From the NCBI RefSeq assembly GCF_900156875.1, contig NZ_LT707409.1, positions 10,923-74,922 of the forward strand: a DNA stretch of 64,000 bases. The letters run 5' to 3'. The notes beneath the pieces were generated by a model. That model did not search any database and was not told where the DNA came from. It saw nothing but the letters and a program-made list of their open reading frames with translations. The stretch comes from Robertmurraya dakarensis. Its GTDB lineage: Bacteria > Bacillota > Bacilli > Bacillales > Cytobacillaceae. The translations under genes and the position numbers were made by a program. Shown piece after piece: positions 1-64,000 of this stretch. Positions within the stretch are counted from its first letter, which is position 1, and the number at the start of each line of letters is the position of its first letter.

Positions 1-1
1 T

Positions 2-1036
2 TACTGGCTTAATTTAGCCTATTTCCTGGAGGATCGGGGGATTCCCTTGGCTATGACCAACCCTATGCACGTCAAACGGTCAAAGGAATTGGATGACAAT
101 CTACCAACCAAACATGACCGTAAAGATGCTTTAGTAATTGCTCGTCTTATTAAAGACGGACGCTTCAGTTATCCAAGAATCTTGAAAGACGTGGAGGCTG
201 AACTTCGTGTTGGGTCAACGTTTAGAAGTAAGTTGACAGAGGAACTTGGAGCTGTCAAAAACATGATGATTAGGTGGTTAGATCGCTATTTTCCTGAGTT
301 TCCCCAGGTCTTTCCGTCATTCGGAAAGTTGGCAATGGCAGTACTTGAATGTACCCCATTTCCTAGTGATCTTCACCAGAAACAACCCGATGAATTATTA
401 TCACTTTACCGCCAGGTTGAGGGGCTCAAATCTCCCCAACGACCGAAAGCAATGCTTCTTATTGAAGTCGCTGCTAATTCGATCGGAGTAACAGAGGGAC
501 GTGAGATGGCCCGTATCGAAATCGCCACACTCGTTCGTCGTTACAACCAATTAGAACAAGATATCGAAAGTATTACTCAACACTTAGTTGAGCTCGTTAA
601 AACATCTGTAGAATACGAATGGCTATCAACGGTTCAAGGACTTGGAGATACCACCATTGTCGAACTATTAGCTGAGATCGGAAGCTTCTCACATTACGAA
701 GATCCACGCCAACTAATCAAACTCGCGGGATTAACGTTACGTGAAAATTCGTCCGGTCAGCACAAAGGACAAAAACGCATCTCCAAACGGGGCAGAAGAA
801 AGCTGCGCGCCATCCTTTTCCGAGTGATGATGCCAATGGTTCGCCATAATGAAGCCTTTCAAAAGCTACATGAGTATTACACAAACCGTAAGGTTAATCC
901 ATTACGTAAGAAGCAATCTATCGTGGTTCTATGCGGAAAACTATTAAAAGTGTTACATGGAATCAGTACCAAGCACAAGGCATTTGACGCACAGCGAATG
1001 ATGAAGGATATTCCTAGTCTCGCAGAGGCTATGTAA
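2..1036 (+). CDS. IS110-family transposase, 5'-truncated by window edge
   Basis: DEDD-type transposase/recombinase that moves its element using a guide RNA encoded by the element. The frame is open from base 2, upstream of any start codon, and the first residues (YWLNLAYFLEDRGIP, then a TNPMHVKRSKELDDN segment) match the N-terminal DEDD domain, with KHDRKDALVIARL just after it. The C-terminal Transposase_20 (IS116/IS110/IS902) domain is visible around VQGLGDTTIVELLAEIG and IKLAGLTLRENSSGQ. About 345 codons are present; the missing part is probably 50-80 codons. No internal stop is seen, so the copy may be active. Confidence 0.93.
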   Translation, partial: YWLNLAYFLEDRGIPLAMTNPMHVKRSKELDDNLPTKHDRKDALVIARLIKDGRFSYPRILKDVEAELRVGSTFRSKLTEELGAVKNMMIRWLDRYFPEFPQVFPSFGKLAMAVLECTPFPSDLHQKQPDELLSLYRQVEGLKSPQRPKAMLLIEVAANSIGVTEGREMARIEIATLVRRYNQLEQDIESITQHLVELVKTSVEYEWLSTVQGLGDTTIVELLAEIGSFSHYEDPRQLIKLAGLTLRENSSGQHKGQKRISKRGRRKLRAILFRVMMPMVRHNEAFQKLHEYYTNRKVNPLRKKQSIVVLCGKLLKVLHGISTKHKAFDAQRMMKDIPSLAEAM

Positions 1037-1340
1037 AGTTCTACATCCCTTTACAGACCTAGACAACAGGATGACACGGAGAAGTTGGCATTATTTTATC
1101 CATTCGACTTCGAGTCCCTAAAGGAGCTTCGCTAACCTCTGCCTTATGACTAGACCGAACGAAGGAATGTAGGCACACAGATGCCCAGAGACATGGGAGG
1201 GTACGTCATCATAAGCTACGCAGAGATCCATTGTGCATCACATAATTCCTTATAACAACTTTCCATCATTATCCAGTAGTGACCGCGTAGCGACCAATGT
1301 AATGGAATTTATTCACATAATACCAAAAGATTGTTAGGAA
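1037..1340 (+). ncRNA. Candidate bridge RNA (seekRNA) region of the IS110 element
   Basis: This stretch has no gene. It contains several small hairpins: GACT-TCG-AGTC at 1106-1116, and AGG-AGC-TTC-GCT-AACCT nested at 1122-1138. A long-range pairing joins CTACATCCCTT (1041-1051) to AAGGAATGTAG (1162-1172), enclosing about 110 bases. IS110-family elements are known to encode a structured guide RNA in their non-coding end, downstream of the transposase in the IS1111 subgroup. That this is the guide is inferred from position and structure only; its ends and target/donor loops were not determined. Confidence 0.5.
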
Positions 1341-1423
1341 TCGTGTCGAAAAATATTTTTTAAACACCCCATCAACGGGTCAAACCGTTGATAAATCAAC
1401 ATTTATAGAGGGAGGCATGTTAA

Positions 1424-2209
1424 TTGAGTAACATCAATTCGTTATTTCGAGAAAGAGTGGGAATTCCACAAAATGAAATGATCACGTTGGAAAACTTAGA
1501 TGCTGTTCTCGAAAAGACAGCAAAAGAGATTCCATTTGAAAATCTATGTATTTTGGATGATAGGACAGCAGATATTACGGAAGAGAATTTAGTAAACAAA
1601 ATTATGAAGCGAAATGAAGGCGGACTTTGCTATGAACTCAATTCGGTTCTCTACTTATTCTTGGTTGAAAATGGTTTCGACACATCCTTAATACGAGGTG
1701 TGACATATGACCAAAAAAATCAAAATTGGAATTCTATTGGAAAAACTCATGTGGCGAATGTGGTAAACCATAATGAAAAACTATTTATTGTAGATACAGG
1801 TTTTGGAGGGAACCTTCCTTTAAAACCTGTGCCATTAACAGGGGAGGTTGTCACGTCTGCTAATGGGGAATTTCGGGTGGTACATACAGATAGTAAACAT
1901 GGAGATTACATCTTTTATATGAAGCTGAAACATAAAGATGAGAATTGGAAAAAGGGCTATGCTTTTCATTCTAAAGAAATTGTTGGAGATATTAAGGAGT
2001 TAAATGAAGTCCAAAAGATCATTGTGGAACATCCAGAATCTCCTTTTAATAAAAAACCGTTGGTGACGAAATTGACGGATCGTGGAAATATGATACTCAC
2101 CGAAGATTCTTTCATACAATGGGTGGATGGAAAAATGGAGAGAAAAGCACTTCATGGAGATCAATTTAAAAAATTAGCGGGGAAATATTTTCGTATTCCG
2201 TTGGACTGA
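1424..2209 (+). CDS. Arylamine N-acetyltransferase
   Basis: Transfers acetyl from acetyl-CoA to arylamines or arylhydrazines in the cytoplasm. The 261-residue length fits bacterial NATs. The catalytic triad is visible: Cys69 in RNEGGLCYELN, His109 in KTHVANVV, Asp124 in FIVDTGFGG. The start is TTG at 1424, with GGGAGG at 1410-1415 eight bases upstream. The gene stands alone between the IS element and a convergent membrane-protein gene, with which it shares a terminator. The natural substrate cannot be told from sequence. Confidence 0.93.
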   Translation: MSNINSLFRERVGIPQNEMITLENLDAVLEKTAKEIPFENLCILDDRTADITEENLVNKIMKRNEGGLCYELNSVLYLFLVENGFDTSLIRGVTYDQKNQNWNSIGKTHVANVVNHNEKLFIVDTGFGGNLPLKPVPLTGEVVTSANGEFRVVHTDSKHGDYIFYMKLKHKDENWKKGYAFHSKEIVGDIKELNEVQKIIVEHPESPFNKKPLVTKLTDRGNMILTEDSFIQWVDGKMERKALHGDQFKKLAGKYFRIPLD

Positions 2210-2244
2210 GGCTATAGGAATTGCTTGGTTATTTCAGAAAATGA

Positions 2245-2278
2245 ACAAAATGCTTGGAGTTTTTTCCAAGCATTTTGT
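2245..2278. terminator. Bidirectional terminator
   Basis: Perfect 14-bp inverted repeat (ACAAAATGCTTGGA at 2245-2258 and its complement at 2265-2278) with a GTTTTT loop. It sits between the convergent acetyltransferase and YitT-family genes and abuts the stop codon of the latter. Confidence 0.85.
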
Positions 2279-3151
2279 CTAGTGTATATCATGCTTTTTG
2301 AAGCTGCCGCCCCTTACTTCTGCCACGTCGTATACAGTAACAAAGGCATTTTCATCGATTTCCCGGATGATTTCTTTTATTTTGCTTTCTTCAAGACGAT
2401 TGATTACACAGGTAATCTCTTTAAATTGTTCGTTAGAATATCCGCCTTGAACGAGTTTATAGGTTGCTCCGCGGCCCAAACGGTCACGAATGGTTTCTAC
2501 CATTACTTCTGGCTGATTTGTGATGATTTTAAAGGTTTTCGACCCACTTAAACCTTCTTCTACGATGTGGATGACCTTAGAAGCGATAAAATAGGCAATT
2601 GCTGAAAGAATGGCTCCTTGAAGTCCAAAGACGGTTGAAACAACAATAAACACGAACATGTTTAAGAATAGAATAAGATCGCTTGTTCCAAAAGGTAATT
2701 TCCGAGATAGGAGTACTGCCAACATATCAATTCCGTCTAATGCACCGCCATTTCTAAGTGCCAGCCCCATTCCGAAACCGATGATAATACCACCTACAAC
2801 TGTTACTAACAAGGTATCCGCTTTAATTATGGTTGGGATATGGTGCATGATGGTCGTCCCGAAAGATAGGGAAGCAATACCGATGACTGAAAATATGGCA
2901 AAGGATCTTCCGATTTGTTTATATCCTAAAAACACGAAAGGGATATTTAGGATAGCGATTAGAATCCCTAAAGGGAGCCCGAATAATTGTGAACCAACGA
3001 TACTTAATCCTGTCACGCCTCCATCAGATACATTATTTGGGATTAACACTGCTTCAAGTCCATATGCCGTAATAAAACCCCCGATGATAACTAATAGGGC
3101 TCGTCCTGCCTGTTTAAGTTTATTGGATTTTTGATGTATTTTGACACTCAT
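2279..3151 (-). CDS. YitT-family membrane protein (DUF161/DUF2179)
   Basis: A 290-residue integral membrane protein with about five or six hydrophobic segments in residues 15-200 and a soluble C-terminal DUF2179 domain (about 215-280, with GRGATYKLVQGGYSNEQFKEI). Family-typical motifs include NNVSDGGVTGLSI and RNGGALDGIDMLAV. Several paralogues exist in every Bacillus; the function is not established. The start ATG has GAGGAAA six bases upstream. Transcribed alone, converging on the acetyltransferase gene. Confidence 0.92.
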   Translation of the reverse strand: MSVKIHQKSNKLKQAGRALLVIIGGFITAYGLEAVLIPNNVSDGGVTGLSIVGSQLFGLPLGILIAILNIPFVFLGYKQIGRSFAIFSVIGIASLSFGTTIMHHIPTIIKADTLLVTVVGGIIIGFGMGLALRNGGALDGIDMLAVLLSRKLPFGTSDLILFLNMFVFIVVSTVFGLQGAILSAIAYFIASKVIHIVEEGLSGSKTFKIITNQPEVMVETIRDRLGRGATYKLVQGGYSNEQFKEITCVINRLEESKIKEIIREIDENAFVTVYDVAEVRGGSFKKHDIH

Positions 3152-3393
3152 AATAATTTCCTCGTTTCAGAATAATTTCTTTATATAGAGTTGTATAAGA
3201 AGTCTAGGTAAATTTTAACTGCGCTGGCACTTTATTATATTATGTTCTTTTTCACTAGCCAACCCAAAAGTATCTATTAAATGGAAAAAATGATTATTGT
3301 ACTATTGATATCCCTCACCCTTTTTTAATAACACTGTTAATATAATGCATTTTAAGCAGTGTGATATACTACATAGAAAAAAGGAGTACAAAA

Positions 3394-4392
3394 ATGATAT
3401 CACTGAGCATACTGGACTATTCTCCTATTGATGAGGGGGTTTCCGGACATGAAGCACTTTGGCAGACAACGGAGTTGGCACAATTCGCAGAATCCCTAGG
3501 ATACAAACGGTTTTGGGTATCTGAACATCACTTCGTTGATTCAGTTGCAAATAGTAGTCCGGAGTTGCTCATGATGCATTTAGCAACATCAACAAAAAGA
3601 ATTAGAATTGGTTCTGGCGGTGTTATGCTGCCGCATTATAGCAGCTATAAAGTTGCTGAAAACTTTCGGATGATGGAGGCGCTCCATCCAGATCGAATTG
3701 ATATTGGAATTGGCAGGTCTCCAAGTTATCGTATAGTCAATCAAGCTTTAAATGAGGGAATAAGTAAGAAGCAATCTTATGAACAGCAAGTGAGTGATTT
3801 ACAAAAGTATTTTACTGACGATACTTTGAACCCTCATCGCTTTCAATCATTAATTGCTACCCCAAGAATACCGACTAAACCAGAGATGTGGATGCTCGGT
3901 ACGGGGGAAAGAGGGGCAGGAGTTGCAGCAGATTTAGGGATAGGCTATGTATTTGCTCATTTCGCCAAGCCAGGAATGGCAGGGGTAGATGTTATAAATA
4001 ATTATAGAAAAAATTTTGAGCCATCTGCTTTCCTTCGATATCCTAAAGAGATTATTGCTGTATTTGCAATTACTGCGGAAACGGAGGAGGAAGCTGAGGA
4101 TTTAGCTAAGGCATTTGATTTGTGGCTCTACTTTGTTGAATCCGATAACCAGCCGCCCTATTATCCGTCGGTTTCAACAGCAAAAAGCCGCGGATTCAGT
4201 TCAATAGAAATGCAAAAGGTTAGGGAAAACCGTAAGCGGATGATCATTGGAACACCTGATAAAGTAAAAAAGGAAATTGAGCAAATTGCTGAACTTTTTG
4301 AAACGGACGAAATCATGATTATACCTAATGTGTCTGGAGTTCAGAATCGTAAGAATGTTATCAGGTTAATTGCGGAAGAATTCGGGTTATAG
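3394..4392 (+). CDS. Luciferase-like monooxygenase (LLM class, MsnO8-type)
   Basis: Flavin-dependent oxidoreductase of the bacterial luciferase-like TIM-barrel family, 332 residues. Family signatures include ILDYSPIDEG at the N-terminus, FWVSEHHFVDSVANSSPE, RIRIGSGGVMLPHYSSYKVAE and HPDRIDIGIGRSP. The start at 3394 is preferred to an in-frame ATA-like codon upstream because AAGGAG (3381-3386) lies seven bases before it. B. subtilis homologues such as YceB have no proven substrate, and none can be assigned here. It may be co-transcribed with the two small genes downstream, although an 80-base gap intervenes. Confidence 0.9.
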   Translation: MISLSILDYSPIDEGVSGHEALWQTTELAQFAESLGYKRFWVSEHHFVDSVANSSPELLMMHLATSTKRIRIGSGGVMLPHYSSYKVAENFRMMEALHPDRIDIGIGRSPSYRIVNQALNEGISKKQSYEQQVSDLQKYFTDDTLNPHRFQSLIATPRIPTKPEMWMLGTGERGAGVAADLGIGYVFAHFAKPGMAGVDVINNYRKNFEPSAFLRYPKEIIAVFAITAETEEEAEDLAKAFDLWLYFVESDNQPPYYPSVSTAKSRGFSSIEMQKVRENRKRMIIGTPDKVKKEIEQIAELFETDEIMIIPNVSGVQNRKNVIRLIAEEFGL

Positions 4393-4473
4393 CAATAATT
4401 AGATTTAAGAGAGAGAATGTATACCAGATGGTATACAGAGAGAGCAATTACAAACGGAAGGAGCAATGATTAA

Positions 4474-4779
4474 ATGCAGTACATAGTGACAGCCTATGAT
4501 GGCACCGATGAAAAAGCTCTTGATAGGAGACTAGCGGCAAGAGAAGAACATTTAGAATCTGTTAAAAAAAGATATAAAGATGGTCAGCATTTATATGGTG
4601 CCGCAATTCTTGATGATGATGGAAAAATGATCGGTTCCATGATGGTGGTGGATTATCCATCAAGAGAAGAACTCGATGAATGGTTGAAAGTTGAACCATA
4701 TATAGTTGGTAATGTATGGAAGGAAATAGAGATTCAGCCTTGCAGTGTGGCGCCAATTTTTATGAAACCTTCTCAATAA
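4474..4779 (+). CDS. YciI-family protein
   Basis: A 101-residue dimeric alpha/beta-barrel protein of the YciI family. Matches include ARREEHLESVKKRY-like sequence after residue 20, LYGAAILDDDGKMIGSMMVV and VEPYIVGNVWKEIEIQP. The conserved His/Asp pair thought to be active in this family is partly retained (His26 and Asp58 region). A good GGAAGGAG site precedes the ATG. Role unknown; family members are often fused to or next to oxidoreductases, as here with the monooxygenase upstream. Confidence 0.87.
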   Translation: MQYIVTAYDGTDEKALDRRLAAREEHLESVKKRYKDGQHLYGAAILDDDGKMIGSMMVVDYPSREELDEWLKVEPYIVGNVWKEIEIQPCSVAPIFMKPSQ

Positions 4780-4827
4780 TGGAGGCCGGTTAACGCAGGA
4801 AAGATCGAATAGGAGGGGAGTGTTTTT

Positions 4828-5112
4828 TTGTACATTGCGATTATATTATTTTCATTCTTTGTGTCTTTGTTTGCTTCGGTAAGAGTAATGGACAAGGGAA
4901 TTAACAAATGGTTAGCTATGTTGTTTGCTCTTTGTATGAATGCACTTATCCTAATAACAGCCACTTGGATACTTTATATAAACAATGAGGAAGCCAGGTT
5001 GTTTGGCTTTGGTCATACAAATCTTTATCTATTGATATTCGCAATTCCTTTTATAACGTGGCTCAACTTTCTATTCCTTGAAGTAATACGAAAAGTTAAA
5101 ATATCATCTTAA
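4828..5112 (+). CDS. Small membrane protein, unknown
   Basis: A 94-residue hydrophobic protein with three likely transmembrane helices (about 1-17, 28-49, 63-83) and a short basic tail. It starts at TTG 4828 with a strong AGGAGGGGAG at 4811-4820. No recognised family. It follows the YciI gene by 48 bases and ends in a hairpin terminator, so it is probably the last gene of that small transcription unit. Confidence 0.75.
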   Translation: MYIAIILFSFFVSLFASVRVMDKGINKWLAMLFALCMNALILITATWILYINNEEARLFGFGHTNLYLLIFAIPFITWLNFLFLEVIRKVKISS

Positions 5113-5151
5113 AACAAGGATAGTTAAGAAGTACTTAGCTATCCTTGTTTT
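5111..5151. terminator. Bidirectional terminator
   Basis: Inverted repeat of 18-nt arms with one mismatch (5111-5128 and 5134-5151), an A-tract on the left and a T-tract on the right. It serves the small membrane-protein gene and the convergent YhaM-like gene. Confidence 0.85.
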
Positions 5152-5154
5152 ATA

Positions 5155-6135
5155 CTAGTTACTAGGCTTATAGATTTTTCCGAGACCCCAGACTTTTTGT
5201 ACGTCGCCTTCTTTCATGTCTGCTGTTGCTTTTGAGATCATGTTAATCTTTGCATCGATGTTGTCTATCATATGGCAAAGATGGGCTTCAAGTGTAATCG
5301 GTTCTGCAGTGCTTCCCCAGCCGTTGCTAAGCGGGCCATGGTGACTGGAGATAATATTCATAAGCTCATAAACAACCGTCACTTCTTCTAAGGAAACGGA
5401 CCGTTCATTGCGTATTGCTACGAGCTTTCGGTCAATCATTTGGTTGACAATTTGAATATGCCCTAAAAACTGGCCAAAGAGTGTATATTCTGGTGCGGTA
5501 AAATCCTTTGTCATTTCTACAATTTTCCCCATATCATGCAAAGTGAGAGCAGCGTACATTTTACTTCGATTAACTGCTTCTCCGTATTGATCACAAATAT
5601 TTTTTGCGATTCTTAAAAGTGATAAGGTATGATAAGCGAGGCCGCTTTTAAAATTATGATGCATTTTTACCGCTGCTACATGGTTCATAAAATATTTCTT
5701 GTTTTCTTCAAATAACTCTGAGGTGATTTGATGCAGGATGGGGATTTGGATCTCATCAATGAATGAACGTATTTCCGCTTCCATGCTTTCAATGGATTCT
5801 GGAGCCATTTCAATATATTCACTAAAATCGACCTCTCCACTTTGAGCTAAACGGAAATCGCTGATCGTCATCTGAACTTGTCCATTAAACTCAGATGCAT
5901 CTCCTGCAAGATATAGCATAGCTCCATTTGTGAAAATGGTTAATAATTCTTCAACACTTCTGCCTCCGAATCCATTATTCCATAGCTTGCAAGAAACCAT
6001 TTTATGTTTTTTTGCTACCGTAATGTTTAAGTAGGGATCCCCTTTTTTCGTTTTCTCCTGTTTCACTTCTTTGACAAGGCAATAGCCTTCAAAGGAGCTG
6101 CCTGGTTCTAGTTCCAATAAACAACTTACCGCCAT
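5155..6135 (-). CDS. YhaM-family 3'-5' exoribonuclease (OB fold plus HD domain)
   Basis: A 326-residue protein with an N-terminal OB-fold nucleic-acid-binding region (about 10-100) and an HD phosphohydrolase domain: H169 in SGLAYHTLSLL, H200-D201 in TLHDMGKIVEM, H265-H266 in SSHHGPL and D291. This domain order is that of YhaM, which degrades RNA and ssDNA 3' to 5'. The N-terminus differs from the classical YhaM, so it could be a paralogue; no symbol is given. GGAGG lies nine bases before the ATG. Confidence 0.88.
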   Translation of the reverse strand: MAVSCLLELEPGSSFEGYCLVKEVKQEKTKKGDPYLNITVAKKHKMVSCKLWNNGFGGRSVEELLTIFTNGAMLYLAGDASEFNGQVQMTISDFRLAQSGEVDFSEYIEMAPESIESMEAEIRSFIDEIQIPILHQITSELFEENKKYFMNHVAAVKMHHNFKSGLAYHTLSLLRIAKNICDQYGEAVNRSKMYAALTLHDMGKIVEMTKDFTAPEYTLFGQFLGHIQIVNQMIDRKLVAIRNERSVSLEEVTVVYELMNIISSHHGPLSNGWGSTAEPITLEAHLCHMIDNIDAKINMISKATADMKEGDVQKVWGLGKIYKPSN

Positions 6136-6256
6136 GGTTTAAACCTCCAAGTGTCCTGAAAGAACGTATGTTCCTTTTATTATATCATGAAAATAAGAAG
6201 AAACAACTCGGAAATTTGGAAAAAGCCCGGTAGTGGCTTATTGGAGAAGTCGAGAA

Positions 6257-6279
6257 AAGGAGCCGTCGAATTGACGGCT
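6257..6279 (-). terminator. Terminator of the minus-strand gene at 6302-6802
   Basis: Stem AGCCGTC (6261-6267) with GACGGCT (6273-6279). Read on the minus strand it is followed by a short T-rich run (CCTTTTC), so it fits termination of the 166-residue gene. Confidence 0.55.
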
Positions 6280-6301
6280 TCTGTTAACTTATTGATAATC
6301 C

Positions 6302-6802
6302 CTAAGCTTGCTGCTCGAAGTAACTAGTGAGGAGCTTTATATTTTCTATATTCTTTCCGTAATCAACAACCGTTGTGGGGTAAGCGGGCTTACTTTGTAA
6401 GTGAATCTTGCATACTTCATCGCTAATTTCTTGAACACTCAGTATGATTTGTTCGCCTAATGTACGGAAGTTAGCTGCTGTTCTAACGTGAATGATTCCT
6501 TCTCTATAGTCAATATTCATGATTTTTGCATTCCTAAGAGCAGAAATGGAGCTTTTACATACTTCAAATGCGTGATTGTAGTTCAAGTGCACTTCTATTT
6601 CCTTTTCTCTGTTGACACTGCTGTCCAAACCTTCCCCCGCTGATTTAGTAAAAAGGTAATTAATTGTCACTAATCCTATTGCTATACATGCGCCAAAAAG
6701 TAACCCTGCAATGACCCCGAGTGCCAATTGTTTATAAGCAATATATATTGTCCATCCAAAAGGAATCGAAGTAGCAAGAAGGATCGTAAGCATTTTTTTC
6801 AT
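6302..6802 (-). CDS. Membrane-anchored protein of unknown function
   Basis: A 166-residue protein with two hydrophobic segments near the N-terminus (about 4-22 and 28-50), followed by a soluble region of about 110 residues with alternating beta and helix character. No family was recognised. AAGGTGATG lies upstream of the ATG at wide spacing. Alone between two oppositely oriented units. Confidence 0.7.
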   Translation of the reverse strand: MKKMLTILLATSIPFGWTIYIAYKQLALGVIAGLLFGACIAIGLVTINYLFTKSAGEGLDSSVNREKEIEVHLNYNHAFEVCKSSISALRNAKIMNIDYREGIIHVRTAANFRTLGEQIILSVQEISDEVCKIHLQSKPAYPTTVVDYGKNIENIKLLTSYFEQQA

Positions 6803-7008
6803 AGTTATTACATCATCACCTTATTTTTATCGTTATCTTCAATATATTTAAAAATGCTGTAGTTTAAACATGAAGTTGGTATCTATTTTCAATAATCAGG
6901 AGATGAGATAAAGGCAAGATTCTTTAACATTTTTCCTAGAAGACTTCCATCCCTCCATTTTTGGTGTCACACTGAATATACATGATATTGGGAGAGGAGA
7001 GTGTAAGC

Positions 7009-8064
7009 TTGAAAAAGATCATTGCAGGTATTTTGTTTGTGGGAGTATTAGCTGGAGTTTTTTTGTTCTTTGGTATAGGCAGGGATGAACCAAAAGAGGA
7101 ACAACAAGAAGAAGTGGAAGTAGATCCTGAACAAAGCGAGAAAAAGGATCCTGTCCTTGAAGAGCCCCCTGAATTTAATCAAGAAATAGCTAAGAATGTG
7201 ATGGAGCAATACAAGCAACTCTTTACAACGATTATGGATTCAGCTGAAGATGATGGTGTAATTACTGGTTTTAATTCGAGAACTGAAGTTCAGGCACATC
7301 TTATGAAAGGTATGTCTGAGTCATTAGCTTCTTCGTTAATGGAAAGATATATTGGGGAAAAGGAAGGTAGGCCTTATTTAATTCCGACATCAGCTCCGGT
7401 TTGGTTAGAAAACGACTTACCTTTTCAAATTGAAAGAATTAGTGACGAACATTACAAAATTGTTCAAGAAAAAGAAAATGAGCTAATCGGCCATGCGGTT
7501 GTGACCTACCATGTTAAACCAAGGGATGCAAAGTGGATCGTTAGTCAAGTTGATACAAAAATGCTTGGTTTATCCATTGAGCAGCTAGCATTAATGATTG
7601 TTGATGGTTTGAAAAACCAGGATATGAACAGAATAGCAGACTATGTTTATCCGCAAAAAGGACTTCTTTTTTCACCGTATGTCTATATCGAAGATGAAGC
7701 AATTGTTTTTCAAAAAGAAGAAGTGTCCTCATTGTTAGAAAATAACAGCCAATATCTATGGGGCTATTATGATGGCAGCGGGGATCCAATCGAACTAACA
7801 CCAAAGCAGTATCTGGAAGAAATCTTATATGCTAAACCCTATGAAAATGCAGATGAAATCCTCGTGGATGATATACAACAGCGAGGGAACACCATCAACA
7901 ATGTAAAAGAAGTGTTTCCGCAATCAAAAGTGGTTGAATATTATCTTTCTGGTTCTGAAAAGTATGGAGGGATGGATTGGGCCAGTTTACTGCTAGTTTT
8001 TGAGCAAGATGAGAGCGGGGAATGGCTGTTAGTTGCGATGGTGAATGACAAGTGGACGATTTAA
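7009..8064 (+). CDS. Membrane-anchored extracellular protein, unknown
   Basis: About 351 residues: a basic N-terminus and one hydrophobic helix (about 4-22), then a highly acidic linker rich in Glu (about 26-52), then a soluble domain. There is no lipobox cysteine, so the helix is probably an uncleaved anchor. The TTG at 7009 with GAGGAGA (6994-7000) is preferred to the ATG at 6982, which has no ribosome site. The C-terminus (LLVFEQDESGEWLLVAMVND) resembles ligand-binding folds of Bacillus wall-associated proteins, but no function is recognised. Confidence 0.72.
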   Translation: MKKIIAGILFVGVLAGVFLFFGIGRDEPKEEQQEEVEVDPEQSEKKDPVLEEPPEFNQEIAKNVMEQYKQLFTTIMDSAEDDGVITGFNSRTEVQAHLMKGMSESLASSLMERYIGEKEGRPYLIPTSAPVWLENDLPFQIERISDEHYKIVQEKENELIGHAVVTYHVKPRDAKWIVSQVDTKMLGLSIEQLALMIVDGLKNQDMNRIADYVYPQKGLLFSPYVYIEDEAIVFQKEEVSSLLENNSQYLWGYYDGSGDPIELTPKQYLEEILYAKPYENADEILVDDIQQRGNTINNVKEVFPQSKVVEYYLSGSEKYGGMDWASLLLVFEQDESGEWLLVAMVNDKWTI

Positions 8065-8083
8065 TATGATATGGACAATCGCG

Positions 8084-8164
8084 AAAAAGGGCCTGTTATG
8101 TACTGCACCCCAAAAGTTAAAGCATAAAACCTAACTTTTGGGGTGCAGTACCGTGGTCCTTTTT
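8084..8164 (+). terminator. Terminator enlarged by an IS-end-like palindrome
   Basis: The outer stem AAAAAGG (8084-8090) pairs with CCTTTTT (8158-8164), a normal terminator frame. Between them lies a perfect 19-bp inverted repeat, TACTGCACCCCAAAAGTTA (8101-8119) with its complement (8132-8150) and a 12-base loop. That arm closely resembles the terminal inverted repeat of IS3-family (IS150-type) elements. It looks like a tiny non-autonomous palindrome lodged in the terminator loop. Confidence 0.65.
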
Positions 8165-8305
8165 CTTTTTCCTTTATAAAAATTGACTATAAAACTGTTT
8201 GAAATTTCTTACATTATGGCGAATAAGGAAAAGCAACTAGTTTTCATATAATGATCGTAAATCAAATCTAAAATTTAAAACGGCAAAATCAGGAGGAATG
8301 AACAC

Positions 8306-9496
8306 ATGTCGTTTGGCACATTAGAGTATCAAGAAAGGCTCCGCAAGACGTTTCAGAGCATGGCCGCAAAAGGAATTGAGGTGCTGCTGATAACAGATCC
8401 GGCCAACATGAATTATTTAACAGGTTATGATGCTTGGTCATTTTATATGCACCAAATGCTGATCATTATCGGAGGGGAGGACCAGCCGATTTGGATTGGG
8501 AGAAATCAGGATGCTAATGCTGCAAGGCTTACGACCTGGCTTTATCAAGAGAACATTATTCCCTACCCAGAAGACTATGTAAATTCCGAAAGTAAGCATC
8601 CTATGGAGTTTGTGGCGGATATTTTAAGGCAGATTGGTCAGGAACGGCGTTCGATCGGTGTTGAAATGGATAACTATTATTTTACCGCAAAATGTTATGA
8701 CGTGTTAAAAAAGGGATTGCCAGATGCAAGCTTTCAGGATGCTACTCTTCTCGTCAATTGGATCCGCTTAATTAAATCGGATAAAGAAATAGAGTATATG
8801 AGGCGCGCTGGAAAAATTGCTGAAAAGGCAATGATGTCTGGAATTGATTTCATTGATGAAGGGGTACGTGAATGTGATGTCGCTGCGCAGATTTTCCACT
8901 CGCAGATCAGGGGAACAAAAGAATATGGCGGGGATTATCCTGCCATTGTGCCGCTGCTTCCTTCAGGAGAGAAGACATCAACACCGCACTTAACATGGAG
9001 TGATAATGTTTATAAATACAGTGAAGCCGTGATTATCGAGTTGGCGGGATGTTTTAAACGCTACCATTCTCCGCTAGCACGCACCGTTTACATTGGGAAG
9101 CCTGATGATGAATACAAAGCGCTGTCTGAAGTTGTCGTCGAAGGACTTAATGCTTGTCTTGATATGATAAAGCCCGGCATTGTTTGTGAAGAGATAGAAG
9201 AGACGTGGAGAAAAATCATTTCAAAAAGCGGCATCACAAAGGATTCGCGTCTTGGTTATTCGATGGGTCTGAACTATCCTCCTGATTGGGGTGAGCATAC
9301 TGTCAGCATTAGAAAAGGGGACAGAACGATTCTGCAGCCCAATATGACTTTTCATCTTATTCCTGGGGTTTGGCTCGATGAATACGGATTTGAAACAAGT
9401 GAAGCTGTGAGAGTAACAGACAGCGGCTGTGAAACATTTGCAAACTTGCCTAGACATTTGTTTATTAAGGATGGTTTATTCGAAAACATCAGTTGA
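8306..9496 (+). CDS. doeA: Ectoine hydrolase DoeA/EutD (M24 family)
   Basis: Opens the ectoine ring to N-acetyl-L-2,4-diaminobutyrate in the cytoplasm. The 396-residue protein has a creatinase/aminopeptidase P (pita-bread) fold and carries stretches diagnostic of DoeA: NYLTGYDAWSFYMHQ (36-50), GGDYPAIVPLLPSG (208-221) with TPHLTW after it, ELAGCFKRYHSPLART (about 245-260) and GLNYPPDWGEHT. These agree with the DoeA sequence as I remember it far better than with prolidases. Start ATG with AGGAGG at 8291-8296. First gene of a six-gene run; the next gene follows by 16 bases. Confidence 0.9.
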   Translation: MSFGTLEYQERLRKTFQSMAAKGIEVLLITDPANMNYLTGYDAWSFYMHQMLIIIGGEDQPIWIGRNQDANAARLTTWLYQENIIPYPEDYVNSESKHPMEFVADILRQIGQERRSIGVEMDNYYFTAKCYDVLKKGLPDASFQDATLLVNWIRLIKSDKEIEYMRRAGKIAEKAMMSGIDFIDEGVRECDVAAQIFHSQIRGTKEYGGDYPAIVPLLPSGEKTSTPHLTWSDNVYKYSEAVIIELAGCFKRYHSPLARTVYIGKPDDEYKALSEVVVEGLNACLDMIKPGIVCEEIEETWRKIISKSGITKDSRLGYSMGLNYPPDWGEHTVSIRKGDRTILQPNMTFHLIPGVWLDEYGFETSEAVRVTDSGCETFANLPRHLFIKDGLFENIS

Positions 9497-9512
9497 GGTG
9501 GTGAGAAATCTA

Positions 9513-10496
9513 TTGATCATTTTTACTGAAAAAGAACTAAGAAGGTTCGTCCCGTTAACTGAGAAAGCCATCTCTGTTGTAGAAGAAGGTTTTACGAAGT
9601 TTGCAAGCAATGAAGTGATGATGCCGCCAATCCTCCGTGTTGATATTCCAGAACATAATGGTGAAGTGGATGTGAAAAGTGCATACGTCAAGGGCAAGGA
9701 TATGTTTGCTATTAAAGTGTCCTCTGGTTTTTTTAACAACCATTTGCTTGGAATGCCCAGCGGGAATGGGCTGATGATGTTGATCAGTGCGAAGACTGGG
9801 GTTGTGCAGGCCATTCTTTTAGATAATGGTTATTTAACAGAGGTACGCACAGCGGCGGCGGGGGCGATTGCGGCAAAATACCTTGCTAGGGAAAATATAG
9901 AAAATGTCGGTGTGATTGGAGCCGGGAGCCAAGCGCGATATCAGGTGAGAGCCTTGAAGTTCGTCCGTGATTTTTCCAATGTCATTGTATATTCACGTTC
10001 GAGGGATCGAGCTGAAAAGTATAGAAGGGAAATGAATGAAGAGCTTAGGATAAACGTAGAAGTGGCAGAGAGTGCTGAAGAAGTTGTAAAGAATTGTGAC
10101 CTGGTTGTGACGACAACACCTGCAACAGAACCTGTCATAAAACATGAGTGGCTCCATCCGGGTATGCATATTACAGCCATGGGTTCCGATGCTGAACATA
10201 AACAAGAATTAGAGGCTGAAGTTCTTGTAAAAGCAAATAAGCTTGTGTGTGATTCAAAGTCACAATGCGCAAGGCTTGGGGAATACCATCATGCACTGGA
10301 AAAAGGCATCTTAACAAATAAATCTTCTGTTATTGAATTGGGTCAGTTGACTTCAGCGGGCTTGCTGTACAGGGAGAATGATGATGAAATTACAGTCTGT
10401 GATTTGACTGGCACAGGGGTGCAGGATACAGCGATCGCGTTGTTTGCCTATGGCGAAATGATGAAGCATGACACTTGCTTAAAGGTGAACGAATAA
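9513..10496 (+). CDS. eutC: EutC-like ornithine cyclodeaminase/mu-crystallin family protein
   Basis: About 327 residues; Rossmann NAD(P) motif GVIGAGSQARYQ, plus family stretches PSGNGLMMLISA, LLDNGYLTEVRTAAAGAIAA and DLTGTGVQDTAIA. In ectoine-utilisation loci EutC sits beside EutD and is thought to help process hydroxyectoine or a cyclic imine intermediate. The start is uncertain: TTG 9513 or GTG 9501, both behind a GAGGTGGTGAG that overlaps the doeA stop. The frame is also open further upstream inside doeA, but that part is not family-like. Confidence 0.82.
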   Translation: MIIFTEKELRRFVPLTEKAISVVEEGFTKFASNEVMMPPILRVDIPEHNGEVDVKSAYVKGKDMFAIKVSSGFFNNHLLGMPSGNGLMMLISAKTGVVQAILLDNGYLTEVRTAAAGAIAAKYLARENIENVGVIGAGSQARYQVRALKFVRDFSNVIVYSRSRDRAEKYRREMNEELRINVEVAESAEEVVKNCDLVVTTTPATEPVIKHEWLHPGMHITAMGSDAEHKQELEAEVLVKANKLVCDSKSQCARLGEYHHALEKGILTNKSSVIELGQLTSAGLLYRENDDEITVCDLTGTGVQDTAIALFAYGEMMKHDTCLKVNE

Positions 10497-10514
10497 CGAT
10501 AGAGGAGTGATCTT

Positions 10515-11717
10515 GTGGCTAAAGAAAACATCAAAAAGGGAACACAAGCAGTATGGGCAGGAGAAAAGGATTATTTGGTTCACGGTGCGACACAAGTTCC
10601 GGTTGTTCTCAGTGTTGCTTATGGTTATAACGATATGGATGAATGGTATGACGTGGCTACTGGAAGGAAAAAAGGTCATATTTATGGACGCAACACCAAT
10701 CCTACGGTTCAAGCGTTCGAGGAAAAAATGAAAGTGCTGGAAGGAGCAGAAGCAGCTACTAGTTTCTCAACGGGGATGGCGGCAATCAGTAATACATTTT
10801 CGACTTTTTTGGTGCCAGGTGATCGAATTGTTTCAATTAAAGATACGTACGGCGGCACGAATAAAATTTTTACAGAATTCTTGCCTCGTCAGGAAATAGA
10901 AGTGGTTCTTTGTGATACGGGCGACCATGAACAAATCGAAAAAGAAGTAGCAAAAGGATGTAAAATACTATATTTGGAAACGCCAACGAACCCAACGGTG
11001 AAAATAACGGATATTGAACGGATGGCGAAGGCAGGAAAAGAAGCGGGAGCACTTGTGATCGTAGATAATACATTTGCTACACCGCTTAACCAAACACCGC
11101 TTTCACTAGGCGTCGACTTGGTGCTCCATAGTGCAACGAAGTTCTTAGGCGGGCACGCTGATGCATTAGGCGGAGTGGTATGCGGACCTGAAGATCTTAT
11201 TGAAAAAATCTATCATTATCGTGAAATTAATGGGGCAACGATGGATCCAATGGCTGCTTACTTGATATTACGCGGAATGAAAACGCTTCATTTGCGTGTG
11301 CGCCAACAATGTGAAAATGCGATGACACTAGCAAACTATCTGCAAAAGGAAGAATTAGTGGAAGGAGTCTACTATCCGGGTCTAAAAACGCATCCGAACC
11401 ACGAAATTGCTAAAGCACAAATGACGGACTTTGGCGGAATGCTCAGCTTTGCAGTAAAAGGCGGTATGGACACAGTCAAACATCTACTGCCGCAGCTGCA
11501 ATTTGCTAACCGGGCCGCCAATCTCGGTGCAGTAGAGACGACTGTCGGTCCAGCGCGGACGACAAGCCATATTGAATGTACCCCGGAGGAACGGGCAGCA
11601 ATGGGAATTCCAGAAGGACTTATTCGTGTGTCATGCGGAATTGAAGATATTGAGGATATTATCGCTGATTTCGAGGGTGCCTTCCGCCATGCCGAAAAGA
11701 TGTTTACAGATAGATAG
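10515..11717 (+). CDS. Cys/Met-metabolism PLP enzyme (cystathionine gamma-synthase/lyase family)
   Basis: A 400-residue fold-type I PLP enzyme. The Schiff-base lysine is K209 in HSATKFLGGHADALGG and the PLP-ring aspartate is D184 in VIVDNTFATP; YGRNTNPTVQAFEEKM is typical of the family. Such enzymes do gamma- or beta-elimination or replacement on homoserine-, cysteine- or methionine-type substrates. Its place between eutC and the M20 deacetylase suggests action on diaminobutyrate, homoserine or a derivative, but this is inference. GTG start with AGAGGAG seven bases upstream. Confidence 0.85.
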   Translation: MAKENIKKGTQAVWAGEKDYLVHGATQVPVVLSVAYGYNDMDEWYDVATGRKKGHIYGRNTNPTVQAFEEKMKVLEGAEAATSFSTGMAAISNTFSTFLVPGDRIVSIKDTYGGTNKIFTEFLPRQEIEVVLCDTGDHEQIEKEVAKGCKILYLETPTNPTVKITDIERMAKAGKEAGALVIVDNTFATPLNQTPLSLGVDLVLHSATKFLGGHADALGGVVCGPEDLIEKIYHYREINGATMDPMAAYLILRGMKTLHLRVRQQCENAMTLANYLQKEELVEGVYYPGLKTHPNHEIAKAQMTDFGGMLSFAVKGGMDTVKHLLPQLQFANRAANLGAVETTVGPARTTSHIECTPEERAAMGIPEGLIRVSCGIEDIEDIIADFEGAFRHAEKMFTDR

Positions 11718-11823
11718 AGAATCTATGTATTTGCTAGATTGAAGACCATAGAGGTGATGTTCCACTGGTTCATCACCTTGCTGAGTTTTGCACATGAATG
11801 GAAAAGAAAGAAGGGAAGAGTTG

Positions 11824-13032
11824 ATGCCTAACGAACATCCGATCATTGAAAAAGTTCACTCATTATCAGGTCAGATTGTAGATTGGCGCCGGCAGCTGCA
11901 TCAGTATCCCGAGCTTAGTTTTGAAGAGATTGGAACAGCTAAAATGATAGCAGGAACGTTAAAGCAGATACAAGGAATGAAGGTAGAAGAAGGTCTGGGG
12001 GTGAAGACGAGTGTGGTCGGTACATTGACCTCGGGTGACGGGCCCACGATTGCACTGCGTGCTGACATTGATGCCCTTCCAATCAAAGAGGAAAATATTA
12101 TCGGCTACGCTTCAAAGATTGATGGGGTAATGCATGCCTGCGGTCATGATGCCCACACAGCCATTTTGCTAGGGACTGCCCATATTCTTGCGGATATGTT
12201 TAATAAAGGAGAAATCAAGGGCACGGTGAAATTTGTTTTTCAGCCAGCGGAGGAAAGTACGGATGAATATGGTCTTTCTGGATCACCTTATATGGTTCAG
12301 GCCGGTGTTTATAATGGTGTCGATGCGGCAGTTGCACTGCATATGTGTCCGTGGCTGCATGTTGGAGAGATGCAGATGAATGACGGGTACAGCATGGCAA
12401 ATGTAGATGTGTTTCAAGGGCAGATTGCAGGGTCCGGCGGTCATGGAGCTTATCCCGAGCTTGGTACAGACCCGATTTGGATGCTCGGTCCACTCATGCA
12501 GGCGCTGCACGGAGTGGTTGCTAGAAAGGTTTCTGCCCTAGATTCAGCGGTAGTCAGCATCGGACAAATTCACGCCGGAACTGCCAGCAATATTATTCCA
12601 ACAGAAGTTTCGATAGAAGGAACCATTCGCAGCTATACACCTGAGGTGCGTGATTTATTAGCAGATGAACTGCGAAAAGCCTTTTCGATTGTGGAAAATT
12701 TAGGAGGAAGTTACTCCTTCAACGTTCAAAGAGGGGAGCCTGCTTTAAAGAACTCTCCGGTTGTGAATGAATGGGTCTTGGCGGCAACTAAGGAACTTTA
12801 CCCGGAGCTAGCGATCGTCAAAGGTCCGTTTGGAATGGGAGGCGATGACTTTGGCTATGTCACGCAAATTCTACCAGGTTCGATGTTCTTCCTTGGCTGC
12901 GGTCGCAAAGGAGATATACAAAGAGATTTGCATACCCCAATATTTGATATTGATGAAAGCTGTTTATCGATAGGGGCAGCAATTTTAGTACAGACAGCCA
13001 TAAAGTTTTTGAAGGGTGAAGCCTCTTTGTAA
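11824..13032 (+). CDS. M20 amidohydrolase, probable N-acetyl-diaminobutyrate deacetylase (DoeB2-type)
   Basis: A 402-residue dinuclear metallo-amidohydrolase. Metal and catalytic motifs: MHACGHDAHTAILLG (C106, H108, D109, H111), FQPAEES (E143-E144) and the His of ALHMCPWLHVGEM. The M20 family includes aminoacylases and N-acetyl-diaminopimelate deacetylases. Next to doeA, the likely substrate is N-acetyl-2,4-diaminobutyrate, replacing the unrelated AstE-type DoeB/EutE. The start ATG 11824 follows AAGGGAAGAG; an ATG at 11788 lacks a ribosome site. The substrate is inferred from context. Confidence 0.83.
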   Translation: MPNEHPIIEKVHSLSGQIVDWRRQLHQYPELSFEEIGTAKMIAGTLKQIQGMKVEEGLGVKTSVVGTLTSGDGPTIALRADIDALPIKEENIIGYASKIDGVMHACGHDAHTAILLGTAHILADMFNKGEIKGTVKFVFQPAEESTDEYGLSGSPYMVQAGVYNGVDAAVALHMCPWLHVGEMQMNDGYSMANVDVFQGQIAGSGGHGAYPELGTDPIWMLGPLMQALHGVVARKVSALDSAVVSIGQIHAGTASNIIPTEVSIEGTIRSYTPEVRDLLADELRKAFSIVENLGGSYSFNVQRGEPALKNSPVVNEWVLAATKELYPELAIVKGPFGMGGDDFGYVTQILPGSMFFLGCGRKGDIQRDLHTPIFDIDESCLSIGAAILVQTAIKFLKGEASL

Positions 13033-13059
13033 GGATGGATTAAGTAGGGAGGTTCGGAA

Positions 13060-14115
13060 GTGGAACAAAAATTGGCTTTTATTGGCTTTGGAGTGGTTGG
13101 GCAAGGATTAGCGGAAATACTGCGGGACAAAAAGGAAGAGCTGCGAAAAAATGAGGGTTTTCAAGCTAGTATCGTCGCGATTTCTGACTTAATGAAAGGT
13201 TCCATCTATCATCCAAACGGTCTCGATATCGATACCGTTTTACGAGTTTTAAAGGATACAGGAAATCTTGAAAACTATCCTTATGTGCCAGGACTGAAGA
13301 CTGGGATGGACAGCTTTAAGACAATACGCGACACGAATGCAGACACGATTGTCGAGGTAAGTTTTACAGATGTTAAAACAGGGCAGCCGGCGATTGATCA
13401 CTGCAAAACGGCATTTAAATGCGGTAAAAATGTTGTGATGACCAACAAGGGACCTGTAGCACTCGCCTATAGAGAATTAGCAAAAATGGCTGAGGAAAAC
13501 GGTGTTTTCTGGGGGTTTGAGGGGACGGTCATGAGCGGAACACCTGCATTAAGGCTGCCGTCAGCGGCACTGGCTGGAAATGACATCACAGAAATCCGCG
13601 GTATTTTAAATGGAACAACCAATTATATATTAACCAAAATGGAGGAAGAAGGAGTTTCGTACGAGGATGCATTACAGCAGGCACAAAGATTAGGTTATGC
13701 GGAAAATGATCCGACAAGCGATGTTGAAGGTTATGATGCAAGATATAAAATTGCAATACTGGCAAACTATGTGATGAAGACCACCTTATCCGTACAAGAT
13801 GTTTCCTGTAAAGGCATATCAGAGATCACGTTAAAGGATATTGAAGACGCAAAGGCAGAAGGGAAGCGCTGGAAGCTTCTTGCAAAAGCCGGGAAGAAGG
13901 ATGGAAAAGTGGAGGCATCCATCTCTCCAGTCAAAGTAGATTTAACAGATCCCCTTGCTTCGATCAGCGGTGCCACTAATGCAATTACGTACGAATGCGA
14001 TCTGTTAGGGACTGTAACTTTAAGCGGACCGGGAGCTGGCAAAGTAGAAACAGGATATGCTCTATTAATTGATTTACTTTCAATACACCGGGAAAAAGGA
14101 CTTTTTAAAACATAA
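13060..14115 (+). CDS. Homoserine dehydrogenase, short form without ACT domain
   Basis: Interconverts aspartate-4-semialdehyde and homoserine. The 351-residue protein shows the Rossmann motif FIGFGVVGQGLAE (7-19), the VVMTNKGPVAL segment, EGTVMSGTP and RGILNGTTNYILTKMEEE, plus AQRLGYAENDPTSDVEGYDA of the catalytic domain. It stops after the catalytic domain, so threonine feedback through an ACT domain is absent. A degradative-cluster copy is thus likely rather than the biosynthetic Hom. GTG start, AGGGAGG about seven bases upstream. Confidence 0.9.
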   Translation: MEQKLAFIGFGVVGQGLAEILRDKKEELRKNEGFQASIVAISDLMKGSIYHPNGLDIDTVLRVLKDTGNLENYPYVPGLKTGMDSFKTIRDTNADTIVEVSFTDVKTGQPAIDHCKTAFKCGKNVVMTNKGPVALAYRELAKMAEENGVFWGFEGTVMSGTPALRLPSAALAGNDITEIRGILNGTTNYILTKMEEEGVSYEDALQQAQRLGYAENDPTSDVEGYDARYKIAILANYVMKTTLSVQDVSCKGISEITLKDIEDAKAEGKRWKLLAKAGKKDGKVEASISPVKVDLTDPLASISGATNAITYECDLLGTVTLSGPGAGKVETGYALLIDLLSIHREKGLFKT

Positions 14116-14137
14116 ATGAAGAAAGGTGGGGGTCTAT

Positions 14138-15574
14138 ATGCCAATCAGAATTGCCAGTCGGAAGATGTTTTTGGCAGGTAACTGGGTAAACCGGGAACGA
14201 AGCATTGAAGTGCGAGATCCGCAGGATAATAGTTTGATAGATACCGTCCCGGCAGCCTCAAAAGAGGATATGCTTCATTGTATTGAAGAGGCAAAAGAGG
14301 GCGCAAAACTAGCTGCTTCCATGCCTGTTCATGAACGAATGGCAGTTATTCAAAAGGCAGCAGATTATATTGAAAAAAATAAAGAAACCTATGCGATGAC
14401 GATTGCCCGGGAAGGAAGTAAAACAATAAGGGAAGCGGCAAAAGAGGTGAACCGCTGTCTGGAGACACTGAGAATCAGTGCGGAAGAAGCAAGGAGGATA
14501 GCAGGTGAGACCATTCCTTTTGATCAAAGTCCCGGGAGTGAGAAGCGTGTGGGCTATTATCTGCGTGTACCCATTGGGATTATTGGAGCAATCACTCCTT
14601 TTAATGATCCCATCAATCTCGTTGCACATAAGGTTGGACCTGCAATTGCAGCGGGGAATGCGATTATTGTAAAGCCCGCGACTGTTACGCCATTAAGTGC
14701 CCTGTTATTAGCGGAAGCATTTGACAAGGCGGGTCTTCCACCGAAGATCCTTTCCGTTATCACAGGTTATGGAAGTGAGATAGGTGATGTTCTAGTTACC
14801 CACCCCGCTGTTCGGATGATTTCCTTTACGGGCGGTTTGGAAGCTGGCGAAGAAATCAGCCGCAAAGCTGGCTTGAAAAAATTAAGCATGGAGCTTGGGG
14901 CGAATTCTCCTGTTATTGTGCTGGAGGATGCTGATCTAGATGAAGCGGTTCAAGTAACCGTTTCAGGGGCTTTTTGGGCTGCTGGTCAGAACTGTCTTGG
15001 TGTACAAAGGATTTATATTCAAGAGAGCATCAGGGAAAAGTTCCAACGTAAGTTCGTCGAGCGTACTCGTCAATATAGTATTGGTGACAAACAATCATTA
15101 GTAACCGATATGGGTCCTTTAATTACGGAAAAAGAAGCCATTCGCGTACAGCAGATCGTTAATGAAGCAATCGAAAAAGGTTCTAAACTTTTAACGGGTG
15201 GAGAACGAAGGGGCGCTTTTTACCTGCCTACCGTCTTAACGGATGTTCCGGATGACTGCATCATTGCAAAAGAAGAAATTTTTGGCCCTGTCGTCCTTTT
15301 ATATGGAGTGAAAAATCTCGCCGAAGGGATCGAGAAAGCAAATGATAATGATTATGGACTTCAAGCTGGAATTTTTACAAATGATATTAAAAAAGCCCAC
15401 GAAGCAATTGCAAAGGTAGAAGCCGGTGGAATTATGATTAATGATAGCAGCGATTATCGTATCGATGCGATGCCATTCGGAGGTGTGAAAAACTCTGGTC
15501 TGGGCAGAGAAGGAATTAAATTTGCTATTCAAGAAATGACGGAACTTAAAGTGGTTTGTTATAAGTTATCTTAA
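14138..15574 (+). CDS. Aldehyde dehydrogenase, probable aspartate-semialdehyde dehydrogenase (DoeC-type)
   Basis: A 478-residue NAD(P)-dependent aldehyde dehydrogenase. Catalytic Cys286 is in AAGQNCLGVQR, the general base Glu252 in SMELGANSPVIV, the substrate-loop asparagine in ITPFNDPINLV, and the closing motif is FGGVKNSGLGREG. In ectoine catabolism DoeC oxidises aspartate semialdehyde to aspartate, which fits the neighbours. Start ATG 14138 behind AAAGGTGGGGG; a GTG at 14126 overlaps that site and is rejected. Last gene of the ectoine run, before a 197-base gap. Confidence 0.87.
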   Translation: MPIRIASRKMFLAGNWVNRERSIEVRDPQDNSLIDTVPAASKEDMLHCIEEAKEGAKLAASMPVHERMAVIQKAADYIEKNKETYAMTIAREGSKTIREAAKEVNRCLETLRISAEEARRIAGETIPFDQSPGSEKRVGYYLRVPIGIIGAITPFNDPINLVAHKVGPAIAAGNAIIVKPATVTPLSALLLAEAFDKAGLPPKILSVITGYGSEIGDVLVTHPAVRMISFTGGLEAGEEISRKAGLKKLSMELGANSPVIVLEDADLDEAVQVTVSGAFWAAGQNCLGVQRIYIQESIREKFQRKFVERTRQYSIGDKQSLVTDMGPLITEKEAIRVQQIVNEAIEKGSKLLTGGERRGAFYLPTVLTDVPDDCIIAKEEIFGPVVLLYGVKNLAEGIEKANDNDYGLQAGIFTNDIKKAHEAIAKVEAGGIMINDSSDYRIDAMPFGGVKNSGLGREGIKFAIQEMTELKVVCYKLS

Positions 15575-15706
15575 TGTCTCTATTTTTCATATAAAAAGCC
15601 AATTGTGCAGACCACAGTCATTTATTGTTGTCTATCCTGCATATAATGTAGAAATTACATTCCATATCCACAACTTCATTATAACCAATAATATCATCAT
15701 TCTTTA

Positions 15707-15747
15707 ATAGAAGTCATGTTCCTAGAAAATGGGCATGGCTTCTTTTT
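15707..15747 (+). terminator. Terminator or attenuator just upstream of hutH
   Basis: Inverted repeat AGAAGTCATG (15709-15718) with CATGGCTTCT (15734-15743), followed by TTTTTGT. It lies only 25 bases before the hutH start, inside the leader if the hut promoter is upstream. In B. subtilis a terminator in the same place, between hutP and hutH, is controlled by HutP. No hutP gene and no clear triplet of HutP-type NAG boxes was seen here, so the hairpin may simply end the ectoine transcript. Confidence 0.6.
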
Positions 15748-15771
15748 GTCTAAAGAGAGGGGGGATTGCGA

Positions 15772-17310
15772 ATGAAGGTAGTCGTGACAGGGCGGTCCTT
15801 AAGCATGAAGGATGTTATTGATGTGGCAAAAAATCGTGCATCAGTTGTTATTTCTGCTGAAAGTAAGGCAAATATCAAAAAGAGCCGTGATTATGTCTTG
15901 AGGCTCTTAAGGGAAGGGAAAATTGTTTACGGTTTAACGACAGGCTTCGGAAAGTTCAGTGATACCTTAATTTCTGCCGAAGATGCCAAAGAGCTGCAGC
16001 TGAACTTGATTAGAAGTCATGCATGTGGAGTGGGACAACATCTTTCTGAAAATATCGTTAGAGCTACTCTCCTTTTAAGAATCAATTCTTTAGCACTGGG
16101 CTATTCAGGAATAAGGTTGGAAAGTGTTGAAACCATGATTGAAATGTTAAACAAAGATGTTATTCCGGTTATTCCTGAAAAAGGATCCTTGGGTGCAAGT
16201 GGTGACCTCGCGCCGCTTGCTCATTTAGCACTTGTCTTGATTGGAGAAGGGGAGGCTTTTTATAAAGGAAAGAAAATGAACGGAAAACAAGCGATGAAAA
16301 AGGCGGGAATTACCCCGATTACATTAGAAGCAAAGGAAGGTTTGGCTTTAATCAATGGCACACAGGTAATGACAGCGATTGGAGTTCTTGCCTGCTGGGA
16401 AGCTATGAAGCTGCTAAAATGGGCAGATTGCATTGCTGCTTTAACCATGGAAGCATTAGCAGGCATTCGGGATGCTTTTGACCCGATAACTCATCTAGTA
16501 CGTCCGCACAAAGGTCAGCTCGAAACGGTTGCTGTTATTAGAAGAATGATTAAGAATAGCCAGCTTACCACAAAACAGGGAGAAGTCAGGGTACAGGATG
16601 CTTATTCAATCCGATGTATCCCTCAAGTACACGGAGCAAGTAAGGATGCAGTTTCTTATATTATAAAAGGTCTGGATATTGAAATGAATTCTGCCACGGA
16701 TAATCCGCTTATTTTTGCTGACGATGACCTAGTGATATCAGGCGGAAATTTCCATGGTCAGCCGATCGCTTTAAGTATGGATTTCCTTTCCATTAGTATG
16801 GCGGAGCTGGCCAATATTTCAGAAAGGAGAACAGAGAGGTTAGTGAATCCCCAGCTAAATCATAATCTTCCTCCATTTTTAACATTAAAGGGAGGGAAGA
16901 ATTCAGGTTTCATGATTGCCCAGTATGCAGCCGCCGCCCTTGTTTCTGAAAATAAATCATTAAGTCATCCCGCAAGTGTAGACTCTATTCCTTCATCAGC
17001 TAACCAAGAAGATCATGTAAGTATGGGTACCATTGCAGCCAGAAAGGCGTATCAAATCATTGAAAATGCTTATTATGTGTTAGCGATTGAATGGATCTGT
17101 GCCTCTCAAGCGATAGACTTTTTGGACAGTGAGAAATTGGGCGATGGTTCGCGCTGGATGTATCAGAAAATGAGAGAGAAAGTGAAATTCTTCCAGGAGG
17201 ACAGAGTACTTTCAAAGGAGTTTGTGAAAGTGGTAGAGATGATGAAAGATGAAACGTTGTTTTCGGAGTTGGAACAGACTTGGTTTGTAAACAATGAGGA
17301 GGAGATATAA
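15772..17310 (+). CDS. hutH: Histidine ammonia-lyase
   Basis: First step of histidine degradation: L-histidine to urocanate and ammonia, using the MIO cofactor formed from Ala142-Ser143-Gly144 in GSLGASGDLAPLAHL. The 512-residue length fits HutH. Other family stretches: YGLTTGFGKFSD, NGTQVMTAIGV, RVQDAYSIRCIPQVHG and NSATDNPLIF. Start ATG 15772 with GAGAGGGGGG at 15755-15764. hutU begins at the base after its stop codon, so the two are translationally coupled. Confidence 0.97.
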   Translation: MKVVVTGRSLSMKDVIDVAKNRASVVISAESKANIKKSRDYVLRLLREGKIVYGLTTGFGKFSDTLISAEDAKELQLNLIRSHACGVGQHLSENIVRATLLLRINSLALGYSGIRLESVETMIEMLNKDVIPVIPEKGSLGASGDLAPLAHLALVLIGEGEAFYKGKKMNGKQAMKKAGITPITLEAKEGLALINGTQVMTAIGVLACWEAMKLLKWADCIAALTMEALAGIRDAFDPITHLVRPHKGQLETVAVIRRMIKNSQLTTKQGEVRVQDAYSIRCIPQVHGASKDAVSYIIKGLDIEMNSATDNPLIFADDDLVISGGNFHGQPIALSMDFLSISMAELANISERRTERLVNPQLNHNLPPFLTLKGGKNSGFMIAQYAAAALVSENKSLSHPASVDSIPSSANQEDHVSMGTIAARKAYQIIENAYYVLAIEWICASQAIDFLDSEKLGDGSRWMYQKMREKVKFFQEDRVLSKEFVKVVEMMKDETLFSELEQTWFVNNEEEI

Positions 17311-18978
17311 ATGGGCCCCAAAAAAGTGATTAAGGCTCACAGAGGCACAGCGCTACACACTAAAGGCTGGATTCAGGAAGCTGCCCTCCGAATGTTAATG
17401 AATAATCTGGATCCGGAGGTAGCTGAACATCCAGAGAAGCTTGTGGTATATGGAGGAATCGGAAAAGCGGCCAGAAATTGGGAATGTTATGAGGCGATTG
17501 TTACTTCTCTCAAAAATTTGGAAAATGACGAGACGCTGCTGATTCAATCAGGAAAGCCTGTTGCTGTTTTTAAAACCCATAGTGATGCTCCAAGGGTGCT
17601 TCTAGCCAATTCGAACCTAGTGCCTGCTTGGGCAAATTGGGATCATTTTCATGAGTTAGATCAAAAAGGTCTGATCATGTTCGGTCAAATGACGGCAGGA
17701 AGCTGGATTTACATCGGCAGTCAAGGGATTGTTCAAGGGACCTATGAAACGTTCGCCGAAGCGGCACGGCAGCATTTTGGCGGTAGCTTGAAGGGGACTA
17801 TTACAGTTTCAGCCGGACTTGGCGGGATGGGCGGGGCGCAGCCTTTAGCTGTCACTATGAACGATGGTGTTTTTATTGGAATTGAAGTTGACGCTTCGAG
17901 GATTGAAAAACGAAAACGTACTCGTTATTGCGATTTGTTAGTGGATTCCGTTCCGGACGCACTAAATCTCGCACTAGAAGCAAAAAAACAGGGGCGCCGT
18001 CTTTCAATCGGGCTGGTTGGCAATGCGGCAGAGGTGCTGCCGGAAATGCTGAGGCTAGGATTCATACCTGACATCATCACCGATCAAACATCTGCGCATG
18101 ACCCGTTAAATGGATATTTGCCGATTGGAATGAATTTAGATCAAGGCGAGCAGATGCGAAATTCGGATCCGGCAGCGTATATCAAAAAAGCAAAAGAAAG
18201 CATTGCGCTTCATGTGAAGGCGATTTTAGAAATGAAAGAAAAGGGCGCGATTGCCTTTGATTACGGAAACAATATCCGCCAAGTAGCTTTTGACGAAGGA
18301 GTGAAAAATGCTTTTGACTATCCAGGTTTTGTACCAGCCTATATTCGGCCGCAATTTTGCGAAGGAAAAGGTCCCTTCCGCTGGGCTGCTTTATCAGGAG
18401 ATCCTAAAGATATTCATAAGCTGGATGAAGTGCTTTTAAGAGAATTTGCCGACAATGAGGGTCTGTGCAAATGGATTATGATGGCGCGGGATAAGATTGA
18501 GTTTCAAGGACTGCCTGCGAGAATTTGCTGGCTCGGTTATGGGGAAAGAGCCAGATTCGGAGCGATGATTAACAAACTGGTTGCCTCCGGAGAAATTTCA
18601 GCACCGATTGTAATTGGCCGTGACCATTTGGATGCCGGGTCTGTTGCCTCTCCGAATCGTGAGACAGAAGGGATGAAGGATGGCAGTGATGCGATTGCTG
18701 ATTGGCCGCTATTAAATGCGATGCTGAATACAGCTGCTGGTGCGAGCTGGGTATCACTTCACCATGGCGGGGGTGTCGGCATGGGATATTCGATGCATGC
18801 CGGGATGGTGGTGGTAGCGGATGGAACGAAAGAAGCAGAAAGGCGGTTGGAACGAGTGTTGACAACAGACCCAGGGCTGGGTGTCGTTCGCCATGCTGAT
18901 GCAGGCTATGACAAAGCAATCAAAACAGCGAGGACTAAAGGGATTTCTATGCCGATGCTGGATGGAGGGGGAGACTAA
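17311..18978 (+). CDS. hutU: Urocanate hydratase
   Basis: Second step: urocanate to 4-imidazolone-5-propionate with tightly bound NAD+. The 555 residues match the family length. Diagnostic stretches include [51 protein letters not shown] and [18 protein letters not shown]. It starts directly after the hutH stop and runs directly into hutI, a tightly packed operon. Confidence 0.97.
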
Positions 18979-20274
18979 ATGGCTCTTTATGTGAAAAATG
19001 CTTCGCAAGTAATTACAGTTGCTGGAGCAAGTGACAAACCGAAAAAAGGGGCCGAGATGGAGGAGATTGGCGTCATCGAAAACGGTTCTGTTATTTGCAA
19101 GGAAGGTGGTATCGTTTTTGTTGGCAGTGACAAAGACGCACAGAAATTTTTGAAGGCATTGGACGAAGAAATTGAAACGATTGATGCTGCTGGAAAAATT
19201 GTCACTCCTGGTCTCATTGATCCTCATACTCATATTGTTTTTGCAGGTTCGAGGGAGCATGAACTGGAAATGCGTCTGCAAGGGGCGACATATATGGAGA
19301 TTTATCAGAAAGGAGGGGGCATTCATTTTACAACGAAGAAGACACAAGAAGCCTCCGAAGAAAGGTTATTACTGGAAACCAGGCAGCGTCTTAATCGTTT
19401 TTTGCAATATGGGGTGACAACCGTTGAAGCGAAGAGCGGTTATGGGTTGGATCTTAGGCATGAGTTAAAGCAGCTTGAGGTTGCTAAAAAACTGCAAGAG
19501 ACTCATCCTGTCGACCTCGTTTCCACCTTTATGGGCGCACACGCTATCCCTAGCAAATATCAAGAAAACTCCGATGAGTATGTTCGATTGGTAATCGAGG
19601 AAATGATCCCGGTTGTTGCTGAAAGAGGGCTTGCAGATTTTTGTGATGTGTTTTGTGAAGAGGGAGTATTCACGATAGAACAATCGAGACGAATTTTAGA
19701 AGCAGGGATAAAAGCGGGTTTGAAGCCGAAGATTCATGCTGATGAAATTGTGTCGTTAGGAGGAGCTGAGCTTGCTGCAGAGGTTGGAGCAATTTCAGCA
19801 GATCATTTATTGAAAGCTTCACAGCGGGGAATTGAAGAGTTAGCCAAGAAAGGCGTAATCGCCGTCTTACTGCCCGGTACGGCCTTTTTTCTTATGGAAA
19901 AACCAGCAGATGCCCGAAAGATGATTGAAAGCGGGGTTCCCGTTGCTCTGTCCACAGACCGGAATCCGGGTTCATCACCTACTGAATCTTTGCCTTTTAT
20001 TATGAACCTAGCATGTTTGACGATGAAAATGACTCCTGCAGAAGTGCTGTCTGCATGTACGATTAATGCTGCGCATGCGATTGATAAAGCTAGCGAAATC
20101 GGCAGTCTTGAAAAAGGGAAAAAAGCCGATTTGGTCATCTTTGATGCTCCTAATTATCAATTCCTTCAATACAACTATGCTGTTAATCTCGTTAATACGG
20201 TTATTAAGAATGGAAAAGTTGTCGTGAAAGAAGGGATGGTACTAGATGAAGTTATTGCCCCGGGTGGATCCTAA
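18979..20274 (+). CDS. hutI: Imidazolonepropionase
   Basis: Third step: hydrolyses imidazolonepropionate to N-formimidoyl-L-glutamate. A 431-residue amidohydrolase-superfamily enzyme with the metal pair H83/H85 in DPHTHIVFAG, KSGYGLDL, FMGAHAIPSKY, IHADEI and STDRNPGSSPTESLPF. Its ATG follows the hutU stop immediately with GGAGGGGGA in front. The end overlaps the next gene by 29 bases, so the M20 gene downstream belongs to the same operon. Confidence 0.97.
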   Translation: MALYVKNASQVITVAGASDKPKKGAEMEEIGVIENGSVICKEGGIVFVGSDKDAQKFLKALDEEIETIDAAGKIVTPGLIDPHTHIVFAGSREHELEMRLQGATYMEIYQKGGGIHFTTKKTQEASEERLLLETRQRLNRFLQYGVTTVEAKSGYGLDLRHELKQLEVAKKLQETHPVDLVSTFMGAHAIPSKYQENSDEYVRLVIEEMIPVVAERGLADFCDVFCEEGVFTIEQSRRILEAGIKAGLKPKIHADEIVSLGGAELAAEVGAISADHLLKASQRGIEELAKKGVIAVLLPGTAFFLMEKPADARKMIESGVPVALSTDRNPGSSPTESLPFIMNLACLTMKMTPAEVLSACTINAAHAIDKASEIGSLEKGKKADLVIFDAPNYQFLQYNYAVNLVNTVIKNGKVVVKEGMVLDEVIAPGGS

Positions 20275-21508
20275 GAGAATTCAACAGAGGTTAGAAGAAC
20301 TTGGAAGATATGGACGGAATGAACAAGGCGGAATAGATCGAACGACCTTTACGAAGGCGGAGCTTGCGGCGAGATACTGGCTTAGGCATGAGCTGGTGGC
20401 ACTCCATTTAGATGTCCGTATCGACGAAGCAGCGAATATATGGGCTCGAAGGAAAGGAAGGGACGAAAGCTTGCCTGTGATTGCGTTTGGATCGCATCTT
20501 GATTCTGTTCCAAACGGAGGAATGTATGATGGAGCCCTAGGTGTGGTACTTGCGCTTGAAGTGATGACCGTTTTGCAGGAGAGAGGTATTCAGACGGTTC
20601 ATCCTTTGGAGCTGGTTTCGTTCAGTGCAGAAGAACCGAATCCGTTTGGGTTATCCACCTTTGGCAGCAGAGCTGTTTCTGGAAAGCTAAAAAAGAAAGA
20701 TATTTTGAGTGTAACAGATTCCTCGGGAAGAAGATTAATGGATGCTTTGAAGGAAGCGGGAGGAGATCCGCAGAGGTTTGAAGATGCTGTAAGAAAGCAC
20801 GATGATTTTTCTGCTTTTCTCGAAGTTCATATTGAGCAGGGTAAACGGTTATTAGAATACGAGATTCCTGTGGGCGTTGTGACGGGGATAGCGGGGATTT
20901 ACCGAGAGGAAGTAAGAATCAGCGGGGAAGCAAACCATGCTGGGACTACTGCCATGCATGACCGTCGGGATGCGTTGTTGACTGCAGCAGAATGCATTTT
21001 GGCATTTGAACATGTGATTAAGAATTATTTGGATCAAGACGTTGCAGGCACGGTCGGACAGTTCGCTGTTAAACCGAATGCGACCAATATTATTCCTGGT
21101 GAAGTAATATTTTCAGTGGATTTAAGGTCGCAGAATAGGAAGGTCATCGATGAGATATTGTTAGTTTGGGAGATCCGAATGAAAGAGATTTTACGATCCC
21201 GGTCAGCGGTTGTTCATAGGCGTGTTATTCTGGATCAATTCCCTGTTGGGATGTGTAAAGAATTGATTGAGATTTGTGAAGAAACCTCAGGAATTCTAGG
21301 TTACCCATCTCTTTTATTAGGGAGCATGGCAGGCCATGATGCTGCGCATATGGCAACACTTACCCGTACATGCATGATTTTTGTACCGAGTATAGATGGG
21401 AAAAGCCACTGCCCGGAAGAAAAGAGCAGAATAGAAGATATTGAGAAGACAGGCAATGTGTTGTTGAATAGTATTTTAGCAATTGATGAAAGAGGCGGAG
21501 GTGTTTAA
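20246..21508 (+). CDS. M20 Zn-dependent hydrolase (AllC/AmaB-like); candidate N-formylglutamate deformylase
   Basis: A 420-residue member of the allantoate amidohydrolase/N-carbamoyl-L-amino acid hydrolase group: GSHLDSVPNGGMYDGALGV (H84, D86, D95), SFSAEEPNPFG (E129-E130), LEVHIEQGKRL, AGTTAMHDRRDAL, and a metal His in SMAGHDAAHMA. Enzymes of this group also act on N-formyl amino acids. Lying inside the hut operon, overlapping hutI and just before a HutF-like deaminase, it could release glutamate and formate from N-formylglutamate. This role is inferred; allantoate or a carbamoyl amino acid remain alternatives. No purine-catabolism genes are nearby. Confidence 0.85.
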   Translation: MKLLPRVDPKRIQQRLEELGRYGRNEQGGIDRTTFTKAELAARYWLRHELVALHLDVRIDEAANIWARRKGRDESLPVIAFGSHLDSVPNGGMYDGALGVVLALEVMTVLQERGIQTVHPLELVSFSAEEPNPFGLSTFGSRAVSGKLKKKDILSVTDSSGRRLMDALKEAGGDPQRFEDAVRKHDDFSAFLEVHIEQGKRLLEYEIPVGVVTGIAGIYREEVRISGEANHAGTTAMHDRRDALLTAAECILAFEHVIKNYLDQDVAGTVGQFAVKPNATNIIPGEVIFSVDLRSQNRKVIDEILLVWEIRMKEILRSRSAVVHRRVILDQFPVGMCKELIEICEETSGILGYPSLLLGSMAGHDAAHMATLTRTCMIFVPSIDGKSHCPEEKSRIEDIEKTGNVLLNSILAIDERGGGV

Positions 21509-22837
21509 GTGGGAACCGTAGTGGTTACTGATCAGATCTACACGAAAGGTGTTCTTCAGAAAGATTGCGCTTTTTATATGGAGAATGGAAAGATTATCGA
21601 GATTGGTACTTCTCGTGACGTTTTGCGGAAATATAGCGGTAAGCGAGTGGAAGAACTGAAAGGCAAGGCAGTAGTTCCTGGGACCGTAAATGCACATAAT
21701 CATTCTTTTCAAAGTTTACTCCGAGGAATGGCAGTTGATAGACCTTTTTTGGAGTGGCGTGATCTAGCATTATATAAATACACACCGCATTTGGATGAAG
21801 AAGCGATTTACACAGGAGCACTATTTGCATTTGGGGAGATGCTTAAATACGGTGTCACGACAGTGTGTGACTTTTTCTATGTTCATAATGGCAGTAATGC
21901 TTTTGATGAGGCTGTTATTCGTGCAGCGAAGGATTTGGGTATTCGGCTGGTTCTTGCGAGGACCATGTATGACTGGGAAGGGGCTCCAAAGGCTTATATT
22001 GAAAAAGTGGATGAAGCGGTAGAAAGGACGAGGGCTCTAGCTATTAAATATCAGGGAGATGATATGGTTGATATTCACCCAGCGCCGCATAGTCCTCATG
22101 CTGCCTCACCTGTAATGATTAAAGCGGGACATAAGCTGGCATGTGAATTGGATACGCCTTTCCATATCCATGTGGCTGAAGAAATGTTTGAGGTGGAAGA
22201 AACGTTAGAAAAGTTCGGACTGCATCCAGGAGATTATTTAGATTCCTTGGGGGTAGTAGATGATAGAATGATTGCGATTCACCTTGTTTGGCTGCAGCAA
22301 TCTGAAATAAGCATGCTTGGCCGAAAGGGGGCAACACTTGCCTATTGTCCATCAAGCAATATGTTTCTTGCTGATGGGATTACGAGAATTCCAGAATTGC
22401 TAAAGGCTGGAGTTCGGGTTGCGTTAGGCTCTGATGGTGCGTGCAGCAATAATCGGATCAGCGTATTTGAAGAAATGCGGATGTGTGCGTTATTACAGAA
22501 GGTGAGGACGTTGGATGGCACTAGTATTAACGCACAGAAAGTGTATGAAATGGGGACAAAAATGGGCGGAGAAATCCTTCGACTTCCTGTTGGGGAGCTA
22601 AAAGCAGGGATGGCAGCTGATTTTGTGACGTTGGATCTAGATGATCTCTCGCTGCTTCCAAAACCAGAACTGTTTGCGAATATCGTTTATTCCATGCAGC
22701 CGACGGCGATTCGGGATGTTTATGTGGCCGGTAAGCAGGTTGTAGTAAACGGAAAGCTGAAGAGTGTAAAGGAAGAGAAAATTGTTCAACTGGTGGATTC
22801 AGTTTCTAGGAAATGGGAAAATGTAGGAGAGTCATAA
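21509..22837 (+). CDS. Amidohydrolase-superfamily deaminase; candidate formimidoylglutamate deiminase (HutF-like)
   Basis: A 442-residue COG0402-type deaminase. Metal and catalytic residues: H63/H65 in NAHNHSFQSLLRG, H221 and E224 in FHIHVAEEM, H258 in AIHLVWLQ, and D309 in GSDGACSNN. The NAHNHSFQ start of the barrel resembles HutF, whereas GSDGACSNN is shared with triazine and 8-oxoguanine deaminases. Its location as fifth gene of the hut run suggests it converts formimidoylglutamate to N-formylglutamate plus ammonia. GTG start right after the previous stop, with GGAGGTG in front. Specificity is unproven. Confidence 0.82.
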   Translation: MGTVVVTDQIYTKGVLQKDCAFYMENGKIIEIGTSRDVLRKYSGKRVEELKGKAVVPGTVNAHNHSFQSLLRGMAVDRPFLEWRDLALYKYTPHLDEEAIYTGALFAFGEMLKYGVTTVCDFFYVHNGSNAFDEAVIRAAKDLGIRLVLARTMYDWEGAPKAYIEKVDEAVERTRALAIKYQGDDMVDIHPAPHSPHAASPVMIKAGHKLACELDTPFHIHVAEEMFEVEETLEKFGLHPGDYLDSLGVVDDRMIAIHLVWLQQSEISMLGRKGATLAYCPSSNMFLADGITRIPELLKAGVRVALGSDGACSNNRISVFEEMRMCALLQKVRTLDGTSINAQKVYEMGTKMGGEILRLPVGELKAGMAADFVTLDLDDLSLLPKPELFANIVYSMQPTAIRDVYVAGKQVVVNGKLKSVKEEKIVQLVDSVSRKWENVGES

Positions 22838-23081
22838 GGGCTGAACACCAGATCTTTTCTTTTTTTGGAAAAGAAGAAGATTATCGGGTAAGATTTTGAG
22901 GGGGACCTTAGGATTAGAGTTACCTCATAAAAGGTAGGTTTCATGAGACGCTCAAACCAAGAAAAGATTGGAACAAGAGCCCTTTAAAGGAAACTAGAGG
23001 CTGTCAAAATACCGAAACTTTCCAAATGGCATATCAACAAAAAATCACACCACCGTACTTAACAAGGGGGCACCATTTAAT

Positions 23082-23753
23082 ATGAAAACAGCACTTATCG
23101 CAGGAGCAAGTGGACTGGTAGGGAGCGAATTACTTCAGATCCTTTTGCAGGCAGAGGAATATGAAAAGGTATATGCACTCGTTAGACGTCCGCTTGGATT
23201 ACAGCATTCAAAATTGACTGAGGTGCTTTGTGACTTTGAACAGCTTGAAGGTGTTCAAGATTATTTTCAAGTACACGATGTATTTTGCTGTTTAGGAACG
23301 ACCATCAAGAAAGCAAAGACGAAAGAGGCCATGTATAAGGTGGACGTGGAATATCCTTTGGCTATCGCAAAGTTAGCCCAAGAAAAGGGAGCCCATCATT
23401 TTCTCTTAATCAGTTCAATGAATGCCAACCCACGTTCGAAAATTTGGTATCCCAAAATGAAAGGAGATCTCGAGGAAAAAATAAAGGAAATTCCTTATCA
23501 AGCCATCTCCATCTTCCGGCCTTCTCTCTTACTAGGGAACCGCGAAGAGTTCAGATTGGGTGAAAACGCAGCAGCTAAAATATTTCAAGGAATGTCGTTT
23601 ATTTTAAAAGACTCTTGGAAAAGCAAACTGGCTATTGAAGCAAAAAGTGTTGCCAAAGCAATGTGCCGGGTTGCCCAAATGGACAATAAAGGAGTTGCTG
23701 TTTATTCAGCAGCCTCAATAGAGGAGATAGCCCGCGCACCTCATCATAAATAG
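23082..23753 (+). CDS. NAD(P)-binding oxidoreductase of the atypical SDR family
   Basis: A 223-residue Rossmann protein: ALIAGASGLVGSELLQIL at the N-terminus binds NAD(P); FCCLGTTIKKAKTKEAMYKVD, FLLISSMNANP and FRPSLLLGNREE are typical of the HTATIP2/YbjT-like short-chain dehydrogenases. The YxxxK pair is replaced by YPKMKGDLEE. Substrate unknown. Monocistronic, 244 bases after the hut operon; that gap holds no gene or clear hairpin. Confidence 0.85.
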   Translation: MKTALIAGASGLVGSELLQILLQAEEYEKVYALVRRPLGLQHSKLTEVLCDFEQLEGVQDYFQVHDVFCCLGTTIKKAKTKEAMYKVDVEYPLAIAKLAQEKGAHHFLLISSMNANPRSKIWYPKMKGDLEEKIKEIPYQAISIFRPSLLLGNREEFRLGENAAAKIFQGMSFILKDSWKSKLAIEAKSVAKAMCRVAQMDNKGVAVYSAASIEEIARAPHHK

Positions 23754-23822
23754 CTTCCAAAGCGTGGAGCATCTCCCTTTTATTTCACAATTGCAGGTTA
23801 ATAGATTACGATAAAACCTCTC

Positions 23823-24224
23823 ATGGTGGTGTTGAAATTGACGAAGGTACTTCTAACAATATCTAGGTTGTTTTTGGGATTAGTGTTCCTTGGGGCAGGG
23901 GTGAACGGTTATTTCGTTATATTTCAGCTTGACCCATTCATTGCCACTAGTCCTGAAGCGATGGCATTATTTCAATTTTCCTATCTACTAGTTATTGAAA
24001 AAACACTAGAGATCCTTTGCGGTCTTTTGTTATTGAGTAATCGTTATGTTCCGTTGAGTTTGGCGGTATTGTCACCAATTATTGTTAATATTTTGTTACT
24101 TCATTTATTTTTAGATCATTCTTTGCTTCTTTTGGCTTTATTACTTTTTGTCTCATACTGTTATTTGTTCTATCACTATAGAAATAATTTTAAAAGGATA
24201 TTTGAGAAAAATCCCATCGAATAA
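23823..24224 (+). CDS. Small DoxX-like membrane protein
   Basis: About 133 residues with four hydrophobic helices (about 9-28, 43-66, 72-94, 97-117) and a basic tail. The pattern RLFLGLVFLGAGVNGY followed by an EKTLEILCGLLLL segment resembles DoxX/YphA-type proteins. The start is uncertain: ATG 23823, or TTG 23838 behind GGTGGTG. A hairpin (ATCCCATCGA and complement, about 24211-24234) overlaps the end and may act as terminator. Confidence 0.72.
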   Translation: MVVLKLTKVLLTISRLFLGLVFLGAGVNGYFVIFQLDPFIATSPEAMALFQFSYLLVIEKTLEILCGLLLLSNRYVPLSLAVLSPIIVNILLLHLFLDHSLLLLALLLFVSYCYLFYHYRNNFKRIFEKNPIE

Positions 24225-24294
24225 TCGATGGGATGCTGTTTGAGAAAGGCAGTCTGAGTTCGTGACGTCATAAACGAAAGCACGCCGAATCCCT

Positions 24295-24645
24295 TTATTT
24301 TACGTGATAACCTCTTTCGCCATAAGGATGAAGCTCATCCAACCACTTTTCTTCGAGCTGCACTAATGCTTCTTTTTCGTTAAAATACGGATCATCACTC
24401 TTTTTCAATTTTTCTAGTATCTCAAACGTGAAAGCATCCTTGCCAAATTGCTTCCATTCTTTTTGTAATTCTTTATTAGTCGTATATCCGCCATTTTCCA
24501 GCATGAACTTAATTCCGTTTAAAGTCTTAAAGTTTTTGGTGCTTCCGATTAATATTTTATTATTCTTATTGTTTTTTATTTGATAGATCCCGGCATCAAC
24601 AGCAGTCTCTTTATACTGTTGTTTTAATTCTTTCTTCCGATCCAT
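24295..24645 (-). CDS. GIY-YIG-type nuclease-fold protein
   Basis: A 116-residue protein with the degenerate motif pair AGIYQIKNN and ILIGSTKNF, a conserved Glu near the end (LEEKWLDELHPYGERGYHV) and a basic surface, as in small GIY-YIG proteins of Bacillus. The ATG at 24645 with AGAAGGTG eight bases upstream is preferred to a start 17 codons earlier that would overlap the preceding stop. It follows the DUF2087 gene by 22 bases on the same strand, a pairing that suggests a joint role. Nuclease activity is not proven. Confidence 0.8.
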   Translation of the reverse strand: MDRKKELKQQYKETAVDAGIYQIKNNKNNKILIGSTKNFKTLNGIKFMLENGGYTTNKELQKEWKQFGKDAFTFEILEKLKKSDDPYFNEKEALVQLEEKWLDELHPYGERGYHVK

Positions 24646-24667
24646 TTTATTCACCTTCTGCTTCTTC

Positions 24668-25414
24668 TTATTTTTTAACCCAGTATTTGCTGCCATCTGG
24701 TTTGCGGTCTAGAAATCCATAATCAATTAAATATCTTCGAAGGATGACATAATCCTCATAAAAGCCCTTCAACACTTTATTTAATTCCTTTTCATCATAC
24801 ATATGGTCAGGTTTAAGTTTTTGGGAAATTTTCCGAATGACAATAAGCCTCTGTTTTTCCTTTGATGGAAAGTTACTTAAGGTGCCTTCCGGGAAGTATT
24901 TCTTCAGTATTTTTTCCTGCTCATCTTGAGTAATATTGTATCGGTCGTCAACCATTGTCGCTGTTTGATGGACAGGCATAAAGGCAGGGGCAAATTCGTC
25001 TTTTTCTTTTAAAAGTTCCATCAGGGTCAAAAAGATCCTCGCCTGCCGTTCCTTTTCTTTTAAAACAAAACGATGATGGCGGATGGTAGAGGTACTGCCA
25101 ATATCTAGTTCTACTTGAATGTCTTTGTCGCTTTTGCCCTGATAGAAAAGCTGTAATAAACTTTTTTGGTGAGAGGTAAGGCCTGTAAGTTTCTTGTCCA
25201 TTGCCAATAAATAATCGAAAACAGATTCGTGTGTACTTTCAATATGAACACGAATAAATCTTTCTGCTTCGTAAAGTCTGTTTTCAAAAGGGTAAACAAT
25301 TCCCTTTTCAGCCTTCTCTCCGCATAGCAGGCAAGTATAGGCATCTTTTTCCTCGGTGTATCCCCGCTTCATATCTTCGAGGGAAGCTTGCCAATAAACA
25401 TTTGAATTTTCCAT
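24668..25414 (-). CDS. DUF2087 transcriptional regulator-like protein
   Basis: A 248-residue protein: an N-terminal zinc-finger-like segment (CLLCGEKAEKG with histidines near HIESTHE), a LuxR-like helix-turn-helix (LTSHQKSLLQLFYQGKSDKD and on to IRHHRF) and a C-terminal DUF2087 domain (EKILKKYFPEG to DYGFLDRKPDGSKYW). DUF2087 is a winged-helix-like domain of unknown ligand. It probably regulates itself and the GIY-YIG gene downstream. Confidence 0.82.
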   Translation of the reverse strand: MENSNVYWQASLEDMKRGYTEEKDAYTCLLCGEKAEKGIVYPFENRLYEAERFIRVHIESTHESVFDYLLAMDKKLTGLTSHQKSLLQLFYQGKSDKDIQVELDIGSTSTIRHHRFVLKEKERQARIFLTLMELLKEKDEFAPAFMPVHQTATMVDDRYNITQDEQEKILKKYFPEGTLSNFPSKEKQRLIVIRKISQKLKPDHMYDEKELNKVLKGFYEDYVILRRYLIDYGFLDRKPDGSKYWVKK

Positions 25415-25460
25415 TTGAGACTGCTCACTTTCTTAGTTTATTAATTTGTTTATCATATAA

Positions 25461-25483
25461 CAAACATTTTATTATATTGTTTG
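25461..25483. promoter_or_regulatory. Possible operator upstream of the DUF2087 gene
   Basis: Inverted repeat CAAACA (25461-25466) and TGTTTG (25478-25483), 11 bases apart, in the AT-rich leader of the DUF2087 gene; another CAAACATTTT lies at 25492. Its size suits a dimeric regulator. No binding evidence. Confidence 0.35.
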
Positions 25484-25575
25484 GTTATTATCAAACATTT
25501 TTTAATGATGTTTAGTTTTGAGAGATATAAAAAATACCACTCTCTGTAAGAGAAATGGTATCTTTAAAAGAAAAA

Positions 25576-26589
25576 TTAATTGTTCTTAGCTAGATTTTCT
25601 CGATCATCAGCTAATGGAGGCTGTTCTAACCAACCGTGTTTGATTAACAGCTGAGCACCATCCTCTACGTATAAGCCAACTTCTGCCATCATACTTGTGT
25701 ATTTCAAAGCGAGGTCTCTCCTTTGGGAGACAGACACAGCTGCTCCGTAATATCCTATTGCTGCAGAAATCAGTATCACAATATGATTTAACATTAATCT
25801 TTCGGAAAAAGGGGGGATGGTAGAGCTCGTTACTTCTGATACCCATGACGCTGGGGATGCCAATTCATCCTTTGTTAGAACGGAACTTAGAGCACCAAAA
25901 TGGTTTTCACAAATTTTTTTTCCTCTTTGAAAATATTTTTGAATTTCTTTTGTTTGAGAGACTTGCGCAAATCCAATTTCTAACACAACTTTTACGATCA
26001 CCTTGACCATATTGAAACTCAGGCCGCTGATTTCGATAGCGTTCAATGGTCGTTTTTTTCCAAACCAGCCAGTTAAGTAGTTTTGATTATCTACAAATTG
26101 AACTCCCGTTGGGGTATTTATCCTAGGGGGCTTGCTGAAAATGCCTTTGTTTAGCATGACACGGGCAGTTCGTTTGTATAGTTCCATTGTTTCTTTATTA
26201 CATTGGCTAAAGTAGTCTATTTGGTCTTCCCGGCTTGATGTAGCGACAGCTCCAGCGTAACCTGTTAATCCGAGTAAGGTCATCACATGCATATAAATGA
26301 TCATGAATGTATCTGTGAATAATGGCGGGGCATTAAGGTTAACGTCTTCTTCGAGTGAGAACCCTTTAGGAATAGGAAAATTCTCTTTATTGAATAAGTC
26401 TGTAATTTTTTCAATATGTGACTTTGCAGTTGTGTTTGCAAACATTAAGACTTCCTTAATGTCTTCATCCTTTGTGTGTTCAATCGTGTGGGAAAGGATA
26501 CAAATCGATATTGAATCATTCATATACTGACTCCAAAGATTTGCTATCTCCGACGAAGTAAGTTCAACGTTATGACTAAATTCTGGCAT
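25576..26589 (-). CDS. DUF3231-family protein (two tandem domains)
   Basis: A 337-residue protein of two roughly 165-residue DUF3231 repeats; compare LTSSEIANLWSQYMNDSISI in the first with FSERLMLNHIVILISAAIG in the second, and IKHGWLEQPP at the end with LNKGIFSKPP at the middle. These ferritin-like four-helix proteins are common in spore formers and some are spore-associated. The ATG 26589 with GGAGG seven bases ahead is chosen over one ten codons upstream. Role unknown. Confidence 0.85.
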   Translation of the reverse strand: MPEFSHNVELTSSEIANLWSQYMNDSISICILSHTIEHTKDEDIKEVLMFANTTAKSHIEKITDLFNKENFPIPKGFSLEEDVNLNAPPLFTDTFMIIYMHVMTLLGLTGYAGAVATSSREDQIDYFSQCNKETMELYKRTARVMLNKGIFSKPPRINTPTGVQFVDNQNYLTGWFGKKRPLNAIEISGLSFNMVKVIVKVVLEIGFAQVSQTKEIQKYFQRGKKICENHFGALSSVLTKDELASPASWVSEVTSSTIPPFSERLMLNHIVILISAAIGYYGAAVSVSQRRDLALKYTSMMAEVGLYVEDGAQLLIKHGWLEQPPLADDRENLAKNN

Positions 26590-26907
26590 GACACATCCTC
26601 CAAGAAAAATATTAACCAATAGGTGTAACTCAGAATGTAAACAAATTCCAACTTTTTATAGTGTTATTATTTAAAGGATGAGTGATAATTATGCCTGTTA
26701 ATTGGAAGAGTTTAGAATTGGATAGGGGATGAAGCATGTTATTTTTTATGAAAAATTTTTTGTTACCGTGCTTTCTTAGGTTATATTTTCTGAAATATTC
26801 GAGAACTTTAAAGTGGATGATCTGCTAAGTTAGGTGATAACATGGAAGCAATATATTACGGTGCATTAAATCTATTAATATATGAATCTATAGGGGGAGG
26901 ATATGTT
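26590..26907. other. 318-base divergent intergenic region
   Basis: AT-rich spacer between the divergent DUF3231 and phosphatase genes. It must hold both promoters, but no convincing -35/-10 pair or palindrome stood out. A possible 30-codon frame at 26736 is not credible on its own. Confidence 0.5.
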
Positions 26908-27639
26908 ATGAGGAAAGTCGTCATTTCAGATATACATGGCTGTGCAGAAGAACTAAAGCACCTATTACAGAAGATAAATGCTCAGCCTAAGGAAGTTTTA
27001 TTTTTAGGAGATTATGTGGATAAAGGTCCTGATAGTATTGATGTTCTGGAAATGGTTAGAGAATGGTGCAGTCAAGGAGCAGAGGCGCTTTTAGGAAATC
27101 ATGACGAACTCTTAATACAATGGCTCGAGGATAAAGAAGATATTTTTTATTATGGCAGGATTGGGGGAGTATGGACGATCAATAGCTTCTTAAAGAGGCT
27201 TGGGATGGATAAGGTGTGGTACGATGATCTGCTGAAAAACAAAGATAAGGAAAATGAAATCAGAAAGATAATTAAAGATCATTATCAGGAACAGATTGAT
27301 TTTATTAAATCACGTCCTTTATTTAAAAGGGAGTCAGGGTTCATTTTTGTGCATGCTGGTATTGATCCAATTAAGGGACTCGAGCAGACGACTAGAGAGC
27401 AGTTTTTACATATTCGTAATGAATTTATTTATCATTATGAAGGAAGTGAGACCGTTATTTTTGGTCATACGCAAACATCAAGAATTCGCGATCATCACAG
27501 TACGGAGGTTTATTTTGGCGATAACAATGTCATTGGCATTGATGGAGGTTGTGCCTTTGGCGGCCAGCTAAATGCACTCATGATTGAGGACGGGAAATTT
27601 ACGACCGCATCAGTAGCAAATATGGCAGAAGCTAGATGA
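26908..27639 (+). CDS. Calcineurin-like metallophosphoesterase (serine/threonine phosphatase type)
   Basis: A 243-residue PPP-type phosphatase with all metal motifs: VISDIHG (D-x-H), FLGDYVDKGPDS (GDxxDRG-like with Lys), LLGNHDELL (GNHE/D), FVHAGIDP and VIFGHTQTS. Bacterial relatives hydrolyse phosphoproteins or dinucleoside tetraphosphates (PrpE group), which cannot be separated here. The ATG 26908 with GGGGGAGG in front is preferred to an ATG 22 codons upstream. Confidence 0.9.
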   Translation: MRKVVISDIHGCAEELKHLLQKINAQPKEVLFLGDYVDKGPDSIDVLEMVREWCSQGAEALLGNHDELLIQWLEDKEDIFYYGRIGGVWTINSFLKRLGMDKVWYDDLLKNKDKENEIRKIIKDHYQEQIDFIKSRPLFKRESGFIFVHAGIDPIKGLEQTTREQFLHIRNEFIYHYEGSETVIFGHTQTSRIRDHHSTEVYFGDNNVIGIDGGCAFGGQLNALMIEDGKFTTASVANMAEAR

Positions 27640-27729
27640 TAGGCAGGGAACTTTGCTAAAATGGTTAGCAAGGTTCTTTTATTGGATGAATAACCATGTA
27701 ATCAAGATAAGGATAGGAGAAAAGCGAAA

Positions 27730-28062
27730 GTGACACCATTTACAGAAAAAGCGATTGAGATTATTCGAAACATTCCGGAGGGAAGCGTCATGACATATGG
27801 GCAAATTGCCGCTCTTGCCGGCAGTCCAAGAGCTGCCCGTCAGATCGTTCGGATACTTCACTCCATGAGCAAAAAGCACCGACTCCCATGGCATCGAATC
27901 GTCAATGCCAAAGGAGAAGTGGCCATCAAGGACGACGAGCTACATCACGAACAAATCATGTCCTTAAGGGACGAAGGTGTTAAAGTAGACCACAATGGAA
28001 AAGTAGACCTAGAAAAATACCAATGGCGAGGCAGCCTCCACACCCGTGAAACAACGCTGTGA
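27730..28062 (+). CDS. Alkyltransferase-like protein (MGMT family, ATL)
   Basis: A 110-residue protein matching the DNA-binding domain of O6-alkylguanine transferase: VMTYGQIAALAGSPRAARQI and LPWHRIVNAKGEVAI. The catalytic Pro-Cys-His-Arg is Pro-Trp-His-Arg, the hallmark of ATL proteins that bind alkylated guanine without repairing it and hand it to nucleotide excision repair. GTG start. The last codons fall within a dispersed repeat (28046-28094), so the C-terminal tail is probably recent. Confidence 0.92.
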   Translation: MTPFTEKAIEIIRNIPEGSVMTYGQIAALAGSPRAARQIVRILHSMSKKHRLPWHRIVNAKGEVAIKDDELHHEQIMSLRDEGVKVDHNGKVDLEKYQWRGSLHTRETTL

Positions 28063-28094
28063 AACAAGATTATTCGGGTCGTCGCTGTGACGAC
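28046..28094 (+). repeat. Dispersed repeat, copy 1
   Basis: About 49 bases: GTGAAACA, a short spacer, TGTGAAACAAGATTATTCGG, then GTCGTCGCTGTGACGAC, whose ends GTCGTC/GACGAC can pair. Other copies are at 32023, 32125 and 45646. This copy spans the 3' ends of two convergent genes and supplies the final codons of both. Confidence 0.75.
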
Positions 28095-28699
28095 GAAATG
28101 GCTGCCTCAATAAATAGTTGTAGAAATTTGATGCCTTCTTCTGTCAGGCCTTTTGATTCTTCCATTAGGGTCCATTCGAAATAGGATCCGGTGTAGCATC
28201 TGAAGATCATGGATACGATCGTGTCTTGGTCGAGGTCTGTTCTAAATTCTCCGTTTCCTTGACCTTCTTGAACAATATTGCGGACTATTCGATTAATCCT
28301 CCTTTGATTGCTCATGACGTAATGAATGTCTCCTTTTAGGCCGAACTGGTTTGAAAATAATACACCTAGAAATTCTTTTCCAAGGTCTTCTGAAAATTTG
28401 AATCCTGCTTTCAATACTTGTACAAGTTTTTCAGTTGAGCTTACATTAGGGTCTAGATTTTCGTATGCCTCTAGATAGACACCATCGATTTTTTTATAAT
28501 GTTCCACAACGACTTCATCTTTGGACTTGAAATACTTATAAAATAACCCCACTGATGTTCCTGCTTTTTTAGCGATATCTTCTATGTGAACACTGTTAAA
28601 ACCTTTTTCTAAAATTAATGAAAGTGCTGTTTCGAATATTAGTTTTCTAGTCTCTAACGCTCTCTTTTGCCGTGTAGTTAATTCTCCCTTTTGCCCCAT
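28070..28699 (-). CDS. TetR/AcrR-family transcriptional regulator
   Basis: A 209-residue repressor with the N-terminal helix-turn-helix at about residues 13-60 (FNSVHIEDIAKKAGTSVGLF, then YKYFKSKDEVVVEHY) and a helical ligand domain. It is divergent from the AtoE-type transporter operon, and a 31-bp palindrome sits between them just downstream of the operon promoter, so it very likely represses that operon. Its last residues (SSQRRPE) are encoded by dispersed repeat copy 1. Confidence 0.9.
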   Translation of the reverse strand: MGQKGELTTRQKRALETRKLIFETALSLILEKGFNSVHIEDIAKKAGTSVGLFYKYFKSKDEVVVEHYKKIDGVYLEAYENLDPNVSSTEKLVQVLKAGFKFSEDLGKEFLGVLFSNQFGLKGDIHYVMSNQRRINRIVRNIVQEGQGNGEFRTDLDQDTIVSMIFRCYTGSYFEWTLMEESKGLTEEGIKFLQLFIEAAISSSQRRPE

Positions 28700-28733
28700 T
28701 TTATCACCATTTCCAATTATTCTGAAAATTTTG

Positions 28734-28763
28734 TTGACTTATCTTTATGACACCTATTATACT
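28734..28763 (+). promoter_or_regulatory. Promoter of the AtoE-type operon
   Basis: TTGACT (28734-28739) and TTATAC (28757-28762) with 17 bases between, or TATACT with 18. A sigma-A type promoter pointing to the transporter at 28937, immediately followed by the TetR-type palindrome. Confidence 0.65.
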
Positions 28764-28773
28764 AACAAATATA

Positions 28774-28804
28774 AAATGAATCAATTCACTGAGTCAATTC
28801 ATTT
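28774..28804. promoter_or_regulatory. Probable TetR operator
   Basis: A 31-bp imperfect palindrome: left arm AAATGAATCAATTCA (28774-28788), right arm TGAGTCAATTCATTT (28790-28804), 12 of 15 positions complementary around one central base. Placed over the presumed transcription start of the operon; likely bound by the divergent TetR. Confidence 0.65.
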
Positions 28805-28865
28805 GATGATGGAGGTGAGGAGATACTTATTTTGATCAGGAGATATTGCTTTTTTAAGAGTTACT

Positions 28866-28879
28866 TGTAAGCGTTATCA
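28866..28879 (+). promoter_or_regulatory. CcpA cre site
   Basis: TGTAAGCGTTATCA matches the cre consensus (TGWAARCGYTWNCW) at every position. It lies in the leader, about 60 bases before the transporter start, where CcpA would act as a roadblock. Suggests carbon catabolite repression of a catabolic operon. Confidence 0.75.
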
Positions 28880-28936
28880 AATAGTCATTATTCGTTCGTA
28901 TTAGACGGTCAAGAATAATTAACAGGGAGTGATAAG

Positions 28937-30274
28937 ATGGAAAGAATAACGGGATTTTTTACAAAGTTAATGTATCGATATTTACCTGAACCGCTTACGA
29001 TTGCAATATTATTAACGGTAGTCACGATTTTTTTAGCAATGGCCGTACAGGGGACCGGATTTATTGAGACAACAACTTATTGGGGGAACGGATTCTGGAA
29101 TTTGCTTGAATTTACGATGCAAATGTGTGTCATTCTACTGACAGGTTACGTCCTTGCGAAAACACCGATTGTTGATAGATTGCTAGACAAGATTATTTCA
29201 AAAATCAAAACTCCTTCAATGGCCATCATAATGGCGACGTTAATCAGTGGAATTGGGACATTGATTAACTGGGGATTTGGGTTAATTATCGGTGCGATCG
29301 TTGCTAGAAAAATTGCTTTGAAAGTAAAAGGGGTCCACTATCCACTCATCATTGCATCTGCCTACAGCGGTTTTGTCCTCTATGGTTCTGGTATTTCAGG
29401 AAGTGTTCCCATTATTATTTCCACTCCTGGTCATTTTCTTGAAGAACAAATGGGTATTATACCGCTATCAGAATCGATCTTTTCACTTCCAATGATGTTA
29501 ACAACATTAGCCATCTTAGTTACGCTTCCACTAGTCAATGTACTTCTGCATCCAAAAAAGAAAGAGAACATTATTGAAATAAGCGAGGAAAATTCTAGTG
29601 AGAGTTCTGCTAAAACTGAAATTGCCGCAACAGCAGAAGCTTTACCTCCCTCAGAAAGACTCAACAATAGTAAATTATTATGCTGGGCAATAGGTTTAAT
29701 TGGTCTTGTATATACAGTGACATACTTCGTTCAAGGAAACTCGTTAAATATTAATTCATTAAACTTATTTATGTTATTTTTCGGAATGTTACTAGTCGGT
29801 ACGATCTCACGTTACTTCGAGATATTTTTAGATGGAGTCCATAGCATTGCCGGCATGATTATCCAATTTCCTTTTTATGCAGGAATTATTGGGATTCTAG
29901 CCGGGTCTGGCCTAGTCACAACGATTGCACAATTGTTTGTAGCGATTTCTACCCCAGAAAGCTTGCCGTTTTGGAGTTTAATAAGCGCTTACTTCGTCAA
30001 CTTCCTTGCACCGTCTGGCGGTGGGCAATGGGCAATTCAAGGACCCGTTATGATTGAGGCGGCGAGAGAATTAGGAGCTTCTTATGTAAAAACAGCTATG
30101 AGTGTCCAGTTAGGAGATGCTTGGAACAATATGGTGCAGCCATTTCTTCTATTGCCGGTACTTGCCATTTCTGGGTTAAAGTTAAGAGATATTATGGGTT
30201 ATCTCGTCGTGATCATGCTTTGGATTGGAATTGTGTTTAGTACGTCTGTTTTATTATGGGGTTATTTTGGATAA
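28937..30274 (+). CDS. AtoE-family short-chain fatty acid transporter
   Basis: A 445-residue membrane protein with about ten helices, matching the AtoE/TIGR00366-type permeases: YLPEPLTIAILLTVV, YWGNGFWNLLEFTMQM, NWGFGLIIGAI, AYSGFVLYGSGISGS, and FLAPSGGGQWAIQGP near the end. AtoE imports short-chain fatty acids such as acetoacetate or butyrate; here the real substrate may be a related small carboxylate. GGGAGTGAT precedes the ATG. First gene of a four-gene operon under TetR and CcpA control. Confidence 0.88.
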   Translation: MERITGFFTKLMYRYLPEPLTIAILLTVVTIFLAMAVQGTGFIETTTYWGNGFWNLLEFTMQMCVILLTGYVLAKTPIVDRLLDKIISKIKTPSMAIIMATLISGIGTLINWGFGLIIGAIVARKIALKVKGVHYPLIIASAYSGFVLYGSGISGSVPIIISTPGHFLEEQMGIIPLSESIFSLPMMLTTLAILVTLPLVNVLLHPKKKENIIEISEENSSESSAKTEIAATAEALPPSERLNNSKLLCWAIGLIGLVYTVTYFVQGNSLNINSLNLFMLFFGMLLVGTISRYFEIFLDGVHSIAGMIIQFPFYAGIIGILAGSGLVTTIAQLFVAISTPESLPFWSLISAYFVNFLAPSGGGQWAIQGPVMIEAARELGASYVKTAMSVQLGDAWNNMVQPFLLLPVLAISGLKLRDIMGYLVVIMLWIGIVFSTSVLLWGYFG

Positions 30275-30291
30275 AAATGGAGGGACGAAAA

Positions 30292-30708
30292 ATGAGTCAA
30301 AAAAAGCAATATTCGATGTTAGTTTTTAGTAATCCAGCAGAAGGTCTGGAGGAAGAATATTTAGATTGGTATGCAGGTCAGCATATTCATGATTTATTAC
30401 GAATTCCTGGGTATGTTGGTTGTAAGTTTTATAAACTGTCTGATATTCAATTATCTGATGCAGAACAAAGCTATAAATATATGATTATTTGGGATTTTGA
30501 AACTGATGATTTTCCATCTGTAGTGAAAGAGATTAAAGAGAGGATGCAGGATGGCAGAACCGTTTTTATTCCTGCATTCGATACAGCCTATTTTGATAAT
30601 ACATGGGAGCCTATCACAAAGTATGTGACTTCTAAAGAAATTGAAGGAAAATCAGTAGAAGAAGTTCTAGAAATCTCGGAGCTAAACAAGAATATCAGCA
30701 CTAAGTGA
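30292..30708 (+). CDS. Dimeric alpha/beta-barrel (EthD-like) small protein
   Basis: About 138 residues. The N-terminal SMLVFSNPAEGLEEEYLDWY and HDLLRIPGYVGCKFYKLSD resemble EthD-like and DUF4286-like ferredoxin-fold proteins that bind or process small organic acids. The ATG 30292 with GGAGGG seven bases upstream is chosen over one 12 codons earlier. Its place between a transporter and a hydrolase suggests a catabolic enzyme or chaperone for the same substrate. Activity unknown. Confidence 0.75.
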   Translation: MSQKKQYSMLVFSNPAEGLEEEYLDWYAGQHIHDLLRIPGYVGCKFYKLSDIQLSDAEQSYKYMIIWDFETDDFPSVVKEIKERMQDGRTVFIPAFDTAYFDNTWEPITKYVTSKEIEGKSVEEVLEISELNKNISTK

Positions 30709-30739
30709 TTTTCAAGATCATGTTCGAGGAGGAATCAGG

Positions 30740-31114
30740 ATGAATCTGTATGAAAAAATACTAGAATTGAAAGAAAAGATTAATGGTGAAGAAGCAGAAT
30801 TGTTTAAAGAATTTTATTATGGAAAGTTTTTTAGCGGCGATATTACTTTGAGTGAAGAACAAGAAACGGTTACTTTAACCTTTCATAAAGGAACTTGCAT
30901 CGATGTGGTAAAAGGGATTCCGAACACCGGTGTTGATATCGGGGTCTCTGGCTCGAAAGATGATTGGGATAAGTTCGTGACCCATAAAAGTTTAAGTGTA
31001 GCGACTAACAAGGGAAACAGCAATAATTTGACAACACTTGGTGGAGCGATTCGTTTCCGGCAGAACTTCAATGTTGTTGCCCAATTAATTAGAGTTTACG
31101 CATCTATTCGATAA
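30740..31114 (+). CDS. Small protein, possible SCP2-like fold
   Basis: A 124-residue protein. The pattern of beta strands with VTLTFHKGTCIDVVKGIP, DIGVSGSKDDWDKFVTHKSL and LGGAIRFRQNFNVVAQLIR weakly resembles SCP2 sterol-carrier domains, which bind hydrophobic ligands. I do not recognise it firmly. GAGGAGG stands before the ATG; it is the third gene of the operon, 31 bases after the EthD-like gene. Confidence 0.7.
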   Translation: MNLYEKILELKEKINGEEAELFKEFYYGKFFSGDITLSEEQETVTLTFHKGTCIDVVKGIPNTGVDIGVSGSKDDWDKFVTHKSLSVATNKGNSNNLTTLGGAIRFRQNFNVVAQLIRVYASIR

Positions 31115-31135
31115 AAGTAGTGGAGGGGAAAAAGC

Positions 31136-31939
31136 ATGGCTATTCACGGTTTTTATATTAAGGTAAATGGGATCAAAATTTATTGCGAGACGAATAACGG
31201 TCCAGATGATGGGAATGTGATTATTTGTTTACATACAGCAGGGAGAGAGAATAGACAATACCATGATATGATGGAAATACTTCAGGATAAGTATAAAATG
31301 ATTTCCTTTGATATGCCTGCTCATGGAAAAAGCTGGCCGCTCCCGGGTAACAAGGTCATCAACAATTACGTTGATTATGGAAAATTTGTTTGGAGCGTGA
31401 TCGAGGAGTTAGGTGTTAAAGACCCGATTGTCATCGGCTGTTCGATGGGGGGGAATATCGTCTATCACATCGCACAGGAATATCCGGTTAAAGCGATTTG
31501 TTCGATGCAGGGCGCCGATTATACGCCAACGATTAATGAAGATATTTTAGAATTGCTCAATCATCCATACGTAAATCCGCAGCACTCACATTTAGAGTTC
31601 TCGGAATGTTTAATAGGAAAAGCTACAACGCAGGAAAGAAAAGACTTCATTCTTTGGGGAGTTTTATCGGAAATTGGCATCACAAAGCAAGGCGATTTAA
31701 CACAATATAATGGTTTTGACGTCCGGGATAAAATGGACCAAATCAAGTGTCCTGTTCTCGTCGTTCATGGCTTGGACGATAAAATTGCCACAGGCGAAAT
31801 GGCTGAACAAACCATTAGCCGTTTAACAAATTGTGAAAATCTAGTCTATAAACCTATTCCAGATTATGGCCACTTCATCCTAGTAGAAAACCCAGAATTA
31901 GTGAGTGAGTATTTGGATGAATTTATTCGGACTTTATAA
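31136..31939 (+). CDS. Alpha/beta-fold hydrolase
   Basis: A 267-residue hydrolase. Nucleophile Ser103 in VIGCSMGGNI, acid Asp in VLVVHGLDDKIA, His in PDYGHFILVENPE, and an HTAGRENRQYHD oxyanion-loop region. The family covers esterases, C-C hydrolases and lactonases. As last gene of the TetR/cre operon it likely hydrolyses the compound imported by the AtoE-type carrier or its activated ester. Substrate unknown. Confidence 0.87.
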   Translation: MAIHGFYIKVNGIKIYCETNNGPDDGNVIICLHTAGRENRQYHDMMEILQDKYKMISFDMPAHGKSWPLPGNKVINNYVDYGKFVWSVIEELGVKDPIVIGCSMGGNIVYHIAQEYPVKAICSMQGADYTPTINEDILELLNHPYVNPQHSHLEFSECLIGKATTQERKDFILWGVLSEIGITKQGDLTQYNGFDVRDKMDQIKCPVLVVHGLDDKIATGEMAEQTISRLTNCENLVYKPIPDYGHFILVENPELVSEYLDEFIRTL

Positions 31940-31970
31940 GGAAAATCTGATGAGTTTCTAGAATTCATAT

Positions 31971-32008
31971 AACAATCCAGCTGTATAACGCAGTTGGATT
32001 GTTTTTTG
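31971..32008 (+). terminator. Terminator of the AtoE-type operon
   Basis: AACAATCCAGCTG (31971-31983) pairs with CAGTTGGATTGTT (31991-32003) with one mismatch, followed by a T-run. Confidence 0.85.
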
Positions 32009-32022
32009 TACCCAAAAAAATC

Positions 32023-32070
32023 TGTGAAACATTTATATGAAACAAGAATTTTCGGGCGGACGCTGTGACG
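32023..32070 (+). repeat. Dispersed repeat, copy 2
   Basis: TGTGAAACA, spacer, ATGAAACAAGAATTTTCGGG, then CGGACGCTGTGACG. Intergenic, right after the operon terminator; about 100 bases before copy 3. Confidence 0.75.
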
Positions 32071-32124
32071 AATTCTTTAATTTTTGTTAAAGTAAGCGTA
32101 TAGGATTTCGAGAGAAAAGGGGGT

Positions 32125-32173
32125 TGTGAAACAATCCTGTGAAACAAGAATTTTCGGGTCGTCCCTGTGACGG
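32125..32173 (+). repeat. Dispersed repeat, copy 3
   Basis: Same layout as copy 1: TGTGAAACAATCCTGTGAAA then a CAAGAATTTTCGGG and GTCGTCCCTGTGACGG segment. It ends 24 bases before the HXXEE-protein start, so it lies in that gene's leader. Confidence 0.75.
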
Positions 32174-32196
32174 TTCATTAAGGAGTGATTCACGTT

Positions 32197-32748
32197 GTGA
32201 TTGAGTTTCTGGATTCATCCATTAGCATACATTCCCTCATTTGGTTATTTCTTGTTGCTTTTATGCTTCACGATTTTGAAGAAATCATTAGGATTGAACC
32301 TTGGTATCGAAGGCATTATGATAAAATTATCAGCAGGGTCCCGAAGAATTTACAGGGTAGGATTCAGTCGTTTTCAAAAATAACTTCATCACAATTTGCT
32401 GTAGCGGTTTGTATTGAATTTATCGTGTTTGTACCATTCACTTTTTTAGCAGCTGAAAGGGGAAACTATTTATTTTTCTTGGGCTTTAATGCGGTTCTTT
32501 TCCTCCATGTGTTCATGCATATCGGGCAGGCATTGTACGTGAAAATGGTTGTTCCTGGGGTAGTCACGGCGGTTATGATCACGCTGCCATACTCCATTTA
32601 TCTGTTCTATAGGTTACTGAACGAAAACCTAGTTACAATGATGGATGTTCTAAAAAGTCTCCCGGTCGGCTTATTATTGATACCAATCATTCTTTTAGGA
32701 CATAAAATGGGAGAGAAACTTGTTCCCAGTGAAGAAGGTGTGCAATAA
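32197..32748 (+). CDS. HXXEE-domain membrane protein
   Basis: About 183 residues with four or five hydrophobic helices. The family motif HDFEE stands near the N-terminus (AFMLHDFEEIIRIEPWYRRH) and a second conserved patch is HVFMHIGQALYVK, as in HXXEE proteins (Pfam13787), possibly metal-dependent membrane enzymes of unknown function. Start GTG 32197 after AAGGAG (32180-32185); GTG 32185 overlaps that site. The yuxK-like gene begins right after its stop. Confidence 0.85.
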   Translation: MIEFLDSSISIHSLIWLFLVAFMLHDFEEIIRIEPWYRRHYDKIISRVPKNLQGRIQSFSKITSSQFAVAVCIEFIVFVPFTFLAAERGNYLFFLGFNAVLFLHVFMHIGQALYVKMVVPGVVTAVMITLPYSIYLFYRLLNENLVTMMDVLKSLPVGLLLIPIILLGHKMGEKLVPSEEGVQ

Positions 32749-33153
32749 ATGTCTAATGAAAAAGCAATTATTCTTTTTGACGGGGTTTGTAATTTTTGTA
32801 ACTCTTCCGTCCAATTCATCATAAAACGTGACAGGGCTGGATACTTTCAATTCGCCTCCTTGCAGTCTGAGGTTGGAAAAAGCTTGTTAGCACAGCGGCC
32901 CGAACTTCAAAACTTGGACTCTATTGTTCTAATAGAAAATGGCCAATTTTTCACAGAATCCTCTGCCGCACTAAGAATAGCGAGGAAGTTAGACGGCTTC
33001 TGGAAATTAGCTTTTCTTCTCAATGCGCTTCCGAAAGTTTGCAGGGATCCTTTTTATCGTTTCTTTGCCAAGAATCGTTACCGCTGGTTCGGTAAACAGG
33101 AGGCTTGTATGATGCCAACAAAGGATATGCGGGCGCGATTTTTATCAGAATAA
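32749..33153 (+). CDS. yuxK: DCC1-like thiol-disulfide oxidoreductase family protein (YuxK)
   Basis: A 134-residue thioredoxin-like DUF393 protein. The motif DGVCNFCNSS (Cys14, Cys17) gives the family its name (DxxCxxC), and YRWFGKQEACMMPT near the end is also typical. Probably redox active; physiological partner unknown. Starts immediately after the HXXEE gene, so the two are co-translated, and ends at a bidirectional terminator. Confidence 0.9.
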   Translation: MSNEKAIILFDGVCNFCNSSVQFIIKRDRAGYFQFASLQSEVGKSLLAQRPELQNLDSIVLIENGQFFTESSAALRIARKLDGFWKLAFLLNALPKVCRDPFYRFFAKNRYRWFGKQEACMMPTKDMRARFLSE

Positions 33154-33160
33154 GAGCAAA

Positions 33161-33192
33161 AAGAGTCCTTCAATCATGGAATGAAGGACTTA
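33161..33192. terminator. Bidirectional terminator
   Basis: AGTCCTTCA (33164-33172) pairs with TGAAGGACT (33182-33190), between the convergent yuxK-like and DUF1648 genes. Confidence 0.75.
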
Positions 33193-33197
33193 ATGCG

Positions 33198-34289
33198 TTA
33201 TAAAAATGAAAGCAGTAGAATAACCAGTAAGGGAACGACCACAATTAGATAGCCCATTGGGTTGGCAAAGTTAATGGACCAGCCTACTCCAAATCGTTTT
33301 TCCACAAAGATGGAAGGATCATTTTTATTAAAATAAAAAAGCCCACCCTTCCAATATGAGTCCTCGTCGATATCCGTGATATCACTTTTCGGATCCTCAG
33401 CAGTTTGTTTATCTGCGCGCCCGACTTTTACAGCAAAAATCAGTGTTCCTAATAGAACGATAATAAGGAATGTAAAAGGTATTGCGACCATTGCTTTATC
33501 AATGAATAAACCAGGATGAATCGTTGTTAAGTGAAAAAAACTGAGCATCATCGTTAAAAAAACACTGACTATAAATAAAAACCAGCTTGAATATTTTCTT
33601 AAAGTCAGTTGTCGAATGCGGGAGGCATTTGTGCTTGCAGCGCTTAATTTAATTCCTGACTTTTTTGTTCCAATATTGATACCCATGAACATTAGTTGCA
33701 TGACTAGCAGTGTTAATGGAAGCGTAACCGCTGAAAATGGATTTTTAACTGTAAAGGCATCAGGTTTTCCGTTTGGTCCCCAATGTGTGGGGATTTTTTC
33801 TGGAAGTACGTCATATTTAAGAATGGTGTAACCTAACAAACCGACCGTAATGAGAACTGGCAATAGATAGACATACCAAGGAAGCATCTCATCTTGAGAC
33901 CGTACCGATAAATCGGTTATTTGTACATGCTTTACATTATCAGAGATGTTGTGTTTTTTCTTAAAAACAATTGTTTTTCCATGGAAATAAAAATATAAGG
34001 ACATGCTGAAAAAAATAATCCCAAATTGGATGATGGCTCCTGCCATTACAATAAGTTCCTCAGATGGGTTTTTCCGAAGTGTCCAAAATACAAAGAGTCC
34101 GAGAACGATGATAGATATAAAGGAAACAAGGATGGTGTAGGTTCTTTTATAAGATGACAGTGTTCGGTCTTTAAGATATTGTTCTGGAATCGTCACACCG
34201 AATATAACAGTCCGTTTTACTAAATAAGGAATCGCTGTTTGAATCCCAGCCATAAATACAATAATAATGAGAAAAATCGTTAAAGACAT
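33198..34289 (-). CDS. DUF1648-domain membrane protein (SdpI-like region)
   Basis: A 363-residue membrane protein with about eight helices. A DUF1648 segment is seen at LPVLITVGLLGYTILKYDVLP followed by IPTHWGPNGKPDAFT, and the last third carries SYWKGGLFYFNKNDPSIFVE and GVGWSINFANPMG, a common Bacillus DUF5808-like end. ATG 34289 with GGAGGAG in front is chosen over a start 16 codons upstream that overlaps the regulator gene. Probably controlled by the GntR regulator that precedes it. Function unknown. Confidence 0.85.
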   Translation of the reverse strand: MSLTIFLIIIVFMAGIQTAIPYLVKRTVIFGVTIPEQYLKDRTLSSYKRTYTILVSFISIIVLGLFVFWTLRKNPSEELIVMAGAIIQFGIIFFSMSLYFYFHGKTIVFKKKHNISDNVKHVQITDLSVRSQDEMLPWYVYLLPVLITVGLLGYTILKYDVLPEKIPTHWGPNGKPDAFTVKNPFSAVTLPLTLLVMQLMFMGINIGTKKSGIKLSAASTNASRIRQLTLRKYSSWFLFIVSVFLTMMLSFFHLTTIHPGLFIDKAMVAIPFTFLIIVLLGTLIFAVKVGRADKQTAEDPKSDITDIDEDSYWKGGLFYFNKNDPSIFVEKRFGVGWSINFANPMGYLIVVVPLLVILLLSFL

Positions 34290-34314
34290 AAAAAACTCCT
34301 CCTTTGTCTTTTTG

Positions 34315-34695
34315 TCATTCTTTCTTATTAAGATCATTCATAATCGAGGAAACGAGTTCTTGAATCTGTTCTCTTTCCAGACCTGATACTAGTGCCTCCG
34401 CGATGATTGAACGTAATGCTCCTGACATCCTTTGAGAAACAGTATCTATGGATTGGGTGGGTGAGGAAATAACAGCACCTGATTTTGGAATGATCTTGAT
34501 AATGCCCTTTGCTTCTAATTGGTGATAACTTTTATTGACGGTATGCATGTTCACACCAAGGTCTGCGGCAAAGGACCGTACAGATGGAAGAGATTCTCCT
34601 GCTTGAATCTCACCTTTTGCAATGCCTTCAATGATTTGATTAGTCAATTGTGTATAGATTGGGATATCAGATTGTGGCTCAATTTTTATTATCAT
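34315..34695 (-). CDS. GntR-family regulator, YtrA subfamily
   Basis: A 126-residue short GntR protein: winged helix at about residues 10-75 (PIYTQLTNQIIEGIAKGEIQ, LPSVRSFAADLGVNMHTVNK) and a two-helix dimerisation tail, no large effector domain. YtrA-type regulators repress neighbouring membrane-protein operons. GGAGTGA precedes the ATG. Two matching palindromes in its leader point to autoregulation. Confidence 0.92.
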   Translation of the reverse strand: MIIKIEPQSDIPIYTQLTNQIIEGIAKGEIQAGESLPSVRSFAADLGVNMHTVNKSYHQLEAKGIIKIIPKSGAVISSPTQSIDTVSQRMSGALRSIIAEALVSGLEREQIQELVSSIMNDLNKKE

Positions 34696-34711
34696 TTATT
34701 TCACTCCAATC

Positions 34712-34757
34712 TGTTCTATCTTTATTATAACAAAACTGTTCTATATACTCTATAACA
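34712..34757. promoter_or_regulatory. Two tandem operators for the YtrA-type regulator
   Basis: Site 1 at 34712-34732 and site 2 at 34737-34757 share the form TGTTCTAT, five to seven bases, then ATAACA, and their centres are 25 bases apart. A TATAAT for the minus-strand gene lies inside site 1. A repressor bound to both would cover the promoter. Confidence 0.65.
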
Positions 34758-34806
34758 ATTAAGAGGAAGATATTTACATTCCTTTTTTAAAAAAAGCATC
34801 TGCCTC

Positions 34807-34837
34807 TTGACCTTAACGTTGCGTCAAGGTTTAAGAT
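34807..34837 (+). promoter_or_regulatory. MerR-type promoter with 19-bp spacer
   Basis: TTGACC (34807-34812) and TAAGAT (34832-34837) are 19 bp apart, the overlong spacer used by MerR activators. Within it lies CTTGAC (34806-34811) with GTCAAG (34823-34828), a perfect inverted repeat. It precedes the MerR/TipAS gene and implies autoactivation. Confidence 0.7.
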
Positions 34838-34860
34838 GAACATTGTCAGGAGGGTGGCGA

Positions 34861-35625
34861 ATGGAGTATACCGTTAACAAATTAGCGAAAATGTCGGGAG
34901 TGAGCAGCCGGACATTGCGTTATTATGATGAAATTGGATTGCTTAAACCAGCAAGAATAAATTCGTCTGGTTACCGAATTTATGGGGAAAAAGAGGTAGA
35001 TTTGCTGCAGCAGATTTTATTTTACCGAGAATTGGAAGTAAGTTTGGAAGACATTATGAAAATCATTCATCAGCCGGCCTTTGATTCAATGGAGGCCTTA
35101 AAAAATCATTATAATCATCTGCTAATAAAGCGGGTTCGTCTTGATAAAATTATCGAAATCGTTGAGAAGACCATACAAAGCAAACAAGGAGGAATTGTCA
35201 TGAAGGATCAAGATAAGTTTGAAGGGTTGAAGGAAAGGCTGATTGAGAAAAATGAACAAAAATATGGCAAAGAAATAAGAGAGAAATATGGAGATAAGAC
35301 GGTTGAAGAAAGCAATGCGAAACTAAAGGGAATGAGTCAGGAAGATTATGAGGGGATGACAGCATTAGGAGAGGAAATTCTTGCTTTGCTAAAGGAAGCT
35401 TTCGCAACAGGAGATCCAGGGTCAGATCTAGCGCAAAAGCTTGCACATAAGCATAAGCAGTGGCTGACCTATTCTTGGCCGTCTTATTCGAAAGAAGCAC
35501 ATGCAGGTCTTGCCGATATGTATGTAGCAGACGAACGCTTCACAGTCTATTATGATAAGGCGGTTAAAGGAGGAACACAGTTTTTACGTGATGCGATCTA
35601 CATTTATCTAGGTATGAAGGGGTAA
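34861..35625 (+). CDS. MerR-family regulator with TipAS ligand domain
   Basis: A 254-residue protein: MerR DNA-binding domain (YTVNKLAKMSGVSSRTLRYY, GYRIYGEKEVDLLQQILFYR), a coiled-coil dimerisation helix (about 75-108), then a TipAS antibiotic-recognition domain (about 120-250, with WLTYSWPSYSKEAHAGL and the end FLRDAIYIYLG). Same layout as B. subtilis Mta and Streptomyces TipAL, which activate drug-efflux genes on binding hydrophobic compounds. ATG 34861 behind AGGAGGGTG. No efflux gene is adjacent, so targets are elsewhere or only itself. Confidence 0.9.
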   Translation: MEYTVNKLAKMSGVSSRTLRYYDEIGLLKPARINSSGYRIYGEKEVDLLQQILFYRELEVSLEDIMKIIHQPAFDSMEALKNHYNHLLIKRVRLDKIIEIVEKTIQSKQGGIVMKDQDKFEGLKERLIEKNEQKYGKEIREKYGDKTVEESNAKLKGMSQEDYEGMTALGEEILALLKEAFATGDPGSDLAQKLAHKHKQWLTYSWPSYSKEAHAGLADMYVADERFTVYYDKAVKGGTQFLRDAIYIYLGMKG

Positions 35626-35672
35626 ACAGGTGGATTTTTGAGTGTCAAACGAACGTCGTTTTACAAACCCTA

Positions 35673-36182
35673 TCATAACTTCAGTTTATTATAATGTTCA
35701 TACATGACTTTAAAGAGCCTTTCATCCCCTCCGCGGTCGGGATGAAGGGCTTTTAATATTTTTTTCAGCTCTTTTTTTAACTCTTGTTTGTCAGTGGCTG
35801 CATCTAAGCCTATGAAGGAGTGTATGGAAGCAGGTTTATAATCAGTAAGAGCAAATTCTGCTTTCAACATTTTTTTAAGAGAACGAACTTTTGCTTGTTC
35901 AATCGAAATTGCACTCCGCAGTCGATCAACTTCTTCTTTTAGTCTTTCGTTTTCTAGCATCGTTTTTTTAAACTGCGTCTGTTGGTCCTCACTAGATTTT
36001 TCTGTCTTTAATTTAGAGATAAAAGCAGTTAGATCATCCTGGTTAACAGAGTAGATGATTTTGATATGTGCTGAACGGTCAGCTTTCAGCTTTCCTTCAC
36101 GCAGCCACCGCGTTACGGTCTTTTCATTAACTGAAATGCCTGCATCTATTAATTGTTGAGTTACCTCTTTAACAGTTAACAT
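35673..36182 (-). CDS. Helix-turn-helix, coiled-coil, J-domain protein
   Basis: A 169-residue protein of three parts: an excisionase-like helix-turn-helix (LTVKEVTQQLIDAGISVNEK, TVTRWLREGKLKA), a coiled coil (about 70-115, LENERLKEEVDRLRSAISIE) and a truncated J domain carrying HPDRGGDE near the C-terminus. The HPD tripeptide is what stimulates DnaK ATPase. The J helix II is short. A DNA-bound DnaK recruiter is the obvious reading, but unproven. A 56-residue gene lies 13 bases upstream on the same strand. Confidence 0.82.
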   Translation of the reverse strand: MLTVKEVTQQLIDAGISVNEKTVTRWLREGKLKADRSAHIKIIYSVNQDDLTAFISKLKTEKSSEDQQTQFKKTMLENERLKEEVDRLRSAISIEQAKVRSLKKMLKAEFALTDYKPASIHSFIGLDAATDKQELKKELKKILKALHPDRGGDERLFKVMYEHYNKLKL

Positions 36183-36195
36183 TTCCTTCAATCCT

Positions 36196-36366
36196 TTAAT
36201 CGTAAATCTCATCCATTTCACGATGAATTTTTACAAGACTTTTCAATAGTTTTAAGAACTCTTTTTTATTTTCAAATGGAGTGTGATCCAGTGCTTTTTT
36301 GACATCATTACTTTTTTTCATAAGCTCTTCTAGGTTTTCTTTCACATGATTTGCTTTGCTTATCAT
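36196..36366 (-). CDS. Small helical protein upstream of the J-domain gene
   Basis: A 56-codon frame: MISKANHVKENLEELMKKSN at the N-terminus, ending HREMDEIYD. Predicted as two amphipathic helices, charged, no membrane segment. The ATG at 36366 has AAGGAG eight bases upstream, a good site, and the frame ends 13 bases before the next gene's start, so it probably forms an operon with the J-domain protein. No family recognised. Confidence 0.7.
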   Translation of the reverse strand: MISKANHVKENLEELMKKSNDVKKALDHTPFENKKEFLKLLKSLVKIHREMDEIYD

Positions 36367-36655
36367 CTGGAATCTCCTTTTTTATTAATTTCCTTTTAAA
36401 TTTAACATAAATCTCATTTTAGGCGATTACGAAAGGATTTCAATTCTATTAAAAATTAATTGCCTATGTTACTTAATGATTAAATTATTAGTTGACACGT
36501 TACATTGGGAATTTATGGATTTTTTGTGAAAAGACATAGTTAAACCAAGGCAGGGGAGAATATAGGCGAGAAAAATAAGAAAAAAATTTTTGGCTTGAAT
36601 AGCGGGTAATGCTTATTGTAATAAAACTTAACCGAGCTATTTGGTAGGGGGAAGA

Positions 36656-37234
36656 ATGAAATATAAGCATTTGATTTTAATAATAGGTATATTATTGTTA
36701 AATATTGGGATGAAAACATGGAGGCATGTTCCAAAGTGTCTTAAAAGTTTAGTTTTTGTTAGTTCCGTAAACACATTGTATTATGGTATTTGCAGGAGGC
36801 ATTTGGTTTGGGAGTTCACTCCCGGCGGGATCCATTGGAAACTATTGAGAGTGATACATGTAATTTTAGTCACGCCCTCAATCGTTCTATTGTTTTTATC
36901 AAAACTGCCAAAATCACTTTATAAACAAATTGTGTACCTGATAAGCTGGGTGATCGTGGCCAGTACGATTGAGCTGATGATCCATAAGCAAAAGTTAATT
37001 CAATATAAGCATGGTTGGAATATACTTTGGTCAGCTTTTATTTATGTGAAGATGTTTATTTACAGTTATCTGTTCCCAAAGAAACCTTACTTAACAATCC
37101 TGCTTTCGATTCTTTCAAGCTTGTTTTTAGTGAAGAAATTTAAAGTTCCAGTAGGGAAAAAGCACAGATTTTCAAGGCGTTTTGGATTCTTGGTAGATCT
37201 CTTTTATCATACAAAGCTAGAGGATTGGTTTTGA
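36656..37234 (+). CDS. CBO0543-like membrane protein
   Basis: A 192-residue protein with about five hydrophobic helices. The second half (FLSKLPKSLYKQIVYLISWV, QYKHGWNILWSAFIYVKMFI, then VKKFKVP) aligns by eye with the protein at 62199-62732, so they are paralogues. These belong to the group annotated CBO0543 in Bacilli and Clostridia; function unknown. ATG 36656 after GGGGGAAG. Confidence 0.78.
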   Translation: MKYKHLILIIGILLLNIGMKTWRHVPKCLKSLVFVSSVNTLYYGICRRHLVWEFTPGGIHWKLLRVIHVILVTPSIVLLFLSKLPKSLYKQIVYLISWVIVASTIELMIHKQKLIQYKHGWNILWSAFIYVKMFIYSYLFPKKPYLTILLSILSSLFLVKKFKVPVGKKHRFSRRFGFLVDLFYHTKLEDWF

Positions 37235-37265
37235 ATACGAAACCAACTGACAAGCGGTCGCTATG

Positions 37266-37831
37266 TCAATTAGTTTCGAGATGTATGTTGCGCAAGGTAC
37301 GCAATAGCACAAGAAAAGTAATTTCAACGATAAGACTGCTGATCACGGTGATGATTGTTAATGCGATTAATATATCTCCTGAAAAATTGATCATGAACGA
37401 GTTTAAAAGGGAGGCTGTCAGCATGACTGTAAGGCAGCTGTAACATGTCTTAGAGACCCTTTTCATTAACGCATTATTACCTCTATTAACGACAATCTCC
37501 ATCATCAGCCTAAAGAGATAAAAAACGAGAATGATTTTTAACCAGCCAAGTACGATGTTATATATTGACCAACCTGATAAAACAGCCGTTGTTCCAAGCC
37601 CATCCATACCTGTATTTTGCTGAATAAAGACTGTAGGAATGGATAAAAAAAGGAGGGCAAGTGAGAAGTTTTTGGCTTTATGTCCAATTGGAAATTCTTT
37701 TAAGATTAACGAGATTCTGACAAAATAAGCCAGTATCCGATTGGGTCGGGCAGGAGATCAACTACAAATAGATGGATCTCAATCCAAACAAATAAATAAC
37801 CCCAAAATATTCTGTTAAAAGCTTGGTCCAT
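37266..37831 (-). pseudogene. Membrane protein gene with a frameshift
   Basis: A start at 37831 (GGAGG eight bases ahead, ATG overlapping the region after the upstream stop) reads MDQAFNRIFWGYLFVWIEIH and on to DPIGYWLILSESR then a stop at about 37703. A second frame carries on without a gap in sense: AYFVRISLILKEFPIGHKAK and then 140 further residues to 37266. Joining them gives a protein of about 188 residues with five helices. The shift lies near 37715-37735. Either a real lesion or a sequencing indel. No family recognised. Confidence 0.7.
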
Positions 37832-37832
37832 C

Positions 37833-38774
37833 TTACGTGCCTCCTTGCTTTTCCGTGATGATGCCACTAACAATCTGGTCGGTCAGGTAGGGGTGATCAA
37901 TGATGGGAGCTTTCCTTAGAAATGGGTCTCCGCCATCAGTAGTTCCTGAGATTGACACACCGAACTCAAAAAAGCTTTTCCGGTCTGGATTGAATTGCAT
38001 GGAAAGCTGTATCCAATCATTTTGATCCAAGGTAATCGGAAAGATTTCTTCTTTTATCGAGACACCTTTAATTTCACTCCACTCTAAGTTCCGTTCTTCT
38101 TCAAACCATATAGGAGGGTTAGCGCCATCTTTTAGTGCCTCCAGTTCTTTTAATTTTTCCTGATCGAGCATTACTTTAACGTCTACATCATGATCGATTT
38201 GCTCCGCAAAGGGGACTGTAATGGATTCAATTGTTACAGGTTTTGCAGCAACGAGAGTCTTATCACTGCGATGATGATTGCTGCTTGAACTGACGCGTGT
38301 TTCAAAAATATCAGACCCCGGGAGAGTTCCGTACACATTGACTTTACCGATATCGGCATTTACTTCTTCTCCATTTGAAAAAATAAAGCTGATTTCCTCA
38401 AAAGACCATACATCCTCTGAATCTTGTTCAATGGGGAGGAATGGAGTTGGCAGTTTAAGCCTTACCGATTTTAAGTGTTGATGTGAAAACTCTTGTTCAA
38501 ATTTAGGAACATTAGATGTCCGCATTGAGAACCCATCGGAGGCTGGATACAGCTCAACATCCACTCCATCTACGACTGCATAACTGACTTTTGATTGATC
38601 ATGCTTGTTGGTTAAATAATGGAATGTTAAATAGTTATCATCTTGGAGGTATGTTTCGTAATAATGGTCTAGGAAAATGGGCTGATCTATTTGTTTTGAT
38701 TGCCAAAATAAGTAGTTGCCTGCCCAACTAACTACGACAATCAAAAGACCGATCCATAGGTACTTTTCTTTCAT
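37833..38774 (-). CDS. Membrane-anchored extracellular protein, unknown
   Basis: A 313-residue protein with an N-terminal hydrophobic anchor (about 5-23) and a large beta-rich outside domain; no lipobox. It contains aromatic- and Asp-rich strands (DDNYLTFHYLTNKHDQ, WSFEEISFIFSNGEE) but no family was recognised. The frameshifted membrane-protein gene starts two bases after its stop, so the pair was one operon. Confidence 0.75.
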   Translation of the reverse strand: MKEKYLWIGLLIVVVSWAGNYLFWQSKQIDQPIFLDHYYETYLQDDNYLTFHYLTNKHDQSKVSYAVVDGVDVELYPASDGFSMRTSNVPKFEQEFSHQHLKSVRLKLPTPFLPIEQDSEDVWSFEEISFIFSNGEEVNADIGKVNVYGTLPGSDIFETRVSSSSNHHRSDKTLVAAKPVTIESITVPFAEQIDHDVDVKVMLDQEKLKELEALKDGANPPIWFEEERNLEWSEIKGVSIKEEIFPITLDQNDWIQLSMQFNPDRKSFFEFGVSISGTTDGGDPFLRKAPIIDHPYLTDQIVSGIITEKQGGT

Positions 38775-38794
38775 GGTGCATCAGCCACCCCTTT

Positions 38795-39424
38795 CTATTT
38801 ATTACTTTGCATTGCGGTGAACATCCCTAACACTATGTAAACTGTACCGATAAAACGCTTTTGTTTTAATAGAATAAGAGGATGTTTTTTTAACCAGCCT
38901 CTAACTCTGCTAGATAGTAGTGCATAAAAACTATCACTGCAAAGACCAAGCAACATTAATATGAATCCCAGCAAAAGAATTTGAATAGCTACGGGACCAT
39001 TTGAAATTTTTACAAACTGCGGTAAGAAAGCAAACATAAATAATGCTAACTTTGGGTTCAAGAGATTTACCACAGCTCCTTCAATAAAAATATGTTTAAG
39101 ATTCACATGTTCTTCAAAGTTTTTTTCCTCGACTTCCGTTCTGTTTACGAGTTCTCTTATCCCTAGATAAATCAAATAGATGGCTCCGATGTATTTTACG
39201 ATAGTGAAGGCTGTAACGGATGAGACTAAGATGGCTGATAAGCCGAGTGCTGCAGCGATTACGTGTATAAGGGTGCCTGCAGAGATACCTAAAGCGGATA
39301 CTACCCCTGCAGCTCGTCCTTGGTCGATGCTTCTAGTAATAATATAAATGACTGCTGGTCCAGGTGTTACAAGCAGGATCAGCGCAGCTCCAACAAAAAG
39401 AATAATCGTTGGGATATCAAGCAT
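38795..39424 (-). CDS. LysE/RhtB-family amino-acid exporter
   Basis: A 209-residue protein with six helices and the LysE family start ILFVGAALILLVTPGPAVIY, GISAGTLIHVIAAALGLSAI and NLLNPKLALFMFAFLPQFV. Members export amino acids such as threonine, homoserine or lysine. The ATG 39424 with GGAGG eight bases in front is preferred to a TTG five codons earlier. Substrate unknown. Confidence 0.93.
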   Translation of the reverse strand: MLDIPTIILFVGAALILLVTPGPAVIYIITRSIDQGRAAGVVSALGISAGTLIHVIAAALGLSAILVSSVTAFTIVKYIGAIYLIYLGIRELVNRTEVEEKNFEEHVNLKHIFIEGAVVNLLNPKLALFMFAFLPQFVKISNGPVAIQILLLGFILMLLGLCSDSFYALLSSRVRGWLKKHPLILLKQKRFIGTVYIVLGMFTAMQSNK

Positions 39425-39589
39425 TTTATTTTCCTCCAATAAATTGTACCTTACCCATTTAATCTTCGAGATTCCTAGGGAATATCCTTTCTTATTTTAT
39501 AAGCTTATATATGCTAATAGAGAATAAGTTAACCTAAGATGAGATGAGGAAAAGCTAACTTTGCGATTTTTGCAGGAGGAGTTAGAAAA

Positions 39590-41323
39590 ATGAAGAGTCA
39601 ACAAGGCGGCATGAAATCGTTTATACATTTAGTACTGTCGACGAATATCCCTAGATGGGCATTAACAGCAGGGTTAATTGGCAGCATCGTAACAACGCTG
39701 GCTGGCCTTTCGATACCGCTATTAACGAGAGAGTTGGTGGATGGCTTCTCGGCGTCCTCAATCAGCATGTCCATCGGTGTCTTAATTGCGGTTGTCTTTA
39801 TTTTACAAGGCGTCATTGATGGGGTGTCGACTTATTTGTTAGCATCAGTTGGCCAAAGAATTGTTGCGGGACTGAGAAGGAACATGTGGGTGAAGCTGAT
39901 CAGGCTGCCTGTCACGTATTTTGACAAACAGCAGAGCGGAGAGTCTGTCAGCCGGGTTATCAATGATACTGGGATTGTTAAAGATTTAATTTCGCAGCAT
40001 TTTCCACAGTTTATCACAGGGATCATTTCAATCATCGGTGCGATTGTCATCCTTTTGATCATGGATTGGAAAATGACCTTATTAATGTTAATTTCTGTTC
40101 CATTAACGATGGTCATTATGATGCCTTTAGGCAGAAAAATGGCGAGGATTTCTCGCGGGCTGCAAGATGAAACGGCATCTTTTTCAGGAGAAATTCAGCA
40201 AACACTCAGTGAAATCCGCTTAATGAAGTCTTCTAATGCAGAGATGTTTGAAGAAGAAAAAGGCGTACAAGGAGTGGGTAAGCTGCTTTCATACGGATTA
40301 AAGGAAGCTAGGATTTTTGCTCTAATTGGGCCGACTATGTACACAATTGTTATGATCGTCATTGTGATGATCATTGGATATGGTGGCATCCGTGTGGCTA
40401 ATGGCTCGATGTCAACAGGGTCACTGGTTGCCTTCTTATTATATTTGTTTCAAATTATCTATCCGATCACGTCTTTTGCGATGTTTTTTACACAAATGCA
40501 AAAAGCAAAAGGGGCGACTGAACGGATCATTGCTATTATGGAGCTCCCTCTTGAGAATGGGCAAGATGGATTGGAAATGGATATTACCGATCAACCTCTC
40601 TATGTTTCAAATGTGTCGTTTGCTTATAGTGAAGAAGAGCAGGTTATTCAAGATGTATCGTTTGAAGCCACACCTGGTCAAATGATTGCTTTTGCTGGTC
40701 CAAGCGGCGGGGGAAAGACTACTTTGTTCGGGCTGCTTGAACGATATTATGAACCGACATCTGGTGTGATCAAAATTGGAAACACCTCGATTGGTGATCT
40801 GTCACTAGCGTCGTGGAGAAGTCAAATTGGTTATGTATCCCAAGAAAGTGCGATGATGGCCGGAACGATCCGTGAGAACTTATGCTACGGTCTGAAAAAA
40901 TGGGAAGACATTTCGGACGAACGTTTGTGGGAAGTGGCGAAAATGGCTTATGCTGATGAATTTATACAATCTTTTCCGAATGGGCTGGATACAGAGGTAG
41001 GGGAACGCGGTGTGAAATTATCAGGTGGGCAGCGGCAGCGCATTGCGATTGCCCGCGCATTTTTACGAGACCCAAAAATCCTCATGATGGACGAAGCGAC
41101 AGCAAGCCTGGATAGTCAATCGGAGAGCATTGTACAAGAGGCGTTAGCACGATTAATGGAAGGACGCACAACCTTTGTGATTGCACATAGATTATCGACG
41201 ATTGTTGACGCCGACCAGATTGTTTTTATTGAAAAGGGACGCGTGACAGGCAAAGGAACGCACCAAGAATTAATCAAAACTCATAACTTATACCGTGCTT
41301 TTGCGGAACAACAGTTGACATAA
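39590..41323 (+). CDS. bmrA: BmrA-type multidrug ABC exporter (half-transporter)
   Basis: A 577-residue half-transporter: six-helix membrane domain (about 22-310) then ATPase. Walker A GPSGGGKT at 370-377, signature LSGGQRQR from 477, Walker B ILMMDEATASLD with Glu502, H-loop in IAHRLSTIVDADQ. The sequence tracks B. subtilis BmrA (YvcC) closely, for example LPVTYFDKQQSGESVSRV and the GPSGGGKTTLF core. It works as a homodimer exporting amphiphilic drugs. AGGAGGAG precedes the ATG. Confidence 0.92.
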   Translation: MKSQQGGMKSFIHLVLSTNIPRWALTAGLIGSIVTTLAGLSIPLLTRELVDGFSASSISMSIGVLIAVVFILQGVIDGVSTYLLASVGQRIVAGLRRNMWVKLIRLPVTYFDKQQSGESVSRVINDTGIVKDLISQHFPQFITGIISIIGAIVILLIMDWKMTLLMLISVPLTMVIMMPLGRKMARISRGLQDETASFSGEIQQTLSEIRLMKSSNAEMFEEEKGVQGVGKLLSYGLKEARIFALIGPTMYTIVMIVIVMIIGYGGIRVANGSMSTGSLVAFLLYLFQIIYPITSFAMFFTQMQKAKGATERIIAIMELPLENGQDGLEMDITDQPLYVSNVSFAYSEEEQVIQDVSFEATPGQMIAFAGPSGGGKTTLFGLLERYYEPTSGVIKIGNTSIGDLSLASWRSQIGYVSQESAMMAGTIRENLCYGLKKWEDISDERLWEVAKMAYADEFIQSFPNGLDTEVGERGVKLSGGQRQRIAIARAFLRDPKILMMDEATASLDSQSESIVQEALARLMEGRTTFVIAHRLSTIVDADQIVFIEKGRVTGKGTHQELIKTHNLYRAFAEQQLT

Positions 41324-41388
41324 GGGCATAAGGAGAACTGGGATGGATTTTGTCTTTTTGTTGGTATGAAGGACATTATCTTTACAGG

Positions 41389-42030
41389 AACCGTCTTTAT
41401 GGTTCGGATGAAAGCCGGTTTTACTGAGTTTTTTGCGGGACTCGGTCTTCATGGCCAGGATGAGAACCGCTGTTGTTGATTTCCTTGAAAGAACCGGTCA
41501 TCATGGCCGGAATGAGAACCTATCTTTCTGATTTCTATGCGAGAGCCGGTCTTCATGGTCGGGATGAGAACCAATATTACTGAATTTTTTTGCGGGAACG
41601 GTCTTCATTGATAGGATGAAAACCGGTTTTACTGAGTTTTTTGTGGAATTCGGTCTTCATGGCCGGAATGAGAACCGATGTTACTGAGTTTTTTTGCGGG
41701 AACGGTCTTCATTGATAGGATGAGAACCGGTTTTACTGATTTTTTTTGTGGAACTCGGTCTTCATGGCCGGAATGAGAACCGATGTTACTGAGTTTTTTT
41801 ACGGGAAGGGTCTTCATTGATAGGATGAAACCCGGTTTTACTGATTTTTTTGTGGGACTCGGTCTTCATTGCCAGGATGAGAACCGCTGTTGCTGATTTC
41901 CTTGAGAGAACCGGTCATCATGGCCGGGATGAAAACCTATCTTTCTGATTTCTATGCGAGAGCCGGTCTTCATCGGCAGAATGAAAGCCGAATTACCAGA
42001 AATCTTTGTGGAAGAGATCTTCATGACCAG
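41389..42030. repeat. Tandem array of about 12 degenerate 52-bp palindromic units
   Basis: Units start at 41389, 41441, 41493, 41545, 41597 and on to 42014, spaced 52 bases (one 53). Each has a pseudo-palindrome of the form GGTCTTCAT-ggCCGgg-ATGAGAACC, then a T-rich linker such as TTACTGAGTTTTTTTGCGGG. Two unit types alternate in the middle, and units 2-4 (41441-41596) recur as units 10-12 (from 41858), indicating block duplication. Together with flanks it fills the 812-base gap between the exporter and the DUF421 gene. Short minus-strand frames inside it are by-products of the repeat. Confidence 0.88.
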
Positions 42031-42135
42031 TGAAGGAAGTTGTAGAGTATACACCTGCTAAAACTCAATGGATAGTGAAACATAAGTTGGGAAAAATACC
42101 AGTAACTCTTTCTAAAGAAATGGTGGGTATTTAAG

Positions 42136-42777
42136 ATGGATTGGGATGTTATATGGAAAGCAGTATTGATTGTACTAGTGGCAACGGTGTTGTTGAGGGT
42201 TGCCGGGAGGAAGACCATTTCACAAATGACCTTGGCAGAAACAGTTCTTATGGTTGCGATTGGTTCTTTATTAGTTCAGCCGGTAGCAGATAAAAATATT
42301 TGGACAACCTTTTTAGTCGGGGGAATTTTTGTTGCTACATTATTAGTGATGGAATTTTCACAACTAAAGTCGGATCGAATAGAGAAAATGATTACAGGAA
42401 AAGCAAAGGTAGTCATAGAAAATGGGACATTAAATGAAAAGAATTTGAAAAAACTTAGATTGACAGTCGATCAACTTGAGATGCAGCTTAGACAAAATAG
42501 CGTCTCCAAAATAAGTGATGTTAAATGGGCAACTTTAGAGCCAAATGGCCAGCTGGGCTATGAACTAAAAGAGGACGCCCAGCCTGTAACGAAGAAGGAG
42601 TTTGAAGACTTCAAACAAACAATAGTTAAACTAATACCAAGTAATGCCCAGCTTACACATATGACTGAGATCGTGAGTTTATTAAATAAAAAAATAAACC
42701 CAGAAAATCAAGAAGATATTTTTGAAGAAGTTCATAACAGTGCACATAAGAAAGCTCCTCCTAGACATTTACAATAG
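42136..42777 (+). CDS. DUF421-family membrane protein (YetF/YrbG-like)
   Basis: A 213-residue protein: three N-terminal helices (about 5-80) containing LRVAGRKTISQMTLAETVLM and GSLLVQPVAD, then the soluble DUF421 domain (IVIENGTLNEKNLKKLRLTV-like, SDVKWATLEPNGQLGY). The family is common in spore formers, and some members (YetF group) affect spore germination. Weak GGTGGGT site before the ATG. Confidence 0.9.
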   Translation: MDWDVIWKAVLIVLVATVLLRVAGRKTISQMTLAETVLMVAIGSLLVQPVADKNIWTTFLVGGIFVATLLVMEFSQLKSDRIEKMITGKAKVVIENGTLNEKNLKKLRLTVDQLEMQLRQNSVSKISDVKWATLEPNGQLGYELKEDAQPVTKKEFEDFKQTIVKLIPSNAQLTHMTEIVSLLNKKINPENQEDIFEEVHNSAHKKAPPRHLQ

Positions 42778-42796
42778 AAGGAACTTTTCGTGTTGA

Positions 42797-42826
42797 GGGT
42801 AAAATCTTAGGGTTTTATCCTTTTTC
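42797..42826 (+). terminator. Terminator of the DUF421 gene
   Basis: GGGTAAAATC (42798-42807) pairs with GGTTTTATCC (42811-42820), one mismatch, followed by TTTTT. Confidence 0.75.
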
Positions 42827-42896
42827 TTTGCGTTTTTGCAGAAGCTTAGCGATCCGTAACAGACTGTTTATTTCCGTGTTCATTTACCTTTATAAT

Positions 42897-42926
42897 CAAA
42901 AAACTAGCCACTATTAAGTAGCTAGT
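42897..42926 (-). terminator. Terminator of the YhcN/YlaJ remnant
   Basis: ACTAGCCACT (42903-42912) pairs with AGTAGCTAGT (42917-42926); on the minus strand a T-run follows. It lies just past the end of the remnant gene. Confidence 0.7.
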
Positions 42927-42952
42927 ATGGAGGATGAATTTTTAACCAGCCT

Positions 42953-43252
42953 TTAACGAGCATTTGGGAATATTCTTCTAATCATTTCATTAAATTCCCC
43001 AACTAAACCTTCAATCGGTTCACCTTGCTGTATTCGTTTACCATAGCCAGCCATTCGATCCACAAAGTCTGGGTTTGAGGATACGAAGACATTTTGAATG
43101 TCACGATCCGTGGATTTAACGGCACGGGAGATTTTTTGTTCAATTTCTCTAGTAACCTCTTCTTTTGGCTGTCCTTTTAAAATAACGGCAACATACGCAT
43201 TGGCGTTGGTCACCATCACGGTTGCTTGTCTCACTTCTTCTAAATCGGTTAC
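42953..43252 (-). pseudogene. YhcN/YlaJ-type sporulation lipoprotein remnant
   Basis: The frame reads VTDLEEVRQATVMVTNANAY and on through AGYGKRIQQGEPIEGLVGEF to its end, the C-terminal half of YhcN/YlaJ-family spore lipoproteins. Upstream, a TAA interrupts it at 43253, and no signal peptide, lipobox or start with a ribosome site is present; the GTG at 43234 is weak. The normal protein is about twice as long. Best read as a 5'-deleted relic that kept its terminator. Confidence 0.75.
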
Positions 43253-43380
43253 TTAAATCTTTTCATTTATAATCCTCCCTTTCAAGAGTTTGTCACTTGA
43301 TTGAAATCAATTCATTTTTCGTAAAAAGATTGTATGATTTGTTTGTAATACGAAGTAGTGAATTATAGGGGGAAGTAAAC

Positions 43381-43812
43381 ATGAATACCATAATTGTGTA
43401 CACCAGTATGACCGGAAACACAGAATTTATGGCGCAGACTATTGCAAATGAGTTAATGATGCAAGGTGATCATGTAGAAATAAAGGATGCCCTTGATGCG
43501 TATGCAGATGAACTTAAAGACTATGACCGTATTCTAATTGGAAGCTATACTTGGGGAGATGGAGATTTGCCAGATGAAATACTGGACTTCTATGATGAGT
43601 TAGAGGATACAGACCTAATAGGTAAAGCCGCAGCATCATTCGGTTCAGGCGATTCTTCCTATGATCATTTTGCCAGAGCCGTGGACATCTTCGAGCAAAA
43701 GCTGCAGGAACAAGGGTGTATCATTACAGTTAAAGGGCTAAAGGCAGATATGGATTCGGAAGAAGTAATGAAGGCAAAATGTAGAGAGTTTTGTGAGGCA
43801 TTAAGTGTATAA
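43381..43812 (+). CDS. Flavodoxin
   Basis: A 143-residue short-chain flavodoxin. FMN-binding loops: YTSMTGNTEFMA (phosphate loop), SYTWGDGDLPDE (first isoalloxazine loop) and SFGSGDSSYDHFA (second). Replaces ferredoxin as an electron carrier when iron is short; related to YkuN/YkuP of B. subtilis, which are Fur controlled. GGGGGAAG precedes the ATG. A Fur box lies 210 bases after its stop, in front of the next genes, not in front of it. Confidence 0.94.
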   Translation: MNTIIVYTSMTGNTEFMAQTIANELMMQGDHVEIKDALDAYADELKDYDRILIGSYTWGDGDLPDEILDFYDELEDTDLIGKAAASFGSGDSSYDHFARAVDIFEQKLQEQGCIITVKGLKADMDSEEVMKAKCREFCEALSV

Positions 43813-44003
43813 ATGATAGATTCTTAAAGGCTTATCCTCTCTAATTAAGGCAAAATCCAAGGATTTGGAATATGGGCATTTCCAATTTAGCCGGAATTTT
43901 TCCTTCTATTTTTCAAACACAGTGAAAATCAACATTGCACCTTTAAAGAGAACAGATTTGTTGCTTAATAAGGGAGCTTTTTTGGGGCTAGTTTTTTTAA
44001 AAA

Positions 44004-44039
44004 TTGACCTAAATCAATTAGTATTGATAATCATTATCA
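44004..44039 (+). promoter_or_regulatory. Fur-controlled promoter
   Basis: TTGACC (44004-44009) and GATAAT (44026-44031), spacer 16. A perfect 15-bp palindrome TGATAATCATTATCA (44025-44039), the 7-1-7 Fur core, overlaps the -10; the wider 19-bp box matches the consensus at 16 positions. It drives the Spo0E-like and HMA-like genes. The rest of the gap 43813-44003 holds nothing recognisable. Confidence 0.85.
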
Positions 44040-44081
44040 TATAATTTAATTAAGATAAAACGAAATAATAGGTGAGTTTTT

Positions 44082-44249
44082 ATGATGATGAAAATGATTG
44101 AGAACCGCATTAATGAGTTGAAAAAGGAATTGGCAGGAACTGCGAATGCAACAGGGATCAATAGTGTTGAAACATTAAATTGCAGTCAAAAGCTAGATCA
44201 GCTAATCACCATTTACCAACTGCATTTAAAAGACCGTACTGATGAATAA
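44082..44249 (+). CDS. Spo0E-family aspartyl-phosphate phosphatase
   Basis: A 55-residue protein with the Spo0E pattern: IENRINELKKELAGTAN in helix one and the signature SQKLDQLITIYQ (SxxLDxLI) in helix two. Family members dephosphorylate Spo0A-P and delay sporulation. The ATG at 44082 follows AGGTGAG; two further in-frame ATGs follow at once, so the exact start may shift by one or two codons. The stop lies 13 bases before the HMA-like start, one operon, under the Fur box. Confidence 0.85.
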   Translation: MMMKMIENRINELKKELAGTANATGINSVETLNCSQKLDQLITIYQLHLKDRTDE

Positions 44250-44262
44250 GGGAGTGACATTC

Positions 44263-44508
44263 ATGTATAAAGCGATATTATATGTACCGGGAATTTGCTG
44301 TGTTGAAAGTTTTCAAGTGATTGAAGAACTGTTAAAAAGCTTAACTGGAATCAACTCTGTTAGAGGGACATTGCCGAAAGGGAAAATTGTAGTGGAGTTT
44401 CAGCCAAGTAATGTAAGTACCATGGATCTCGTCAAGATTATCGAAAAACAAGGATATCCCGTGGTGAAGAACACACAAAAGGAAATGAACTTTGATATTT
44501 ATAACTGA
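44263..44508 (+). CDS. HMA-like small protein with altered metal motif
   Basis: An 81-residue ferredoxin-fold protein that reads like a heavy-metal-associated domain (VIEELLKSLTGINSVRGTLP, KIIEKQGYPV), but the usual MxCxxC loop is PGICCVES, with vicinal cysteines instead of CxxC. It may bind metal differently or not at all. AAGGGAGTGA stands before the ATG at 44263. Co-transcribed with the Spo0E-like gene behind a Fur box, so linked to iron. Confidence 0.75.
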   Translation: MYKAILYVPGICCVESFQVIEELLKSLTGINSVRGTLPKGKIVVEFQPSNVSTMDLVKIIEKQGYPVVKNTQKEMNFDIYN

Positions 44509-44562
44509 CAACTTCCTTGCTTAAGACCCTGAAAGAGTCATTAGAGGGGGAAAGGGTCATTA

Positions 44563-44690
44563 GAAGATATCTATTGACCCAAAAAGGAAGAAAAGTAATA
44601 AGAAGAGGCTATTAGAAAGTGTCTATAGGCCGAAATAGGATCAAAAGAGAAGAAAAGAGGTTATTAGAATCGCATATTTACCATTAATTG
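44563..44690. repeat. Degenerate tandem repeat, 52-nt units
   Basis: Units at 44563-44614 and 44615-44666 align along their length, each ending AAGAGG(C/T)TATTA and each with TCTAT(T/A)G(A/G)CC near the start; a decayed third follows, and a partial one precedes (GGGTCATTA). Purine rich. It fills most of the gap after the HMA-like gene. Confidence 0.6.
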
Positions 44691-44691
44691 G

Positions 44692-44717
44692 TGAAAAAAG
44701 GCTGCACTATGGCAGCC
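44692..44717 (-). terminator. Terminator of the small gene at 44752-44901
   Basis: GGCTGC (44700-44705) pairs with GCAGCC (44712-44717); read on the minus strand a run of T follows. Good match to an intrinsic terminator. Confidence 0.75.
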
Positions 44718-44751
44718 AAACCATATGAGTTGTTTACGATATCTATAGGAA

Positions 44752-44901
44752 CTAAAGTTCTTCTTTGCGTTCGGTTTGCTGAATCTGAACATTATTCGGT
44801 TTTTTCGGATAGTCAACCTTTCCACCATCGTCGGGACCAGTAAGGTTGTTTCTTTGATCCAATACTTTTCCAGTAAACTCTACAGGATTTTCATTTGTCA
44901 A
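44752..44901 (-). CDS. Small hydrophilic protein, unknown
   Basis: A 49-residue charged protein (VEFTGKVLDQRNNLTGPDDG, then KVDYPKKPNNVQ) with no helix-forming hydrophobic segment. The TTG at 44901 has GGAGGTG six bases ahead, much better than the ATG at 44949, which has none but would give 65 residues (MKQFHFNHPKEVEVEK...). Own terminator. No family recognised; the composition recalls small spore or stress proteins. Confidence 0.65.
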   Translation of the reverse strand: MTNENPVEFTGKVLDQRNNLTGPDDGGKVDYPKKPNNVQIQQTERKEEL

Positions 44902-45076
44902 TTTTTCCACCTCCACTTCTTTAGGATGGTTGAAATGGAACTGCTTCATGTAAAGTTTTTAATGTTGATAATCGCGAAATTTGTAGATATTGTGTCTATG
45001 TAGGAAAAGGGATTTTCGCAGAGAAAAGAAATGATATAATGGGATTCAGAAAGAGATAAGGAGTGAATTCTCTAAA

Positions 45077-45613
45077 ATGAAATTTAGAATTTTTGCGGTT
45101 TCTTTGCTAACTTCCATTGTACTAGCAGCTTGCAGTGGGGAAAGTGCAAATGAAGGAAACGCGACAACAGAAAATGAAACACCAAATATTAAGGAACTGG
45201 TGAATGATTACAGTGTTGGGAATATAGAGGATCAGACTGCCTCTATCACATCACAGGAACTCATCGTGACCGACTCAGATGGAAAAGAGACAGCTTATAA
45301 CCTACCTGAAGAGGAGTTCTTTGTATCGATTGCTCCTTACGTCAATGAGACCCATCCCTGAACGAATCATAGCTTGACAGGTTGTCAAGGAGAGATGGTA
45401 AAAGAAGAGTTTGACGTGTATATTAAGGATACTGATGGCAATGAAATTTTGGCTGAAAAGGTAACGACACAAGATAATGGTTTTATGGATCTGTGGCTGC
45501 CAAGGGATCAAAAATATGTCATTAAAATTCAGCAAGAAGATAAAGTGGCGGAGTCAGAGATCTCTACCTTTGAAGGCGATGCTACTTGCATTACGACCAT
45601 GCAATTAATGTAG
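45077..45613 (+). CDS. cueP: CueP-family copper-binding lipoprotein with in-frame UGA (possible selenoprotein)
   Basis: Read through one UGA, the frame gives 178 residues: lipobox signal (VLAACSGES), then the CueP domain with FFVSIAPYVNETHP-U-TNHSLTGCQGEM and the end CITTMQLM. CueP binds copper outside the membrane through three conserved cysteines (96, 104, 172 in Salmonella as I recall). Here they fall at U95 (UGA 45359-45361), C103 and C171, the same spacing. The downstream half is intact, and codons before and after are in one frame. Either UGA encodes selenocysteine or a Cys codon mutated to stop. If it is a stop, the product is 94 residues and inactive. Confidence 0.85.
45359..45389 (+). 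promoter_or_regulatory. Candidate bacterial SECIS element after UGA
   Basis: UGA at 45359-45361, eleven bases, then CTTGACA (45373-45379), loop GGT (45380-45382), TGTCAAG (45383-45389): a perfect 7-bp stem, 17 nt in all. In E. coli fdhF the SECIS is likewise an about 17-nt hairpin starting 11 nt after UGA, with GGU in the loop. The hairpin codes for conserved residues SLTGCQ, so chance contributes, but the full pairing is notable. Confidence 0.6.
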
Positions 45614-45645
45614 AAAAAAAGCACCTGGATAGGGTGCTTTTTTTA
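45613..45645 (+). terminator. Terminator of cueP
   Basis: AAAAAAAGCACC and GGTGCTTTTTTT around a TGGATAG loop, directly after the cueP stop. Supports reading the gene as one unit to 45613, since no terminator follows the UGA. Confidence 0.88.
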
Positions 45646-45692
45646 TGTGAAACATTTATGTGAAACAAGATTTTTCGGGTGGACGCAGGGAC
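45646..45692 (+). repeat. Dispersed repeat, copy 4
   Basis: GTGAAACATTTATGTGAAAC then AAGATTTTTCGGGTGGACGC and AGGGAC. Same as copy 2 in the spacer; the 3' end has diverged. Lies directly after a terminator, as copies 2 does. Confidence 0.72.
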
Positions 45693-45780
45693 TATATATT
45701 CTGAAAATTTAGAATTGACTTTAAATTAACCTCTTTATATAATAAAGGACATAGAAATATTATACCCTGTATAAGAATTT

Positions 45781-45794
45781 TGTAGGCGCTTACA
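45781..45794 (+). promoter_or_regulatory. cre-like site upstream of the TRAP binding protein
   Basis: TGTAGGCGCTTACA, a near-perfect palindrome fitting the cre consensus with one deviation (G for A at position 5), 100 bases before the TRAP gene. Suggests CcpA control. Confidence 0.6.
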
Positions 45795-45893
45795 TTTTAA
45801 GGGTGATTTTGTTTCTAAGGGTGAGCATTCCTTAATTAAATGAGAGGAGCTATGCACTTGTTGATTACTGAATATTAAAAATAGGGGGTTGCG

Positions 45894-46976
45894 ATGGTGA
45901 TGAAGAAGTATTCTATGATCATGGGTCTTTTAATTTTTTTCCTAATGCTAGCGGGCTGCAGTTCAAGCTCAGGGAACACATCTAATTCAAACAATCAATC
46001 TGCCAATGAGCAAGAGGACGCCGAACAAGAAACAATTACCTTGAATTTGGCTTCAGCTCACTCACCGACACACTCATTTGCTGAAAAAGGGATTGAGCCG
46101 TTCATGGAGAGGGTGACAGAATTAACAGATGGTCAGGTTCAATTTGATTATTATCCTGCTGAACAATTAGGAAAAGCTGCGGATTTAATAGGATTGGCCC
46201 AGGATGGGGCGACAGATATTACTTATTATGCGAGTCCATATTATCCTAGTAAAATGCCAATTGGCAGCAACTTGCTTGGGATGCCTGGATTGTTTGAAGA
46301 TACATACCAAGCCTCCATGGCCTTTCATACGGTTAGTCAGCAGAGTCCTGTTTTAGAAAATGATTTTCTGAATAATGGGGTAAGACCTGTTGCGACTTAT
46401 GTAACTCCGCCATTCGACTTTTTTACAAAAGATATTGAAATTAAAGTTCCGGAAGATTTAAAAGGGTTAAAAGTCCGTTCACCAGGCGGTGTACAGAGTA
46501 AGTTGTTAGAATTTGTAGGGGCTACTCCTGTATCTGTGCCGACACCAGAGATGTACGAAGCTTTTGATAAAGGCGTAATCGATACACTTTATGCTGCTGT
46601 TATGTCGCTGGATGATGTAAAATTAAATGAAGTTATTGGCACGGGGACAAAAGGTGCCGCTTATGGTTCTGGAAGTGTTGGATTAGTGATTAGTGAAAAG
46701 AAATGGCAGGAGCTTCCAGACAATGTGAAAGAGGCGATCACACAAGCTGGCATGGAATTCACTGAGAATTATTCAACGTTTATTCTTGAAGAAAACGAAA
46801 AGGCGATTGAAAGATGGATTTCTGAAGGAATCACGATTCATGAAATTTCTGGAGCAGAGCAGGAGCAATGGCAAAAAGTTGCAGAAGAATTTAACGCAAA
46901 ATGGATAGAAGAACAAAACAGTGAAGACTTCACGAAGGCTGTAGAGATGCTGCAAACTGAGGCGCAAAAATATTAA
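45894..46976 (+). CDS. TRAP-type C4-dicarboxylate-like solute-binding lipoprotein (DctP family)
   Basis: A 360-residue lipoprotein: signal with lipobox MLAGCSSSS, Ser/Asn-rich linker, then a DctP/TRAP solute-binding domain (LASAHSPTHSFAEKGIEPFM, EQLGKAADLIGLAQDGATDI, LKGLKVRSPGG, and the family's VSVPTPEMYEAFDKGVIDT). TRAP receptors bind organic acids through a conserved Arg, here R in KVRSPGG. No DctQ or DctM membrane gene is adjacent, so it is an orphan receptor. AGGGGG precedes the ATG 45894; ATG 45900 is an alternative. Confidence 0.9.
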   Translation: MVMKKYSMIMGLLIFFLMLAGCSSSSGNTSNSNNQSANEQEDAEQETITLNLASAHSPTHSFAEKGIEPFMERVTELTDGQVQFDYYPAEQLGKAADLIGLAQDGATDITYYASPYYPSKMPIGSNLLGMPGLFEDTYQASMAFHTVSQQSPVLENDFLNNGVRPVATYVTPPFDFFTKDIEIKVPEDLKGLKVRSPGGVQSKLLEFVGATPVSVPTPEMYEAFDKGVIDTLYAAVMSLDDVKLNEVIGTGTKGAAYGSGSVGLVISEKKWQELPDNVKEAITQAGMEFTENYSTFILEENEKAIERWISEGITIHEISGAEQEQWQKVAEEFNAKWIEEQNSEDFTKAVEMLQTEAQKY

Positions 46977-47000
46977 ACTATCCACATAGTGGCAAGGTTG

Positions 47001-47056
47001 AAAAGCGACCATATTTTTTAATGGGATTCCCATTTAAGAAATATGGTCGCTTTTTT
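47001..47056. terminator. Strong terminator
   Basis: Long stem: AAAAGCGACCATATTT (47001-) with AAATATGGTCGCTTTTTT (to 47056) and an inner AATGGGA/TCCCATT hairpin. Ends the TRAP-receptor gene. Confidence 0.9.
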
Positions 47057-47133
47057 GTGTTTGAGTTACTTTTTGCAACGTTTTCAAATGAACTACGTCA
47101 ATTATTATGAGAGTACTAACGGGAGGGAAGGTC

Positions 47134-47769
47134 ATGAAAAAAATAAGTATTTTATTCTTAATCATACTTTTACTTTTAGGAGCATGTGGGACGAATGGGG
47201 AACATGATGTAATAGATGAAAAAGAAGGACAGAATGAGCAAGTAAATAAAGAAGAGGATGGTGCTGGGGATGAAGTTGCAGAAGAAGACGCCGAGCAGCC
47301 AACATCCATGCCGGAGTTAGAGGAAACAAAAACAGTGGAGATGTTAATCGAAGGAACAACGGAAGAGAAGGTTGTGAAGCTTCATCATCATGAACAACTA
47401 GGCTTTTCCACATATGTGCCAGAAGATATGGTAGTAGAGTCAGATGTTCAAGTGTTTAACGTTTACACCAATTTTGAGGGAGTCAAAAACGAAGATGCTC
47501 GTTTATTTGTGGTGAAATTAACAGAAAAAAAGGGTACTGACTATCTTGAGGAAGCTGGCTTTACTTTAACGGAGGTAAACAACAAAGCTTATGAGTTTTC
47601 GGAAAAAGAATACAGCATAAAAAAGAAAGTGTTGATTGGCAGAGTTTCTACTTTTACGCAAAATGATGAAAGTTATATGTTAGGGTATTACTATCCAAGT
47701 GAGTATGGGGATGGCTTCAGCGCACGCTCAAATATTATCGTGGATGAAATGGTATGGCATAATGAGTAA
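47134..47769 (+). CDS. Acidic lipoprotein, unknown
   Basis: A 211-residue lipoprotein: signal MKKISILFLIILLLLGACG with lipobox LGAC, a strongly acidic linker (about 20-65), then a compact domain of about 140 residues (FSTYVPEDMVVESDVQVFNV to NIIVDEMVWHNE). The domain recalls small envelope lipoproteins of Bacilli but no family is recognised. The ATG 47134 follows GGGAGGGAAGG; an upstream ATG at 47107 lacks a ribosome site and would spoil the signal peptide. Confidence 0.82.
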   Translation: MKKISILFLIILLLLGACGTNGEHDVIDEKEGQNEQVNKEEDGAGDEVAEEDAEQPTSMPELEETKTVEMLIEGTTEEKVVKLHHHEQLGFSTYVPEDMVVESDVQVFNVYTNFEGVKNEDARLFVVKLTEKKGTDYLEEAGFTLTEVNNKAYEFSEKEYSIKKKVLIGRVSTFTQNDESYMLGYYYPSEYGDGFSARSNIIVDEMVWHNE

Positions 47770-47891
47770 CAATTGCTGAGAGAAACCTGATAAAGTTGGA
47801 ATCTGTTTTAGTTATCTCTTTCATTATCGACGGGCAAATCTTAAAATGAAGATATTGTTAACCCTACAATTAATTGAAGGAGTGTTTCTAC

Positions 47892-48137
47892 TTGTTTTAT
47901 AAACTTACGAAAGAGCAGCAGCAAATCATGATTTCGGATATCCAGCGCTTCTTTTCACAAGAAAGAGATGAGGAAATCTCAGAGTTTGCGGCTGAGAGAG
48001 TACTGGATTTTGTGAAGGAGTCACTTGCTCCTCATTTTTATAATGCTGCTGTGATGGATGCGAAACGGGTTGTTGAACAGCAATTTGCGTCTTTGGATGA
48101 TGAGATCTTGACACTGGAGAGGCCGATAGGAAAATAA
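47892..48137 (+). CDS. DUF2164-family small protein
   Basis: An 81-residue helical protein. DUF2164 signatures: LTKEQQQIMISDIQRFFSQE, ISEFAAERVLDFVKE, APHFYNAAVMDAKRVVEQ. Soluble, role unknown; widespread in Bacilli and Clostridia. TTG start with AAGGAG nine bases upstream. Monocistronic with its own terminator. Confidence 0.9.
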   Translation: MFYKLTKEQQQIMISDIQRFFSQERDEEISEFAAERVLDFVKESLAPHFYNAAVMDAKRVVEQQFASLDDEILTLERPIGK

Positions 48138-48152
48138 TTTGGTTCATTCTTG

Positions 48153-48200
48153 AAAACACCTCACAAACGGTAAGCTTACAACGTTTATGAGGTGTTTTTT
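48153..48200. terminator. Bidirectional terminator
   Basis: AAAACACCTCACAAACG (48153-48169) with CGTTTATGAGGTGTTTTTT (48182-48200) and an inner GTAAGCTTAC. Between the convergent DUF2164 and TerD-VWA genes. Confidence 0.88.
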
Positions 48201-48209
48201 GAATGCAGT

Positions 48210-49484
48210 TTATTTTGTGATTCCTAACATTCGCGCTTCTTTCAGCCAAGTCGGAAATTCATTAAACAGCCGCTGATAAAGTTCTTCGTCACTGACTTTG
48301 TCAATATCATCTAAGGCAAAGAAATCTGCGTTATCTACGGTTCTTCCTGATAAATCATCTAGATTGCGCAAAACTCCATAGTTCGCGTTTCCAAGCCCGA
48401 CAAACTGCCAAAATATATTTTCTTTGGAACTGTCTATCAGTAGCTGCGAGATTTTTTTCTCTTCATAGATACCGCCATCGCTAAAAAAGATGATATAAGT
48501 TGGAATGTCTTTATTAGGTTCTTCGATAGTAAACTTTTTAATAATATCTGCCATGACAAGAGGTTCGTTGTTTCCAATTCCGACGCCGCCAATGAACCTC
48601 GGTTTGGGATACGTTCTTTTTACATAATCTTCATAGTCTCTTTCAGAGACACTCGGTGCCCGCATGAATTTGCTTCCAAAGAACCAAACATCTAATATTC
48701 CATCGTCATCCATACAGGCTGCAATGGCTAAAACTCGTTCAAAGGCACGCTGTACCGTATCTTTAGCGTACAAATTTGCCATTGAACCAGAGGCATCAAA
48801 CACAACGGCAACACGCGCTTTTTCGGAAGTTAGATTTTTCTTTTCAAGAGATATTTTCACTTTCTTCTTTAATAAGTCAATCTTAGTTAAATTGACAGCC
48901 GGGGGAGGACTGGGAATAGAATCTGAGATTACGTTTGCAGGAGGTGCTTCTTCAACCTCTTCCTCCTCGACGACAACTCCATGAGCTTCGGCTAGCGGTT
49001 TCAGTCCACCGTTAAATCCCTTCCCGATTCCTCTAAGCTTAAACCAATCTTTATATCGGTACACTTCTGCCAGCACTAAAGAGGTCTCGTCACTCACTTG
49101 GTCTATTTCGAATAGGATTTCCCCGCTTGCTGATTTAACCGTAATTCTACAATCCTTTACATCCTTAAAAGTACCGGGTCCATCTAAAGTAGCCGCGAAC
49201 ACACATTTGTGGATGCTTGTAGTAAGAAGGGAATGTAGATTTACAGAGAATGTGGCGGCATTCGGTTCAGAACGAACTAAATTAATGACCTTTTCAGGAT
49301 CTGTAGGTTGATTATAGAAAATCATATAATCATCTGATGGTACCTTTCCATTTTCTCCTACCATAAAGCAGCTGACATCAACAACTGCAGGGGAATAGCT
49401 CCATTCAATCGCAACTTCAATTATTCCGTCCATTGCTAATGGTATATTTCCGCCTTTTACTAGCGATATAACTTGGTTCGACAC
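48210..49484 (-). CDS. TerD-like domain fused to von Willebrand A domain
   Basis: A 424-residue protein. Residues 1-170 are a TerD-type domain (VSLVKGGNIPL-like start, VIEVAIEWSYSP, FDIDQ-type FEIDQVSDETSLVLAEVYRY, WFKLRGIGKGFNGGL), a Pro/Glu-rich linker follows (170-200), then a VWA domain with an intact MIDAS: D230, S232, S234 in VVFDASGSM and a later FFSDGG. Ter proteins belong to stress/tellurite and membrane-surveillance systems, usually in multi-gene loci; here the gene is alone. GTG start with GGAGG seven bases before. Confidence 0.88.
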   Translation of the reverse strand: MSNQVISLVKGGNIPLAMDGIIEVAIEWSYSPAVVDVSCFMVGENGKVPSDDYMIFYNQPTDPEKVINLVRSEPNAATFSVNLHSLLTTSIHKCVFAATLDGPGTFKDVKDCRITVKSASGEILFEIDQVSDETSLVLAEVYRYKDWFKLRGIGKGFNGGLKPLAEAHGVVVEEEEVEEAPPANVISDSIPSPPPAVNLTKIDLLKKKVKISLEKKNLTSEKARVAVVFDASGSMANLYAKDTVQRAFERVLAIAACMDDDGILDVWFFGSKFMRAPSVSERDYEDYVKRTYPKPRFIGGVGIGNNEPLVMADIIKKFTIEEPNKDIPTYIIFFSDGGIYEEKKISQLLIDSSKENIFWQFVGLGNANYGVLRNLDDLSGRTVDNADFFALDDIDKVSDEELYQRLFNEFPTWLKEARMLGITK

Positions 49485-49679
49485 TATCTAACCTCCTCAT
49501 CAATGATCATTAAGTCTAGTCTACTGGAGGATTTATTGACTGTCTACTAAACAGAAGTTGCAGTAATGCTTTAAATATTTTTAGTTTAATCGAAATTTTT
49601 AGCCGTGATATTAATGGTGATTTTGGACATTTTAAAAATAGTAATGGAATGAAAATGAAAGTGTGGGTGATATAGGAAG

Positions 49680-50153
49680 ATGTCTAAGAGGCATAAGGTG
49701 TTTAATTTAGCAATCATATTAATTCCTTGGTGTTCCTTGATGTTTATGGGGAAGCGTGATTTTAAACGATACTCGCTGGCGGGTCTAGTTATTGTTCTCC
49801 TGGAGATTGTAAATCATATGTATGGTCAAAAACGAGACTGGTGGTATTTTTTCGATAAACGAAAATCATTCCTGACCAATGAACTACCATTTAGCATTGG
49901 GCCGTATATGCCCGTTTCTATGTGGCTTCTTAAATTATCTTACGGTAATTTTAAGAAGTTCTTAACGCTTAATGCATTATCAGATGGCTTTTTTGCTTTT
50001 TTCTTAATGAAATGGCTAAAAAAAATAAAAATTATTAAGCTGAAAAGATTAAATCCTTTTCAATTTTTTCTGTACTTATACTATAAAGTATTTATCTTAT
50101 ACGGAACGCAATATTTGGTTGAAAATAGAAACAGGTTGAAATTGTACATATAA
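49680..50153 (+). CDS. Small membrane protein, unknown
   Basis: A 157-residue, very basic protein with about four hydrophobic stretches (about 9-23, 32-47, 70-90, 98-112). YFFDKRKSFLTNELPFSIGP and VSMWLLKLSYGNFKKFLTLN are its conserved-looking parts; size and layout recall the CBO0543-like proteins elsewhere in the window, but the alignment is weak. Ends at a terminator. Ribosome site GGGTGAT is modest. Confidence 0.72.
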   Translation: MSKRHKVFNLAIILIPWCSLMFMGKRDFKRYSLAGLVIVLLEIVNHMYGQKRDWWYFFDKRKSFLTNELPFSIGPYMPVSMWLLKLSYGNFKKFLTLNALSDGFFAFFLMKWLKKIKIIKLKRLNPFQFFLYLYYKVFILYGTQYLVENRNRLKLYI

Positions 50154-50210
50154 CACGGACACTTCAACTAAATGATTTTTTACATAATGGGGAAGATAGA
50201 CTAATTTACA

Positions 50211-50250
50211 TTCACAAGTTGATTACCAACTTTTGTGAGTGTTTTTTATT
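50211..50250 (+). terminator. Terminator
   Basis: TCACAAGTTG (50212-50221) pairs with CAACTTTTGTGA (50228-50239) with a bulge, then a T-run. After the small membrane-protein gene. Confidence 0.75.
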
Positions 50251-50312
50251 TTTTCTGCCTCCTTAGTGTTAAAATATGGGAAGATGACATGATTAAAAGG
50301 ATGTGTATAACT

Positions 50313-51005
50313 GTGAATAGATATTCCATCTCTGAATTTATAAAAAAAACCGAGCAGGAAGATAAGGGTGAAGGATTGTTTGAATTAGAAACTCCGCGTA
50401 TGCTGGAGGTGAACTTAGAGGGACTTGTCTGGGCAAAGGCAGGGTCAATGGTTGCATATAATGGAAGCATTAAGTTTGAAAGAGAAGGAATTTTGGAACA
50501 TGGATTAGGGAATATGTTCAAGAAGGCTTTTACAGGTGAAGGGGCTTCTCTCATGAAAGCGAATGGACAGGGAAAATTGTATCTGGCTGATCAAGGTAAA
50601 AAAATTATTATTCTTCACCTGCAAAATGAAGTAATTTATGTGAATGGAAATGATCTTCTAGCTTTTGAACCGTCGATTAAACATAATATTAAACTCATGA
50701 AGCGCGTTGCAGGGATGATGGCTGGAGGATTGTTTAATGTCCGGTGTGAGGGGACTGGCATGATTGCGATTACCACTCATTATGAACCGTTAACTTTAAG
50801 AGTGACTCCGGGCAAGCCTGTCATTACTGATCCGAATGCAACGGTTGCGTGGTCAGGAAATCTACAGCCTGAATTTCAAACAGACATTTCTTTCAAGACT
50901 TTTGTGGGAAGAGGCAGCGGTGAATCAATCCAAATGCGATTTGAAGGTGATGGTTTTGTCATTGTACAGCCGTATGAAGAAGTCTATATGCAGTCGAATA
51001 GTTGA
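50313..51005 (+). CDS. AIM24-family protein (DUF124)
   Basis: A 230-residue beta-rich protein of the AIM24/TIGR00266 family. Typical stretches: [60 protein letters not shown] and [20 protein letters not shown]. Function unknown; the fold resembles tryptophan RNA-binding attenuation-type beta rings. GTG 50313 is chosen because the family begins MNRYSI and AAAAGGATGTG lies ahead; the frame is open 26 codons upstream. It is followed closely by pepF. Confidence 0.88.
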
Positions 51006-51043
51006 TAGTGAGTAATCGGAAGTTATTAATAGGAGTGAGGATA

Positions 51044-52846
51044 TTGAAATATAAAGATACTTGGGATTTAGAAGCAATTTTTCCAGGAGGTACAAGATCT
51101 ACGCAGTTGCAAACTAAGTTACATTCTATTAAGGAAGAAATCAGAGAATATAAGACATTGATTTTAGGCTTAAGTGAAGATCAATATGGAGATGTATTAA
51201 AAGCAATTTTAAAGAAACAGGAAAGTCTTGAAAAAGGGATTGGTCAATGCCGCACTTTTGTGCAAATGTGGCATGATGCTTACACAAATGATGAATACGC
51301 AAATGTCGTGATGGGACAGGTGATGGACTTATCGAGTGAAGAAGAGAATCTTTCAACGATATTGACAAAGAAAATTGTGGCTATCCCTGATGGTGACTGG
51401 CAAAGTCTGATGAAGGATGAGGAACTAAAAGAGGTATCATTTGCTTTAAACGAGATCCGTGATCAAGGGAAGCGCCTATTATCGGAAGCGGAAGAAAAAC
51501 TCATTACAGATTTAAATAAAGATGGATTAGCCGGATGGAGCAATTTATATGATACCGCTGTTTCGATCATGACGATCCCTTTTACGGACCAGGAGGGGAA
51601 CACAACGGAGTATTCTGTAGGCCAGGCGATGAATCGTATGTATGCAGACCCGGATCCTAACGTGCGTAAACAGCTTTTTGAGAATTGGGAAGAAGCTTGG
51701 ACGAAATTTGCGCCCATCTTTGCCGAAACGTTAAATCATTTAGACGGATACAGAATTACGCTGCAAAAAGCACATAATCGAGAACATTACTTGGATGAAC
51801 CATTGGAATATAACCGGATGTCCAAGGAAACCCTTGATGCGATGTGGAATGCAGTCAGTAAGCATAAACAGCCTTTTATTAATTTCTTAAACCAAAAGGC
51901 AAAAATATTAGGCATGGAAAAATTAGGATGGCAGGATGTGGATGCACCGATTGCATTAGGGGATGCAAAGCCGCCAAGTTTTACCTATGATGATGCATGT
52001 GATTTTGTTATCGAAAACTTTGCTGCGTTTGGACCAAAGCTTTCATCCTTTGCAAAGCATGCTTTGGAAAATCGCTGGGTAGAAGCAGAGGATCGAACCA
52101 ATAAGCGGCCGGGAGGTTATTGCGAAGAACTGCCTGAATTTGAAGAATCGCGCATTTTTATGACATTTACCGGTTCCACAAGTGATGTAAGTACGTTAGC
52201 GCATGAATTAGGGCATGCGTATCACAGCTACGTGATGAGGGATCTGCCTAATCTAAACCGCAGCTATGCCATGAACGTGGCGGAAACAGCTAGTACTTTT
52301 GCTGAAACAATTATTAGTAATGCCACGGTAACTAAAGCAAAATCGAATAGTGAGAAAATCACTCTATTAAATAGCAAAATTGAAAATGCAACGGCGATGT
52401 TCATGAACATTCACGCCCGGTTCTTGTTTGAGAAATCCTTTTATGAGGAACGTTCAGAAGGAATTGTGTCCGAGCAGAGAATCAATGAACTAATGCTGAA
52501 AGCGCAGAAGGAAGCATATGGGGACTCTTTGTCAACTTACCATCCGCACTTTTGGTGCAGCAAACTGCATTTCTTTATTGATGATGTGCCGTTCTACAAT
52601 TTTCCGTATACATTTGGGTACTTATTCAGCCTAGGGATTTACTCTGAATATTTAAAGAATCCAGATGACTTCGAGGGAAAATATATTGCGCTGCTTCGTG
52701 ACACGGGTTCCATGAAGGTTGAAGACTTAGCGATGAAACATTTGGGAGTCGATATGACGAAATCATCATTTTGGGAAGCTGGCATAAAGCTGATGGCAAA
52801 AGACGTCGAGGAATTTATCAATTTAACGAATGAAGCTATGAAATAG
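51044..52846 (+). CDS. pepF: M3-family oligoendopeptidase F
   Basis: A 600-residue zinc endopeptidase acting on oligopeptides in the cytoplasm. The HEXXH motif is H387-E-L-G-H391 in LAHELGHAYHSYVM, and the third ligand Glu is in NVAETASTFAETII. RPGGYCEELPEFEESRIFMT and PFYNFPYTFGYLFSLGIYSE are family typical. The TTG at 51044 follows AGGAGTGAGG and is preferred to an ATG 14 codons upstream that overlaps the AIM24 stop. Confidence 0.93.
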   Translation: MKYKDTWDLEAIFPGGTRSTQLQTKLHSIKEEIREYKTLILGLSEDQYGDVLKAILKKQESLEKGIGQCRTFVQMWHDAYTNDEYANVVMGQVMDLSSEEENLSTILTKKIVAIPDGDWQSLMKDEELKEVSFALNEIRDQGKRLLSEAEEKLITDLNKDGLAGWSNLYDTAVSIMTIPFTDQEGNTTEYSVGQAMNRMYADPDPNVRKQLFENWEEAWTKFAPIFAETLNHLDGYRITLQKAHNREHYLDEPLEYNRMSKETLDAMWNAVSKHKQPFINFLNQKAKILGMEKLGWQDVDAPIALGDAKPPSFTYDDACDFVIENFAAFGPKLSSFAKHALENRWVEAEDRTNKRPGGYCEELPEFEESRIFMTFTGSTSDVSTLAHELGHAYHSYVMRDLPNLNRSYAMNVAETASTFAETIISNATVTKAKSNSEKITLLNSKIENATAMFMNIHARFLFEKSFYEERSEGIVSEQRINELMLKAQKEAYGDSLSTYHPHFWCSKLHFFIDDVPFYNFPYTFGYLFSLGIYSEYLKNPDDFEGKYIALLRDTGSMKVEDLAMKHLGVDMTKSSFWEAGIKLMAKDVEEFINLTNEAMK

Positions 52847-52855
52847 TTCCACATG

Positions 52856-52885
52856 AAAGGCTGCTTATAAAAGCGGCCTTTTCAA
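52856..52885. terminator. Terminator
   Basis: AAAGGCTGC (52856-52864) pairs with GCGGCCTTTT (52873-52882) with one mismatch. Between pepF and the convergent CBO0543 gene. Confidence 0.7.
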
Positions 52886-52930
52886 GTTTTTGAAGCAGCG
52901 CTAAATTAAGTCGCGGATTAGTATATCACT

Positions 52931-53491
52931 CTACTTGCAGCAAGCATCTGAGAATGCTTCTCTTTTTGTTAACCAATCAGCAAATATGTAAATAAGAGCA
53001 TAAATCGGAAGGGAACAAATATAATGCCAGCCAGTTAACACATAGTAGCCTGCCCATACAAAAATTGGCTCCCCTGCAAATGATGTTAATGTACCGAAAA
53101 ATAATCCTTTTTTCCAAGGTGCGATATGTGGTTTCGTTTGAATTAGAAACATGATTGCGACGGGTAACATACAAAAATTGAACGGAAGCCATGCGGGAAA
53201 GGTGGGGGTCATTTTCCCTGTATAATACCAGAGCCCCATCGCAACACCGATGTAATCCAAACAAACCGATATTAGGATCACGGTGATTCCAGCATACAAA
53301 AGGCGGTGAGTACTTTCTTTTTTGCGATAAAATATCCAAAATCCCCATGCCCCGATTGATAGTAAAACAGATAACCACCAATCCCAGTGAAAGAATGTGT
53401 ATTCTAGCCAGAGTTCTCCATAATTTGTATGTAGTTCGCGAAAATTATGAAATAACTGTTCCACATTCTCCATTTTCTGTTCTTTATCCAA
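52931..53491 (-). CDS. CBO0543-family membrane protein
   Basis: A 186-residue protein with five helices. Family pattern: FFHWDWWLSVLLSIGAWGFW, VCLDYIGVAMGLWYYTGKM, LPFNFCMLPVAIMFLIQTKP, FAGEPIFVWAGYYVL and SLPIYALIYIFADWL. Function unknown; very frequent in Bacilli in several paralogues. TTG start 53491 with GAGGTGA about seven bases upstream; a GTG three codons earlier overlaps that site. Confidence 0.87.
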   Translation of the reverse strand: MDKEQKMENVEQLFHNFRELHTNYGELWLEYTFFHWDWWLSVLLSIGAWGFWIFYRKKESTHRLLYAGITVILISVCLDYIGVAMGLWYYTGKMTPTFPAWLPFNFCMLPVAIMFLIQTKPHIAPWKKGLFFGTLTSFAGEPIFVWAGYYVLTGWHYICSLPIYALIYIFADWLTKREAFSDACCK

Positions 53492-53716
53492 GCAGTTCAC
53501 CTCTTATTTTAGAAGTTTCTACTAGTATCTCCTCCATCACATTGATACAGTCACAGTTCACTTATGTTATTGAGGGGGATACTGGTAAAATGAAGAAGAT
53601 AAACCAATAAAAAGAGGGTATAACACTTCTTCTTATCAAGGTATGATGAATCTCGTTGGGACACCAACAAACAAAGGTTACGAGACAAAATCTACCAATG
53701 AAGAGAGTGTTGTTAT

Positions 53717-54667
53717 TTGAAAAAAAAGTCCATCGCGTCAATTGCCGCAATCGGCATTATGTCCTTCAGTTTTTCGTACCAGGCAAGTGCACATGAATTA
53801 ACATATACTGTTAAATCTGGTGATACCCTTTGGAAAGTTGCCTCTGTTCATCAACTTTCTGTTTCAGAGTTAATGAGATTTAATAGTTTAACATCTTCCA
53901 TGATTCATGTCGGTCAAGAACTATCATTAATTGCGCCGCACACACATTCAACTCCAATTTCTACTTATACCGTTAAATCAGGAGACAGTCTTTATACAAT
54001 TGCTAGAAACCATAATTTATCGGTTTCTGAATTAAAATCCATCAACCAATTGTCATCCGATATGATTTTTGTCGGACAAGTATTAAAAGTTTCAAATACA
54101 AATTCTGCTGCACCAGTTCAACCGACAAATGAAAATGTTTACCATGTCAAATCAGGTGATTCTCTTTGGAAAATTGCTAATGACAACGGATTAACGGTTG
54201 CACAAATTAAGGAATATAATCAGTTAACATCTGATTCTATTTATGTTGGACAAGTGCTGAAATTAACTTCACAAGTAACAGTCCCCCCAGCACCGTTGAT
54301 AACGCCCTATAATGCAGACGCTTTAATTGCAGAAGGGAAGAAATACATCGGTGTTCCTTACGTATGGGCTGGTTCCTCACCGTCTGGCTTTGATTGCTCA
54401 GGATTTCTAAATTATGTTTTTAATCAGGTTGGAGTCTCAATCCCGCGTACTGTTGAAACCATTTGGGCTGCAGGTACACCAGTTTCAAGTCCGCAAAAGG
54501 GGGACTTAGTGTTTTTTGAAACCTATAAACCGGGTCCTAGCCATGCGGGGATATACTTAGGAAACAATGAATTCTTGCATGCAGGAACAAGTACAGGTGT
54601 AACCATATCAGATATGAATAATTCTTATTGGAAACCTCGCTATTTAGGGGCAAAGGCGGTTAGGTAG
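53717..54667 (+). CDS. LysM-NlpC/P60 cell-wall endopeptidase (LytE-like)
   Basis: A 316-residue secreted DL-endopeptidase that cuts peptidoglycan stem peptides. Signal peptide 1-25 (ends YQASA), three LysM repeats at about 29-72, 84-127 and 143-186 (each with TVKSGD(T/S)L), Ser/Pro/Thr linkers, and NlpC/P60 from about 200 with Cys227 in GFDCSGFLN, His in GPSHAGIYLG. The architecture equals LytE of B. subtilis (three LysM), and LytF/CwlS are alternatives. TTG start; terminator after the gene. Confidence 0.93.
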   Translation: MKKKSIASIAAIGIMSFSFSYQASAHELTYTVKSGDTLWKVASVHQLSVSELMRFNSLTSSMIHVGQELSLIAPHTHSTPISTYTVKSGDSLYTIARNHNLSVSELKSINQLSSDMIFVGQVLKVSNTNSAAPVQPTNENVYHVKSGDSLWKIANDNGLTVAQIKEYNQLTSDSIYVGQVLKLTSQVTVPPAPLITPYNADALIAEGKKYIGVPYVWAGSSPSGFDCSGFLNYVFNQVGVSIPRTVETIWAAGTPVSSPQKGDLVFFETYKPGPSHAGIYLGNNEFLHAGTSTGVTISDMNNSYWKPRYLGAKAVR

Positions 54668-54689
54668 ATTAATAGAAGTGGAAATTTTC

Positions 54690-54738
54690 AAACGCTTGGA
54701 ATGTCGCTGCAGTGCAGCATTATTCCAAGCGTTTTTTA
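54690..54738 (+). terminator. Strong terminator
   Basis: AACGCTTGGAAT (54691-54702) pairs with ATTCCAAGCGTT (54721-54732), with an inner GCTGCAGTGCAGC hairpin, then TTTT. Confidence 0.9.
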
Positions 54739-54883
54739 AAAAAATTTTATAAAGTATACCTTGTTACTTGTTATTGGTTGGTCGCTTGCGATTTGTATGT
54801 TTAAATTTCTGAATGTTATAACTATTATTTTTCGAAATTTTGATATATAATTTAATAGATTGTAAATTATTGGGAGTGATACT

Positions 54884-57109
54884 GTGAGAAACTTTAAAAA
54901 AACTAGTATGTTAGCGTTGTCTACCGTCATGTCATTTGGAATTCTTGCGCCAGCCGTTAGTGCAGCACCTTTTAATGCGCAGCAGCAGGAGGTTCAATTT
55001 CGGATCGCCAAGGCTGACACAGTAGTGACAAAAAGTGAACTTATTGAGAGGTTTAGGGGAATTTTCCCTGATTTTGACTTCTTAAATGAAGGCGATTTTC
55101 ATATGAGCAGTGGACATACATATCCAGATGATGATTCGATACGCTATGAATTGGATTTCCATAAGAATCTGAACGGACATCAAGTATATGGTGGTGTAGG
55201 GTTTGTAGGCGAAAATTTAGAGCTGGAACGGTTTTACTACGAACCAATAAGAACTGCCGATTCGCTTTTCCCGCCAAAAGTAACGAGAGAAGAAGCGGAG
55301 AAAGCGGCACGTGCTTTTTTAGAGCAATTTGCTGAGGGAGAAGACTATAAGCTGAATGCTGATACCTATTACTATTCAGGCAACCAAACACTCACGGATC
55401 CGATTCGTTATTCTTTTTCTTTTGTTTCTACAAAAAATCAAATACCGTTATCAGATCAATTTGTCCAAATATCTGTGCTTGGAAATGGTGAGATAGTTGA
55501 ATACTACCGTAATTTAAATAATCATGGACCGCAAACATATGACGACATAAAGAAAGTTCAATCTGAGCAGGAAATACTAGCAAAGGTGAAAGATAATTTA
55601 GCAATTCAGTTACGATACAGATTGAATTATGATTATCGAAGCGATGAACGTTCTGTCGATTTGGTTTACCAGCCAACTGGTCAATTCTATGGTGTTCATG
55701 CCCTTTCAGGTGAATGGCAAAATGCCAGCGGCTTTACAGCTGACTTGCCTGTAGCAAAAGAAATCATTAGGGTAGCTAATAAGCCTCTGCAGCCGAAGGA
55801 GAAGAATTTTACATTAGAAAAAGTAAAAGCTCAGGCTGAAGAATTACTTGCAATAGATCATGATAACATTAATTTGTCGATTCAATCCATCGATGAAAGA
55901 CAGAATTATAATGGACAAGAAGTCATTAATATTCAGTACATGTATGAATATCAAAATGGCGGATATGGATCAGATCTTGAGTTTGATAAAGAAACAGGTG
56001 AGATTATCCAATACCATGACCTAAAGCATGAGGTCCTTAAAGAAATTGGTGAGGAAAGTGCAAGCGGCAAACCACTTTCACGTGAAAAGGCACTTGAAAG
56101 AGCAGTTGATTATTTAAAAGCGTACGCACCTTCCTATCTTCATCATTATTCCATGCCGTTAGAGGACTCTTATTTTGAGAGTGATCGTGGAATCTATTAT
56201 TTCACCTTTCCAAGAGTGGTGAATGATATTGTCGTGAATGGTGACCAAATATCAGTGACGGTTGCTGAAGATGGCTCATTATTAGGATTGAATGTGGGTT
56301 ATCAGGATGTTGAAAATTGGCCATCAAGCGAAGATATTATTTCTGAGGAAAAGGCAATGGAACTATATTCAAAAGCCTTAGGGCTAGAGCTGCAATACGT
56401 AAAAGAAGGGAATGGTAAAAAAGATCATCACTATCATCTTGTGTATCAGCTAGTATTTAATGAAAATTCGTTCAGCTTCTTAGATGCAATTACAGGTGAT
56501 TGGAAATCCATCGAACAGGATGCTGCTGACAGCCCGGTTGTTTCACACCCTTGGGCAGAAGAGGAGCTAAATTTCCTTATTCAAGCTGGTATTCTAGAAG
56601 TAGACGATGCCGGGGAGTTTAAAGGAGATGCACCTGTCACGAAAGGTGAAGGAATAGAAGTCATTATGAAGTCACTTACTCGTTTCTATGAGGGGTATTA
56701 TCCAGAACGTGAGAACGACAGTCAAACCTTCGACAATATTGGCCCTGATCACCCATTATATCAAGTGGTTGAACGTGCGGCCACAATGGAAATTCTCGAC
56801 ACGGGAAATAAAAGTTTCAATTTTGAGGCACCTTTGACAAGGGAGGAATTAGCAGTATGGTATATCCGTGCATTAGGATTAGAATCTGCCGCGGAACATC
56901 ATAAAATCTATAAGCTGGAGTTCGCTGATGCAAGGGATGTAGACTATCGAAATGTTGGTTATGTGGCGATCGCGAACGCAATTGGAGTATTAACAGCTGA
57001 TGAAAATAAATTCAGACCAGACGATAAAGTAACGTATGCGGATCTTGCCGTGTCAACATTCCGCCTCGCACGGGAAGTGTATGAAAGAGGGTCTGAATTT
57101 AGATATTAA
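54884..57109 (+). CDS. Secreted YcdB/YcdC-repeat protein with S-layer homology domains
   Basis: A 741-residue surface protein: signal peptide (residues 1-28, ends PAVSA), two YcdB/YcdC-type repeat regions with PepSY-like folds (about 35-300 and 300-560, for example EIVEYYRNLN and EIIQYHDLKHE), then three S-layer homology motifs at about 565-610, 635-680 and 690-735 (WAEEELNFLIQAGIL; GPDHPLYQVVERAATMEIL; FRPDDKVTYADLAV). SLH repeats anchor proteins to pyruvylated wall polymers. GTG start after GGGAGTGAT. Substrate or partner unknown. Confidence 0.9.
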   Translation: MRNFKKTSMLALSTVMSFGILAPAVSAAPFNAQQQEVQFRIAKADTVVTKSELIERFRGIFPDFDFLNEGDFHMSSGHTYPDDDSIRYELDFHKNLNGHQVYGGVGFVGENLELERFYYEPIRTADSLFPPKVTREEAEKAARAFLEQFAEGEDYKLNADTYYYSGNQTLTDPIRYSFSFVSTKNQIPLSDQFVQISVLGNGEIVEYYRNLNNHGPQTYDDIKKVQSEQEILAKVKDNLAIQLRYRLNYDYRSDERSVDLVYQPTGQFYGVHALSGEWQNASGFTADLPVAKEIIRVANKPLQPKEKNFTLEKVKAQAEELLAIDHDNINLSIQSIDERQNYNGQEVINIQYMYEYQNGGYGSDLEFDKETGEIIQYHDLKHEVLKEIGEESASGKPLSREKALERAVDYLKAYAPSYLHHYSMPLEDSYFESDRGIYYFTFPRVVNDIVVNGDQISVTVAEDGSLLGLNVGYQDVENWPSSEDIISEEKAMELYSKALGLELQYVKEGNGKKDHHYHLVYQLVFNENSFSFLDAITGDWKSIEQDAADSPVVSHPWAEEELNFLIQAGILEVDDAGEFKGDAPVTKGEGIEVIMKSLTRFYEGYYPERENDSQTFDNIGPDHPLYQVVERAATMEILDTGNKSFNFEAPLTREELAVWYIRALGLESAAEHHKIYKLEFADARDVDYRNVGYVAIANAIGVLTADENKFRPDDKVTYADLAVSTFRLAREVYERGSEFRY

Positions 57110-57162
57110 GGACCTTCCTCATTTAATAGAGGGAGATAAGCATAATACAATGGAGTTTTAAG

Positions 57163-57201
57163 AAAGACCTGTAAGGTTTACCTAACTTCCAGGTCTTTTG
57201 T
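57163..57201 (+). terminator. Terminator of the SLH gene
   Basis: AAAGACCTG (57163-57171) with CAGGTCTTTT (57190-57199) around an inner TAAGGTTTACCTAAC segment. Confidence 0.82.
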
Positions 57202-57287
57202 TATTTTTAGAATTAATAAAAAAATGTTTAAACATAAACAATACTGGGAAAAGAGAGGTAAGAGATTTTTTTGAGGGAGAGAGAAAA

Positions 57288-57455
57288 ATGGAGCAGAAAG
57301 AGAGTTTGTTCACCGATTTTGTGCAAAAAGATCGCTTTGAATTGAAATCGTATTTAAGTTATCTATTTAATCATTATAAAAAACACCTTCATGATGACAG
57401 AACATTAGATGAGAAAAGCAAAGAATACTCGGAAAGGCCTTATTATCCTGTTTAG
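57288..57455 (+). CDS. Small soluble protein, unknown
   Basis: A 55-residue charged protein (LFTDFVQKDRFELKSYLSYL near the N-terminus, SERPYYPV at the end). The ATG 57288 lies behind GAGGGAGAGAG, which is a good ribosome site; a longer frame upstream lacks one. No family recognised. It stands between the SLH gene and a strong promoter for the TetR gene, so its own transcription signal is unclear. Confidence 0.65.
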   Translation: MEQKESLFTDFVQKDRFELKSYLSYLFNHYKKHLHDDRTLDEKSKEYSERPYYPV

Positions 57456-57486
57456 GATATAGGGTCTTTTATTATATATCTTTAAG

Positions 57487-57552
57487 TTGACACGAAATCT
57501 GAAAAGAGTATAATAATTTTTGTACTATATGACCGAAATCGTATTTTAGTCA
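57487..57552 (+). promoter_or_regulatory. Promoter and TetR operator for the YhgE/MFS unit
   Basis: TTGACA (57487-57492) and TATAAT (57509-57514), spacer 16. Downstream, arms TGAC-CG-AAAT (57530-57539) and ATTT-TA-GTCA (57543-57552) form a 23-bp palindrome three bases apart at the centre. It lies about 20 bases before the TetR start: likely autorepression. Confidence 0.72.
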
Positions 57553-57572
57553 GTTTATCTTGAGGTGAGAAT

Positions 57573-58145
57573 ATGAGCATTGATAGAAGGCAACTCATCA
57601 TCGAAGCAGCGACAAAGTCTTTTTCTCAATTTGGCTATAAGGCAACGACGATGGACCAGGTGGCCAAGATTGCCAACGTTGGAAAAGGAACGATTTACAC
57701 CTTTTTTAAAAATAAAGAAGAGCTATTTGATGAAATTACAAATAGCTTAATAAGGGAGATGAAGGTTGCCGCAGAAGATGCTTTTCAGACAGATCTTCCT
57801 TTTTATGAAAAAGTTCATAGAGCCCTTTATCGTATTTTAGAATATCGGCTGGAACATCAATTAACCATTAAGCTTTTTCAAGAGGGAAGAGAAATGAGAA
57901 CTCCTGCTGTTATGGAAGTCATGGAAAGACTTGAACAGGGCATCATCAGCTATATTAAGGAAAAAGTAGCCCAAGCTGTGGACAAAGGTGAAATTAAGGA
58001 GTGTAATCCTGAACTAACGGCATTTGTAATGCTAAAGCTTTACATTGCTCTGATCTTTGATTGGGAGAGAAATCATGATCCGTTAACAAAGGAAGATATT
58101 GCTAAACTGCTTGAACAGTATGTTTTTAAAGGATTATCAAAGTAG
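57573..58145 (+). CDS. TetR/AcrR-family regulator
   Basis: A 190-residue regulator with the helix-turn-helix at about 10-55 (GYKATTMDQVAKIANVGKGT, IYTFFKNKEELFDEI) and a helical sensor domain. First gene of a TetR-YhgE-MFS run in one direction, with palindromes before itself and before the MFS gene. Probably senses a toxic compound exported by the neighbours. Confidence 0.92.
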   Translation: MSIDRRQLIIEAATKSFSQFGYKATTMDQVAKIANVGKGTIYTFFKNKEELFDEITNSLIREMKVAAEDAFQTDLPFYEKVHRALYRILEYRLEHQLTIKLFQEGREMRTPAVMEVMERLEQGIISYIKEKVAQAVDKGEIKECNPELTAFVMLKLYIALIFDWERNHDPLTKEDIAKLLEQYVFKGLSK

Positions 58146-58210
58146 ATGGTCCTTAATTTTTTAAACTTAAGTGACCATTTGAACAATTTGGTCATTATGG
58201 AGGGAAATTG

Positions 58211-60370
58211 ATGAAAAGTCTTTTTAAAGAGGAGCTGCTTGCTCTTTTTAAAAATAAAAAAATACTGATCCCAGTTCTAGCCGTGCTATTCATTCCCATT
58301 TTGTACAGCGGAATGTTTTTGTGGGCATTTTGGGATCCATATGGTCAATTAAGCGATCTGCCAGTAGTGGTCACAAATCAGGATAAAGGAGCCATTTTTG
58401 AAGGAGAAGAGTTAGAGCTGGGGAATGAATTAGTCGACAGGCTAAAGAAGAGTGATGACTTTAATTTTAAGTTTATGGAAAAAGAAAAAGCCTATGAGAG
58501 CCTGGAAAATCAACAATATTATTTGCTGATTGAAATTCCTGAGAACTTTTCTGAAAATGCCACCACACTGTTAGATGATGAACCTAAAAAACTAGAATTG
58601 AAATACGTTCCAAATGAAAGTTATAACTTTCTTGCATCGCAAATTGGCAGCACTGCCATTCAACAAATGAAAGCCAGCATCGCTGAAAAGGTTTCTGAAA
58701 CTTATGCTGAGACCATGTTTACAAAAGTCGAGGAACTAGCTGGGGGAATTGGGCAAGCGAGTGATGGTGCAGACCAGCTAAGTAAAGGTACACTCGAGCT
58801 AAAGGACGGCACGGAAACGCTTCATGAAAAGCTATCAGAATTAGCACGTAAATCGATTGAGTTTAATAATGGAGTAAAGACGGTTCAGTCTGGTTCTGAA
58901 GACTTAGCAGCTGGAATTGAGTCATTGGCGAATGGTCTAACTCAATTAGAAGAGGGGCATCAAGAGCTATCCCTGGCAAGCAGGAATGCTGCGGAGGGAA
59001 GTGGTAACTTGGTGCAAGGAATTACAGAGACTAGATTAGGAATGGAAAAAGCAGCGAACAAGCTGCCGGATATTATTTCAGGAACCACTGAACTTCACCA
59101 AGGTGCTGAAAGTCTAGCAGGATCACTACAATCCTGGCAAACTCAAGCAGGAAAAGTAAGTGAAGGTGTGAGCATGCTAGAGGAAAAACTCCAAATGATC
59201 CTAAGTGAAATGCCGAATGAATCACAACAAAGAAGGGAGCTTGAGGCAGCATTAAGCTCTATCAAAACTAGAACATCTGAATTAAGCGGATATGCAGGTG
59301 AACTTTCACAGGGTGCTAAGGAACTTTCAGATGGACTGGAATCCTTAAATCAAGGACAAATGGAACTGCAAAACGGTATTACTACATTGGCTGAAGGAAG
59401 TGCAAAGCTTGAAAGTGGTGCCAAACAAGTTGCAGAAGGGGAGCAGCAAATTGCCGCGGGAATGAACACATTCCATGAAAAACTGTCGGTCGCAGCTGCA
59501 GGGGCTAGTGACATTGTACAAGGATCGAAAAAGTTAACCGGTGGTTTAGATCAATTGTCAGACGGTACAAATAAAATCGTACAAGGTACAGGGCAATTAG
59601 AAGAAGGATCAGGACAATTAGTGAAGGGAACTGCTGAGATCCACGATGGAAACAGTGAATTAGCAGAAAAATTATCTCAAGGTTCAAGCGAAGCATCTTC
59701 TGTAAATGCAGATGAAAACACTTTTAACATGATGGCAAACCCTGTGGAAGTAAAAAGCGAAAAACTGAATGAAGTACCAAACTACGGAACCGGATTTGCA
59801 CCATATTTTATTTCTCTTGGTCTTTTTGTGGGAGCATTGATGATCTCGATTGTATTTCCATTAAGAGAGCCAGCAGTCGTTCCGCGAAGTGGTGTTCAAT
59901 GGTTCTTAAGTAAATTTGCCATTCTTGGAGGTATTGGAATTATTCAGGGATTGATCGCTGCGTTCGTACTTATGGCATCTCTTGGTTTAGAAGTGCAAAG
60001 TGTTCCGTTATTCTTACTATTTAGTATTGTGACTAGCTTGACCTTTATGGCGCTGATTCAATTTTTAGTATCAGCGTTTGGAGACCCGGGACGATTTGTG
60101 GCTATTTTAGTTTTAATTTTCCAATTAACCACAAGTGCAGGTACATTCCCGCTGGAGCTAATCCCTAATTTTTTACAGCCATTTAGTGTTTTCTTGCCGA
60201 TGACTTATACTGTTCAAGGTTTTAAAGCTGTTATTTCAAGCGGAAACTTAGCGTTTATGTGGCAAAATGTTTATATCTTAATAGGCTTTGCAATCATTTT
60301 TATGATTGGCAGTCTAGCGTATTTTAATTTCAAACATAAAAGACAGTTTCGAGCACTACAACATGACTAA
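58211..60370 (+). CDS. YhgE/Pip-domain ABC-2-type membrane protein
   Basis: A 719-residue protein: one helix near the N-terminus (about 16-38), an external YhgE/Pip domain, a long helical stalk (about 180-500) of repeats of the form L-x-x-G (for example GADQLSKGTLELKDGTETL, QVAEGEQQIAAG), then five helices (about 520-710) of the ABC-2 membrane type. No ATPase is attached. The family includes phage-infection proteins and type VII-linked or export proteins. ATG 58211 after GGAGGG. Confidence 0.9.
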   Translation: MKSLFKEELLALFKNKKILIPVLAVLFIPILYSGMFLWAFWDPYGQLSDLPVVVTNQDKGAIFEGEELELGNELVDRLKKSDDFNFKFMEKEKAYESLENQQYYLLIEIPENFSENATTLLDDEPKKLELKYVPNESYNFLASQIGSTAIQQMKASIAEKVSETYAETMFTKVEELAGGIGQASDGADQLSKGTLELKDGTETLHEKLSELARKSIEFNNGVKTVQSGSEDLAAGIESLANGLTQLEEGHQELSLASRNAAEGSGNLVQGITETRLGMEKAANKLPDIISGTTELHQGAESLAGSLQSWQTQAGKVSEGVSMLEEKLQMILSEMPNESQQRRELEAALSSIKTRTSELSGYAGELSQGAKELSDGLESLNQGQMELQNGITTLAEGSAKLESGAKQVAEGEQQIAAGMNTFHEKLSVAAAGASDIVQGSKKLTGGLDQLSDGTNKIVQGTGQLEEGSGQLVKGTAEIHDGNSELAEKLSQGSSEASSVNADENTFNMMANPVEVKSEKLNEVPNYGTGFAPYFISLGLFVGALMISIVFPLREPAVVPRSGVQWFLSKFAILGGIGIIQGLIAAFVLMASLGLEVQSVPLFLLFSIVTSLTFMALIQFLVSAFGDPGRFVAILVLIFQLTTSAGTFPLELIPNFLQPFSVFLPMTYTVQGFKAVISSGNLAFMWQNVYILIGFAIIFMIGSLAYFNFKHKRQFRALQHD

Positions 60371-60444
60371 AAAGCATCAGGCCAAATCTTATGGGATTTG
60401 GTCTATTGCTTTGAAACATAATTTACCAGCGTAGGAAGTGCAAT

Positions 60445-60467
60445 TTTTTATACTATTGGTATAAAAA
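60445..60467. promoter_or_regulatory. Operator-like palindrome before the MFS gene
   Basis: TTTTTATAC (60445-60453) and GTATAAAAA (60459-60467), perfect 9-bp arms five bases apart, about 84 bases before the MFS start. It is not the same sequence as the palindrome before the TetR gene, so it may bind a different regulator or form an RNA hairpin. Confidence 0.5.
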
Positions 60468-60550
60468 TGTTGTGCTTTTTGTACCTCAGGTATAGAATAG
60501 ATCAAGTGTCTAAAAAATTAAATACTAGAAAGAAAAGAGGGATGAGAGAA

Positions 60551-62059
60551 ATGGACTCTTTACAATATAAAAAACCACCATATTTGATGATTGTCATACT
60601 CTTCGTAGGAGCATTTGTTTCCTTTTTAAACAACTCATTATTAAATGTCGCGCTGCCATCGATTATGGTCGATTTAGAAATTGCCGATTATTCAACGGTT
60701 CAATGGCTTGCAACAGGATATATGCTTGTCAGTGGTGTATTGATTCCGGCATCTGCTTTTTTATTAATACGCTTTTCGAATCGTCAATTGTTTATTACAT
60801 CAATGGCGATTTTTACGTTAGGAACAGCGTTAGCGGCCTTTGCACCAAACTTCGGAATGCTGCTGACTGGACGGATGGTCCAAGCAGCTGGTTCTTCAGT
60901 AATGGGACCATTATTAATGAATATCATGTTAATTAGTTTCCCTCGTGATAAACGCGGTACGGCAATGGGTGTCTTTGGCTTAGTAATGATTACGGCACCA
61001 GCAATTGGACCTACTCTATCAGGTTACATTGTAGAATACTACGATTGGCGCGTTCTGTTTGAAATGATATTGCCATTAGCTGTGATTAGTTTAATACTTG
61101 CTGTATGGAAGCTAGATAATGTCATGGAACAGAATAAACAAGCATCGCTTGATTATCTATCCGTTGTTTTAGCAACAATTGGTTTTGGGGGATTATTGTA
61201 TGGGTTTAGTTCGGCGAGTTCTGCGGGTTGGACTGACGCAATCGTACTAAGTGCATTAATTGCAGGCAGCCTTGCTCTAATTGCCTTTGTTGTTCGCCAA
61301 TTAAAAATGGAAGAACCGTTATTAGATTTACGAGTTTACAAGTATCCTATGTTTGCACTTGGATCAGTAATTGCTATTGTGAATGCGGTAGCGATGTTCT
61401 CGGGAATGATTTTAACACCAGCATACGTTCAAAGTGTACGAGGAATCTCACCGCTTGACTCTGGGTTAATGTTATTACCAGGAGCAATTATAATGGGATT
61501 GATGTCACCGGTCACAGGAAAATTATTCGATAAATTCGGCCCGCGTGTTCTAGCAGTTGTTGGACTTACCATAACGGCTATCTCCACCTATATGCTGGCA
61601 AACTTACAGCTAGATTCTAGCTACCTATATATTATCTTTATCTATAGTGTACGTATGTTTGGAATGTCGATGGTGATGATGCCGATTATGACAAATGGAT
61701 TAAATCAATTACCAACTGTGTTAAACCCACATGGAACAGCGGTTAACAATACGGCACAACAAGTTTCGGGTTCTATTGGTACGGCTATTCTTGTCACAAT
61801 TATGAACTCCGTTACAAAAACGGAAGCAGGGAACTTAATGGCTGGTGTTGATCCAGCAGCATTAACGGAAGCTTCAACAGCAGCCTTAACGCAGCAGGCC
61901 TTGCTAGCTGGAATACAATATTCTTTTTACGTGGCGTTTGTTGTCAATGTTATTGCCCTAGTGTTAGCGTTGTTTGTTAAACGTGTTGACACAAGTGCGG
62001 AGGCAGTAAGCAAACTAGAACACCAAAGTAAGCCTTCAACTAAAACAGTATCTATATAA
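60551..62059 (+). CDS. MFS drug exporter, DHA2 (14-helix) family
   Basis: A 502-residue transporter with 14 helices. DHA2 motifs: LNVALPSIMVDL (motif D1), QWLATGYMLVSGVLIPASAF, GRMVQAAGSSVMGPLLM, and motif C MITAPAIGPTLSGYIVEYYD-like GPTLSG. Similar to LmrB/EmrB/QacA-type exporters. The start 60551 after AGAGGGATGAGAG matches the family N-terminus; a 28-codon extension upstream lies over the operator. Ends at a strong terminator. Confidence 0.92.
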   Translation: MDSLQYKKPPYLMIVILFVGAFVSFLNNSLLNVALPSIMVDLEIADYSTVQWLATGYMLVSGVLIPASAFLLIRFSNRQLFITSMAIFTLGTALAAFAPNFGMLLTGRMVQAAGSSVMGPLLMNIMLISFPRDKRGTAMGVFGLVMITAPAIGPTLSGYIVEYYDWRVLFEMILPLAVISLILAVWKLDNVMEQNKQASLDYLSVVLATIGFGGLLYGFSSASSAGWTDAIVLSALIAGSLALIAFVVRQLKMEEPLLDLRVYKYPMFALGSVIAIVNAVAMFSGMILTPAYVQSVRGISPLDSGLMLLPGAIIMGLMSPVTGKLFDKFGPRVLAVVGLTITAISTYMLANLQLDSSYLYIIFIYSVRMFGMSMVMMPIMTNGLNQLPTVLNPHGTAVNNTAQQVSGSIGTAILVTIMNSVTKTEAGNLMAGVDPAALTEASTAALTQQALLAGIQYSFYVAFVVNVIALVLALFVKRVDTSAEAVSKLEHQSKPSTKTVSI

Positions 62060-62070
62060 TAAGTAATCTC

Positions 62071-62112
62071 AAGGTCTGAAGAACTAACTGTAGTTCTTTC
62101 GGACCTTTTTAT
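62071..62112 (+). terminator. Terminator of the MFS gene
   Basis: AAGGTCTGAAGAACTA (62071-62086) with TAGTTCTTTCGGACCTT (62091-62107), loop ACTG, then a T-run. Confidence 0.9.
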
Positions 62113-62198
62113 TTTTTGTTGTTTGTAAAATTTGGTATTAGGTAAAAATTGGAATATACTGGATATAGGCTTAATTTAATTGGGAGTTCGTTATCATT

Positions 62199-62732
62199 AT
62201 GGTCAATACAATTTACGGTTTAATTTGGTTAGCGGCGTTATGGATATGGGGGGATTGGAAAAATTGGAAAAAATATTATCCAACCATCCTTTTTTTTATC
62301 TTAGGAGATTTCTTGTATTTGTATTTGTTGTCAGATACTTATCCAATGTGGAAATATAATCCTGCTGAAGTAGATGGGAATGTAGGAATTACCAATACAC
62401 ATATTTCGCTGTCGATTATATTAATTAAATATCCAGCGACGGTGTTAATCTATTTGTCAAAATTTCCAAAAGAAGATATGAAGAAACAGTGTTTGTATAT
62501 CCTTTTTTGGGTGATGATTTATGCAGTAAATGAAATGGTTGATGTAAAAATCGGTTTGATTGAATATTTTAATGGCTGGAGCTATTGGTGGTCGATGCTT
62601 TTTAATATCGCTATGTTTTTTATTTTACGAGTTCACTTTCGGAATCCTGTATGGGCATGGCTCCTTTCTGCCATTTTTATTATGTTTCTGTGGACAACCT
62701 TTGATGTTCCCACAAGTATTGTTTTTCGTTGA
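62199..62732 (+). CDS. CBO0543-like membrane protein
   Basis: A 177-residue protein with about five helices: LIWLAALWIWGDWKNWKKYY, FFILGDFLYLYLLSDTYPMW, ISLSIILIKYPATVLIYLSK and YFNGWSYWWSMLFNIAMFFI. Its last two thirds match the protein at 36656-37234 by eye (LSK(F/L)PK, then a NGW/HGW core and WTTFDVP/VKKFKVP ending). Function unknown. Confidence 0.85.
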   Translation: MVNTIYGLIWLAALWIWGDWKNWKKYYPTILFFILGDFLYLYLLSDTYPMWKYNPAEVDGNVGITNTHISLSIILIKYPATVLIYLSKFPKEDMKKQCLYILFWVMIYAVNEMVDVKIGLIEYFNGWSYWWSMLFNIAMFFILRVHFRNPVWAWLLSAIFIMFLWTTFDVPTSIVFR

Positions 62733-62762
62733 TTCTTCTAATTGTGAAAAAAGGAGCACTAT

Positions 62763-62805
62763 AAGACCGGCTTTGTCTTGTAAGAACAAGGTGGTCTTCT
62801 TTTTA
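62763..62805 (+). terminator. Terminator
   Basis: AAGACC (62763-62768) pairs with GGTCTT (62793-62798) with an inner CTTGTAAGAACAAG hairpin and a following T-run. Confidence 0.8.
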
Positions 62806-62822
62806 TGTAGAGGAAAAAAGGA

Positions 62823-62851
62823 TTGACAAGTAAGGTTGGAGTTGTTAAATT
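62823..62851 (+). promoter_or_regulatory. Promoter of the yvdTSR-type operon
   Basis: TTGACA (62823-62828) and TAAATT (62846-62851), spacer 17. Just downstream, GACCGTTCGGA with the CCG-TT-CGG core (62862-62869) is a likely TetR half-operator pair. Confidence 0.55.
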
Positions 62852-62885
62852 ATACTGACGACCGTTCGGAAGGAAGAGGGATTCT

Positions 62886-63467
62886 ATGACATTTAATCAA
62901 ATTAAGGAAGTGGCCTTAATTCACTTTGCTGAAAATGGTTATGAAGGGACATCGATGGCACAGATTGCAGACGATGTGGGGATTAAAAAACAGTCTATAT
63001 ACACTCATTTTAAGGGGAAAGATGAGTTATTTCTTCAGGTTTGCAGGGAAGTATTTTCAAATGAATTGAGAATGGTTGAACAATTTATAGATCATCATAA
63101 TCCACAACAGATAGATAAATTTTTATTAAATTTTCTAGTGCAATATTCCGAACGTTATGAGGAAAATGACTTTACTAAATTTTGGCTTAGAACTTCATTT
63201 TTTCCGCCGGCCCATCTTTATGATGTAGTCATGAAATATGTCTATGAGTATTTGGATAAAGTGGAAGAACTGCTATTACCGATAATACAAAAAGCAGTAA
63301 CGGAAGGAAAAGTCAGTTCTAGCGTTAGTGCGGATGCAGCTACAGTGGCTTTCCTGGGTGTATTAGATGGAATATTTGTGGAGATGCTTTATGGCGGATC
63401 ACAACGCTTAAAGAAAAGATTGGATGCGTCTTGGCAATTATATTGGAGAGGTTTATCAAAGGATTGA
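62886..63467 (+). CDS. yvdT: TetR/AcrR-family regulator (YvdT-like)
   Basis: A 193-residue regulator: helix-turn-helix in residues 8-50 (GYEGTSMAQIADDVGIKKQS, IYTHFKGKDELFLQV), then helical domain with MLYGGSQRLKKRLDASWQLY at the end. Gene order with the two SMR genes equals yvdT-yvdS-yvdR in B. subtilis, so it probably represses them. ATG 62886 with GGAAGAGGG ahead. Confidence 0.88.
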   Translation: MTFNQIKEVALIHFAENGYEGTSMAQIADDVGIKKQSIYTHFKGKDELFLQVCREVFSNELRMVEQFIDHHNPQQIDKFLLNFLVQYSERYEENDFTKFWLRTSFFPPAHLYDVVMKYVYEYLDKVEELLLPIIQKAVTEGKVSSSVSADAATVAFLGVLDGIFVEMLYGGSQRLKKRLDASWQLYWRGLSKD

Positions 63468-63489
63468 CTGCTAGATAGGGGGAAATACG

Positions 63490-63831
63490 ATGAATCGAAA
63501 TTGGGCTCTTGTCATTATCGCTGGGATCATTGAGATCTTGTGGGCGATGGGATTGAAGTACTCGGACAGCTTTTTAACATGGACGGGGACAATTGTTCTT
63601 ATCCTTTTATCGTTTATTGTGTTGATTGAAGCTACAAAAAAGGTGCCGGTAGGAACTGCTTATGCTGTTTTTACAGGGATCGGAACAGCGGGGACGGTAT
63701 TATTTGAGATCATCTTTTTTGGAGAACCATTTGAATATACGAAAATGTTTTTCATTCTTATATTATTAGCTGGTGTTATCGGATTAAAACTTGTCACGGC
63801 AGAGCCGGATGAGAAAGAAGGTGTTTCCTAA
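63490..63831 (+). CDS. yvdS: SMR-family exporter subunit (YvdS-like)
   Basis: A 113-residue four-helix small multidrug resistance protein. The essential Glu is E15 in IIAGIIEILWAMGLKYSD, and AYAVFTGIGTAGTVLFEIIFFGE is the family core. The C-terminal tail is charged. Forms a heteromeric pump with the next gene; substrates of such pairs are cationic compounds or guanidinium. One-base overlap of its stop with the next start. Confidence 0.92.
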   Translation: MNRNWALVIIAGIIEILWAMGLKYSDSFLTWTGTIVLILLSFIVLIEATKKVPVGTAYAVFTGIGTAGTVLFEIIFFGEPFEYTKMFFILILLAGVIGLKLVTAEPDEKEGVS

Positions 63832-64000
63832 TGGGATGGATTTTCCTGATTGTAGCTGGAGCTTTTGAAGTAGTGGGAGTAACAGGGTTAAATAAGGTCC
63901 TAAAATATAATAATATCCGGTCATATTTAATCTTATTCATCGGTTTTATTTTAAGTTTCAGTTTTCTGTCTTTAGCGATGGAAACACTTCCGATGGGGCT
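63831..64000 (+). CDS. yvdR: SMR-family exporter subunit (YvdR-like), cut by window end
   Basis: The first 56 codons of a second SMR protein: MGWIFLIVAGAFEVVGVTGL with the conserved Glu14 and SFSFLSLAMETLPMG in helix two. The ATG overlaps the yvdS stop by one base (TAATG), giving translational coupling and balanced subunits. The rest, about 50 residues, lies beyond base 64000. Confidence 0.9.
   Translation, partial: MGWIFLIVAGAFEVVGVTGLNKVLKYNNIRSYLILFIGFILSFSFLSLAMETLPMG

Follow-up and report, generated by a model that had tools for sequence, protein, structure and literature searches.

The gene studied here lies in a 64,000-nt stretch of Robertmurraya dakarensis, contig NZ_LT707409.1, referred to below as the window, and its features are collected in Table 1. 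The cueP frame contains one stop only before its end, the TGA at codon 95. The read-through product scored 148.2 bits against Pfam PF21172 (cut-off 27) and 195.5 bits against NCBIfam NF038094, the model of the CueP family (cut-off 60), while the strict CueP metallochaperone subgroup NF038095 was not reached (134.8 bits versus a cut-off of 195). The protein is a member of the CueP family outside that subgroup. Scored alone against PF21172, the portions on either side of the TGA reached 34.2 bits (upstream) and 95.7 bits (downstream). Alignment to Salmonella CueP (4gqz) gave an E value of 9.3e-26 over residues 53 to 177, with equal spacing of the conserved cysteines and no gap between them; position 95 lies eight residues ahead of Cys103. 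The first cysteine of the Salmonella protein is numbered Cys96 here by derivation, as Cys104 minus 8. A single cueP copy was found in the host genome.

Table 1. Features of the cueP locus, in window positions
Feature	Position	Strand	Basis
cueP reading frame of 178 codons and a stop	45077-45613	+	frame reading, Pfam, NCBIfam
Lipoprotein signal with lipobox LAAC (Cys19), start of the cueP frame		+	lipobox judged by eye
In-frame TGA at codon 95, proposed to encode selenocysteine; aligned with the first conserved Cys of THPCxxHSLTGCQGE	45359-45361	+	
SECIS-type hairpin CTTGACA-GGT-TGTCAAG, 7-bp stem, GGU loop	45373-45389 (loop 45380-45382)	+	
Codon 103, the second conserved cysteine (Cys104 in Salmonella CueP)	45383-45385	+	
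Third conserved cysteine, codon 171	45587-45589	+	
Terminator-type hairpin with A and T tracts, immediately 3' of cueP	45614-45644	+	folding

These results bear out an earlier note, made from the letters of the DNA alone, which had described a single UGA at the first invariant cysteine of an otherwise intact CueP frame, properly spaced cysteines 103 and 171, and a downstream half free of decay and of further stops. The terminator that it placed at the end of the gene was also recovered, as a hairpin with a folding energy of -16.4 kcal/mol (z -4.78), though a simple consensus terminator scan flagged none after cueP, probably because the T run of this hairpin pairs with its A run.

No conserved operon was seen around CueP in flanks of up to about 2 kb in the host's family and of about 1 kb, or the default, outside it. 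The commonest neighbor clusters were a sigma-54 activator and an MFS transporter, at 19 loci each; less frequent were a DsbD-like membrane protein (7 loci) and a P-type ATPase (6 loci). In the window itself, a small heavy-metal-associated (HMA) protein is encoded beside cueP at 44242-44508 and carries adjacent cysteines (GICCVE) at a place where CxxC is usual. A tandem array with a 52/104-base unit occupies 41387-41991, with about 11.6 copies of 52 bases and 73% matches. Finally, a Cys-containing CueP-like stretch (L219) was found on the Staphylococcus equorum plasmid pKS1030-2 at 2501-2863, unannotated as a gene in the plasmid table and located just upstream of a copper-translocating P-type ATPase.

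We then turned to the selenocysteine (Sec) machinery of the host genome, an assembly of 5.48 Mb in 11 contigs that is rated 100% complete and 4.32% contaminated. It encodes selA (564.5 bits, cut-off 267.9), selB (361.9 bits, cut-off 242.25), and selD (400.2 bits, cut-off 125), together with a tRNA-Sec (57.1 bits, cut-off 47) whose anticodon is TCA according to ARAGORN. All four genes that the earlier note had proposed to look for are thus present, and the lack of selA, selB, or selC that it had named as telling against its reading was not observed. The host selD (L023) has an in-frame TGA of its own at the U of TKAGUGCK, the site at which Sec-containing SelD proteins carry Sec; a possible hairpin (AACTCAG-GTT-CTGAGTT), judged by eye, has its loop about 33 nt past that TGA. 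TGA remains in use as a stop in the window, where it terminates 7 of the 42 stop-to-stop frames that reach 200 codons, and a general reassignment of this codon is therefore unlikely.

To see how the codon behaves in relatives, we read all 109 CueP loci (110 rows) from the 104 CueP-bearing genomes among 193 of the host's family. The aligned codon was TGA at 91 loci, including a frame-broken gene (L137), and TGT or TGC at 17; at the remaining locus the gene was broken and without the motif. An order sample of 397 genomes, some of them of the host's family, held 88 with CueP; 32 of the 81 loci read outside that family had TGA, 48 had Cys, and one was decayed. By the family labels of the sample, these 32 genes are spread over 12 families besides the host's. 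A class sample of 398 genomes added three TGA genes from a single family outside the order (f206), and a phylum sample of 398 genomes yielded no TGA-type CueP outside the order. In total, 126 CueP genes from 14 families carry TGA at this codon, and 83 carry Cys, 65 in the family and order and 18 elsewhere. L136 (no motif) and L193 (decayed) were placed in neither class; four short fragment rows of the order search, two broken rows of genome G1200, and the class Cys rows without a locus were left out. The alternation of UGA and Cys among homologs that the earlier note had suggested looking for is thus found.

The TGA-type proteins have a median core identity of 62% and a minimum of 44% in 600 random pairs, indicating that the TGA has persisted through long divergence. 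In the TGA genes, the conserved motif is present on both sides of the TGA, and in all 126 of them the TGA stands only at the first conserved cysteine, never at the second or third. Of the 123 TGA genes of the family and order, 121 have no further TGA in the protein core, the exceptions being the frame-broken L137 and L188. A lone TGA in an otherwise open frame could come from a sequencing error or, in this strain, from a nonsense mutation or pseudogene formation, and true decay does exist in the set (L193, with TAG and TGA at other codons, L136 without the motif, and L137 with its broken frame), but this explanation has practically no probability left and is refuted by TGA at the same codon in independent genomes of 14 families, by the conservation of the downstream part, and by the nearly fixed synonymous sites of the hairpin described below; the supposition that this strain alone was mutated does not agree with TGA at most family loci.

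Several loci deserve mention in their own right. L193, the second CueP copy of a genome without selA (G350), has a TAG upstream, a TGA at the second cysteine, and a tyrosine at the first. Both Sec and Cys forms of CueP are found in the genus g1, and two genomes have both forms (L115 and L122 in G045; L171 and L140 in G224), and another genome (G182) has three Sec-type copies (L073, L079, and L111). One of these, L073, is identical to L072 of a different genus (G007) over 60 bases starting at the TGA, and 3,744 of 4,387 ungapped positions of the two are equal, a likeness that hints at transfer or shared mobile DNA.

We next compared the codon with the presence of selA, which was found at the curated cut-off in 172 of the 193 family genomes and in 46 of the 76 other order genomes with CueP. 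TGA genes occurred with selA in 121 cases and without it in 2, and Cys genes with selA in 26 cases and without it in 39, in a table that excludes the three f206 genomes, L057 to L059, and L219. The association had a Fisher p of 2.6e-6 in the family and of 4.1e-10 outside it, both values ignoring kinship. The only TGA genes without selA came from two draft genomes, 81% and 80% complete (G180 and G183), and both have a tRNA-Sec. Conversely, a search for tRNA-Sec at E 1e-8, in which 15 genomes were examined, gave no match in any of the eight family genomes that combine Cys-CueP with a lack of selA.

The second element put forward in the earlier note was a 17-nt hairpin with a perfect 7-bp stem and a GGU loop, 11 nt past the UGA, and it is seen exactly there (Table 1). 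According to section 5 of PMC13188914, the consensus of bacterial SECIS elements (bSECIS) has an apical loop of 3 to 9 nt, an upper stem of 4 to 16 bp, a G within the first two positions of the loop, and a UGA-to-loop distance of 16 to 37 nt. The cueP hairpin agrees with it in loop (3-nt GGU), stem (7 bp), loop G, and spacing (18 nt). The consensus also has an energy limit (MFE of -7.5 kcal/mol or lower), which the hairpin passes only with flanking bases, its energy varying with the stretch folded, from -5.9 (17 nt) through -7.3 (32 nt) and -9.3 (38 nt) to -9.7 kcal/mol (44 nt). Folding the 47 nt from the TGA on gave -9.7 kcal/mol (z -2.73), a value equaled in 3 of 200 shuffles. A hairpin of seven pairs at the spacing seen in cueP followed 5 of the 2,578 TGA trinucleotides on both strands of the window, that of cueP included, and in two of these five a G stood among the first two bases of the loop. 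The hairpin is unusual against this background, which by itself is not decisive. An Rfam scan of the window at gathering scores gave no match, and a scan of the cueP gene at loose E values returned no SECIS family, all loose matches being below the gathering scores.

Across the relatives, the full hairpin (7 of 7 pairs and a GGU loop) was present in 125 of the 126 TGA genes versus 5 of the 83 Cys genes, tying the SECIS-type element of the earlier note to the TGA form. It was found in all 123 TGA genes of the family and order and in two of the three f206 genes; the third (L238) has one mismatched stem pair, from a CTG-CAA mix. Among the five Cys genes, three (L039, L040, and L217) retain the TGA-type letters unchanged, and two, both from Paenibacillus (L058 and L059), include one G-U pair. 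A sixth Cys gene, L155, has 7 of 7 pairs with the loop GGG.

The stem also encodes Leu-Thr-Gly-Cys-Gln, amino acids that are conserved in both groups, and the test thus lies in the synonymous sites. In 118 distinct TGA rows, Thr was ACA in 113 of 113 cases, Gly was GGT in 118 of 118, and Ser was AGC in 89 of 89, versus 24 of 58, 21 of 64, and 29 of 55, respectively, in 64 distinct Cys rows. Just beyond the hairpin, the following Gly codon varied at its third base in both groups alike. The Leu and Gln codons, which are coupled through the stem, were TTG-CAA in 93 and CTG-CAG in 12 of 105 distinct TGA rows and mixed in none, and a coupled GCA-TGC change occurred twice among the distinct TGA rows. 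Sliding the stem partner by 1 to 3 nt left at most 57% of the cells paired versus 100% in the true register, and none of 1,000 shuffles of the 3' letters reached the observed pairing (shuffle mean, 98.3%). Four Cys genes with a motif variant (L201, L206, L207, and L218) are part of the selA table and of the 83 Cys genes and are absent from these codon-coupling, slide, and shuffle counts. Overall, the pattern supports selection on the hairpin as RNA, together with the TGA.

Since the rows are related, the counts of TGA and Cys genes are not independent. The gene tree comprised 186 rows and was built with the site itself removed and with L137 and L219 left out; the best tree implies 22 switches of the Sec/Cys label, and its well-supported branches imply at least 7. 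The shortness of the gene leaves a relatedness-aware test of hairpin versus Sec with only seven independent pairs, of which about five agree, none oppose, and two are equal (p 0.0625, not significant); for selA versus Sec, about 3.4 of four independent pairs agree and none oppose (p 0.25, not significant). Two of the Cys genes with an unchanged hairpin, L039 (G006) and L040 (G184), belong to Sec-decoding genomes, and the third, L217, to a genome without selA over the cut-off (G520). These intact hairpins are apparently relics of a recent change from Sec to Cys.

A different decoding of the TGA has to be weighed here, namely, near-cognate suppression or partial read-through that puts Cys or Trp there and may act as a regulated switch between products of 94 and 178 residues. 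Sec insertion competes with termination, and some truncated product is therefore likely, as such a switch would have it. Nevertheless, TGA-type CueP tracks selA and tRNA-Sec, its hairpin is of the bacterial SECIS type, and the cores of nearly all TGA genes are free of further TGA codons, which together make this alternative very improbable. The data instead support the view that the UGA, as a conserved sense codon, takes the place of Cys, that it goes with the Sec machinery, and that the hairpin has been selected alongside it. We are thus highly confident, from comparative sequence evidence, that the UGA at codon 95 of cueP is read as selenocysteine and that the product of the gene is CueP in selenoprotein form, as the earlier note had proposed.

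In the mechanism we propose, SelD would supply selenophosphate, from which SelA would make Sec-tRNASec (anticodon UCA). SelB would bring this tRNA to the ribosome and bind the hairpin downstream of the UGA, so that codon 95 would be decoded as selenocysteine and translation would run on to the end of CueP. The lipoprotein would presumably be exported and placed outside the membrane, where Sec95, Cys103, Cys171, and neighboring histidines may together form a copper site. There, the selenolate would most likely be the soft, redox-active residue, serving as a Cu(I) ligand, in Cu(II) reduction, or in a reversible Se-S bond.

What Sec does in this protein is less firmly indicated than its insertion. 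Most likely, Sec would serve in the copper site as a soft ligand, a redox partner, or both, and we consider it probable, with moderate confidence, that Sec acts directly in that site. The chief rival is that Sec is mainly a redox catalyst, in peroxide or Cu(II) reduction or in a Se-S bond with Cys103 or Cys171, and not a metal ligand. We regard this as a serious but unproven contender that falls somewhat short of even chances. In its favor, PMC13188914 regards most uncharacterized selenoproteins as likely to have redox functions, the TGA always stands for the same one of the three cysteines, and the title of one cited paper speaks of ROS scavenging by Salmonella CueP. On the other hand, according to portions of PMC7558416, the Cys and His residues of Salmonella CueP cluster at the copper-binding site, and according to portions of PMC13201067, its Cys104 forms a metal-thiolate and is required for the copper-resistance effect, suggesting that Sec adjoins a metal site. 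Returning to the role in the copper site, we tentatively put forward the stronger version that Sec95 is a direct copper ligand. CueP would then hold a genetically encoded copper-selenolate center beyond the cell membrane, retained in many families of the order and repeatedly exchanged with Cys as the Sec machinery is lost or the selenium supply changes.

The Sec form would be common rather than rare in the host's family, tying selenium use to copper handling, and it may help to explain why Sec decoding persists in these bacteria. Because both forms share a genus and, twice, a genome, CueP also offers a natural test of Sec versus Cys in one metal site, which would be a natural copper-selenolate site if selenium binds copper. 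Gene callers that halt at TGA are expected to break a protein of this kind into two pieces. The May 2026 review PMC13188914 reportedly spans, in its Table 1, 119 prokaryotic selenoprotein families and subfamilies, among them families cited to Haft and Tolstoy 2025; CueP is absent from the rows in the available portion of that table, and the terms CueP, NF038094, and PF21172 were not found in the review. No relevant paper combining CueP with selenocysteine or selenoprotein was found in the open full-text literature (5.39 million papers), and the word copper was not found in the available portions of the deep-Sep paper (PMC12013277) and of the 2016 selenoprotein survey (PMC5029168). Sec-CueP thus looks like an unlisted selenoprotein family, and RefSeq CueP records may already carry U.

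Several known systems resemble parts of what we describe. The hairpin is like the bacterial SECIS consensus, as given in PMC13188914, in its 3-nt loop with a GG start, its 7-bp stem, and its distance from the UGA, but it is modestly stable alone, and its sequence is nearly fixed across the set and also encodes LTGCQG. Two further selenoprotein groups are listed in Table 1 of the same review. The selenoprotein form of the SO_0444 family Cu/Zn efflux transporter (NF033936, UxC) likewise combines metal handling with Sec; however, it is a transporter with another family model and another Sec motif. The CopZ-family (2Fe-2S)-binding selenoproteins (cd10141, GxUC or CU) are related to copper chaperones but differ from CueP in domain model and in Sec motif. 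The closest counterpart by family is Salmonella CueP (4gqz, PF21172, NF038094), for which copper binding and copper tolerance are reported in portions of PMC7558416 and PMC13201067 and which shares the three conserved cysteines with equal spacing. Unlike it, the protein described here has a lipobox, and a codon proposed to specify Sec takes the place of the first cysteine.
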